DNA of 37,947 bases from Candidatus Moranbacteria bacterium GW2011_GWC2_37_8. GTDB taxonomy: Bacteria > Patescibacteriota > Minisyncoccia > Moranbacterales > GWC2-37-73. The position numbers and the translations under genes are program-made. Positions 1-37,947 of this stretch are shown here, piece after piece; the stretch's first letter is position 1; every line of letters begins with the position of its first letter. The notes under the pieces are model-generated. The model made no database searches. It had not been told where the DNA came from and worked only from the letters and a program-made list of their open reading frames with translations. The stretch spans positions 1 through 37,947 of the forward strand of contig LBTS01000002.1 of assembly GCA_000992165.1 (NCBI GenBank), in the 5' to 3' direction.

Positions 1-118
1 CGAAATCTCTTGATTCTTAGGTATTTATTCCTAAAAACCCTCAAGAACTTCCTAATTATCATTTTAGAAAAAATCCCAATATGTATTGTATCTCCTACTA
101 GTATCTAATTATTAACCC

Positions 119-147
119 TTGACATATTTATCTTTTTAGATCATAAT
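119..147 (+). promoter_or_regulatory. sigma70-type promoter of the 192-554 gene
   Basis: A perfect -35 TTGACA (119-124), a 17-nt spacer and a -10 CATAAT (142-147) lie ahead of the first small gene. The start of transcription should fall near 154, giving a leader of about 38 nt that carries the SD. Bases 1-118 are AT-rich with no gene I can support. Confidence 0.7.
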
Positions 148-191
148 AGTATTCATGTTCTTAAATAAAATTTCAAGGAGAGATGCAGCCT

Positions 192-554
192 ATGCCATCA
201 GCTTTAAACTCAAGAACTTCCACAAAGAGGCTACGGGAACTTAAATCATTGCTTTCTCAACATGGAGAAGATATCGGCGAATTCGGTGTTTTCTGGGCAG
301 ACAGCCTCATAAAGCGTAATGCCAATCTTGATTCTTGTCCTCCTTGGTATATTATTTCCGAGTTTCAAATCGCACTTAACGATTTGCGAGTTGGAAGATG
401 CTGGGGCTCAAACAGTAAACTCGTAGGTAGAAGCGACCAGTCTATTTACGAGAACATCAGTTTAGCTTTCCCAGACATCGTGGAGGTGATTTTCTCAGAC
501 ACATTTGAGAAAGAACCGGTTTTAACACTCTTCGAGAAACTGAGGAGTATGTAA
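192..554 (+). CDS. hypothetical small soluble protein (120 aa)
   Basis: I do not recognise this family. An ATG at 183 is only 2 nt after the SD AAGGAG (175-180), which is too close. The ATG at 192, with an 11-nt spacing, is the better start and gives 120 aa beginning MPSALNS. The protein has no membrane segment or signal peptide; it is mixed alpha/beta with a Trp-containing middle (PPWYIISEF) and an acidic, hydrophobic C-terminal half. It has its own promoter (119-147) and a strong terminator (583-616), so it is a single-gene unit. No function can be assigned. Confidence 0.7.
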   Translation: MPSALNSRTSTKRLRELKSLLSQHGEDIGEFGVFWADSLIKRNANLDSCPPWYIISEFQIALNDLRVGRCWGSNSKLVGRSDQSIYENISLAFPDIVEVIFSDTFEKEPVLTLFEKLRSM

Positions 555-582
555 TAACCGCCGCTCTGTCCCAACCAATTAA

Positions 583-622
583 AAAGGTCTTTAGCGAAGC
601 TTCGCTAAAGACCTTTAATTTT
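583..622. terminator. bidirectional intrinsic terminator
   Basis: A 16-bp perfect hairpin (583-598 with 601-616) has a T-rich run on the plus side and an A run on the other side. It serves the plus-strand gene ending at 554 and the convergent minus-strand gene ending at 668. Confidence 0.85.
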
Positions 623-667
623 TCTCAAAATACTTCACGCTAAGAAGAAGCGACGAGTACGTTGACA

Positions 668-1129
668 TTATTCCGATTTTCCGCCATGAAACAATTTGAA
701 ACTTTCTCGATTTCTTGCAATAGATTCATCACAACTTCTCCTTTCCTCTTCTCTGTAATTCTCCCAAAGCTGGATAAACTCCCGATGAGCAGTTAATAGT
801 TCAGCGATTATATCAGCTGGTCTAAGCATCGCCTTGTGATCAAGGAAAAACTTATTGCCATATTTGAGTTCACCGTAAACCCGATCCTTCACGTACAAGA
901 GTTCTTCTTTTCCACTACCGGAAACATCAAAGAATAAAACTATTTTCGGTTGCCTGCTAAACTGGCGGACAATCATTCTGTAGCTAATAAATTTAGCTCT
1001 TTCACTACATAAAGTAGGCCACGGGTTATCAATGTCTAAATAAAAATACCATTTATCTTTGATTTCGTAGATATCAAGCATTCCCACCTCAACTAGCGGA
1101 CTCTTCTTGTTAATATCCGTAATTTCCAT
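668..1129 (-). CDS. hypothetical small protein (153 aa)
   Basis: The family is unknown to me. The frame is open from 1207, but the ATG at 1129 follows a clear SD (GGGAGG about 5 nt upstream) and starts MEITDINKK, so I use it. The protein is predicted soluble: a beta-rich first half (DIYEIKDKWYFYLDID) then a long charged helix near the C-terminus (LWENYREEERRS). Upstream Met residues have no SD. It converges with the first gene and shares its terminator. It may be a regulatory or partner protein of the neighbouring orphan genes, but nothing in the sequence shows this. Confidence 0.65.
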   Translation of the reverse strand: MEITDINKKSPLVEVGMLDIYEIKDKWYFYLDIDNPWPTLCSERAKFISYRMIVRQFSRQPKIVLFFDVSGSGKEELLYVKDRVYGELKYGNKFFLDHKAMLRPADIIAELLTAHREFIQLWENYREEERRSCDESIARNRESFKLFHGGKSE

Positions 1130-1268
1130 ATGCCCTCCCGTTGGCATCATTGAATTGATAATGGTTGATAAAATTTTAAATAGCAATTTTAAACAAAACT
1201 TTAACACGAAGTTTCCCAGCAGTCAATTCGTGCAAATAGCCAAAGCGCAATAAACAAATTTTAATGGT

Positions 1269-1297
1269 TTGCAGTTTTGTTTATTAATTGATATAGT
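1269..1297 (+). promoter_or_regulatory. sigma70-type promoter of the 1378 gene
   Basis: TTGCAG (1269-1274), a 17-nt spacer and TATAGT (1292-1297). The leader to the ATG at 1378 would be about 74 nt. Confidence 0.55.
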
Positions 1298-1377
1298 AAA
1301 TAACCTTGTAATTTAATAAATATTTTACTTTTCAAAGTAAAATCATAAAAAAATACTTCAGCCACAGAGGAGGAATA

Positions 1378-1773
1378 ATGCTTCAAAACAAATTTCGTCC
1401 GCTTCTATTATTCGTAGTATATCCCTCTATTTTTGAGGACTTGATACGCGACCAGACACTTCACAGAAAATTGCGCGAGAGGGGCACTATCGACTTTGGA
1501 TTCAGACGTACAATCGAAGACATCGATTTAAAAAGCGGCAATGTCTATGTAATAATGTTTCTCGATGAAAATGCCCCATGGGATTGGATGAGACTTGCCA
1601 AACAAAACATAAAAAATGAGAAATTCTGCGTAATTCACAATTTAGGTAAATTCAAAGGTCCAAACAATTATCGTATTATAACACCAAGCATCAGCATTTT
1701 TCATTTCATGATGGCGTTTTCCAGGTTAAGAGAAGCTTTCCCTGTTTTAATGAGAACACGAGGAAACCCATAG
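1378..1773 (+). CDS. hypothetical alpha/beta protein (131 aa)
   Basis: The start has a near-ideal SD (GAGGAGG, about 5 nt before ATG). The product is a compact alpha/beta protein without signal peptide; alternating hydrophobic strands (LLLFVVYPSIF, VYVIMFLDE, FCVIHNL) suggest a small Rossmann-like fold. The order of these strands and the spacing of an Ile-Asp turn before a Tyr-Val strand resemble the product of the gene at 2417, so the two may be divergent paralogues; this is by eye only. It is 18 nt upstream of the membrane protein gene at 1792 and probably cotranscribed with it. Function unknown. Confidence 0.7.
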   Translation: MLQNKFRPLLLFVVYPSIFEDLIRDQTLHRKLRERGTIDFGFRRTIEDIDLKSGNVYVIMFLDENAPWDWMRLAKQNIKNEKFCVIHNLGKFKGPNNYRIITPSISIFHFMMAFSRLREAFPVLMRTRGNP

Positions 1774-1791
1774 ATAACCAGGAGGTAAGAC

Positions 1792-2154
1792 ATGCTTAAG
1801 GATACAATCACCGTCACTATTTTTCTGGCACTTAGCCTTTCATGCGTCTTCACTGCTCCCAGATTCACCTCTTATAAATCTTACAAACACGAAGAAGGCT
1901 ATCCGCGAGCGTTCCGTTCCATCATGATATCCATCGGGATATTGCTTTTCGCCTTGGCGTACATTTTTCTTTCCCAAGCATGTACGATAATATTCAAAAA
2001 CATACTTTTGAAATGCTCGTACCGGGTTGATCCATCGTTAAATATTGCATTTTCATATTTATGCATGATCGCAATATTACCTCAGATGATCGATCTCCAC
2101 AGAGCAGCAATTAGAAATAGGATTCTCAAAGAATTCTGCCGAGTCAAACAATAA
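1792..2154 (+). CDS. hypothetical small membrane protein (120 aa)
   Basis: SD CAGGAGG with about 7-nt spacing before ATG. Three hydrophobic segments are visible: residues about 5-22 (TITVTIFLALSLSCVF), 44-68 (SIMISIGILLFALAYIF) and 84-98 (IAFSYLCMIAILPQM). The tail is basic (RAAIRNRILKEFCRVKQ). It lies 18 nt after the 1378 gene and is followed by a strong terminator, so the pair is a two-gene operon of a soluble protein and a membrane partner. I recognise no family. Confidence 0.7.
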   Translation: MLKDTITVTIFLALSLSCVFTAPRFTSYKSYKHEEGYPRAFRSIMISIGILLFALAYIFLSQACTIIFKNILLKCSYRVDPSLNIAFSYLCMIAILPQMIDLHRAAIRNRILKEFCRVKQ

Positions 2155-2195
2155 AAAAAAGTCAGTCAACGTACTGGCTCCCGCACTCACCCCTG

Positions 2196-2226
2196 AGCTC
2201 CGTCATCGTTTGACGGAGCTTTTTTA
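2196..2226 (+). terminator. intrinsic terminator
   Basis: A 10-bp perfect stem AGCTCCGTCA / TGACGGAGCT with a 5-nt loop (2206-2210) is followed by six T. It ends the 1378-1792 operon. Confidence 0.9.
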
Positions 2227-2327
2227 AACTGTGGAAAAACACTCGGCTTGCTTTTTATTTTTAAACAATATGATTTAATTCCTTATATCAAAAATTACTG
2301 ACTGAATTTGTCATTAATCATTCAGAT

Positions 2328-2356
2328 TTGACATTTCTTTCATTTTCAATCAGATT
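2328..2356 (+). promoter_or_regulatory. possible promoter of the 2417 gene
   Basis: A perfect TTGACA (2328-2333) has only a weak -10 (CAGATT at 2351-2356, 17-nt spacing), so the exact -10 is unsure. Confidence 0.35.
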
Positions 2357-2416
2357 TAAATTAAGGAATAACCAAATCAATGAGTGATCACACCACAACA
2401 AGGGGAGGGTGTTTCA

Positions 2417-2764
2417 ATGACAAGAAAATTTTCTCGCGTCATCGTCAGCACGGATATTCCAGGGTTTTTAAGGTACCTGGGCTTGAACAGAATTCCCTAT
2501 TGCACATGGGGCATGCAAGGTGAAGACTTTCAGAGCCGCGAAATTGATCCGGAAAACCTGTACGTTTTTGCCTATCGCAATCCCGCGGAGGCAGTACTCA
2601 CCTTCCTTGCAAGTAAGGTGACGGAGGAAAACGTCCTGGTGTTTTTCCGTCGGCCCGGCTCAGGATTCACCTCGAGCGATGAACGATTGAAAAACATAAC
2701 CATGATTTCAGGAGACACGCTCTTGCAACGTGTCCAACAGGAAGTCGCAAAAGTATTCAGCTAA
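2417..2764 (+). CDS. hypothetical alpha/beta protein (115 aa)
   Basis: An in-frame ATG at 2384 has no SD. The ATG at 2417 sits 7 nt after GGGGAGGG, so translation starts MTRKFSRVIVS (115 aa). Predicted soluble alpha/beta protein: strands RVIVSTDI, LYVFAYRN, VLVFFRRP and a C-terminal helix (LLQRVQQEVAKVF). Its layout resembles the 131-aa product at 1378 (an Ile-Asp turn before a Tyr-Val strand, a helix, then a Val-rich strand), suggesting a shared fold or paralogy. GC content is visibly higher than in its neighbours, a possible sign of separate origin. Monocistronic: terminator at 2796-2825. Function unknown. Confidence 0.7.
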   Translation: MTRKFSRVIVSTDIPGFLRYLGLNRIPYCTWGMQGEDFQSREIDPENLYVFAYRNPAEAVLTFLASKVTEENVLVFFRRPGSGFTSSDERLKNITMISGDTLLQRVQQEVAKVFS

Positions 2765-2795
2765 AAAACGGGAGAGAATCAATTTCCCAACCTAA

Positions 2796-2825
2796 AGCCT
2801 CGCGGCAACATCGCGAGGCTTTTTC
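2796..2825 (+). terminator. intrinsic terminator (GCCTCGCG type)
   Basis: A 9-bp perfect stem AGCCTCGCG / CGCGAGGCT with loop 2805-2811, followed by five T. Nearly the same hairpin recurs at 3691-3719. Confidence 0.9.
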
Positions 2826-2849
2826 TTATGCCATTTTAATCCCAATTCC

Positions 2850-2887
2850 AATATCACTACCATATGAAGTAGAATGATAGTGATATT
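2850..2887. repeat. 10-bp inverted repeat, possible operator
   Basis: Perfect arms AATATCACTA (2850-2859) and TAGTGATATT (2878-2887) are 18 bp apart, upstream of the 2952 gene. The half-site TAGTGATAT also occurs in the inverted repeat before the Bro-N gene (21147-21173). No T run follows, so an operator fits better than a terminator. Confidence 0.45.
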
Positions 2888-2951
2888 TCTCAATGAGTTA
2901 TTGTAGACTTTTAAAAATTTAGGAGTAGTATTCATATTAACAAACAAAAAT

Positions 2952-3242
2952 ATGGGAAGAAAAACTAACGCAACAAACAAAAAAGCCAGCGGCAAACACA
3001 CCACACTCACTGATACTAGCGCGCCGGTTTATAATTTTATTTGCAAAATTCCTGAGGTTTCTTCTGTTAGCGCAGGACAGATCAAAATGAATCTTCCCAA
3101 TGCTCCCCACAGAATAATCATCAAGGAAATGACCGGCTGTTTATCAATAAAAATCAGAAGCACAAAGAGCATACAAGAACTCAAAATCTATTCACAATCA
3201 CTGGAAAATGTAAAAAGGATTCTGGAGGAAAAATATTCATAA
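2952..3242 (+). CDS. hypothetical small protein (96 aa)
   Basis: This frame is less certain than its neighbours: the ATG has no SD (an AGGAG near 2922 is about 26 nt away). The protein has a Lys/Thr-rich, probably disordered N-terminus (about residues 1-22) and then a plausible alpha/beta module with strands (VYNFICKIP, APHRIIIKE, GCLSIKIRS) and a C-terminal helix (LENVKRILEEKYS). No family recognised. The opposite-strand frame 2792-3010 is judged a shadow because it runs over the terminator. Translation may be leaderless or SD-independent. Confidence 0.5.
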   Translation: MGRKTNATNKKASGKHTTLTDTSAPVYNFICKIPEVSSVSAGQIKMNLPNAPHRIIIKEMTGCLSIKIRSTKSIQELKIYSQSLENVKRILEEKYS

Positions 3243-3249
3243 CGTGCTA

Positions 3250-3278
3250 TTGACAATTTTAAATATTTAGTCTTTAAT
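3250..3278 (+). promoter_or_regulatory. sigma70-type promoter of the 3330 gene
   Basis: TTGACA (3250-3255), a 17-nt spacer and TTTAAT (3273-3278). It begins only 7 nt after the stop of the preceding gene, so the 3330 gene is independently transcribed. Confidence 0.7.
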
Positions 3279-3329
3279 ATATTGATGTGCTTTTGAGCAC
3301 AATATCTTGTTCTTTAAAAGGAGTTGGTC

Positions 3330-3668
3330 ATGAATTTTCCTGAGCTTTCCCTGTTCGTCTTTTATTTCGTCATCGGATCATATGAGGGCTTTATCCTTGC
3401 TATTGCCTTCATCATACTCATGTTTAAATTAAAAAGAGAATCGGAAAATTATCGGCTATTATCCATGCTCACTTTCTGTGGATACATAGCAGGAAGTCTT
3501 TTGGAGGTACCACTGCTTCCATACATCAAAGCTTTTGTAATTCATGCACTTGGACCAATGTCCGACTGGATTCGCGGAGTAAATAATTGCCAGGTCATGT
3601 TCACTGGAACAATTTCAACTGCCATAATTACGGTCATTTTGGGACTCAAAAAAATGAGATATTTCTAA
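3330..3668 (+). CDS. hypothetical small membrane protein (112 aa)
   Basis: The SD AAAAGGAG ends at 3323. The ATG at 3330, 6 nt downstream, is the start rather than the in-frame TTG at 3324. The product has about three to four hydrophobic segments: residues about 3-32 (a pair around GSYEGF), 45-72 (MLTFCGYIAGSLLEVPLLPYI) and 90-106 (MFTGTISTAIITVILGL), and a short basic C-terminus. The leader carries a small hairpin (TGTGCT/AGCACA, 3286-3301) just before the SD, which could modulate translation. It is a single-gene unit with promoter 3250-3278 and terminator 3691-3719. No family recognised. Confidence 0.65.
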   Translation: MNFPELSLFVFYFVIGSYEGFILAIAFIILMFKLKRESENYRLLSMLTFCGYIAGSLLEVPLLPYIKAFVIHALGPMSDWIRGVNNCQVMFTGTISTAIITVILGLKKMRYF

Positions 3669-3690
3669 TCAAACAAGGCAGATCACAAAC

Positions 3691-3723
3691 AAAGCCTCGC
3701 GGCATCGTCGCGAGGCTTTTTAC
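3691..3723 (+). terminator. intrinsic terminator (GCCTCGCG type)
   Basis: An 11-bp perfect stem AAAGCCTCGCG / CGCGAGGCTTT (3691-3701, 3709-3719) with a T-rich tail. It is almost a copy of the hairpin at 2796-2820. Confidence 0.9.
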
Positions 3724-3755
3724 TTTTACTGCTATATATAGTTGTATAGTAGTGA

Positions 3756-3784
3756 AAAGAGCGAGGCTAAGTGCCTCGCTCTTT
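3756..3784 (-). terminator. intrinsic terminator after dnaK
   Basis: A 12-bp perfect stem (3756-3767 with 3773-3784, arm AAAGAGCGAGGC) with a 5-nt loop lies just past the dnaK stop. On the minus strand it is followed by TTTTCACT. Confidence 0.85.
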
Positions 3785-3790
3785 AAAAGA

Positions 3791-5710
3791 TTATTTTTTT
3801 TCTTCGTCTTTTTTATCCTCATCCTTTTTCTCCTCTTCAACCTCTGCCTCTTTCACTGTTTCACCTTCTGCGCCAGCGTTGGCTTCTTTGTCTGCCTTTT
3901 CTTTTTCTTGAGCAGCAGCATAAAGTTTTTCACCAATTTTTTGAGCAGCTTGTGAGAGTGTTTCGGTTTTGGCCTTGATTTCGTTAAGGTCCTCCCCATT
4001 CTTCACCTTATTTAGTTCTTCGATTGCTTCTTTGACTGGTTTGGTTTCTTCTTCAGTCACTTTGTCGCCTGCATCTCGCATTGCTTTTTCAGTAGTGTAT
4101 ACAAGAGTATCAGCAATGTTGCGAGCTTCAATCAATTCTTTCTTTTGTTTGTCTTCTTCTGCATGCATTTCTGCATCTTTTTTCATTTTCTCAATTTCTT
4201 CTTTTGAAAGTCCTGATGAAGCTTCGATTTTGATCGATTGTGATTTTCCGGTTGCTTTATCCTTAGCAGTCACATTCAAGATTCCATTCGCATCAATATC
4301 AAATTCAACTTCAATTTGAGGAACTCCGCGAGGAGCTGGCGGAATTCCATCAAGCAAGAATTTTCCAAGAGTCTTGTTTCCAGAGGCAAGTTCTCTTTCT
4401 CCTTGAAGAACATGGATTTCAACGCCTGGTTGACTGTCTGCTGCAGTTGAGAATGTTTGAGTCTTTGAAGTTGGAACAGTTGTATTTCTTTCAATAAGCG
4501 GAGTTGAAACTCCACCCATTGTTTCGATTCCCAATGTCAAAGGTGTCACATCTAAAAGCAAAACATCTTTCACGCTTCCTTCAAGCACACCTCCTTGAAT
4601 TGCAGCTCCAAGTGCTACCACTTCGTCAGGATTTACTGAAATGTTTGGTTTTTTACCAAAAAATTTCTCAACAGTCTGAAGAACAAGTGGCATGCGTGTC
4701 ATTCCTCCAACCATCACGATTTCATTAATATCCCCAACAGAAAGTTTTGCATCAGCAAGAGCTTTTTTCACTGGTTCCAAAGTTTTTTGAACAAGGTCGC
4801 CAACCAATTCTTCCAATTTTGCGCGGCTCATCTTCATCACTAAATGTTTCGGACCCGATGCATCAGATGTAATAAATGGTTGATTGATTTCAGTGTCAGC
4901 TGCGGTTGAAAGTTCAATCTTAGCTTTTTCAGCAGCTTCCTTGATTCGTTGCAGCGAAAGAGGATCATTAGAAAGATCAATTCCTTCTTGTTTTTTGAAT
5001 TCATCAATAATCCATCGGATAATGATTTGATCAAAATCGTCTCCTCCAAGATGAGTATCACCATTTGTTGATTTCACCTCCACAGTGTCGCCTCCGACTT
5101 CCAAAATGGAAATATCGAAAGTTCCTCCACCCAAATCATACACTGCAATTTTTTCGTCAGCTTTTTTATCAAAACCATAAGCCAAAGCAGCTGCAGTCGG
5201 TTCATTGATAATTCGACGAACATTGAGACCTGCGATTTCTCCAGCTTCTTTTGTGGCTTTTCTTTGCGCGTCGTCAAAATATGCAGGAACAGTAATCACA
5301 GCGTCGGTGATTTTTTCTCCAAGTTTTTCTTCAGCGTCAGCTTTCAATTTTCCCAAAATCATGGCAGAAATTTCCTGCGGAGTATAGTCCTTATCTCCCA
5401 TAGTTACTTTCACAGTTTCGCCAGCATGCACAATTTTGTATGGCATGAGTTTTTCATCTCGCTGAACTTCAGCGTCATGATATGCTCGTCCAATCAAACG
5501 TTTGATTGAATACAAAGTGTTTGCAGGATTTGTCACTGATTGACGCTTTGCTAAAAGTCCAACCAAACGTTCACCTGTTTTTGAGATTGCGACCATAGAT
5601 GGAGTTGTTCGCGCGCCTTCTTTGTTTTCCACTATTTCCGGTTTACCACCCATAACAACCGCCATGGCGCTGTTAGTGGTTCCCAAGTCAATTCCGAGAA
5701 TTTTTCCCAT
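3791..5710 (-). CDS. dnaK: chaperone protein DnaK (Hsp70)
   Basis: ATP-driven Hsp70 chaperone of the cytosol that folds and protects proteins together with GrpE and a DnaJ partner. At 639 aa it is the usual length. The nucleotide-binding domain shows the phosphate-1 motif GIDLGTTNS (residues 5-13), [10 protein letters not shown] near 192 and VGGMTRMP near 335. A substrate-binding domain follows ([17 protein letters not shown] near 385), then a helical lid. The last 35 residues are a Glu/Lys/Asp-rich tail instead of a classic EEV-type end. SD AGGAG lies 9 nt before ATG. It is the last gene of the hrcA-grpE-dnaK series; no dnaJ follows. The 567-nt gap to grpE and REP-like repeats suggest it has its own promoter, which I could not fix; there is no CIRCE there. 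Confidence 0.98.
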
Positions 5711-5840
5711 ATTTTTTTGCTCCTACGAATTACAAATCAGATACAAATTTACAAATGTACAAATAAATGCACAAATTCAACAGCAAGATTGTAAATAGCA
5801 GGTTAGGTTAATTACTTTTTATTACAATTTATTAATTTCT

Positions 5841-5928
5841 TTGTCATTCCCATGAAAATGGGAATCCAGACCTAATTTAAATCGCGAGATAAAGATTGGC
5901 TGGATTTCCGCTTTCGCGGGAATGACAA
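5841..5928. repeat. REP-like element, paired inverted copies
   Basis: Two 29-nt units face each other (5841-5869 and 5900-5928). Each is itself palindromic, runs from a TTGTCATTCCC end to an AATCCAG end, and matches the other in inverted orientation with a few changes. This is the layout of paired REP/BIME elements. Related units occur at 9180, 25407 and 29230. Confidence 0.75.
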
Positions 5929-5965
5929 TATTTTGTTATCACATAATGTCAAAATGACAAAATGC

Positions 5966-5995
5966 TTGTACGTTTGCATGTTTAAATGTTATGAT
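5966..5995 (+). promoter_or_regulatory. promoter of putative small RNA 1
   Basis: TTGTAC (5966-5971), an 18-nt spacer and TATGAT (5990-5995) on the plus strand. There is no plus-strand protein gene downstream; the next signal is the terminator at 6055-6072. Confidence 0.5.
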
Positions 5996-6001
5996 AGCTT
6001 C

Positions 6002-6072
6002 AGAGTTGAGCACATCGTTTGCCCGCTTCGTCCAGCTGGGATATTTAAACAAATGCCCTCTGGGCTTTTTTT
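6002..6072 (+). ncRNA. putative small RNA 1 (about 70 nt)
   Basis: The span from the predicted transcription start to a GCCC-TCT-GGGC hairpin followed by seven T (6055-6072) would give an RNA of about 70 nt. It contains a GC-rich core (6021-6040) in an otherwise AT-rich gap, and no ORF with an SD. It lies on the strand opposite grpE and dnaK. No known RNA family is recognised. The terminator stem is short (4 bp plus A-U extension), so confidence is moderate. Confidence 0.45.
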
Positions 6073-6093
6073 GTTATTAAATTTCAATATTAA

Positions 6094-6121
6094 TTGACAA
6101 ATAACGTGTTTCCCCTAAACT
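6094..6121 (+). promoter_or_regulatory. promoter of putative small RNA 2
   Basis: A perfect -35 TTGACA (6094-6099). The -10 is either TAAACT (6116-6121, 16-nt spacer) or TATAAC (6121-6126, 21 nt), so the start is approximate. Confidence 0.4.
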
Positions 6122-6129
6122 ATAACTAT

Positions 6130-6198
6130 TGAGTCTGTTCGCGAAACGTGAATAGGCATGCCCTGGCGACTTGCCCTCCTAGTCGCCAGGGTTTTTTT
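6130..6198 (+). ncRNA. putative small RNA 2 with CCUCCU loop
   Basis: The unit ends in an 11-bp perfect hairpin (6161-6171 with 6181-6191) and seven T, a strong plus-strand terminator with no plus-strand gene before it. The 9-nt loop (6172-6180) reads TGCCCTCCT and so exposes CCUCCU, complementary to an SD. Upstream there is a small self-complementary TTCGCGAA. Size, strand and terminator resemble those of small RNA 1 directly before it, suggesting a tandem pair. Base pairing with SD-bearing mRNAs is an inference from the loop alone. Confidence 0.5.
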
Positions 6199-6277
6199 AT
6201 TTATCCCTACGAAATTACAAATTAATTACAAATTTACAAATATACAAAATGAATTTCAAATTACACCTTTCTTAAAA

Positions 6278-6847
6278 TTACTGAACAACTACTCTTGCTG
6301 GACGCACAATTTTTTCTCCCATCTTATATCCTTGCATCACAACTTTCTTAATCTTATTTTCAAATTTCTTTTCACCTTCACAGTGCAAACATTCTTTGTC
6401 CTCAATTGCTTCGTGCATTACCGGATCAAATGTGTCTCCAATTTTTGCAGAAATTTCTTCTACACCATTTTCACTAAGTACATTTTCAAGTTGCTTTTGA
6501 ATGTGCATGATTCCAACAACCCATCCTCCTTCTTTTTGATCTTCCGGAATGTGCGCAGTAGACATATGGAAATTGTCCAGCACTGGAATAATCTGCAAAA
6601 GAATATTGGATGCAGCATATTTAACCAAATCTTTTTGTGAATCACTTTGCATCTTTTTATAATTCTCAAAATCAGCTTGGCAACGCTTCCAACCATCAAG
6701 ATACTCAGCCGCCTTCTTTTCAATTTCCAAAAGTTCATTCTCTTGTTCAACTACAATCTCTTCTTCGATATCCTTGATGTCCTTCACTTCATCAGATTCC
6801 TTGATTGGCTCTTTTTCTTCTTTGGATTTTTTATGTTCTTTTGACAT
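6278..6847 (-). CDS. grpE: nucleotide exchange factor GrpE
   Basis: Cochaperone that releases ADP from DnaK. At 189 aa it fits the family: a Lys/Glu-rich disordered N-terminus (1-40), the long dimerising helix (about 40-90, with YLDGWKRCQADFENYKK as the usual signature), and the beta-domain ending GYKMGEKIVRPARVVV, the family's C-terminal signature. An HCEGEKK stretch near residue 155 is unusual. No SD precedes the ATG. It lies 166 nt after hrcA in the same orientation; that gap holds a palindrome (6970-6994) but no obvious terminator, so cotranscription from the CIRCE-controlled promoter is likely. Confidence 0.95.
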   Translation of the reverse strand: MSKEHKKSKEEKEPIKESDEVKDIKDIEEEIVVEQENELLEIEKKAAEYLDGWKRCQADFENYKKMQSDSQKDLVKYAASNILLQIIPVLDNFHMSTAHIPEDQKEGGWVVGIMHIQKQLENVLSENGVEEISAKIGDTFDPVMHEAIEDKECLHCEGEKKFENKIKKVVMQGYKMGEKIVRPARVVVQ

Positions 6848-6969
6848 ATTTTAATCTTTAATTTTGAATTTAAAATTTTAAATTTTGAATGTCCTCCAAG
6901 GATAAGCCCGGAGCAAAAATTTTTAATGCTTTAATTATTTAAACATTTTGTCATTCTGATTTGATTCAA

Positions 6970-6994
6970 AACCTGCCTGCCGGTAGGCAAGGTT
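6970..6994. repeat. palindromic repeat in the hrcA-grpE gap
   Basis: An imperfect palindrome (AACCTGCCT facing AGGCAAGGTT around GCCGGT) of the CTGCCTGCCGG type. It could form a hairpin in the hrcA-grpE mRNA. No T run follows. Confidence 0.5.
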
Positions 6995-7013
6995 CGAAAT
7001 TCAGAATTCGAAA

Positions 7014-7751
7014 TTATATTATATTTATCATTACTATTATTACCATCGATGCCCCTAATAGTTTCTTAACGTATTCAATCATGGATTTATTTTTCGCATA
7101 AGCCATACGTTTTGGACCAATGAGCGCCAATATTCCTTTCTCTCCGCTGCTCAATCTATATGGCGAAACAATCATTGAGCAATTATCAGTTCCTACAATT
7201 GGATTTTCCTTACCGATGAAAATTTTTGTCTCACCTTCTTTCATGTCCCTGGTGAGTTGTTCAAACTTTTCATCAATATAGTCCAGGACTTCAACCAATC
7301 GGCACATTTCATCCATTTCTTGAAATTCAGGAGCTTCCATTAGTTCACGCATTCCAAAATCTGAAAATTCATCATTGTTTCCGCTTATGGCAAAATTTCC
7401 GCTCACATGTGACAAAAGTTTTGCTGTCGTTCTCGTAAGCCTAGAGTTTTGAGCTTTCAGTTTCAAAAATTCTCTTTGCATTTTTTGCTGTTCATCTTTC
7501 GAAAGTTCTTTTTCTTTCATCACTTCTTCCACAAAATATCGATATCCTTTATCGGTAGGAATTCTTCCTGCGCTGATATGCGGCTGATACAAATATCCTT
7601 CATCCTCCAAGGTCATCATGTCATTCCTGATTGTAGCAGGACTCACTGCAAACTTGTATTTTCCAACCAAAATCTGAGAACCAACTGGAATGGCCGTTTG
7701 CGTGTATTCTTCAATCACTGCTGATAAAATTTTTTCTTGCCTTTCGTTCAT
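7014..7751 (-). CDS. hrcA: heat-inducible transcription repressor HrcA
   Basis: Repressor that binds CIRCE and shuts off chaperone genes when GroEL or other chaperone capacity is free. The N-terminal winged helix (about residues 1-75, with SPATIRNDMMTLEDEGYL and HISAGRIPTDKGYRYFV) is canonical. At 245 aa it is about 100 residues shorter than common HrcA; the middle, dimerisation/inserted region (about 105-190) is reduced while the usual end (ALIGPKRMAYAKNKSMIEYVKKLL) is kept. No SD. The leader is about 65 nt from a promoter overlapped by a CIRCE element, so HrcA should repress itself, grpE and possibly dnaK. Confidence 0.95.
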   Translation of the reverse strand: MNERQEKILSAVIEEYTQTAIPVGSQILVGKYKFAVSPATIRNDMMTLEDEGYLYQPHISAGRIPTDKGYRYFVEEVMKEKELSKDEQQKMQREFLKLKAQNSRLTRTTAKLLSHVSGNFAISGNNDEFSDFGMRELMEAPEFQEMDEMCRLVEVLDYIDEKFEQLTRDMKEGETKIFIGKENPIVGTDNCSMIVSPYRLSSGEKGILALIGPKRMAYAKNKSMIEYVKKLLGASMVIIVMINII

Positions 7752-7817
7752 ATGAACAGGACATTAGCTTTTTAGGCCATAGCTTCTTAGCTCATGGAAA
7801 TATTTATTTGTATTTTT

Positions 7818-7846
7818 ATTGTATATCATGAATTAGCAGTCGTCAA
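7818..7846 (-). promoter_or_regulatory. promoter of hrcA
   Basis: Minus-strand TTGACG (7846-7841), a 17-nt spacer and TACAAT (7823-7818). The -35 box lies inside the CIRCE element, so bound HrcA would block RNA polymerase. Confidence 0.75.
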
Positions 7847-7859
7847 GTCCGAGTGCTAA
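7833..7859. promoter_or_regulatory. CIRCE operator
   Basis: TTAGCAGTC (7833-7841), a 9-bp spacer and GAGTGCTAA (7851-7859). This matches the CIRCE consensus with one mismatch in the left arm. It is the only CIRCE I find here; none precedes dnaK. Confidence 0.92.
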
Positions 7860-7885
7860 TTTGATATTATCAACCATCTTTATAT

Positions 7886-7923
7886 AAAAAAAGAAGGTTG
7901 ACTGAGTTACTCAGCCAACCTTC
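7886..7923 (-). terminator. terminator of the Cys-rich operon
   Basis: A long hairpin (7893-7900 GAAGGTTG with its complement ending at 7923, plus an inner CTGAG/CTCAG stem) is followed on the minus strand by seven T (7892-7886). Confidence 0.85.
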
Positions 7924-7942
7924 CCGTTGCGCACAATGCGCC

Positions 7943-8263
7943 CTACTTCATCTCTATTACCGGTTTGCAGCATCCCGATCCGCTTCCCTTTTGTCCTTCA
8001 CATACCGGGCATATCTCGCCCCCGTAGATACGCGGAAGCCTCATCTCGACAGTTTCATCCCTGACAGAGCAGTAAACCGTGAAAAACGGACGCTCTTCCT
8101 GGAAGCGACTACTGTCCAGAATCTCCTTCGAACTCTGAGGAGTTCTGCCGATATTGAAAGGCCTCGAGGACTGAACGTGGGATGGCACAGACTTAACACC
8201 ACATGACATATACGACGCTCCTTTTATAACTAAAGTTTTTGCAACACTGATTACATCAAGCAC
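7943..8263 (-). CDS. small protein with DnaJ-like CxxCxGxxG motif (106 aa)
   Basis: The start codon is GTG at 8263, chosen because AAAGGAG lies about 4 nt upstream. No known family. The C-terminal 22 residues hold CPVCEGQKGSGSGCC (85-99), which recalls one half of the DnaJ Cys-rich zinc module (CxxCxGxG); with Cys98/99 it could bind Zn2+. Two more Cys lie at 21 and 65. The body is mixed and soluble. It is the third and last gene of a minus-strand operon of Cys-containing small proteins, followed by the terminator at 7886-7923. The plus-strand frame 7898-8206 is a shadow that crosses this terminator. Confidence 0.65.
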   Translation of the reverse strand: MLDVISVAKTLVIKGASYMSCGVKSVPSHVQSSRPFNIGRTPQSSKEILDSSRFQEERPFFTVYCSVRDETVEMRLPRIYGGEICPVCEGQKGSGSGCCKPVIEMK

Positions 8264-8300
8264 TTGTCTCCTTTACGTTTAAATGCATCTCAAATCGTAG

Positions 8301-8438
8301 TTAACTTTTACTGCACCCCTTGCCGCAGTCGCCAAAACAAGTGAAGCCATCAGCAGCCTTACACCCTTGGGTTATAGCCTGTTCAATCTTCAACTTCGCC
8401 AATTTCGGTGTTTCCTCAGTTGTTGAACTCTCTTTCAT
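8301..8438 (-). CDS. small Cys-rich peptide (45 aa)
   Basis: The frame is open up to 8558, but the ATG at 8438 follows AGGGGGT with a short spacing, so I take a 45-aa product starting MKESSTTEE. The first 24 residues are a charged helix; the last 21 hold four Cys (26, 34, 38, 42) spaced C-x7-C-x3-C-x3-C among Gly residues, ending GCSKS. The plan, a charged leader-like part then a Cys/Gly core, repeats that of the 52-aa peptide encoded just upstream. It could be a small metal-binding protein or a precursor of a modified peptide; no modifying enzyme is adjacent. Confidence 0.6.
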   Translation of the reverse strand: MKESSTTEETPKLAKLKIEQAITQGCKAADGFTCFGDCGKGCSKS

Positions 8439-8502
8439 GTTACCCCCTAGTGTTGGAATCAGCGCCGCAAGACGGTGCTGTTGAAAATTGTCTTGAACTT
8501 TT

Positions 8503-8661
8503 TCAATCTCCGAAGCAGTGTTGCTGCTTGCAAGGATGAGGGCATTCACAACTTTCAACCGCCCCCACTATTTCCTGCACATTACCTGGAACTTTGGACA
8601 ACTTCTTTTCAACCTCTTGGACCTCTTCTTCCGAAATTCCAACTTCTTCCATGGTTGCCAT
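8503..8661 (-). CDS. small Cys-rich peptide (52 aa)
   Basis: The ATG at 8661 lies 7 nt after CGGAGGTG, a strong SD, giving 52 aa starting MATMEEVGIS. Longer in-frame starts (GTG at 8736) have no SD. The N-terminal 36 residues form a Glu-rich amphipathic helix (SEEEVQEVEKKLSKV). The C-terminus holds four Cys (38, 40, 44, 49) and two His in CECPHPCKQQHCFGD. It is the first gene of the three-gene Cys operon (gap to the next start 64 nt). Candidate roles are zinc or copper binding, or a secreted/modified peptide; none is proven. Confidence 0.6.
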   Translation of the reverse strand: MATMEEVGISEEEVQEVEKKLSKVPGNVQEIVGAVESCECPHPCKQQHCFGD

Positions 8662-8758
8662 TTTCGCACCTCCGTGCTTAGTTCTTACACTATCGTAATA
8701 GTCCTCGCCTGATAAAACATGCATAAACAACCACACTCCATTTTATAAATTTTTAAAG

Positions 8759-8787
8759 AAGATATTGTTTATATAAAAAATCTCCAA
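8759..8787 (-). promoter_or_regulatory. possible promoter of the Cys-rich operon
   Basis: Minus-strand TTGGAG (8787-8782), a 17-nt spacer and TATCTT (8764-8759). This AT-rich stretch allows other choices. Confidence 0.35.
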
Positions 8788-8796
8788 ATTTTAAAT

Positions 8797-8850
8797 TTGT
8801 ATTCTGTATTCTGTATTTTCTACCTCCTACATTCTAATTCCTACCTCCTA
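8797..8850. repeat. degenerate word repeats
   Basis: Short near-tandem words (GTATTCTGTATTCTGTATTTTC, then CTACCTCCTA and CTAATTCCTA forms) fill the gap before yidD. The same families recur at 12655-12700 and 14121-14222. Confidence 0.6.
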
Positions 8851-9087
8851 TTCCTTCGGCACCGGATCATATCCTCCATCATTCCAAGGATGACATCTGA
8901 AAAATCTCTTAATTCCAAGCCATCCACCTCTCAACACACCAAATCTTTCAACTGCTTCATACATATAATGGCTGCACGATGGATGAAAACGACAAATTCG
9001 ACCCTTCCAAAACCATGAAGGAATTCCATGGTCGAGCGAAAAAACTTTCTGATAAACCCTAATTAACAGTAAAAAAAACTTTTTCAT
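8848..9087 (-). CDS. yidD: membrane protein insertion efficiency factor YidD
   Basis: A small membrane-associated factor that aids YidC-dependent insertion of membrane proteins. At 79 aa it matches the family, with an amphipathic N-terminal helix ([16 protein letters not shown]) and the conserved core [19 protein letters not shown] and [14 protein letters not shown], ending GGYDPVP. There is no SD. The -10 box ends only 8 nt before the ATG, so the mRNA is probably leaderless. In most bacteria it sits with rpmH, rnpA and yidC; here it stands alone, divergent from the CorA-like gene, with which it shares an overlapping promoter. Confidence 0.95.
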
Positions 9088-9095
9088 ATGTAAAT

Positions 9096-9124
9096 AATCT
9101 ACATTGATTAGTGACCTTTGTCAA
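9096..9124 (-). promoter_or_regulatory. promoter of yidD (leaderless)
   Basis: Minus-strand TTGACA (9124-9119), a 17-nt spacer and TAGATT (9101-9096). The predicted start is at or 1-2 nt before the yidD ATG (9087). Confidence 0.65.
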
Positions 9125-9146
9125 TTAAAAGAAAATGGTTTATAAT
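9118..9146 (+). promoter_or_regulatory. promoter of the CorA-like gene
   Basis: TTGTCA (9118-9123), a 17-nt spacer and a perfect TATAAT (9141-9146). Its -35 overlaps the -35 of the divergent yidD promoter by five bases, so the two should compete. The leader is about 130 nt and contains the REP-like hairpin at 9180. Confidence 0.7.
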
Positions 9147-9179
9147 CGACATATAGAGTAGTAGGTTTTCAATAAATTA

Positions 9180-9208
9180 TGTCGTCCCGCACTTGATGCG
9201 GGATCCAG
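9180..9208. repeat. REP-like palindrome
   Basis: A 29-nt unit with palindromic core CCCGCACTTGATGCGGG. It matches the unit at 29230-29258 at 28 of 29 positions and lies in the 5' leader of the CorA-like gene. Confidence 0.8.
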
Positions 9209-9283
9209 ACAGCGCACTAATCAGACTACGCCTAGATTCAGTTTTTCGGATATAACTAAAACAAAAAATTAAAATAAACGAAG

Positions 9284-10192
9284 ATGAAAACAGTTGAATT
9301 CAAAAATATAACATGGATAGATTTTTCTGATCCAAGTGCGGATGATGTTCTTTATCTTCAAGAAAATTTTGACATTCATCCTATTGCTATTGAAGAATTT
9401 GTCACACCTACATATAGAGCAAAAGCCACGCAATATAATAATTGCATCTTCCTGACGATCCACGTTCCCCTGTATGATGCCAAAACCAGAACAACTTTCC
9501 CAGGCGAATTGGATATTGTAGTGACAAAAGACCACCTAATCACCGGGCACAATAAAGAAATTGTAGAACTTAATACTTTTTTTGCTTCACTGGAAGGCAG
9601 CGAAGGCAAACGACGAATTTATATGAGCAAAAGTCCTGCTCACCTTCTATATAGCATTCTCGAAATGCTTTTGGAATCGTGTTTTCCGCGCATTGACCAT
9701 ATTCATGAAAAACTTATCAACATTGAGGAACAAGTTTTCAATGGCAAAGAAAAAGAAATGGTTTTTGAAATTTCAATCGTAAAACGTGACATTCTTAATT
9801 TTCGCCGAACATTGAAACCACAGCGACATATCATTGAATCATTGGGGCAAATGAAAACTGATTTGGTTCCTTCGGAACTTGCTTTATATTTCCAAGATTT
9901 AACAGGAACAAACATCCGACTATGGAACGCGCTGGAAAGCAACAAGGAAACAATTGAATCCATGGAAGAAACAAACAATTCACTGCTTTCAAATAAATTA
10001 AACTTCACCATGAAAGTTCTTACTGTTTTTTCGGCAGTAATGATGCCTATGACAGTTTATTCAAACATACTAGCAATGAGCGCAGACATCCCTTTTGGGA
10101 AAAGTCCACACGCCTTCGCTATTCATTCTTCAATAATGCTTTTGATGTCCGTATTCACCATACTCTTCTTTAAAGCGAAGAAATGGCTGTAA
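9284..10192 (+). CDS. CorA-like divalent metal transporter with altered GMN motif
   Basis: CorA/MIT-superfamily membrane protein, normally a homopentameric Mg2+/Co2+ channel. At 302 aa it has the large alpha/beta cytosolic domain (1-200), a long stalk helix (about 200-245) and two C-terminal membrane helices (LNFTMKVLTVFSAVMMPMTVY; SSIMLLMSVFTILFFKAKKWL), ending in the typical basic KKWL. The selectivity-filter motif GMN, expected just after the first helix, reads AMS (SNILAMSADIPFG). Without the GMN Asn, ion selectivity is uncertain; Zn2+ export-like or other variants of the superfamily are possible. No SD. Transcribed from 9118-9146. Confidence 0.88.
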   Translation: MKTVEFKNITWIDFSDPSADDVLYLQENFDIHPIAIEEFVTPTYRAKATQYNNCIFLTIHVPLYDAKTRTTFPGELDIVVTKDHLITGHNKEIVELNTFFASLEGSEGKRRIYMSKSPAHLLYSILEMLLESCFPRIDHIHEKLINIEEQVFNGKEKEMVFEISIVKRDILNFRRTLKPQRHIIESLGQMKTDLVPSELALYFQDLTGTNIRLWNALESNKETIESMEETNNSLLSNKLNFTMKVLTVFSAVMMPMTVYSNILAMSADIPFGKSPHAFAIHSSIMLLMSVFTILFFKAKKWL

Positions 10193-10275
10193 ACAGCTTT
10201 TTAGGCATTAGCTTTTTAGCTTCTTAGAAAAATACCAACTAATCGCAGAATTATTTTAGCTTTTTAGAAATCTTT
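10193..10275. repeat. degenerate word repeats (TTAGCTTTTTAG family)
   Basis: Several copies of TTAGCTTTTTAG / GCTTCTTAG words lie between the CorA-like gene and the four-helix-bundle gene. The same words recur at 7763-7797, 10660-10690 and 12118-12150. Confidence 0.6.
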
Positions 10276-10632
10276 ATGATCAATTCTTATAAGGATCTTA
10301 TCGTATGGCAAAGATCCATGGAATTAGTTGTTGAAATATACAGGCTTTCTGACTTATTTCCAAAGTCAGAAATATATGGTATTGTGTCTCAAATGCGGAG
10401 AGCTGCTGTTTCTATACCATCAAATATAGCAGAAGGAAGAAAAAGGAGCACAAGAAAGGATTTCAGACAATTTATCATCATTGCTTATGCAAGTGCATCT
10501 GAATTAGAAACGCAGATTGAAATCTCTAAAAGATTAAATTTTATTAAATTAGAAGAATATTTAAAAACTGATGCTTTATTACTGGAAACTATAAAAATGT
10601 TAAATAAAATGATTTCCACATTGAAAAACTAG
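10276..10632 (+). CDS. four helix bundle protein (23S rRNA intervening sequence family)
   Basis: 118 aa of the four-helix-bundle family first found as ORFs inside 23S rRNA intervening sequences; the bundle forms pentamers and has a basic surface, but its function is unknown. The typical signature is present: YKDLIVWQRSMELVVEIY at the N-terminus, then QMRRAAVSIPSNIAEG and a third-helix pattern ending with ELETQIEISKRL. It lies free between the CorA-like gene and cysS, not within rRNA, which is common in this phylum. No SD. Whether it acts as a mobile passenger or a cellular RNA-binding protein cannot be told here. Confidence 0.9.
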   Translation: MINSYKDLIVWQRSMELVVEIYRLSDLFPKSEIYGIVSQMRRAAVSIPSNIAEGRKRSTRKDFRQFIIIAYASASELETQIEISKRLNFIKLEEYLKTDALLLETIKMLNKMISTLKN

Positions 10633-10693
10633 AGCCAGCAATCGGAATTAAAATTTAAACCTAAGAAGCTAAGGCCTAATAAGCTAGAAATAT

Positions 10694-12121
10694 ATGCTTT
10701 ACCTATACAATACACTATCAAAATCTAAGGAAATTTTTAACTCTCTCCATCCCGGTAAGGTCGGGATGTATAGCTGTGGACCGACCGTGTATGGCTATGT
10801 TCATATTGGAAACATTCGGGCATATCTTTTGTCTGACACTATCAGGCGATATTTGGAATACATTGGATATGAAGTACGCTTAATTAAAAATATTACCGAC
10901 GTCGGACATCTTACTGCTGACGACGTTGCGCAAGGAGATAGCGGCGAAGACAAAATGCTAGCAGCAGCGCTCAAAGAAAAAAAGACGCCGGAAGAAATTG
11001 CGAAATTTTATGAAACATATTTCAAAAACGTTGAGAAGCAGCTTAACATCATTCCTGCACAATATTTTCCCCGAGCAACCGCTCATGTGCCTCAGATGAT
11101 TAAGATTATTGAAGGATTGATTGAAAAAGGATTTGCTTATGAAAAGAATGGTAACGTGTTTTTTGATGTTACAAAATTTGAAGATTATGGAGAACTTTCC
11201 GGCAACACCTTGGAAAATTTGAAAGTTGGAGCGCGCCTTGAAGAACATCCTGATAAGAATAATCCTTGGGATTTTGCACTATGGCTAAAAGCTCCATCTG
11301 AACATATTTTAAAATGGGATTCTCCTTGGTCAATTGGCTATCCAGGTTGGCATATTGAATGCAGCGCCATGAGCACTGAATATTTAGGAAACACGATCGA
11401 CATCCATACCGGAGGTGAAGATAATATTTTTCCACACCATGAAGCAGAGATTGCTCAAACCGAATGTTTCACTGGACAGAAATATGTAAAGTATTGGGTG
11501 CATGGACGTCACCTCTTGATGAATGGTGAAAAAATGAGCAAGTCAAAAGGAAATCTATACAAACTTGAAGATATCATTGAAAAAGGATTTTCCGCCATGG
11601 ATTTGCGTTTGCTTTTCCTTTCTTCACACCATCGTTCACAAATGGATTTTTCATGGGAAGCTTTGGCGCAGGCACACAAGAATCTGCAGCGAATTAATGA
11701 TTTCGTTTTCAACCTTGAAGTAATTTCAAAAACAGAAAAAGATGGAGATTCTTTCGACATAGTCTCATATCGTGAAAAATTTGAAGCTGCAATGGACGAC
11801 GACCTCAATACTCCTCTCTCATTAGCTGTCCTATATGAAATGATTACAAATATCAATAAGCAAATTGCAGAAGATAAACTTTCAGCAACCGATGCGAAAA
11901 ACGCCTTAGCATTTTGGAAAAAAATAAATTCTGTTTTTGGATTTGTCTTGCAGGGTCAAGCTGAGATTCCTCAAGAAATAAAAGATTTGGTTAGACAGCG
12001 AGAACTTGCTCGTGAAGGAAAAGATTTCAAAAAATCAGATGAACTTAGAGCTTTGATTGAAAAACATGGTTTTATTGTGGAAGATTCAAAAGACGGACCA
12101 ATCGTAAAACCAGCTTCTTAG
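10694..12121 (+). CDS. cysS: cysteine--tRNA ligase
   Basis: Class I synthetase that charges tRNA-Cys. 475 aa, the usual length. The catalytic domain shows [17 protein letters not shown] with HIGN as the HIGH motif (residues about 28-42) and KMSKSKGN near 280. Zinc ligands are visible: Cys28, WHIECSAMS near 223 and HHEAE near 249. A C-terminal DALR-like helical domain follows, ending in the short anticodon-recognition tail. No SD; the start ATG is preceded by TAATAA and TAGAAA word repeats that may serve as a -10 close to the start. Followed by a terminator at 12160-12197. Confidence 0.98.
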
Positions 12122-12159
12122 GCATTAGCTTTTTAGGCATAGCTTCTTAGAAAAAAAGA

Positions 12160-12201
12160 AAAGACGAGAGCCACGCAGTTACGCAACTCTCGTCTTTTTG
12201 A
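12160..12201. terminator. bidirectional terminator between cysS and the small peptide gene
   Basis: An 11-bp perfect stem AAAGACGAGAG / CTCTCGTCTTT (12160-12170, 12187-12197), with a T run on the plus side and an A run on the other, separates convergent genes. Confidence 0.88.
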
Positions 12202-12220
12202 TTCTTGCGACACTTGTGGC

Positions 12221-12425
12221 TTAGCGCCTAAAAACTGAACGAATACCCAGAAACGCCAGTCCGCCTAGCACCCCAACGGCCGCGAATACAGGTAAAGCGG
12301 GAGCACCTACAGAAGTTGCAGCAAGCAATCCAACCCCCCTTTGCGCCAAGAGCAAACGAAGACGCTGCGCCGACACCCGCCCCAGATCCACCATACCTCA
12401 CTACCCTTCCTAAACCTTTTTTCAT
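12221..12425 (-). pseudogene. small Gly/Ala-rich membrane peptide gene with a one-base frameshift
   Basis: The ATG at 12425 has a strong SD (AAGGAG, 8-nt spacing). The first 30 codons encode a basic then Gly/Ala-rich segment (MKKGLGRVVRYGG...FALGAKG). At a run of six G (plus-strand C run near 12334-12339) that frame turns into an implausible Cys/Arg/Trp-rich tail ending near 12228. One base shifted, the other frame gives a hydrophobic helix (VGLLAATSVGAPALPVF, AAVGVLGGLAFLGIRS) and ends RR-stop at 12221-12223. With five G the gene would be one frame of about 67 aa: a cationic peptide with two short membrane segments and small-residue packing motifs, like a holin- or bacteriocin-type peptide. 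The cause may be a sequencing error, mutation, phase variation or programmed +1 shift. Confidence 0.6.
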
Positions 12426-12484
12426 GCGAAATACTCCTTAAGTTGTATTTAGTGAGTTTTACCCACTATTAAAATAACTTAGAT

Positions 12485-12513
12485 ATCTTGCCATTGTTTA
12501 GCGCCCATGTCAA
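12485..12513 (-). promoter_or_regulatory. possible promoter of the small peptide gene
   Basis: Minus-strand TTGACA (12513-12508), a 17-nt spacer and a weak CAAGAT (12490-12485). The leader contains a 7-bp hairpin (AGTGGGT/ACTCACT, about 12450-12466) before the SD. Confidence 0.45.
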
Positions 12514-12553
12514 TCTGTGTGCAAATCGTGCACAAAACGCAAACTTTTTGCTG

Positions 12554-12581
12554 TTGCTAAGCTCTGCACACTTGCTATAAT
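12554..12581 (+). promoter_or_regulatory. promoter of dnaB
   Basis: TTGCTA (12554-12559), a 16-nt spacer and a perfect TATAAT (12576-12581). The leader to the GTG start is about 115 nt and includes ATCCTACATCCTAATTCC word repeats (12655-12700). Confidence 0.6.
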
Positions 12582-12703
12582 AAACTAGCTTAGTAGCTTG
12601 TAGGAATTAGGTTGTGGTAATTTTCATTTTCGACTTTTTCCCATCTTGCATACTACGTCCCACATCCTACATCCTACATCCTAATTCCTAATTCCTATCC
12701 CCT

Positions 12704-14119
12704 GTGGCTCGAGAATTTCAAAATTTCAAAAAGAAGGAAGCTAGAACATTGGCTGATTTCGGCGATTTACGAACGCCTCCACATAACCTCGAAGCAGAGC
12801 AATCAATCCTAGGTTCTTTAATGCTAGAAAAAGATGCCGTCATCAAAGTTGCCGATCTTTTGAAAGTTGGAGACTTCTACAAAGACATTCACAACACCAT
12901 CTATGAAACAATGCTTGAACTCTATGAACAAAGAGAACCTCTAGATGTTCTCAGTATCTCCAATAAGCTTGATGAAAAAAAAGAATTGGAAAGAATTGGA
13001 GGCTCGAGTTATCTCGCCTCTTTGGTTGGTAGTGTTCCCTCGGCTTCTCACATAGTACATTATGCTAAAGTTGTACAAAAAAAAGCACTACTTCGAAGAC
13101 TTATTCTCGCTGCCAGTGAAATTATTGAGGCTGGTTTTCGCGAGGGAGATGATGTGGAAAAAATTCTTGATGAAGCTGAACAGAAACTTTTTGCAGTTTC
13201 ACAAAAATATATCAAACAGGATTTCATGCCAATTCGTTCAATTTTGGAATCTGCCTTCAACCGAATTGATGAACTTCACCGCGACGGAAACAAGTTTCGC
13301 GGTATCCCGACTGGATTTATTGATCTTGATAACATTTTGGCTGGTCTGCAAAAATCAGACCTTTTAATCTTGGCAGCCCGACCTTCAGTTGGAAAAACAT
13401 CGCTTGCTTTGGATATCGCCAGACATGTGGCTGTTCGCGAAAATGCGGCAGTAGCCATGTTCTCATTGGAAATGGGCGCCGATCAGCTTGTTGACCGTAT
13501 GCTTGCAGCAGAAGCCAATGTTGATCTTTGGAGACTCAGAACTGGACGCCTCAAAAGTGAAGGAGAGAATAATGACTTTCAAAGAATTGGTGAAGCAATG
13601 GGAATCCTTTCTGAAGCCAAACTTTTTATTGATGACACTGCTAGCGCCAACATTATGGAAATGCGAACGATGGCGCGTCGTCTTCAGGCAGACAACAACC
13701 TTGGACTTATCATCATCGACTACTTGCAGCTTATGGAAGGACGCGGTGGAGATAATCGCGTGCAGGAAATTTCAGAAATTTCTCGCGGACTCAAAAACCT
13801 GGCTCGCGAACTTAACATCCCTATCATTGCCCTATCACAGCTTTCTCGTGCTGTTGAATCACGTTCTCCCCAAATTCCTAAACTATCCGATCTTCGTGAA
13901 TCCGGTTCTATTGAGCAAGACGCCGATGTTGTTCTTTTCCTCTACCGCGAAGACAGAGAAAAACCAGACACACCAAATAAAGGTATCGTAAAGATAATCA
14001 TCGCTAAACATCGTAATGGACCTGTGGGCGAAGTTAGCGCATTCTTCCAAGAAAATTCAGCTTCATTCCGTTCACTTGAAAGAATCCACGGCGAAAATCA
14101 AGCTCCTCAAGAATTCTAA
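12704..14119 (+). CDS. dnaB: replicative DNA helicase DnaB
   Basis: Hexameric 5'-3' helicase of the replication fork. 471 aa, standard length. The N-terminal primase-interacting domain (about 20-120, HNLEAEQSILGSLM) is followed by a RecA-like ATPase: Walker A ARPSVGKTS near 225, FSLEMGADQLVDRML, Walker B IIIDYLQLM near 345, then SQLSRAVESR and SDLRESGSIEQDADVVLFLYR. The start is GTG at 12704, because the next in-frame ATG (about residue 40) would remove conserved sequence. There is no SD. No intein is present. Next is recR, 104 nt downstream, behind word-repeat DNA. Confidence 0.98.
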   Translation: MAREFQNFKKKEARTLADFGDLRTPPHNLEAEQSILGSLMLEKDAVIKVADLLKVGDFYKDIHNTIYETMLELYEQREPLDVLSISNKLDEKKELERIGGSSYLASLVGSVPSASHIVHYAKVVQKKALLRRLILAASEIIEAGFREGDDVEKILDEAEQKLFAVSQKYIKQDFMPIRSILESAFNRIDELHRDGNKFRGIPTGFIDLDNILAGLQKSDLLILAARPSVGKTSLALDIARHVAVRENAAVAMFSLEMGADQLVDRMLAAEANVDLWRLRTGRLKSEGENNDFQRIGEAMGILSEAKLFIDDTASANIMEMRTMARRLQADNNLGLIIIDYLQLMEGRGGDNRVQEISEISRGLKNLARELNIPIIALSQLSRAVESRSPQIPKLSDLRESGSIEQDADVVLFLYREDREKPDTPNKGIVKIIIAKHRNGPVGEVSAFFQENSASFRSLERIHGENQAPQEF

Positions 14120-14120
14120 T

Positions 14121-14222
14121 TCTGTAGCATGTATTTTGTAGAATGTATATTGTATGAAATTCAAAATACAATTCATTTCGTACAATACATGATATTTTAT
14201 ACATAATACATTATACTATCCC
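14121..14222. repeat. degenerate word repeats between dnaB and recR
   Basis: Near-tandem words of the TGTATTTTGTAGAATGTAT and ACAATACAT type fill the gap. The last word supplies a TATACT (14212-14217) only 6 nt before the recR ATG, a good -10 for a leaderless transcript; the -35 is weak. Confidence 0.55.
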
Positions 14223-14223
14223 C

Positions 14224-14808
14224 ATGTATCCCAAAGCTTTCCAAAAACTAATAAAAAATCTTGCTTCCCTTCCTTCTGTCGGTCCAAAAATGGCCGAACG
14301 TCTTGTACTTTTTCTTTTCAAGCAGGATATTGAAAAAATACGTGATTTTGCAGAAAATCTTTTGGAAATAAAAAACATGAGAATCTGCCATCGCTGCTAT
14401 AATATTGCAGAAGGAGAACTTTGTGAATATTGCAAGGATGACAAGCGAGACCAGCATTCAATTTGTGTCGTCGAAGAACCGCTCGACATCATCTCCCTTG
14501 AACGCACGAAAGCTTATCAAGGTTTATATCACGTCCTCGGCGGTGTTATTCAAGTTGGAGATTCCGGCGCTGAACTCAAAATTCCAGAGCTTATCAGCCG
14601 CATTGAAAAAGAAAAAATTACTGAAGTTATCTTTGCAACAAATCCAACCACTGAAGGAGATGCAACTGCGCTATATTTAAAAAGAAAAATCCAACCTCTA
14701 AGCATCAAGATAACTCGTCTAGGTCGAGGTCTTTCAACAGGAGCAGATCTTGAATATGCCGATGAGCTTACAATTTCGGAAGCATTGACAAATAGAAAGG
14801 TTTTATAA
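14224..14808 (+). CDS. recR: recombination protein RecR
   Basis: Works with RecO/RecF to load RecA at single-strand gaps. 194 aa, typical. It has an N-terminal helix-hairpin-helix (LASLPSVGPKMAERL, about 12-27), a four-Cys zinc finger (CHRCYNIAEGELCEYC, about 57-72) and a Toprim domain (ICVVEEPLDIISLERT, then YHVLGG and a VIFATNPTTEGDATA signature). TATACT just upstream suggests a leaderless mRNA. It converges with rplU and shares a bidirectional terminator. Confidence 0.97.
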   Translation: MYPKAFQKLIKNLASLPSVGPKMAERLVLFLFKQDIEKIRDFAENLLEIKNMRICHRCYNIAEGELCEYCKDDKRDQHSICVVEEPLDIISLERTKAYQGLYHVLGGVIQVGDSGAELKIPELISRIEKEKITEVIFATNPTTEGDATALYLKRKIQPLSIKITRLGRGLSTGADLEYADELTISEALTNRKVL

Positions 14809-14827
14809 AAAAATTTACAAGCATACA

Positions 14828-14857
14828 AAAAACCGAAAGCTTTCGCCTTCGGTTTTT
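14828..14857. terminator. bidirectional terminator between recR and rplU
   Basis: Stem AAAAACCGAA / TTCGGTTTTT (14828-14837, 14848-14857), with the T run on either strand supplied by the stem itself. Confidence 0.85.
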
Positions 14858-14915
14858 AAAAAAGTATATTCAAAGCATGTCTACATGTTTAAATGTTTGT
14901 ATGCTTAAATGATTC

Positions 14916-15224
14916 TTACGCAATCTTAGTGATTTCCACTTCAGTGAAAAGTTGTTTGTGACCAAATTTAACTTTATATCGTTTCTTTGGTTTATGCTTA
15001 ATTCCCCAAACTTTTTTGTGACGTCCTTGCTCAACAATTGTTCCCTCCACAATTGCTCCAGCCACCAATGGAGTTCCGATTTTCACATCAGTCTCATCTC
15101 CAATGAAAAGCACTTCTTCAAAAGTAAGTTTTGCTCCGTCTTCACCTTCAAGCTTTTCAATCTTAATCTTATCGCCAACAGCGACTTTGTATTGCTTTCC
15201 ACCAGTTTTAATAATTGCCAACAT
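14916..15224 (-). CDS. rplU: 50S ribosomal protein L21
   Basis: A 23S rRNA-binding protein of the large subunit. The frame is open from 15266, but the family begins MLAIIKTGGKQYKV, so the ATG at 15224 (102 aa) is the start; the upstream part lies over the promoter. The conserved RHKKVWGIKHKPKKRYKVKFGHKQ near the C-terminus is present. In most bacteria rpmA (L27) follows directly; here rplU is a single gene, and rpmA is not in the window. The promoter at 15255-15283 gives a leader of only about 25 nt, without an SD. Confidence 0.97.
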   Translation of the reverse strand: MLAIIKTGGKQYKVAVGDKIKIEKLEGEDGAKLTFEEVLFIGDETDVKIGTPLVAGAIVEGTIVEQGRHKKVWGIKHKPKKRYKVKFGHKQLFTEVEITKIA

Positions 15225-15254
15225 GTCATTAATATAGATAATTGTTACTAAATC

Positions 15255-15283
15255 AGTATACCCCAAAGCAAAAAACTTGTCAA
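15255..15283 (-). promoter_or_regulatory. promoter of rplU
   Basis: Minus-strand TTGACA (15283-15278), a 17-nt spacer and TATACT (15260-15255): nearly consensus, as expected for a ribosomal protein gene. Confidence 0.85.
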
Positions 15284-15428
15284 TAAAGGGAGTTTTTTGA
15301 AAATTCCCAATTTCTAATTCCTAATTTCTAATGAATTTCAAATGCCGAATTTTAAACTTTTGAACGATTTCATCATTTAAATTGGAATTTTATTGGAAAT
15401 TAGATATTAGTTATTAGTAATTTATGAT

Positions 15429-17291
15429 TTATTCCAACACTGCCTTAATCCTTCTCACTCCGGCGCTTGAGGCCTCTTCCTTTTGAATCCTGAAGCTTCC
15501 TAGAGCGCCAGTATGCTCTACATGGGGCCCACCACATATTTCCTTACTGAACAGCACCCCATCTTTTTCAGCGGTATAGACGGTCACTTTTTCGCCATAT
15601 TTTGACTCAAAAGCGCCCATTGCGCCTGCTTTTTTGGCTTCATCAAGCGTCATTTCCTCCTTTTTAACGACTGCATTAGCCTCAATTGCATCATTTACCA
15701 GTCTTTCAACCTCTTTTTTCTGTTCATCTGTCATTTTCTCGCCATGTGAAAAATCAAAGCGAAGGCGTTCAGCTGTGATATTTGAACCCTTTTGCATCAC
15801 GTGATCCCCTAAAACTTTACGCAAGGCAGACAACATCAAATGAGCCGCAGTATGAAGTTTGGTCGTTTCCTCTCCTGAATCTTGCAGCCCTCCCTTAAAC
15901 ATTCCAGCTGAAGCAGTGCGAGAAAGTTCTTGATGCTTTTTAAGTTCTTCATTGAACTCAACTTCGTCAACAGTCACATTTTTCTCATTCGCCAGTTCAA
16001 TCGTAAGCTCAAGTGGAAATCCATAAGTCTGATATAAATCAAAAGCATCTTTTCCAGAAATATTTTCTCCCGACATTTTATTAAATTGTCTCAAACCATT
16101 TTCGATTGTCTTTCTGAATTTCTCTTCTTCCTTCTTAAGTTCATCAAAAATAGTTGCGCGTTTCTTGTTAAGTTCGGGATATTGCTCGCTATACATTTGA
16201 ATCACAATTTCAGCCACGTTTACTGAAAAATCTTTTTCAATCCCGATCAATTTTCCATAACGTACCGCACGGCGAATAAGGCGTCTCAAGACATAACCTG
16301 CTCCAGTATTTAATGGAACAACTCCGTCGCCAATCAAAAATGTGCCGGCCTTTAAATGATCGCAAATGATCCTAAATGATTTTGTCACATCTTCACTTTC
16401 AGCATATTTTTTTCCTGAAAGCTCTTCGATTTTCAAAATGATAGCCGAAAATAAATCTGTTAAAAATATGTCTTGGGTATTTTCGCTTACCGCCACCATT
16501 CTTTCTAGTCCGCCACCGAAATCAATATTTCCCTTTGGAAGCTGCTCGAAACCTTTTTCGGTTTTAATATATTGCATGAAAACATTATTTCCGATTTCCA
16601 AGAAACGTCCACAGTCGCAGTTCACGTGACATGGCAAGTCTTTAAACTCAGATTTTTCATGGAGCCCCAATTCAACTCCGAAATCCCAAAACATTTCACT
16701 GTCCGGTCCGCCTAGCTCACCCAATGGCATATTATCAGGCACACCTGCGCGGCTCCACCAATTTTTCTTTTCTTCATAATAGAAAATTTTTCCACCTTGC
16801 ATTCCATCTCTTTCTGAAAAATCAACATCCTTAGCTTCGATTCCAACTTCAGCAAATTTTTCTTTCCAAAAACTCACAGCTTCTGTGTCGCGAGCAATTC
16901 CAAGCTTATCATTACCGCGAAAAACTGTGACGAAAAGTTTTTCAGGATCAAGTCCGATTTCTTTGGTCAGAAATTCAAACATCCAAGCCACCTGCTCTTT
17001 TTTGAAATAATCACCGAAAGACCAATTCCCCAACATTTCAAAAAATGTTGTGTGACGATTGTCGCCAACCTCTTCAATATCTTGAGCTCTGAAACATTTT
17101 TGCGAATCAACTAATCTTGTTCCCAATGGATGTTTTTCTCCAAGAAGATATTGGATCATTGGTTGCATTCCGCTGCCTGTGAAAAGTGTGGTTGGATCAT
17201 TTTCCGGAGTCAACAAAGCAGAAGGCACAATAGTATGCCCCTTGGATTCAAAAAATTTCAAATATTTAGTTCGCAGTTCGTTTGCATTCAT
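15429..17291 (-). CDS. alaS: alanine--tRNA ligase, short form without C-Ala domain
   Basis: Class II synthetase charging tRNA-Ala. It shows the aminoacylation core (TGSGMQPMIQYLLG near 38, HTTFFEMLGNWSFGDYF near 78, GGGLERMV near 253) and the editing domain with both zinc-site halves (HTAAH near 482, CGGPHVEHTG near 593). It stops at 620 aa, right after the editing domain; the roughly 250-residue DHHA1/C-Ala region of standard 870-aa AlaS is absent, with an ordinary stop and no downstream remnant. This looks like a natural short form rather than a break. No SD. Upstream and codirectional genes: the 73-aa gene, the coiled-coil gene and mnmA. Confidence 0.96.
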   Translation of the reverse strand: MNANELRTKYLKFFESKGHTIVPSALLTPENDPTTLFTGSGMQPMIQYLLGEKHPLGTRLVDSQKCFRAQDIEEVGDNRHTTFFEMLGNWSFGDYFKKEQVAWMFEFLTKEIGLDPEKLFVTVFRGNDKLGIARDTEAVSFWKEKFAEVGIEAKDVDFSERDGMQGGKIFYYEEKKNWWSRAGVPDNMPLGELGGPDSEMFWDFGVELGLHEKSEFKDLPCHVNCDCGRFLEIGNNVFMQYIKTEKGFEQLPKGNIDFGGGLERMVAVSENTQDIFLTDLFSAIILKIEELSGKKYAESEDVTKSFRIICDHLKAGTFLIGDGVVPLNTGAGYVLRRLIRRAVRYGKLIGIEKDFSVNVAEIVIQMYSEQYPELNKKRATIFDELKKEEEKFRKTIENGLRQFNKMSGENISGKDAFDLYQTYGFPLELTIELANEKNVTVDEVEFNEELKKHQELSRTASAGMFKGGLQDSGEETTKLHTAAHLMLSALRKVLGDHVMQKGSNITAERLRFDFSHGEKMTDEQKKEVERLVNDAIEANAVVKKEEMTLDEAKKAGAMGAFESKYGEKVTVYTAEKDGVLFSKEICGGPHVEHTGALGSFRIQKEEASSAGVRRIKAVLE

Positions 17292-17334
17292 TATGATAGG
17301 GGTTAGGAATTAGGAAGTAGCTAGTTCTAAATTC

Positions 17335-17556
17335 TTATTTCAACATTTTTTCAAGCTCAGCTCTTTCATGTCTACCGACCAGAAATTTATAATCTCGCTC
17401 TTCCAAAAACAAATCAATTGCTTGATCGATATTAATTTTTCCACTCGCCAAATCTCTTCCAACCTGCTTCATCTTTGATTCACCCATACCTGAAAGTTTC
17501 TCTTTGAAACCTTTTTGTTCGATAAATTTTTTAACAGTTGAAAAAAAATCTTTCAT
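17335..17556 (-). CDS. hypothetical small soluble protein (73 aa)
   Basis: A Lys/Glu-rich helical protein (MKDFFSTVKKFIEQKG... ending RAELEKMLK) without Cys or membrane segment; I recognise no family. It reads as a genuine, well-composed protein and lies 43 nt before alaS in the same direction. A perfect TATAAT (minus strand, 17572-17567) lies 10 nt before its ATG, so the transcript should have a leader of only about 3 nt; the -35 is weak. Cotranscription with alaS is likely. Confidence 0.75.
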   Translation of the reverse strand: MKDFFSTVKKFIEQKGFKEKLSGMGESKMKQVGRDLASGKINIDQAIDLFLEERDYKFLVGRHERAELEKMLK

Positions 17557-17585
17557 ATGATTATCTATTATATATTTTTAATAAC

Positions 17586-17846
17586 CTATCTACCCAAATT
17601 ATTCATCTGGTGCTTGAGTTTTATAAGTTCATTTTGAAATTGCATATTCTGCGCATCCAATTTTTTCATTATGTTTTCCTTCACTGTTATATCCATTTGC
17701 AGTTGAGCTTGCTTATGCTTTAAATCTCTAATCGCAACTTCAGCATCAAGCCTGGCTCGCGTCAACTTTTTCACATCACTATCCTTAAGCATTATTTCTA
17801 TTTGCAGTTTTTTCTTCTGTGTCAAAAGTTCTGGTGATAATTGCAT
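17586..17846 (-). CDS. small coiled-coil protein (86 aa)
   Basis: The frame runs back to 17963 and would overlap the end of mnmA, but the upstream part translates intergenic word-repeat DNA, so I place the start at the ATG at 17846 (MQLSPELLTQKKKLQ). From about residue 5 to 80 it is one long coiled coil with Leu/Ile/Met heptads (KKLTRARLDAEVAIRDLKHK; MQFQNELIKLKHQMNNL). No SD. Function unknown; a structural or scaffold role is only a guess. Confidence 0.6.
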   Translation of the reverse strand: MQLSPELLTQKKKLQIEIMLKDSDVKKLTRARLDAEVAIRDLKHKQAQLQMDITVKENIMKKLDAQNMQFQNELIKLKHQMNNLGR

Positions 17847-17919
17847 AAAAATTAAATGTCGCGAAGCGACTCGATCATTGGAAATTAAAAATTGGAAATT
17901 GGAAATTTTATAGCAGCAG

Positions 17920-19026
17920 CTATAATATTGTTCCCCCTCCAAGCACTTCGTTGTCATCAGCATAGAACACAGCTGACTGACCTGGCGTAATAGCTTTTTG
18001 TCCTTCCAAAAATTCCACCTCGTATTTCTTACCGGTTGCTGATGACTGATTACTGATGACTGACTTAATTATACCACGCACCAGCTGATGCCGATATCTA
18101 ATCTTAATATTTGCTTCAAGTGGCAATTTGGGCTCATTAGCAATCCAATTTTTAAGCTCAACAATCATGGTTTTTTTGAATATTTTCTCATTCGCTTCAT
18201 CGTTGGTTACTATTAAGCGATTGTTTTTGAAATCTCTTTCAACGACAAAATACGGACCATTTCCTCCAATATTAATCCCCTTTCTTTGTCCAATAGTATA
18301 AAGCTCCAAACCTTCATGCATGCCAATTTTTTCACCCTCCGTGTTTATGATTTCTCCGGGCGACAATTTCAAATTGCGTTTAATAAATTTGGTTGGCGTT
18401 TTTTCAGGCGTAAAACAAAGTCCTTGAGAATCTTCCTTATCAAAAACTGGCAGATTTATTTTTTCCGCAATTTTTCGTATTTCAGGCTTCTTGTATCCTC
18501 CCACGGGAAACAAAATCCTCGAAAGTTGTTTTTGAGAAAGTGAATACAAAAAGTATGTCTGGTCTTTTTCTTCGTCAGATGAAGTGTAGAGATGATATTT
18601 TCCATCAATCATTTCCAGTTTTGCATAATGCCCTGTTGCGACAAAGTCTGCGTCCATTTCAAGCATCTTCTTATACAAAAAATTGAATTTGATTCGCTCA
18701 TTGCAAACTACGCAAGGATTTGGAGTTCGTCCAGCCTTAGTTTCTTCTAAGAAATAGTCTACGACTTCTTTTTTAAATTCTTCTGCGGCATTGACAGTAT
18801 AGAGTGGAATATCCAAAAGCTGGGCCACTTTGCGAGCATCTTGCTGAGATTCAACGCTGCAGCATTTATTCTCCCTGAGTGAATCCTGTCCGGGTTCCTT
18901 CCAGAAATGCAAAAAAACTCCCACGACGTCATAGCCTTGCTCTTTCAAAAGTGCGGCTGCCACCGAAGAATCCACTCCGGCGCTCATCCCCACAATAACC
19001 CGTTTTTTTGGTGCTTCTTTAGTCAT
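17920..19026 (-). CDS. mnmA: tRNA-specific 2-thiouridylase MnmA
   Basis: Makes s2U34 in tRNA-Lys, -Glu and -Gln. 368 aa. It has an N-type ATP pyrophosphatase loop GMSAGVDSSVAA (13-24), the catalytic Cys pair in NPCVVCNE near 103 and EDSQGLCF near 203, and a C-terminal beta-barrel ending PGQSAVFY and LGGGTIL. In the C-terminal domain (about residues 320-330) the segment SVISNQSSAT is encoded by repeat-like DNA (18038-18066) resembling intergenic words elsewhere. The promoter 19036-19064 places transcription start about 3 nt before ATG, so the mRNA is near-leaderless. Confidence 0.97.
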   Translation of the reverse strand: MTKEAPKKRVIVGMSAGVDSSVAAALLKEQGYDVVGVFLHFWKEPGQDSLRENKCCSVESQQDARKVAQLLDIPLYTVNAAEEFKKEVVDYFLEETKAGRTPNPCVVCNERIKFNFLYKKMLEMDADFVATGHYAKLEMIDGKYHLYTSSDEEKDQTYFLYSLSQKQLSRILFPVGGYKKPEIRKIAEKINLPVFDKEDSQGLCFTPEKTPTKFIKRNLKLSPGEIINTEGEKIGMHEGLELYTIGQRKGINIGGNGPYFVVERDFKNNRLIVTNDEANEKIFKKTMIVELKNWIANEPKLPLEANIKIRYRHQLVRGIIKSVISNQSSATGKKYEVEFLEGQKAITPGQSAVFYADDNEVLGGGTIL

Positions 19027-19035
19027 ATGTGCTTT

Positions 19036-19064
19036 ATTCTAGCACTGTAGATAAGGATTGTAAA
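19036..19064 (-). promoter_or_regulatory. promoter of mnmA (near-leaderless)
   Basis: Minus-strand TTTACA (19064-19059), a 17-nt spacer and TAGAAT (19041-19036), with only 9 nt to the ATG at 19026. Confidence 0.7.
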
Positions 19065-19073
19065 CGCTTTATA

Positions 19074-20258
19074 TTAAACCATTTTTTCCAATTCAGGAAG
19101 AATATCTTGCAAATCCCCCTTCAGTAAGTAATCCTCTTCTCCCACAAAATTAGGTTGCACGAGATTTATAGCAATCAATTTACCATTTGGATTATTTTCT
19201 TTATACCAAGCCAGCATACCTCTATCATCACTGCTCAATCCTACAGTAATAATTGCATCAATTTCTTTCAGCCAACTTGGCTGAATGTTTTCTTTTAACC
19301 AATCTCCAGTGGGTCTAAGTGCCTGAATTCCAGTTTTTTCATGCAAGTGATCCACATTCTCTGTGAATATCTTGCATTGCAATTTTTCAGCCAATCTCGT
19401 CAACGCTGAGTGCGCAATAGTCGGTCCATTTTCGAATGCAGCATTAGCAAAATCATCCCAAGGCTTAAGGGCTTTCTCGGGTTCACTGACTGCAAGCATT
19501 ATTAACTCATCACTATTCCTCAATCCATCTAATCTTAGTGATTTTTCAAGATCCTGCATCCCATAAACTCCTCCAGCCACTGAAATCCCAGCGCCCGTAT
19601 AAAACAAAACTTTTTTACTTTTCAATATTTCACAAACTTTCTCAATATCCATTTCCACAGGACTTGGCTTTTCAATGACCTTAGCAACTTCCAATCTTAC
19701 TTTTTTAAATATTTCTTCATCCAATAATCCCTCCGATCCTTTTCCATTCCTATGATTATCAAAAATTGTTTTTGCTATTTCCAAAGATTTTTCAAGTGTG
19801 AAATTTGAATTTCTCAAGACAATATCCGCATATACTTTTATGTTTTTATCGTCATCAGCAAATCTTATAAATCCTGCATTACTAAAATCTCTCTTTTTGG
19901 TTATGCAATAGCTTTTAGGTTTTTTATTATTCTCAACATCCTCTTCGAATTTTTCCTCTTTTTTTGGAGTAGTGCCAATGTCTAGAATAAAAACATCTTG
20001 TTCTATGCCATCAACCTGCTTTCTTATTTTGGTAAATTTCTTTCTTTCATCTTCAGTTAATGATTCTGGAAGTGCTTGATAGCATTCAATATGTATGAAG
20101 GAACCATTTGGAGAATGCATGAGATCAAATTTTCTCGTATCAAAAGAAAAACCAAAATCCATTGCTCTTGTTTTTTCAATCACTTTTTCCGGTCCTCTTA
20201 ATAAAGGATTTTCTTTTTTGATTTCTTTTGCTTGTGTAAAAATTCTTTCACCTTCCAT
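19074..20258 (-). CDS. divergent Sir2-like protein with a novel N-terminal domain (394 aa)
   Basis: Residues about 210-394 are a Sir2/SIRT-type NAD-binding fold: GAGIS in FYTGAGISVAGGVYG (about 221), HSALTRLAEK, TENVDHLHEKTG (the TQN-I-D position) and ITVGLSSDD, INLV. Between TENVDH and ITVG only about 35 residues remain, so the zinc ribbon (no CxxC pair) and the catalytic HG motif appear missing, and the usual IPDFR is VYGMQD. Deacetylase activity is therefore doubtful; NAD binding, hydrolysis or sensing are alternatives. Residues 1-210 match nothing I know. It begins 23 nt after the Bro-N gene, so both belong to one transcription unit. Weak SD. Confidence 0.8.
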   Translation of the reverse strand: MEGERIFTQAKEIKKENPLLRGPEKVIEKTRAMDFGFSFDTRKFDLMHSPNGSFIHIECYQALPESLTEDERKKFTKIRKQVDGIEQDVFILDIGTTPKKEEKFEEDVENNKKPKSYCITKKRDFSNAGFIRFADDDKNIKVYADIVLRNSNFTLEKSLEIAKTIFDNHRNGKGSEGLLDEEIFKKVRLEVAKVIEKPSPVEMDIEKVCEILKSKKVLFYTGAGISVAGGVYGMQDLEKSLRLDGLRNSDELIMLAVSEPEKALKPWDDFANAAFENGPTIAHSALTRLAEKLQCKIFTENVDHLHEKTGIQALRPTGDWLKENIQPSWLKEIDAIITVGLSSDDRGMLAWYKENNPNGKLIAINLVQPNFVGEEDYLLKGDLQDILPELEKMV

Positions 20259-20280
20259 AAATCTCTATTTCAAAAAAAAA

Positions 20281-21126
20281 TTATCTCAATCGTTTATCTT
20301 TCCTTCTTAAAGCCAGAAAATTTTCACCTGTCACCACACTTTTTCCGGTTTTTTCTTCGAGTGCAAGCCGGGCATCTTTGGCGATTTTTCCACCTTTTTT
20401 CGCGGGAATTTTGTTTTCCTCTAAGCCACGAGATTCCAATGTTTCGGCAATTTGACGTGTGGAAAGTTCCGCCAAGGCAGTGAAAACCAATTCCGCGTCG
20501 GACATATGATCGCGCAAATTTTGCGTTTTAAGATTTTTCAAATTTTTATGCTCACCAACAGTGAGGTCGCTCCATTCCTGATGAATTATATTCGTCAAAA
20601 TTGCAAATTCATCTTGCTTTTCCACCTCATTGTTTTTCCAATAGTCCGTCAGCTTGTTTCGGATTTCCTGCCCCATCATTCTTTGCTGGATCCATTTTTC
20701 ACTGCGACCCATTTTTTGCCAATATCCCCTTGAACGATTCACGCCCTTTTCCGGATCAGACATTTCCTGAATTCTTTCATAGCCAACTTTTGCCAGCCAC
20801 AATTTGATTGGTTCAGCTTTCTTGGAAGGCACTGATTGAATTAGACGCAAAATGGTTTCCACATTAGCCACGTCAGTTTCGCGCATTTTTCCATCTTGCG
20901 CTAACATTTTCAACTGGTCACAATTTGTGACCAGTTCACTACCTTCATCTTTTAGTCTATTTTTCAATGTTGTCCAGTAGCTTTTAGCCTTCTTGAAATT
21001 TTTCTGATCAATCAACGCCGCCACAACGTCAATCACCGAAAAAAACCAAGTTTCAGTTTTTTCATCGAAGTGCCGACGAATTTTGAAATTCTCAAAAATT
21101 GCCAGCGAATCTTCATTGTTTTTCAT
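20281..21126 (-). CDS. Bro-N (antirepressor-like) domain protein
   Basis: 281 aa. Residues about 10-120 form a Bro-N domain (FKIRRHFDEKTETWFFSVIDVVAALI, then KAKSYWTTLKNRLKDEGSEL), the DNA-binding module of phage antirepressors and of DinD-type proteins. The C-terminal part (about 125-281; WQKMGRSEKWIQQRMMG, EWSDLTVGEHKNLKNLK, NLRDHMSDAELVFTALAELSTRQIAE) is the extension found in non-phage chromosomal members. No SD. The promoter and a 9-bp inverted repeat over its -10 box suggest autoregulation. The Sir2-like gene follows after 23 nt. There are no phage structural genes around it. Confidence 0.85.
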   Translation of the reverse strand: MKNNEDSLAIFENFKIRRHFDEKTETWFFSVIDVVAALIDQKNFKKAKSYWTTLKNRLKDEGSELVTNCDQLKMLAQDGKMRETDVANVETILRLIQSVPSKKAEPIKLWLAKVGYERIQEMSDPEKGVNRSRGYWQKMGRSEKWIQQRMMGQEIRNKLTDYWKNNEVEKQDEFAILTNIIHQEWSDLTVGEHKNLKNLKTQNLRDHMSDAELVFTALAELSTRQIAETLESRGLEENKIPAKKGGKIAKDARLALEEKTGKSVVTGENFLALRRKDKRLR

Positions 21127-21146
21127 ATTGTTTTTTGTTTTAACGT

Positions 21147-21173
21147 CTTATAGTGATATCTTAACACTATAAG
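21147..21173. promoter_or_regulatory. inverted-repeat operator before the Bro-N gene
   Basis: Perfect 9-bp arms CTTATAGTG (21147-21155) and CACTATAAG (21165-21173) flank a 9-bp centre that contains the -10 box. The geometry equals that of CIRCE (9-9-9) but the sequence differs. A bound protein would occlude the promoter. Confidence 0.7.
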
Positions 21174-21186
21174 CAAAAGTCGTCAA
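21158..21186 (-). promoter_or_regulatory. promoter of the Bro-N/Sir2-like operon
   Basis: Minus-strand TTGACG (21186-21181), a 17-nt spacer and TAAGAT (21163-21158). The leader is about 25 nt. Confidence 0.7.
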
Positions 21187-21201
21187 ATATGCCTTGTCTC
21201 C

Positions 21202-21216
21202 GGAGGACAGTCCTCC
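21202..21216. repeat. GGAGGAC palindrome
   Basis: The perfect palindrome GGAGGAC-A-GTCCTCC lies between the HAD gene stop and the Bro-N promoter. It has no good T run, so it is a weak terminator at best. Confidence 0.4.
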
Positions 21217-21226
21217 TAAAAAGTTT

Positions 21227-21808
21227 CTACATTTCTTTTATCACTTCCATTACCTCATCAAAACTCGAAACAATTTTGAACGGATTACCCTTTTCAAGCC
21301 TCTCTCGTTCATGAAAACCAAAATCCACTGCGATTGTTCTGAGTCCGACTTTGTTTCCTTCTAAGATATCCCCAAGTGTATCCGTCACAAAAATACAATC
21401 TTTAACCTTCAGGTCATATTTTCGAAATAAATATTTGAATTTTTCCACTTTTGATTGATGAGATTCTGCCCCAAGTATTTCTTTGAAAACATGGGTGAAG
21501 TTATTATTCTGAAAATATGTATTCAATGCCTCTTCCTGATTCGATGAAACAATAAACAACACGTGTTTTTCTGACAGCATTTCTAATTTATTCTTTATGT
21601 TTTCGTCAGCTTTTAAAGATTTAAACACCTCTCTTTGTAATTTATGCATTCCATCATGTTTTTCCTTTTCTACTTTATGACATTCATGAATGTTTCCGTT
21701 AAAAAGGTTTCTATATTCATCTTTTGACATGTTCTCACCGAATATCTCGTGCGCTAATTCAAAGGTATCATGAATCACCCCATCAAAATCAAAAATTATT
21801 GTTTTCAT
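21227..21808 (-). CDS. HAD-superfamily hydrolase (phosphoglycolate phosphatase-like)
   Basis: 193 aa, class IA HAD fold. Motif I DFDGVIHDT (7-15) carries the nucleophile Asp7 and the acid/base Asp9; motif II is FIVSSNQEE near 90; the motif III Lys is likely in KVEKFKYLF; motif IV is FVTDTLGDILEGNKVG near 150. The cap is a small helical insert (about 17-80). The substrate is probably a small phosphorylated metabolite, but it cannot be named. It is codirectional with the ABC exporter gene 89 nt upstream; an imperfect hairpin (about 21832-21858) in the gap could end the upstream transcript. No SD. Confidence 0.88.
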   Translation of the reverse strand: MKTIIFDFDGVIHDTFELAHEIFGENMSKDEYRNLFNGNIHECHKVEKEKHDGMHKLQREVFKSLKADENIKNKLEMLSEKHVLFIVSSNQEEALNTYFQNNNFTHVFKEILGAESHQSKVEKFKYLFRKYDLKVKDCIFVTDTLGDILEGNKVGLRTIAVDFGFHERERLEKGNPFKIVSSFDEVMEVIKEM

Positions 21809-21897
21809 ATCTTTAATATTTTAAATTAAATTTTTCAAGGAACCGTCCCTTGAAAATACAAACCAAGCAATAATTAAAAAATTATGGAAAAACAAAT

Positions 21898-23655
21898 TTA
21901 CGAAGAAAATTCTGAAGTTTGCTTTTGCCATAATGAATTATAGCGACCATTCAGATCTAATAATTCTTCATGACTTCCAGATTCAACTATTTTTCCTTCA
22001 TGCAGAACAATTATACGATCAAGCCCTGCAACAGTGCTCAGTCGATGCGCTACAACTATTGCCGTTTGCTTCCCTATAATTTCAGGCAATGCGCGCTGAA
22101 TTATTTGTTCACTTTCGCTGTCGAGAGCGCTAGTGGCTTCATCAAAAATCATAATAGGAGCTTTTTTGAGAATTGCGCGAGCAATCGCCACTCTTTGCTT
22201 TTGTCCGCCGCTTAATTTAACCCCTCGCTCGCCAACAATCGTGTCATAACCATCAGGCAATTTTTTTATAAACTCATGAGCATGAGCAGCTTTAGCTGCA
22301 CGAATAATTTCTTTGTCATCTGTATCGGAGTTATAATATGCGATATTTTCTTTTATACTTCTATGAAAAAGCAGCGGTTCCTGTGGCACATATGCTATCT
22401 TTTGTCTTAGTTCGCTTTGCCTTACATCGCGGATATCAATGCCATCAATTTTGATTGAGCCACTACCAATTTCATCAAAGCGAAGCAGTAGACTTGCGAG
22501 GGTACTTTTACCAGCGCCACTCAATCCAACCACACCAACTTGTTCTCCACCCTTTATTTTAATGTTGAGATTATTGAAAACTGATATTTTTTTCTTCTTG
22601 CGAGAATTTGATGGGTAGCTAAAATTTACTTTGTCTATATTGATCGCACCTTTTTTAATTAAAAGCTCTTTAGGGTTAACAGGATCACATATTTTCTCAT
22701 AATCATTGCCTAAATATTTTAATGTGGGATAAAGTTTGGTAGTTAAATCGTCGTGAGTTCTCACTAGCGAAGGCAATGCGTCAACACTGCGAATTATTTG
22801 AAACATATAAGTAAGTGTCAATACGATCAAGCCCAGCGATTGAGGCGCGGCGGAGGCAGAGTTAGACACAATAAGATAAACAGCTACCGTGATTCCGCAG
22901 GCCGTTATTATACTTCTAGGCAATTCCAGCAAAGTAGTTATCCCTCGTCTTAGTCCAAAGATTGCTGTTTCTTGCTTTACTAATTCTACCATTTTACCTC
23001 TAGCCTTGTCTTCAATTCCTCCTGATTTAAAAGCAATGATATTGGTGATTACGTCAGAAACTTCACCAGTTATTTTGCGATATATTTCATGGGAAAGTTG
23101 ACGATGCTTGTCCACCTTGCATGATGACCACGCCACATAGGCAAATTGAATCAAAACAACCGTAGCCGCCACCAATCCAACTTGTGGAGATTTAAAGAAA
23201 AGCACCACAGGAGGCACGACAAGTGAAACAAAAGCGCCCATTGCGTCGCCTCGCAGGAATCCCAGCAAAAGTAAAGCTGCATCCAAATGCTGTCTATATA
23301 AACTAGCTAAATATCCCGTTTGATTGTCGCGATAAAATGAAACGTCTTTGCCAATCAACTTTTGATAAAAAACCACCGCAAGCTTTTTGAATTGCACTTC
23401 TTCAGCATGAGTAGAAAGCAATTCTCCAAATGCTCCTATTATTACTGCAGCAAGATAAGCTATGAAGAAATACAGTGTGTACTTTTTTGCAGCATCAAAA
23501 TTTCCAGAGGCAACATTGGCAGTCACCTGCGCTATTGCAATAGCGACATAAACTCTCATAACAACAGTGCGAAACAATTCCGCGAAAAAGCCAACCCACT
23601 GACCAATGCTGCTACCATAAGTGCGGAATATGAATTTGTAGACTTCTATGTTCAT
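21898..23655 (-). CDS. ABC exporter, fused membrane and ATPase domains
   Basis: A half-transporter of 585 aa that should work as a dimer. The N-terminal membrane domain (about 1-310) has several hydrophobic helices. The nucleotide-binding domain has Walker A GLSGAGKST near 375, signature LSGGQKQR near 484, Walker B IMIFDEATSALD and switch AHRLST. It resembles multidrug, lipid A or peptide exporters (MsbA/LmrA type); the substrate cannot be read from sequence and there is no C39 peptidase domain. Its ATG overlaps the end of the DUF5672-like gene by 4 nt (23652-23655), so translation is coupled. Confidence 0.95.
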   Translation of the reverse strand: MNIEVYKFIFRTYGSSIGQWVGFFAELFRTVVMRVYVAIAIAQVTANVASGNFDAAKKYTLYFFIAYLAAVIIGAFGELLSTHAEEVQFKKLAVVFYQKLIGKDVSFYRDNQTGYLASLYRQHLDAALLLLGFLRGDAMGAFVSLVVPPVVLFFKSPQVGLVAATVVLIQFAYVAWSSCKVDKHRQLSHEIYRKITGEVSDVITNIIAFKSGGIEDKARGKMVELVKQETAIFGLRRGITTLLELPRSIITACGITVAVYLIVSNSASAAPQSLGLIVLTLTYMFQIIRSVDALPSLVRTHDDLTTKLYPTLKYLGNDYEKICDPVNPKELLIKKGAINIDKVNFSYPSNSRKKKKISVFNNLNIKIKGGEQVGVVGLSGAGKSTLASLLLRFDEIGSGSIKIDGIDIRDVRQSELRQKIAYVPQEPLLFHRSIKENIAYYNSDTDDKEIIRAAKAAHAHEFIKKLPDGYDTIVGERGVKLSGGQKQRVAIARAILKKAPIMIFDEATSALDSESEQIIQRALPEIIGKQTAIVVAHRLSTVAGLDRIIVLHEGKIVESGSHEELLDLNGRYNSLWQKQTSEFSS

Positions 23656-24401
23656 TTAATTATTTTTTTACATTTTTTACTTCCACATTTGTATTTTTCC
23701 AATACACTCAATTCACTATCCAAAACATATTCAGGGTGCTTTTCTAACCACCTTGAAATATCAGTCCACTTGAAACCATGAAAGCCAAGCTCGCCATCCC
23801 AATACTCGCGCTCACTATCGTCATTTTCAAAGCTAAAATTCTTAGCAACTTCAGGTGAAGCAAATTGGATTCCATTGTCTTCAATTAATTTCCGATCATA
23901 GACGCATAGGACTAGATCCTCTGGATGATATCTTGAAAAGGCATTTTCTTTTGCCAACTTAGCACAAAGCGAAGTCATCTTTTTGCTTCGTAAACTAAAG
24001 CCACCGTTGCCAACAACAGCTTTGCCAAATAATTCTTTTGGAAAATGAAAGTGATTAATAAAAAAATCATTCACGACCCATGGCGCACCAATATAGTCAT
24101 AGTTTAAAAATTCATCTGACCATGATTCTGGATTTAAAATAAAGCCATCATATTGAACCATGAGAACATGTGGGGTTTCCACATAATTGTCCAATTCAGA
24201 AATTACAAATCTCGAATATTCTTCAACAGAATTAATTGGCTCTATTGGAACAACATTTTTATTGTCTGATTTTATTGAGCTAAGAATTTTAACATCTGCA
24301 AATTCAAACTTCTCCTGACAAATATCCATAGCCAAAATAAGCCGATCCAAATCCACGCAGTCTATTCCTAATAAGGTCACTGTTTCAAGTTTCTTTTTCA
24401 T
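23652..24401 (-). CDS. DUF5672-like protein (putative glycosyltransferase fold)
   Basis: 249 aa. It resembles DUF5672 proteins, which often sit in surface-glycan clusters: MVQYDGFILNPESW near 105, YDYIGAPW near 125 and the hallmark VVGNGGFSLRSKKM near 155, then RYHPEDLVLC. The Asp in VQYDGF and the GNGGFSLR motif recall donor-binding motifs of GT-A enzymes, but activity has not been shown to my knowledge. The tail is Cys/Lys-rich (KCGSKKCKK). It lies 6 nt after the hydrolase gene and overlaps the ABC exporter gene by 4 nt. The context suggests modification and export of a surface molecule. Confidence 0.8.
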   Translation of the reverse strand: MKKKLETVTLLGIDCVDLDRLILAMDICQEKFEFADVKILSSIKSDNKNVVPIEPINSVEEYSRFVISELDNYVETPHVLMVQYDGFILNPESWSDEFLNYDYIGAPWVVNDFFINHFHFPKELFGKAVVGNGGFSLRSKKMTSLCAKLAKENAFSRYHPEDLVLCVYDRKLIEDNGIQFASPEVAKNFSFENDDSEREYWDGELGFHGFKWTDISRWLEKHPEYVLDSELSVLEKYKCGSKKCKKIIK

Positions 24402-24407
24402 CTAATT

Positions 24408-24980
24408 TTATTTTTCTAGAATAACATCCAACAATTCTGGGAATTCATTTGTTCCCATGTCACCCATTGTAAAGTGTCCGTGGCCATTTAATTCAATGAC
24501 TTTTCCTCCTAATGATTGATGATAAATTTCAAGACTCTTTTTGCCATCCTCCTCCTCATTATTTGAAGTAAACATTACGATTTTACCTACTCTATCTTTA
24601 ATGGTTTCATCAATTGGATACACATAAAATTCTTCCCTGCCTTTGTCGCCTTCATCTGGAATTTTCCAAGGAGCAACTAGAATCAATTTATCAACTTTTT
24701 GCTTTGTTTCTCCAAGCCAACGAACAAGAAAAGCACATCCACAGCTATGCCCAATCAAAATTGTATTTTCAGTAACTTCATATTTTTCAAATTCTTTTTT
24801 GAAATTTTCATAATCAGGCGCCCAAGGAGACGGCATCATTGGGGTTTCAGCTTTTATTCCCTGTGCCAAAAGCTTCTCCCTTATCCAAGGCATCCAATGC
24901 TTATCGAATGTCCTATCAGCTAGATTCATCATTTCCTCTTCTCTTCCTGGACAACCATGAATTATGATTATATTTTTCAT
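24408..24980 (-). CDS. alpha/beta hydrolase (RBBP9/YdeN-like serine hydrolase)
   Basis: 190 aa, a compact alpha/beta hydrolase without lid. The oxyanion strand is IIIIHGCPG (4-12), the nucleophile elbow is GHSCG (about 77-81, Ser79) and the catalytic His is in GHGHFTM near 170; the acid is probably the Asp/Glu after KIVMFTSNNEEED. This pattern is that of the RBBP9/YdeN family of small serine hydrolases with unknown substrates. It is the first gene of a three-gene operon with the DUF5672-like protein and the ABC exporter. Promoter at 25023-25051; a weak SD (AAGG) stands before ATG. Confidence 0.88.
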   Translation of the reverse strand: MKNIIIIHGCPGREEEMMNLADRTFDKHWMPWIREKLLAQGIKAETPMMPSPWAPDYENFKKEFEKYEVTENTILIGHSCGCAFLVRWLGETKQKVDKLILVAPWKIPDEGDKGREEFYVYPIDETIKDRVGKIVMFTSNNEEEDGKKSLEIYHQSLGGKVIELNGHGHFTMGDMGTNEFPELLDVILEK

Positions 24981-25022
24981 AACCTTTTAACTTTATGCAG
25001 TTAATTACTCTAATTTGTATTC

Positions 25023-25051
25023 ATATTAGCATTTAAAGTGTATTTTCTCAA
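25023..25051 (-). promoter_or_regulatory. promoter of the hydrolase-DUF5672-ABC operon
   Basis: Minus-strand TTGAGA (25051-25046), a 17-nt spacer and TAATAT (25028-25023). The leader is about 37 nt. Confidence 0.55.
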
Positions 25052-25098
25052 GAATAGGGCGTATTTGAATTTTGAATTTTGAATTCCTCTGCAACCAT

Positions 25099-25218
25099 AT
25101 GAAGTATGACCTTCGGGTTATAAACTCCGGCGAAAAACAAGTGATGCGCGTTAAAAAATTTTTGCGAGACGACCCAAGAGGCGCAGTGAAAATTTTAATT
25201 GGCTTTCAAAATCTATGA
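25099..25218 (+). CDS. possible 39-aa ORF in a long intergenic region
   Basis: ATG at 25099 to TGA at 25216-25218. The protein is basic (MKYDLRVINSGEKQVMRVKK... ending IGFQNL) and reads as an amphipathic fragment with real codon structure, but it has no SD and no clear promoter. It could be a real micropeptide or the remnant of a decayed gene. The rest of the 24981-25525 gap holds an AACTTTTC/GAAAAGTT hairpin (about 25309-25332), REP-like units (25407-25480) and the terminator of the TraD-like gene. Confidence 0.25.
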   Translation: MKYDLRVINSGEKQVMRVKKFLRDDPRGAVKILIGFQNL

Positions 25219-25406
25219 TTTTGTCCAGACAATATATACCCGGAGGTGTGAAGCGAAGAACGCAGTTTTTGCCACAGTATCTTCATCAGGTTGCGATTTC
25301 TTTTGTAACTTTTCTATTAAAAGAAAAGTTAATCCGTTCTATACATTAGTAATAAAGGAAAAAACTATATTTAATTAATAAAAATAATAAGTTTAATGAA
25401 ATAAAG

Positions 25407-25480
25407 CCAGGGATTCTTCGCTACGCTCAGAATGACAGTGATGCCTTGCCCTGGATTCCCAGTCAAGCTGAGAATGACAA
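25407..25480. repeat. REP-like elements, tandem pair
   Basis: Two related units (25407-25437 and 25449-25480) each run from a GGATTC core to a GAGAATGACA or CAGAATGACA end. They are the same broad family as the units at 5841, 9180 and 29230. Confidence 0.65.
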
Positions 25481-25487
25481 GGAAGCA

Positions 25488-25513
25488 GAAAACTCCCATC
25501 GCTGAGAGTTTTC
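25488..25513 (-). terminator. terminator of the TraD-like gene
   Basis: An 8-bp stem GAAAACTC / GAGTTTTC (25488-25495, 25506-25513). On the minus strand the downstream arm supplies the T run. Confidence 0.6.
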
Positions 25514-25525
25514 TAAAATATAATA

Positions 25526-27667
25526 CTAGTTCTCGCCGCGAGTTTTGTTTATCAAATTTCGCACTTCATCCAAATTTACATTCGGACGTTGGCGGGGTTT
25601 GAATTTTTTTGGAGCAATATGCTGCATTTGAGAAAGTGACATCGGACGATCTTGCGGCTCATATGCTTTGTGCTCAATTTTTCTTTCAGGCAATTCCTGC
25701 TTTTTCTCGACAGGCTTTGCATATTGAGGCTTGCTTTGTGCATATGGACGAGCAGCTGCTGCAGGATTAATATTTGCAGATTGCTGAGGTTGAGGAGCAG
25801 CAATCTGACTAGTAGGGTTTGCTTCTTGCCTTTCCTCTTGCTCACGCTGCATCTTTCTTTCCTGATTAAGTTTTTCCTTGGCGGTCATCCTTTGATAATC
25901 TTTCAAACAGTCTTTGCAAAAAGTTGGCCGCTTTCCATCGGGCTGAAACGGAACTTGAATCTTGTCACCGCACATGTCGCAAATTGCCTCAAACATCGGC
26001 TTTGGAGGCTCTAGTTGATTATATTCTCCCAAATCATCTACTGGCGCAGGGGCATGTCTCAAATCAGCATGCTGCTCCATCACTTTTTGAGGTTCAGAAG
26101 CTCTTGGAGGCTCAGGTGCGCTCACAGGGGCAGTTGGCTGCGTAAATTGCTGAGTTTGCTGGGATATAGGCGCTTGAGGCTCTTGTTTTGGACTAGCAGG
26201 GCTTGCTTGAAATGCGGGAGTTGGGGCCGCTGGCCGCTGAACTGGCGCTGAAGCTATGGGCTGCCTAGCAGGCGCAAAATTTGGATTCTGCGATGGTTGC
26301 TGTTGTTGATAAACGGATGCTCCTTGATATGGCGATGCCGATGTGGTTGGAGCAGCATTTACAGTTGGAAATCCCCCAACCGGCATCACGCCAGACCATC
26401 TCGCAATCTTGTCTTCAACTTCTTCCTTGCTTGACGCATAACGCTCGCGAGAAGCAGCAATAATCTTTTCCTCATTTTCCATTGTGTCTTCAATATATAT
26501 CGGCGGCAAAACTTGAGCCGAAAATGCATCTCCGGCAATACCGTCAATCATCAGTTTCAAATAGATATTATATTTCGGCAAATTCACAATATCATTTTGC
26601 ACAAATACAGGCGCAAATTCTTTTTCCAAAAATTCCGCATCAGTGGCGCCAACTCGAAATGAAATGATTGTGCCGGCATTACCAAAAATAGCATCGCGCA
26701 CTTTTTCATCAATCTGCGTGATGTATTGATTTGCCAAAATAAGGTTCAAACGATATTTTCGAGCTTCAGACAAAATATTGGCAAAAGATTCCGTTGCAAA
26801 GTTTTGAAATTCATCTACGTATAAGTAAAAGTCTTTTCGATCTTCTTCTGCGATATCAACGCGTCCCATAGCAGCCAGCTGAATTTTCGTAATCATCATA
26901 GCTCCAAGCAAGGCGCCATTGTCTTCACCGATGCGTCCCTTGGAAAGATTGATAATCAAAATCTTCTGGGTGTCCATCGCATTGCGAATATCAAAAGAAG
27001 ATTGAGTCTGACCAACGATATTTCTAATCAGGGAACTGGAGAGAAACTGTCCGACCTTGTTTTGAATCGGAGAAACAACTTCCTGCAAAACCTTATCGCT
27101 CCATTTCGGAAATTCATCAACCCAAAATTGCCTGATTACCGGGTCGGTAACTTTGTCTACAACTTTTTCGCGATATTTTTTGTCCACCAAAATTCTGGTT
27201 ACGCCCAAGAGTGTGCTGCCTGGATATTCCAAAAGTGCCAAAATTGCATTACGCAAAATGTATTCCAATCGTGGTCCCCAAGAATCTGCCCATATTTTTT
27301 TGAACACACCAATAAGACCCGATGCCACCAAATGGCGATAATCAGGATCAACAGATTCCATCACATTGAAAGCCAATGGAAAATTTTGGTCGGCAGGGTT
27401 CAGATAAATAACGTCATTGATGCGATTGGCTGGAATTGATTTCAAGAGTTTTTCCGCCGTGTCGCCGTGCGGATCAATATAACAAATTCCATGACCATTT
27501 CGAATATCCTGAACAACCAAATTCTCCAAGAGATTGGTTTTTCCCATACCGGTCTTTCCAATAATGTACATGTGCCTGGTCCTGTCATCTGTCTTGATTC
27601 CGAAAACCCTTTCCTGATTTCTGAAGTTTGTTTTTGCAAAAAATGCAATTTCGTTATTTTGCGCCAT
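25526..27667 (-). CDS. TraD/VirD4-like (type IV coupling) ATPase with zinc-finger tail
   Basis: 713 aa. A RecA-like motor of the HerA/TraD/VirD4 superfamily: Walker A GKTGMGKT (37-44), ICYIDPHGD near 62, Walker B FYLYVDEFQNF near 283, and a glutamine sensor region ILANQYITQID near 312. It lacks an N-terminal membrane anchor. After about residue 425 it becomes a Pro/Gln/Ala-rich linker, then a four-Cys zinc finger (CDMC at about 564, CKDC at about 589) and a basic tail. Related proteins in this phylum are annotated as T4SS DNA-binding-domain proteins; a role in DNA or protein transport is inferred. The next gene upstream encodes a membrane protein likely to be its partner. The 5' leader can form a long hairpin up to the start codon. 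Confidence 0.9.
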   Translation of the reverse strand: MAQNNEIAFFAKTNFRNQERVFGIKTDDRTRHMYIIGKTGMGKTNLLENLVVQDIRNGHGICYIDPHGDTAEKLLKSIPANRINDVIYLNPADQNFPLAFNVMESVDPDYRHLVASGLIGVFKKIWADSWGPRLEYILRNAILALLEYPGSTLLGVTRILVDKKYREKVVDKVTDPVIRQFWVDEFPKWSDKVLQEVVSPIQNKVGQFLSSSLIRNIVGQTQSSFDIRNAMDTQKILIINLSKGRIGEDNGALLGAMMITKIQLAAMGRVDIAEEDRKDFYLYVDEFQNFATESFANILSEARKYRLNLILANQYITQIDEKVRDAIFGNAGTIISFRVGATDAEFLEKEFAPVFVQNDIVNLPKYNIYLKLMIDGIAGDAFSAQVLPPIYIEDTMENEEKIIAASRERYASSKEEVEDKIARWSGVMPVGGFPTVNAAPTTSASPYQGASVYQQQQPSQNPNFAPARQPIASAPVQRPAAPTPAFQASPASPKQEPQAPISQQTQQFTQPTAPVSAPEPPRASEPQKVMEQHADLRHAPAPVDDLGEYNQLEPPKPMFEAICDMCGDKIQVPFQPDGKRPTFCKDCLKDYQRMTAKEKLNQERKMQREQEERQEANPTSQIAAPQPQQSANINPAAAARPYAQSKPQYAKPVEKKQELPERKIEHKAYEPQDRPMSLSQMQHIAPKKFKPRQRPNVNLDEVRNLINKTRGEN

Positions 27668-27668
27668 A

Positions 27669-27793
27669 CCCGGTAGTAGAAATTTGAATGAGCGTTGCTC
27701 AAAAAAATTATCTTTTTTGAAATTTTATATTACCCGATGAAAAAAATAAAATAGAGATTTAACTTTTTTATATTTCAAATTTTCACTACCGGG
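27669..27793. repeat. 20-bp inverted repeat in the leader of the TraD-like gene
   Basis: Arms 27669-27688 and 27774-27793 match at 18 of 20 positions (CCCGGTAGT then AAATTTGAA). One arm ends at the start codon. Inside is a GAGC-AAC-GCTC hairpin. It could be a small IR-bounded element or a leader structure masking the start. Confidence 0.65.
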
Positions 27794-27832
27794 CATACTA
27801 ACGTTGTAGTATTTAAAAAATTACTTGAATCA

Positions 27833-27928
27833 TGATTTAGGAATTAGGAGTTAGAGTTTAGGAATTAGTAGTTATGCTTGATTCATAATTCATAATTCTT
27901 GTCTTTTGATTCTTGATTCATAATTCGC
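27833..27928. repeat. degenerate word repeats (GAATTAGGA, GATTCATAATTC families)
   Basis: Near-tandem GAATTAGGAATTAG and TTGATTCATAATTC words fill the gap between the membrane-protein gene and the TraD-like gene leader. Confidence 0.6.
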
Positions 27929-27931
27929 CAT

Positions 27932-29212
27932 CTATTCAATCGGTAGATTTGAAGGAGCTCCGCCACGTTTTGCTTCCACGCGGTTGAGGGATGGAGCCAT
28001 CACATTCATATCAGGCAAGTGAAACAACGTGGCAAGTTCTTCAGAACTAAATGTTAACATTTCGCCATCTCTATTTCTAGTTCGGTAACGTCTTAGAAGT
28101 TTTCGTTGACGATATCTCAAGCGCGACTTTTGAAAAACATAATTTGCAAAAGTTTTAGAATTATTGTCTGGCTTAAGACTATTCATGTTGTCGTCACCAA
28201 ATTGTTTGAGAGATCCCCAAATAGAAGAAACGCCAAGAGATTTGTCGAAATTTTCCCTGCGTCCAACATATACAAATCTTCCCTTGGTTGAAAACTGCAG
28301 CTTCCCAAGATTATCCTCCACAGCTTTCAGCGCATCGCGCTCGCCAGGTGAAAGTCGAATGTCCAAAGGTTGTTCTTCTTTTTTCTTAACGGCTGCAAAT
28401 TCCACAGGGCCATTTAATCCAGCAAAAAGATTACTAAAAATATCCTTAACGTCTCTCCAGAAGCGTTCGAAAGGTCCTTCTTCGATTTTTTCTCTACCCT
28501 TTAGTTTATCAGTAAATTTCTTTCCTGCTTTAGCAACCCATCCGGGAGAATGAGGGGCTATCACCCACTGAAGCCACAAGTGTTGCCCGGGACCAATTTT
28601 TCCCATTGTTTCAATAAGACCAGCCAAAGGATCAATCATGGTACCGGTTATATCCTCTTGAAATTTTTGATAAGTGCGAATTGGAAAAAATTCATCTTTC
28701 TTTGTAAATACAACATCTGCTCCCCATAAATCCCACTGATTATTTGGAATCAAGACAGGCACATCATCAACATAATCCGGGACTTCAATAATTTCAACAT
28801 CTGGATATTGAGCATATAGATGAGCCTCAACCAGATTTCTATACTTTTTCATGGTGCGAATATATATATGCACCGTTCCTTGATCGCTTGCAATTTCCAA
28901 ACTCATATAATCAGCAAACATACCACTAATGTATTCTTCAGCGATATCAAAACCTTTTTCGACTCCAGCAAAACCTGCAAAAAGACCTTCCATTGGTTTT
29001 GGACTTTTTTCAATATTCTTAGGTGGGATAATTTCCAAGAGCACCCATTTGGCAGCGCCCCAATATGCATCTTGCACATGGCGAAGCCAATAAATTTTGA
29101 ACATATAAAAGAAAAGCGGCGGCAAAGCTATGAACCATACATAGTTCATAGCTTGCCAAGCCGTTTTCATGGAAGAAACAATTTCTAAAATTGAACTTGA
29201 AATAATGTCCAT
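27932..29212 (-). CDS. conserved membrane protein, putative partner of the TraD-like ATPase
   Basis: 426 aa from the ATG at 29212 (the frame extends to 29242, but over REP-like DNA). It has one N-terminal membrane segment (YVWFIALPPLFFYMFKIYWL, about 25-45), then a large soluble domain with a ferredoxin-like pattern (SLEIASDQGTVHIYIRTMKKY near 105). The second half is basic with a Trp-rich region and an Arg-rich stretch (RYRQRKLLRRYRTRNRDG) near the end. I recognise it only as a protein type often found beside the TraD-like ATPase in this phylum. Single-pass topology with a cytosolic domain suggests a membrane platform. It follows the sigma/HARE gene by 19 nt. Confidence 0.75.
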   Translation of the reverse strand: MDIISSSILEIVSSMKTAWQAMNYVWFIALPPLFFYMFKIYWLRHVQDAYWGAAKWVLLEIIPPKNIEKSPKPMEGLFAGFAGVEKGFDIAEEYISGMFADYMSLEIASDQGTVHIYIRTMKKYRNLVEAHLYAQYPDVEIIEVPDYVDDVPVLIPNNQWDLWGADVVFTKKDEFFPIRTYQKFQEDITGTMIDPLAGLIETMGKIGPGQHLWLQWVIAPHSPGWVAKAGKKFTDKLKGREKIEEGPFERFWRDVKDIFSNLFAGLNGPVEFAAVKKKEEQPLDIRLSPGERDALKAVEDNLGKLQFSTKGRFVYVGRRENFDKSLGVSSIWGSLKQFGDDNMNSLKPDNNSKTFANYVFQKSRLRYRQRKLLRRYRTRNRDGEMLTFSSEELATLFHLPDMNVMAPSLNRVEAKRGGAPSNLPIE

Positions 29213-29229
29213 ATTTTTGTTTTCTCTAC

Positions 29230-29258
29230 TGTCATCCCGCACTTGATGCGGGATCCAG
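29230..29258. repeat. REP-like palindrome overlapping a gene end
   Basis: A 29-nt unit, 28/29 identical to 9180-9208. It supplies the last codons and the TGA stop of the sigma/HARE gene and the sequence just before the next gene's start. Confidence 0.85.
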
Positions 29259-30335
29259 TTTATATCTCCGGTCAGGCGATGTTCCTGTTTTGATTGAATA
29301 CACGCCTTCTTTAGTTTTGGAAAAATAGTTATTCAAATTTATAACAATAGTTGATTTCTTAACGTGTCTGATATCCAAAACCTTCTTCAAAATTTCATCT
29401 CTATTTAATGGCTTAGATGATTTTTTCAAAATTTCTTCAATAACATCCTTGACTGTGCCCTTTTTATATCCCCATTCAACCAATGCATAAATTCCCCTAC
29501 CAACCAAAACGAAATTTTTATCTTTAATTAGTTCATTATGAACAGTCTGCGGATGAGTACCTTTTTTATTCAAATGATACTGGTCAATTTTTTTTGCAAT
29601 GTCTCGGAAATGCAACGGTATTCCTGCCTCTTTCAACACTAAATATGATTTCTCCCTTGTTCCTTTAGGAGAAATTTCTTTCCATTTTGCGATTCCCCAT
29701 TTTTCAAAGGTATTTTGCTTTATCTCTTCAGACACTTCCAAATAGCTTTGGAAAACATCCTTCTCAATTTTTACCTCTGCCTTTAACAATTCAAACATTT
29801 CATCAACAGAAAGAGGTTTCTTTTCAGCAACCAAAACTTTCACTGCTGCATTTTTAACTGCTCGCCATCCTTCAATATCAAACAAAGGAAGCATGTATGA
29901 AAATGACAACTCATCCTTAACTTCAACCCCCTTAACAGCATCTGTGCATTCAAGAAAAAAACAAACAGCAGCTTCTTCGCTTGCGTTTCCTTTTCCAAGA
30001 ACTTTCAGCAATTGCTTTTTCTCCATTATACCACCATTTTCAGTAATAGCCAAAACGATTTTATCTTGAACTTGAGCAAATAATGGAACTCCACTTTTTT
30101 CCTTAACTTTCTTAAGAACCTCACGAATCACTTGTCTTACACGTTCACGAGTTATGCTATATTTTTTTCCAATTTCCTCAAGTGTAAGTGCATGAGAATT
30201 GAAAACTCCATAGCGTGTAAAAATTATTTCCTGGCTGCGCAACGAAAAATCAGCCACGATTTGCTTGAGTGCTTCTGAGAAAAATAAAGGTGTTTCCTGA
30301 ACATTTGTATTTTCTGGCTTGTTTGATGTTTCCAT
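29232..30335 (-). CDS. sigma-70 region 4 / HARE-HTH-like regulator
   Basis: 367 aa. The N-terminal part (about 20-80) is a sigma-70 region 4 helix-turn-helix (ALTLEEIGKKYSITRERVRQVIREVLKKVKEK), but regions 1-3 needed for a full sigma factor are absent. The C-terminal part (about 225-345) resembles tandem HARE-HTH/RpoE-type winged helices (LVLKEAGIPLHFRDIAKKI, HPQTVHNELIKDKNFVLVGRGIYAL, then a second copy). It is probably a DNA-binding transcription regulator or a polymerase accessory. The last residues (LDPASSAG) come from a REP-like palindrome. First gene of the unit with the membrane protein and, beyond a gap, the TraD-like ATPase. Confidence 0.82.
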   Translation of the reverse strand: METSNKPENTNVQETPLFFSEALKQIVADFSLRSQEIIFTRYGVFNSHALTLEEIGKKYSITRERVRQVIREVLKKVKEKSGVPLFAQVQDKIVLAITENGGIMEKKQLLKVLGKGNASEEAAVCFFLECTDAVKGVEVKDELSFSYMLPLFDIEGWRAVKNAAVKVLVAEKKPLSVDEMFELLKAEVKIEKDVFQSYLEVSEEIKQNTFEKWGIAKWKEISPKGTREKSYLVLKEAGIPLHFRDIAKKIDQYHLNKKGTHPQTVHNELIKDKNFVLVGRGIYALVEWGYKKGTVKDVIEEILKKSSKPLNRDEILKKVLDIRHVKKSTIVINLNNYFSKTKEGVYSIKTGTSPDRRYKLDPASSAG

Positions 30336-30541
30336 TTACCCCGTTAAATAAGATTTGAATCTCCTTATGGAGAAGCAACTTACTTTTGATAAAATTTAAA
30401 CGATTTGACTCTTAATTCCTCCCTGCCTATCCAACAGGGATGAATTTAATACCAAATTTAATATATATTAGGTTTCAAATTATATTAACACATATTAAAA
30501 TTTTGTCAACCCCATTAGAAATTTCATATTTATTATGGAAT

Positions 30542-30701
30542 ATACGCAATATACGGTTCCATGAAAAACAGCTATTGCTTTTTGTTTTTCTATTTTCTTT
30601 TTGGCCAATTATTGCGACAGCAATTCCTGAGCCCTTGACCATAGATTTGGGTCAAGGGTGTGCTCAAAAAGGAAATATAGCTGGAACCATATATTGCGTA
30701 T
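30542..30701. mobile_element. MITE-like element with 20-bp terminal inverted repeats
   Basis: Arms 30542-30561 and 30682-30701 match at 19 of 20 positions (TGGAACC...TATTGCGTAT). Inside, AGCTAT/ATAGCT extends the stem with a bulge, and a central hairpin pairs CCTTGACC with GGTCAAGG (about 30635-30658). The whole 160 bp can fold as one long stem-loop. No transposase gene. Flanks show no obvious target duplication. The 87-aa frame across it (30440-30703) is not convincing. The rest of 30336-30861 is AT-rich and holds the pheT terminator. Confidence 0.6.
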
Positions 30702-30808
30702 GACCCTTTATTATCAGCTATGGATTTTGTTTTTTAATTGCTAAGACTATAAACCATAAAATTCCGTATCTTGAAATTTCTAACGGGACAGGGCCATATT
30801 TACACAAA

Positions 30809-30837
30809 AAAACAGAGGCTAGTTCGACCTCTGTTTT
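30809..30837 (-). terminator. terminator of the tyrS-pheS-pheT operon
   Basis: A 10-bp perfect stem AAAACAGAGG / CCTCTGTTTT with a 9-nt loop, extended on the minus strand by a T run. Confidence 0.9.
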
Positions 30838-30861
30838 GAGCAACAATTCACAATAATCTGA

Positions 30862-33276
30862 TTATCTACGCATTTTTAATTCTAATTCACTTTCAAGCTT
30901 GCTTGTAATTAAATTCATGACATCATCAATCTCTTTTCCGTTTAATGTTCGCTCAGATGCGCCCAAAATTACATGGAAAGCAAAGCTAGTCGTGCTATCT
31001 GCGAAGTCAATCGCATCAAACATATCCACATCCAAAACCAAATCGCCGCCGGCCTTTTGAATTACCATCAAAATATCATCGACTCTAACATTTCCGCTCG
31101 CTATCAAAGAAATATCCCTAATAACAACAGGATGTTTTCTGATTGGGGTGAATTCCCTTTCGGCCTCAGCAATCGCGCAGAGTTTTTCCATATCAAATTC
31201 AAAAATTGCCACTCGATTATTAATATCAAATTCTTCCAGTACGAATGGATTTATTTCTCCGACAAATCCGATACTTTCCTGAGAACCCTCGATTTTAATT
31301 TCAGCGCTTCGACTCTGATGCCAAAGAGAAGGCGTTTCAATTGAGCTACCTTCGAAAGTATCGTAATAACGGTCATTAATTCCGATCTGCTCAAGCAAGT
31401 AGTCAACATGACTCTTCGCTTCAAAGAAAACAGATCCATGCCTTTTGTCTATTTTTTCTTCTTTGGCACCTTTCTTTTCAGTAACAATCGCTCCAACTAA
31501 GATACTTTTTTCTTCTGGTAATGCATCTTGAAGGGAAGGAAAATATATTCTACCTATTTCAAAAATATTAAATTCCTTATAATTTTTTATATTATCTCTA
31601 ACATTCTTCAAGATTCCAGGAATCAAACTTGTGCGCAAGATTGCATGATCAGCTGTCATCGGAGCTTCAAGTTCAAGATGCTTAATTGAATCAAGTCCTG
31701 CAACATTAGCCTCAGCATATGAGTAAAAAGAATAATTATATACTTCATTAAAACCTATTGATGCAAGCAAATCCTTAATATCTCTAGCAAACTTTCTATT
31801 TTCATTAACCGTGGCGCCAGACAGATTTACCAAGGGAGATTTAGCTAAGATATTTTCATAACCATAAACGCGACCTATTTCTTCAATTAAATTTTCTTGG
31901 GTTTTAAGATCGATTCGATAAGTTGGAATTTTTGCAATCAGTATGTTCTTTTTGATTTTTACTTTAATATCCAAAGATTCTAAAATTCTTGAACACTTGG
32001 AAGATGGGACCTCCATGCCGAGCAAGTTGTTCAAATAATTCAAATCCAGTTCAACAGTCCATGGAGAAACCGGCTTAGGATACAAATCAACAATTCCCTC
32101 TAATTCCCCATTCGCAGTATGTTCAAGTATCTCAATAAGGCGCACTATTGCTTTCTCTGCCAAATTAGGATCAATCTCCTTTTCAAAGCGAAGTGCTGCT
32201 TCGGTAACCATATTCAAACTAGTGCGGGTTTTTCTTACACTAGTCGCATTAAAAGTAGCGGCTTCCAAAACAATGGCTCTTGTTTTATTGGATATTCCGC
32301 TATGCAACCCACCCATGACACCAGCAAGCGCCAAAATTTCCTTCTCGTTTGAAATCACAATATCTTCAGAAGACAATTGCTTCTCTGATTCATCTAATAA
32401 AATTATTTTTTCTTCGGATTGAGCTTTTCTGATTACAATTTTGGTTTTTTCATTTTCTGAAATCTGCTCGAAATCAAAAGCATGGAGCGGTTGCCCTATT
32501 TCTAACATCACAAGGTTTGTCGCATCCACCACGTTGTTAATGGGGCGAATCCCGCAAGTTTCCAGTCTTTCCTTCATCCACTCAGGAGAATCCTTGATTT
32601 CGACATCAGTCATAACCACACCAATGTATCTTGAACAGATTTCAGGATCTTTTATTTCCACGGATAACCTATTAGTTTTTTTTCTAGGCAAAATCAATCC
32701 ATCGAAATCATAGTCGATTATATTTCCTTCCAGAGCCGCAATTTCGCGAGCCATTCCCACATGACTCATAGCATCATGAGCTCTATCTGGCAGAATTTTT
32801 ATTTCCAAAGTCTTGTCCTTTTCTGACAGCACATCTACTAATGGAGTTCCAATTTCAACATTTTTATCCAAAAGAAAAATACCAGAATGATCCGCTCCAA
32901 GTCCAAGTTCATCAAGTGCGCAAAGCATTCCGAAAGATTTTACACTGCGAATTTCAGCTTCCTTTATTTTGAAATCTCCAGGCAAAGTTGTTCCAATCGT
33001 AGCCACAGGAACCTTGTCCCCTATTGATATATTATGAGCACCGCAAACAATCTGAAGAACTTCTTTCCCAATATTAACCTTTGTAACCTGCAGCTTGTCG
33101 GCATTCGGATGTTTTTCTATTTCCAAAATTTCTCCAACAACAACACCATCTAGTTTCAATTCATCCTTTTCAATCTCTTCAACCTCAAAGGAATGCATGG
33201 TTATTTCTTCAGCAATTTCTTCAGCGGATTTCTTACTACCCGAAAGTTCTTTGAGCCAATTGTAGCTATATTTCAT
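30862..33276 (-). CDS. pheT: phenylalanine--tRNA ligase beta subunit
   Basis: Beta chain of the alpha2-beta2 PheRS; it binds tRNA and edits mischarged Tyr. 804 aa, full length. An N-terminal EMAP-II-like tRNA-binding domain (about 40-150; LEIEKHPNADKLQVTKV), B3/B4 editing domain (about 205-390), B5 domain (about 400-475), catalytic-like core (480-690) and a C-terminal FDX-ACB domain (about 705-803; FTPIRKHPVVIRDISLI) are all present. TAGGA precedes ATG. It lies 44 nt after pheS in the operon and is followed by a strong terminator. Confidence 0.98.
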   Translation of the reverse strand: MKYSYNWLKELSGSKKSAEEIAEEITMHSFEVEEIEKDELKLDGVVVGEILEIEKHPNADKLQVTKVNIGKEVLQIVCGAHNISIGDKVPVATIGTTLPGDFKIKEAEIRSVKSFGMLCALDELGLGADHSGIFLLDKNVEIGTPLVDVLSEKDKTLEIKILPDRAHDAMSHVGMAREIAALEGNIIDYDFDGLILPRKKTNRLSVEIKDPEICSRYIGVVMTDVEIKDSPEWMKERLETCGIRPINNVVDATNLVMLEIGQPLHAFDFEQISENEKTKIVIRKAQSEEKIILLDESEKQLSSEDIVISNEKEILALAGVMGGLHSGISNKTRAIVLEAATFNATSVRKTRTSLNMVTEAALRFEKEIDPNLAEKAIVRLIEILEHTANGELEGIVDLYPKPVSPWTVELDLNYLNNLLGMEVPSSKCSRILESLDIKVKIKKNILIAKIPTYRIDLKTQENLIEEIGRVYGYENILAKSPLVNLSGATVNENRKFARDIKDLLASIGFNEVYNYSFYSYAEANVAGLDSIKHLELEAPMTADHAILRTSLIPGILKNVRDNIKNYKEFNIFEIGRIYFPSLQDALPEEKSILVGAIVTEKKGAKEEKIDKRHGSVFFEAKSHVDYLLEQIGINDRYYDTFEGSSIETPSLWHQSRSAEIKIEGSQESIGFVGEINPFVLEEFDINNRVAIFEFDMEKLCAIAEAEREFTPIRKHPVVIRDISLIASGNVRVDDILMVIQKAGGDLVLDVDMFDAIDFADSTTSFAFHVILGASERTLNGKEIDDVMNLITSKLESELELKMRR

Positions 33277-33320
33277 ATGTTCCTAAAATTTATAAATAAA
33301 TACTATCCACTAATATTCCT

Positions 33321-34349
33321 TTAAAATTGAGATGTAAAGCGAACATCCCCACTATGAAATAAACGAATGTCATTTATTTTGTATTTCATCATAGCTAATC
33401 TTTCTATTCCAAACCCCCAAGCAAATCCCTGATATTCATTTCGTTTATATCCAGCCGATTCAAATACAAACTGATTAACCATACCAGCTCCTCCAATTTC
33501 AAGCCATCCAGCATTCTTGCAACCAGAGCAGCCCTTTCCACCACACATAGTACAGCTTATATCGAACTCAAAACTTGGCTCCGTGAATGGAAAATAACTT
33601 GGTCTTAGGCGAACCTTTACATCTTTTTTGAAAAATCTAGAAAAGAATTCTTGTGCAATAAATTTAAAATTTCCAACATTTATATTCTTATCTACAACAA
33701 GAGCCTCAAATTGATGGAAGGTGTGTTCATGTGTTGAATCAGTTGCTTCATTACGAAAAATCCTTCCTGGTACAATAATTCTATATGGCGGCACATGTTT
33801 TTCCATATACCTCACTTGTACAGCTGAGGTCTGAGTTCGCATGGCGACTCTTTCATTAGCATGAAGTCCTTTTAGCCAAAAAGTGTCCTGCATATCACGA
33901 GCAGGATGGTTCTTGGGCATATTAAGAGCATCAAAATTATAAAATTCAGTTTCAACTTCTGGTCCATCCGCAACTTCAAACCCCATCGAAGTGAAAATGT
34001 CTTCAAGTTCATTTTGAATTTTTGTAAGCGGATGAAGATGGCCGCGTTTCATTTTTTTAGCAGGAATAGTGACGTCTATTTTTTCCGCAGCAAAATCAAA
34101 ACTTTTCTCCTTAAGTTCTTTTTCTTTCTGCGTGAAAGCGCTTTCGATTTCCGCCTTAACCGTATTTGCCAATTGCCCAACAGTCTTTCGCTCTTCGCCC
34201 GTCAAATCCTTAAGACTTTTCAAGATATTCGTAAAATCACTCTTGCGTCCAAGATATTTAATGCGCAATTCTTCAGCAATCTCAACAGACGTAGCCTCGA
34301 TTATCTCAGCCAATGCCTGCTTTTTTATTTGTTCAATTTTTTCTTTCAT
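33321..34349 (-). CDS. pheS: phenylalanine--tRNA ligase alpha subunit
   Basis: Catalytic chain of PheRS. 342 aa. It has an N-terminal coiled-coil arm (about 1-95) and a class II core with HPARDMQDTFW, motif 2 HEHTFHQFEALVVD and motif 3 GFAWGFGIERLAMMKY. A CTMCGGKGCSGCKNAGW insert near 270 provides Cys-rich metal-site-like residues known in many PheS. No SD. It follows tyrS by 34 nt and is followed by pheT. Confidence 0.98.
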   Translation of the reverse strand: MKEKIEQIKKQALAEIIEATSVEIAEELRIKYLGRKSDFTNILKSLKDLTGEERKTVGQLANTVKAEIESAFTQKEKELKEKSFDFAAEKIDVTIPAKKMKRGHLHPLTKIQNELEDIFTSMGFEVADGPEVETEFYNFDALNMPKNHPARDMQDTFWLKGLHANERVAMRTQTSAVQVRYMEKHVPPYRIIVPGRIFRNEATDSTHEHTFHQFEALVVDKNINVGNFKFIAQEFFSRFFKKDVKVRLRPSYFPFTEPSFEFDISCTMCGGKGCSGCKNAGWLEIGGAGMVNQFVFESAGYKRNEYQGFAWGFGIERLAMMKYKINDIRLFHSGDVRFTSQF

Positions 34350-34383
34350 AGATAATTCAAATTATAATACAAGATACCAAATG

Positions 34384-35589
34384 CTATATACCAAATACTA
34401 TTCTAACGAATCCCATCTTCCCAATTTTTAAAACTTTTCCATCTAATTCTTTTGTAACCAAGAATTGCGGGTCGAGGTATTTTTCGTCTTCAATTGAAAC
34501 TCCGCCTTGTTCGATTTTTCGACGAGCTTCGCCCATGCTTGAAGCGTTTCCAGATTTCACAAGGACTTCAGTTAGTTTCATTTCTCCTTCGATAATAAGC
34601 TCTAGAATATCTGTCGGGATTTCTTTTTTGGAAAAAGTATTGATGAAATATTCGCGCGCAGTTCTAGCAAGTTCTTCGCCGTGATAAATTTCAGTGATTT
34701 CTCCAGCCAAGCGAAGTTTTGCATCGCGAGGATTCAAAGCATCTTCTTTCATTTGCTTTTCAATTTCCACAATTTCTTCCATGGCAACGCGCGTACAATG
34801 AATAAAATATTTCACAATCAATTCATCGCCCATGCTCATCATTTTTCCAAACATGGAATTTGCGTCGTCCATCAAATTTATAGTGTTCCCCCAAGAAGAA
34901 CTCATCTTGCGTCCGTCAGTTCCTTCAATCAGATTCACCATCATAACATCTTGCGGATGTTGTTTGTATTTTTTCTGCATTTCGCGTCCAGCCAAAAGAT
35001 TGAAACGCTGGTCCGTTCCCCCTAGTTCCAAATCAGCTTTCAGCATTACGCTGTCATACCCCTGCATTAATGGATACAAAAGTTCGCGAAGAGAAATTCT
35101 AGTTCCCTTGTCTAATCTTTTTTTGATATTGTCGCGCGCGATAAATTCAGCCAAAGAAAAAATATCAGCTTGCTCGGAAATTTCATTGTAGGTCAATTTT
35201 CCAAGCCATTCAGAATTTTTATGAGTTTCCACTTTACTCATATCCAAAAGTTTTCCGGCTTGATCCAAATATGTTTCCAAATTTTTATTTACAGCTTCTT
35301 GCTCAAGCATCGGGCGTTCACTTTCCTTGTCTGAAGTGTCTCCAATCACGCCTGTAAAATCTCCGATAATCAAAACTATCTGATGACCTAATTGTTGAAA
35401 ATCTCGAAGTTTCAGTAATGAAACAGCCCGTCCCAAGTGAATATTTGAACTTGTAGGATCAATACCAAGCTTTATGCGAAGTTTTTCCCCATTTAAAAGC
35501 CTCTTTTTGAGGTTTTCCTTATCAATTACTTCATTGACTCCTCTTGTCAAAAGTTCATCAATTTGTTTTTCTAATTCTTTATCTTTCAT
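34384..35589 (-). CDS. tyrS: tyrosine--tRNA ligase
   Basis: Class I synthetase. 401 aa, of the bacterial type with KMSSS signature: LGIDPTSSNIHLGRAVSLLKL (about 40-60, HLGR as the HIGH motif), GDFTGVIGDTSDK near 78 and DGRKMSSSWGN near 230. A C-terminal S4 RNA-binding domain (about 335-400) is present (SMGEARRKIEQGGVSI). The promoter lies so close that transcription should start at the ATG (leaderless). First gene of tyrS-pheS-pheT, which groups the two aromatic amino-acid synthetases in one operon; no T-box leader is possible with such a short leader. Confidence 0.98.
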   Translation of the reverse strand: MKDKELEKQIDELLTRGVNEVIDKENLKKRLLNGEKLRIKLGIDPTSSNIHLGRAVSLLKLRDFQQLGHQIVLIIGDFTGVIGDTSDKESERPMLEQEAVNKNLETYLDQAGKLLDMSKVETHKNSEWLGKLTYNEISEQADIFSLAEFIARDNIKKRLDKGTRISLRELLYPLMQGYDSVMLKADLELGGTDQRFNLLAGREMQKKYKQHPQDVMMVNLIEGTDGRKMSSSWGNTINLMDDANSMFGKMMSMGDELIVKYFIHCTRVAMEEIVEIEKQMKEDALNPRDAKLRLAGEITEIYHGEELARTAREYFINTFSKKEIPTDILELIIEGEMKLTEVLVKSGNASSMGEARRKIEQGGVSIEDEKYLDPQFLVTKELDGKVLKIGKMGFVRIVFGI

Positions 35590-35595
35590 ATTTCA

Positions 35596-35623
35596 AGTAT
35601 AAATTAACTAAATGATACATCAA
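35596..35623 (-). promoter_or_regulatory. promoter of tyrS-pheS-pheT (leaderless)
   Basis: Minus-strand TTGATG (35623-35618), a 16-nt spacer and TATACT (35601-35596), only 6 nt before the ATG at 35589. Confidence 0.65.
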
Positions 35624-35668
35624 TAATACCAATTTAAGCCGATTTTAGCAATACTGACAATATTACCC

Positions 35669-35697
35669 TTGCCAAATCCTCAATATTCTGCTAGAAT
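35669..35697 (+). promoter_or_regulatory. promoter of the GGDEF gene
   Basis: TTGCCA (35669-35674), a 17-nt spacer and TAGAAT (35692-35697). The leader is about 58 nt and ends in a strong SD. Confidence 0.65.
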
Positions 35698-35761
35698 AAT
35701 ACGTGCTTGAAATTCAAAAATTATAGTCAAAGTTTTTTTAAAACATAGGAGGAAGTGCGCG

Positions 35762-36463
35762 ATGTCAGAAGAAAAATCAGCAGATGAGAAGATAAAGGAT
35801 CTCGAAAGTCAACTTAACGCAGCCAACAAGGAACTGGAACGTATATCAAAATGTCTCATGAAAACACAATCAGAAAGGGATAAATTATCGAGACAATGCA
35901 TCGCAGCAGAAAATCGTATAAGTTTGCTCAGTGTCAGACTTGTGGAAAAACAGGAGCGAATTGATTTACTTGAAATCCATGCCCTAGAGGAACCATTGAC
36001 GGGCCTCTATAACAGACGCTACGCCGATCTGCAAGCATCTCGCTTTGAAAATGCAGTGTCGTCCCGCGTTCTGTGCGTCATCGTTATTGACATCAATTAC
36101 CTGAAAAGAATCAACGATAGTTGTGGACATGAAGCAGGTGATCAATTATTAGTTGCATTCTCAAAGAAACTGCAAGAATTTCCAGGAGAAAACAAGACCG
36201 TAGCAAGAATAGGCGGAGATGAGTTTTTAATCATCAAGGCCAAAGATGATAAAAAGCAAGCAACAGCCTACTGCGAAATGATCAGGAACACACTCAATGT
36301 GGGATTTAAGTGCACGGTTGCTGGCGGAGAGATTTTTTGCACAGCGTCTGTCGGTTTTGATATTCACGTTCTAGATGGCAATTTTTCTTTCAATGATCTA
36401 TGGATTTCGGCTGATTTAGATATGTACAAAAATAAGACCAGAAGCAGAGAAGTAAATATATAG
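35762..36463 (+). CDS. GGDEF-domain protein (putative diguanylate cyclase)
   Basis: 233 aa, with SD AGGAGG before ATG. Residues 5-75 form a coiled coil that could drive dimerisation; no membrane or PAS segment. From about 80 the GGDEF domain follows: EPLTGLYNRRYAD, VIDINYLKRINDSCGHEAGDQLL and an intact IGGDEF signature (about 150-155). The RxxD inhibitory site normally just upstream is absent (GENKTVAR), so product feedback is unlikely. It should make c-di-GMP if active. GGDEF proteins are uncommon in this phylum, and no EAL or PilZ partner is in the window. A 44-aa gene follows 45 nt downstream. Confidence 0.9.
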   Translation: MSEEKSADEKIKDLESQLNAANKELERISKCLMKTQSERDKLSRQCIAAENRISLLSVRLVEKQERIDLLEIHALEEPLTGLYNRRYADLQASRFENAVSSRVLCVIVIDINYLKRINDSCGHEAGDQLLVAFSKKLQEFPGENKTVARIGGDEFLIIKAKDDKKQATAYCEMIRNTLNVGFKCTVAGGEIFCTASVGFDIHVLDGNFSFNDLWISADLDMYKNKTRSREVNI

Positions 36464-36508
36464 AAATTCAATACAATTTCAATGCAAAGTCATTAAAAGG
36501 AGGACGTC

Positions 36509-36643
36509 TTGAACAAATCGAGTCTTAAGCCCAGGGCCACTAGAAGTGAAATCAATAGCCATATTAAGAAGCTCAAAAAAGGCGTTGACACCAGAACATC
36601 CAAACAGCTCGAGGATTCTGAAGATCAAGAGCCCAAGAAGTAA
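36509..36643 (+). CDS. small basic protein (44 aa), TTG start
   Basis: Too short for a routine ORF call, but it has AAAAGGAGG 5 nt before a TTG codon and ends at a TAA 16 nt before a strong terminator. The protein is highly charged: a Lys/Arg-rich first part (NKSSLKPRATRSEINSHIKKLKKG) and an acidic C-terminal part (QLEDSEDQEPKK), probably disordered. It follows the GGDEF gene and likely shares its transcript. Function unknown; it could be a nucleic-acid-binding or regulatory peptide. Confidence 0.6.
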   Translation: MNKSSLKPRATRSEINSHIKKLKKGVDTRTSKQLEDSEDQEPKK

Positions 36644-36658
36644 AGCTCAACGCAGCAA

Positions 36659-36693
36659 AAAAGCCACCCTCGCCTAGCGCGAAGGTGGCTTTT
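36659..36693. terminator. bidirectional terminator after the GGDEF unit
   Basis: A 10-bp outer stem AAAAGCCACC / GGTGGCTTTT (36659-36668, 36684-36693) has further pairing inside. It lies between the convergent 44-aa gene and the 36708 gene. Confidence 0.85.
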
Positions 36694-36707
36694 CATTTTC
36701 CAAGAAA

Positions 36708-36986
36708 CTACAGGAGTCCTAGTCTTTTCTTTGCTTCGAAAATCTGATGATCATTCATTTGACCTGTCTTTTTCATTTGCTCCAATGTTTTCAAAATGTC
36801 AGCTTTATTTTTCTGAATATTATCCGGAGTCATGACTTTTTTCATCAACTTCTCTCTTTCTTCTGGACTCATCTTTTGCAATTTCTTCATAGCCATGCGC
36901 TGCAGCATGCCCATATTTTGCGGATCCATTGGATCCTTGGATTTCTTGTCATCTGTTTTCTTTTTGAAAGCGTCGAGAATACTCAT
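36708..36986 (-). CDS. hypothetical small Lys/Met-rich protein (92 aa)
   Basis: The frame runs back to 37064, but the upstream part is AT-rich leader; the ATG at 36986 (MSILDAFKKK) is the sensible start. Helical and highly charged, with many Met (PMDPQNMGMLQRMAMKKLQKM) and a C-terminal QIFEAKKRLGLL. No membrane segment. No family recognised; it looks conserved in style. No SD. It is 197 nt after secF in the same direction, with word repeats between. Confidence 0.65.
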   Translation of the reverse strand: MSILDAFKKKTDDKKSKDPMDPQNMGMLQRMAMKKLQKMSPEEREKLMKKVMTPDNIQKNKADILKTLEQMKKTGQMNDHQIFEAKKRLGLL

Positions 36987-37065
36987 ATTGTATATTAAAT
37001 TAAAAAAGTTATGTTTAAATTTCATTTGAAATTTTCCTGTATAATTCAAACCCATAAGGAACATC

Positions 37066-37147
37066 AGTCATTAGCTGTAAGAATGGTTTTTGGTCATTAG
37101 TTTTTTAGAAAAAATAGGTGACCAATGACTAATGACTTGTCCTACTT
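37066..37147. repeat. degenerate word repeats (GTCATTAG/CCAATGAC family)
   Basis: Words such as AGTCATTAG, GGTCATTAG, GACCAATGAC and TAATGACTTG in direct and inverted order. A related run lies inside mnmA at 18038-18066. Confidence 0.6.
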
Positions 37148-37183
37148 CCAATGACCATTGTTACTATTTCTTGTATTTCATCG

Positions 37184-37947
37184 TCAATTCATAGAAGAAT
37201 AAGTTCCGAAAGTCACACCAACCAAAAGCGCCAAAGCGAAATATTTAATAGTAGCTCCACCGAAAAGATAAATTGCGAGCAATGTAATAATTACAGTCAT
37301 TGAAGTATTGATTGAACGCACCAATGTTTCATTAAGACTTTTATTCACCACCTCGGGAAACGGAGTCTTGCTGGAACCTTTCAAAAGATTTTCGCGAGTT
37401 CTATCATATACCACAATTGTGTCATGCACAGAGAATCCCAAAATTGTCAGGAGTGCTGCAATAAATGGGATTCCAACTTCAATTCCATAAAAATGGCCGA
37501 GGAGTGAAAAAACTCCAGCAGTAATCAAAATGTCATGAGCCAAAGCAATAACTGCCCCCGCGCCATATTTCCATGATTCAACTGGGCGTGAAACTTTGCG
37601 AAAAGCCCAAGCAATATACGCCATAATAGTGAAGATGGCTAACAAAATTGCATTTAAAGATTTTGTTTTAAGTTCCTTAGACACCGATGGGTTAATAAAA
37701 TCAACGCTTTGTTGAGTGACTCCCTGATATTTTGCGCTAAGTGATTTCCAAACATCGTCATTAATCTTGTCATCCTCTGATGCATAGCGAACCAACATCG
37801 AATTATCATTTGATGCCTGAATAGTAAGACTGGTCAAATTTAGATCCTTTAAAGATTCATTAACTTCCTGATTCGTGGGTGCGCTATCTGCAAACTTAAC
37901 TTTCATGAGTGTACCACTCGTGAAATCAATATCATATTTGAGCCCCC
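37184..37947 (-). CDS. secF: protein translocase subunit SecF (5' end outside window)
   Basis: The membrane subunit of SecDF that uses ion flow to help protein export. The open frame runs to the window edge (upstream residues KYDIDFTSGTL match the SecF N-terminal domain), so the first membrane helix is missing only because of the cut. Helices 2-5 are present with conserved ALAHDILITAGVF and the GFSVHDTIVVYDRTRENL motif (usually N-D; here H-D). The C-terminus ends at GTYSSMN, about ten residues short of the usual end of helix 6, with word-repeat DNA directly after. secD probably lies just outside the window. Confidence 0.93.
   Translation of the reverse strand, partial: GLKYDIDFTSGTLMKVKFADSAPTNQEVNESLKDLNLTSLTIQASNDNSMLVRYASEDDKINDDVWKSLSAKYQGVTQQSVDFINPSVSKELKTKSLNAILLAIFTIMAYIAWAFRKVSRPVESWKYGAGAVIALAHDILITAGVFSLLGHFYGIEVGIPFIAALLTILGFSVHDTIVVYDRTRENLLKGSSKTPFPEVVNKSLNETLVRSINTSMTVIITLLAIYLFGGATIKYFALALLVGVTFGTYSSMN

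Follow-up and report, generated by a model that had tools for sequence, protein, structure and literature searches.

A predicted LexA (SOS) box over the promoter of a Bro-N gene with a rare Sir2-like passenger in a Patescibacteria genome

In a window of 37,947 nucleotides from Candidatus Moranbacteria bacterium GW2011_GWC2_37_8 (contig LBTS01000002.1, positions 1 to 37,947), we propose with considerable confidence that a two-gene locus (Table 1) comprises a Bro-N gene placed under SOS control through a predicted LexA box and a Sir2-like gene that is carried as a rare passenger. The palindrome over the Bro-N promoter is very probably the LexA (SOS) box of this Patescibacteria order, which suggests that the Bro-N gene belongs to the DNA-damage response. 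The order thereby gains a concrete candidate for its SOS box, together with a predicted damage regulon that is filled with genes of the phage-antirepressor type, namely Bro-N, DinD, KilA-N, ORF6N and RhuM-Fic, and the candidate defence family PDC-S13 gains a regulatory context. The result also prevents the naming of a two-gene defence system from a single chance adjacency.

A reading of this stretch from the sequence only had described a unit of a Bro-N and a Sir2-like gene, which proved to be real, in that both ORFs lie on the minus strand and each returns a Pfam match; the gap between them is 22 nt, not 23 nt as given there. On the coding strand of this gap we found neither a promoter nor a terminator, and the Sir2-like gene is probably co-transcribed with Bro-N. 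The perfect 9-bp arms that had been placed around the -10 box are likewise exact: the palindrome CTTATAGTG-ATATCTTAA-CACTATAAG (21147-21173; 9-9-9) brackets the -10 element TAAGAT, with TTGACG 17 nt upstream of the latter. As had been stated, no phage genes were seen among the neighbors, which include an alanyl-tRNA synthetase-like gene, an mnmA-like gene, a HAD phosphatase and an ABC transporter, and there is no prophage at the locus.

Table 1. Coordinates of the features discussed; numerical positions are those of the window
Feature	Position	Strand	Remarks
Bro-N protein	20281-21126	-	281 aa; first gene of the predicted SOS unit; PADLOC candidate family PDC-S13
Sir2-like protein (divergent Sir2 fold)	19074-20258	-	394 aa; catalytic His and Zn module lost
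Intergenic stretch, Bro-N/Sir2-like	20259-20280	-	22 nt
Putative LexA (SOS) box, TTATAGTGTTAAGATATCACTATAA	21148-21172	-	21 nt before the Bro-N start codon
Sigma-70-type promoter, TTGACG-17-TAAGAT	21158-21186	-	-10 inside the box
AGGTGAG-N6-CTCACCT sites (candidate second LexA box)	L170-L175		genomes G004 and G177

Taken alone, a perfect 9-bp inverted repeat is unremarkable in this window, which holds 51 of them when nested registers are counted, against 2-9 in Markov shuffles, and several of these resemble terminators. Since such repeats abound here, it is recurrence that sets this palindrome apart. It scores 30.1 with a weight matrix derived solely from other genomes, whereas 0.83 Mb of Markov sequence yields nothing above 11.5. 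In the same genome, which is about 80% complete, a pattern search recovered two further near-perfect copies, each 17 nt before a gene and with the -10 element inside: one precedes a second Bro-N gene on contig C26 and the other the start of a RhuM-Fic gene (323 aa) on contig C7 (L047, 5242-6255). A weaker tandem box, scoring 19.1-19.2 against the same random maximum, lies before an ORF6N-lexA pair on contig C21, and no box was found upstream of the genome's recA.

Across the order, copies of the box occur in 53 of 131 genomes, whereas few matches were obtained with the reversed pattern as a control. Their consensus reads TTATAGTGATAT-n-ATATCACTATAA and encloses the -10 box, or is TTATAGTGATATAATATCACTATAA when written with the core TATAAT; a TTGAC-like -35 element is present at many sites, and the -35/-10/box geometry is alike at the other sites. 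The genes that follow are lexA, recA, rarA, dinD, Bro-N, RhuM-Fic, KilA-N, ORF6N and DNA methylase genes. We fetched about 80 sites, took the gene behind each and scanned 71 such downstream genes, which included 20 with Bro-N, ten with RhuM, nine with Fic, six with LexA (TIGR00498) and five with ORF6N matches, as well as four N6/N4 methylases, three RarA/MgsA and two RecA proteins and nine matches to the DinD model, these being counts over sampled sites and not an unbiased census. The weakest matches in the order (L066-L068, L070, L071, L087, L088, L094 and L116) were left out of the convincing targets. Within the class, convincing copies are found in the same family and order only, and the box is in this sense order-specific; we attribute the matches in its distant families to chance, as their spacers are mostly devoid of a -10 element and the reversed control gives similar numbers there. 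Two of the targets merit separate mention. The RhuM-Fic gene on contig C7 is a candidate SOS-controlled Fic-domain gene, one of a set in which nine box-bearing genes of the order have Fic domains, and a perfect box precedes a DNA methylase gene (L056, 2-1480), the ORF behind which may encode a restriction enzyme, a possible instance of SOS-controlled restriction-modification.

These targets bear on the earlier view of the locus as a self-regulated stress module. Its operator over the promoter is real and the unit is probably stress-controlled; the part that finds no support is self-repression, according to which Bro-N would bind the palindrome and repress its own operon, with the Sir2-like protein acting as the effector in defence or stress once Bro-N senses infection. 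It is true that Bro-N domains can bind DNA, that the box stands before many Bro-N genes and that PADLOC lists the family as a defence candidate. However, throughout the order the same operator precedes further SOS genes, lexA, recA and rarA among them, along with methylase and RhuM-Fic genes, and in weaker form the genome's own ORF6N-lexA pair. Moreover, conservation of the operator with Bro-N was not seen among the Bro-N homologs of a sample of the whole phylum, which lack this box, two genomes having another box in its place, and the Sir2-like gene is not conserved beside Bro-N. We accordingly regard self-repression as very improbable.

The genome encodes three LexA-like proteins, among which the one on contig C21 is most likely the paralog that binds the box. 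This LexA/S24 repressor of 219 aa displays the Ser and Lys motifs of S24 (GDSM and MATIK) and a cleavage-like Cys-Gly site (ASCGE), and shares 83% identity with a LexA that has the box directly before its own gene; for the other two LexA-like proteins the figure is only about 30-35%. The LexA proteins of box-bearing relatives match TIGR00498. With a matrix trained without the known lexA sites and without sites from this genome, a score of 7 or more is reached upstream of lexA in 22 of the 30 regions of the order, while control regions stay at or below 0.1. Furthermore, presence of the box tracks the C21 LexA subtype: both occur in 45 genomes, the box only in 8, the LexA subtype only in 23 and neither in 55, such that 45 of the 53 box genomes have the subtype (Fisher p 2e-10, kinship ignored). 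The eight exceptions are box genomes without the subtype at the cut-off used, of which some are incomplete and some of whose matches may be chance.

It might alternatively be supposed that a different global repressor binds the palindrome, or that one of the other two LexA-like proteins does, and that the regulon of this protein merely includes lexA and recA. The box-free recA of this genome and its two further LexA-like proteins would fit such a view, which nevertheless runs against the autoregulation of lexA that is typical of LexA boxes, the tracking of the C21 subtype and the SOS-type classes of the targets (DinD, RecA, RarA and LexA), and we hold it to be quite improbable. We know of no LexA motif that the box TTATAGTGATAT-n-ATATCACTATAA matches; a 2017 study of LexA networks in Patescibacteria (doi 10.1111/1462-2920.13826, cited in PMC8565304) may describe it already.

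The box of the C21 lexA is degenerate and lies 512 nt upstream of it; an ORF6N-domain gene is situated between this tandem box and lexA (L133, 4865-6075), and lexA may here be the second gene of a phage-antirepressor-type operon with ORF6N. The third LexA-like protein (L051, contig C8:10482-10997) has its own upstream palindrome, TTTGTAAAG-N13-CTTTACAAA, with a patatin-like gene directly behind its gene, an arrangement that is perhaps a separate switch.

Under the LexA reading, the C21 repressor would bind the palindrome and block the -10 element of the Bro-N promoter. Upon DNA damage, RecA filaments would trigger its self-cleavage, whereupon Bro-N and the Sir2-like gene that follows after 22 nt would both be expressed. 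The Bro-N promoter should, on this model, be inducible by DNA damage.

In other Patescibacteria clades we observed a different palindrome, AGGTGAG-N6-CTCACCT, which is a candidate second LexA box. Genome G177 has it before lexA (in two tandem copies) and recA; in genome G004 it precedes a KilA-N gene and two Bro-N genes, and one of these two Bro-N proteins is 70% identical to that of the window. The Bro-N family is thus predicted to be under LexA-type control with two different boxes, which suggests that it was repeatedly recruited to SOS control. In the best explanation that we can offer, Bro-N is a mobile SOS gene. Of 287 Patescibacteria genomes, 62 encode members of the family, often several of them, and members also occur on a few phage contigs; on one viral contig with tail and lysin-like genes, a Bro-N gene (L168, 3986-4858) codes for a protein 60% identical to that of the window.

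The pairing with the Sir2-like gene is a local feature. Four Bro-N relatives that are 78-85% identical carry the box with no Sir2 gene nearby (over several kb in L107 and L091, and over about 640 nt in L063 and L080). Conversely, neither Bro-N nor this box was found upstream of the Sir2 relatives that are readable there (L039, L040, L042 and L003), two others (L038 and L041) beginning at a contig edge. The Sir2-like family occurs in one of the 131 order genomes, we found it over its entire length on just four further genome contigs, and no homologs were found in phages, plasmids or viral contigs. Co-occurrence of the two genes across relatives had been put forward as the check on a conserved module; the genes are not adjacent in related genomes, and with box-bearing Bro-N genes without Sir2, Sir2 genes without Bro-N and a single occurrence in the order, we reject such a module. 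The Sir2-like gene is probably a rare, horizontally acquired passenger that has come under the same switch here. One of its relatives (L039, 3905-5335) lies 6 nt behind the gene for a 68-aa XRE-like HTH regulator, so that a position behind a regulator may not be unique to this locus, although the regulator differs.

The Sir2-like protein matches PF02146 (5.6e-7) over the first half only, and a profile search against PDB retrieved an archaeal Sir2 (E 1.9e-8), while its match to the PADLOC SIR2 profile reaches only E 0.014. It can be divided into a beta-sheet region (33-95, high confidence), a helical segment (125-195) and the Sir2 fold (205-394), the two N-terminal parts being without a Pfam match. 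The structural model (pLDDT 67) supports the Sir2 fold, with low TM-scores and an unreliable C-terminal end. The loss of the HG motif and zinc ribbon noted in the sequence-only reading extends to all seven family members compared: the catalytic His is replaced (by Thr in the profile alignment, the family having TG, TS, SG or NA where HG would stand) and the zinc-binding four-cysteine module is absent. The NAD pocket, for which a check had been suggested, retains its motifs GAGxS and TENxD (TxNxD), which are invariant in the seven, and new invariant stretches around DDRG and WYKExNPNG mark the remodelled half. NAD binding is plausible. An NADase effector role can only be hypothesised, since the protein lacks the catalytic His that is used by sirtuins and likewise by ThsA and DSR2.

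We nonetheless considered a reading with the same LexA switch and another role for Sir2, in which LexA might derepress both genes as a damage-triggered pair; the Sir2-like protein would then be an effector that acts by NAD(P) consumption or ADP-ribosylation once cells are damaged or infected. The two genes are co-directional with a short gap free of an intervening promoter or terminator, there is a Sir2-fold match, the four motifs invariant in seven members point to a family under selection, and the relative behind the XRE-like regulator offers a parallel. Yet the catalytic His is replaced, the Zn module is gone, a single genome of the 131 in the order has the pair and the readable Sir2 relatives have no box before them, all of which makes this reading unlikely. 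A bolder form, in which cleavage of LexA switches on Bro-N along with an enzyme of a novel Sir2-fold class, one that uses NAD through an active site remodelled by the invariant DDRG and WYKExNPNG in place of the catalytic His and zinc module, is a long shot; if true, it would link the NAD chemistry of an ultra-small bacterium to DNA damage or to attack by phage. The SOS-controlled Bro-N gene with its passenger is our preferred explanation.

The Bro-N protein itself has a Pfam Bro-N match (1.3e-6), and its AlphaFold model from three sequences has a pLDDT of 58. In the PADLOC catalogue it corresponds to PDC-S13, a candidate that it matches nearly end to end (residues 4-278, E 1.4e-117); in the literature searched, no paper naming PDC-S13 was found. 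With DinD it shares the Bro-N N-terminal domain, a similar length and an SOS box, and the true DinDs of the order carry the same box. An identification as DinD was nevertheless rejected, with no NCBIfam match at 1e-3 and a probability of 8% in the hhalign profile comparison. A published list of RecA-filament regulators includes DinD (PMC4457935), and the LexA-repressed phage antirepressors Gifsy GfoA/GftA and 186 Tum couple SOS to prophage control (PMC3121763). By analogy, the window's Bro-N probably acts like DinD, in tuning RecA filaments, or like these antirepressors; in the latter case the likeness lies in predicted LexA control and in the presence of family members on phage contigs, no homology being shown, at a locus devoid of a prophage.

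In its general layout, the predicted regulon agrees with the known LexA/SOS regulons in having a self-cleaving S24-type repressor and a palindromic box over the promoter that is common to lexA, recA, rarA and dinD; it differs in its richness in antirepressor-type genes (Bro-N, KilA-N, ORF6N and RhuM-Fic). As for the Sir2-like protein, it resembles sirtuins in its fold and its GAGxS and TxNxDxL motifs, and departs from them in lacking the catalytic His of the HG motif and the zinc-binding cysteines. In comparison with the SIR2 NADases of defence systems (ThsA, DSR2 and SIR2-HerA), it keeps the Asn of TENxD while losing the His, and it stands without a TIR or HerA partner, no partner being shared across its loci.
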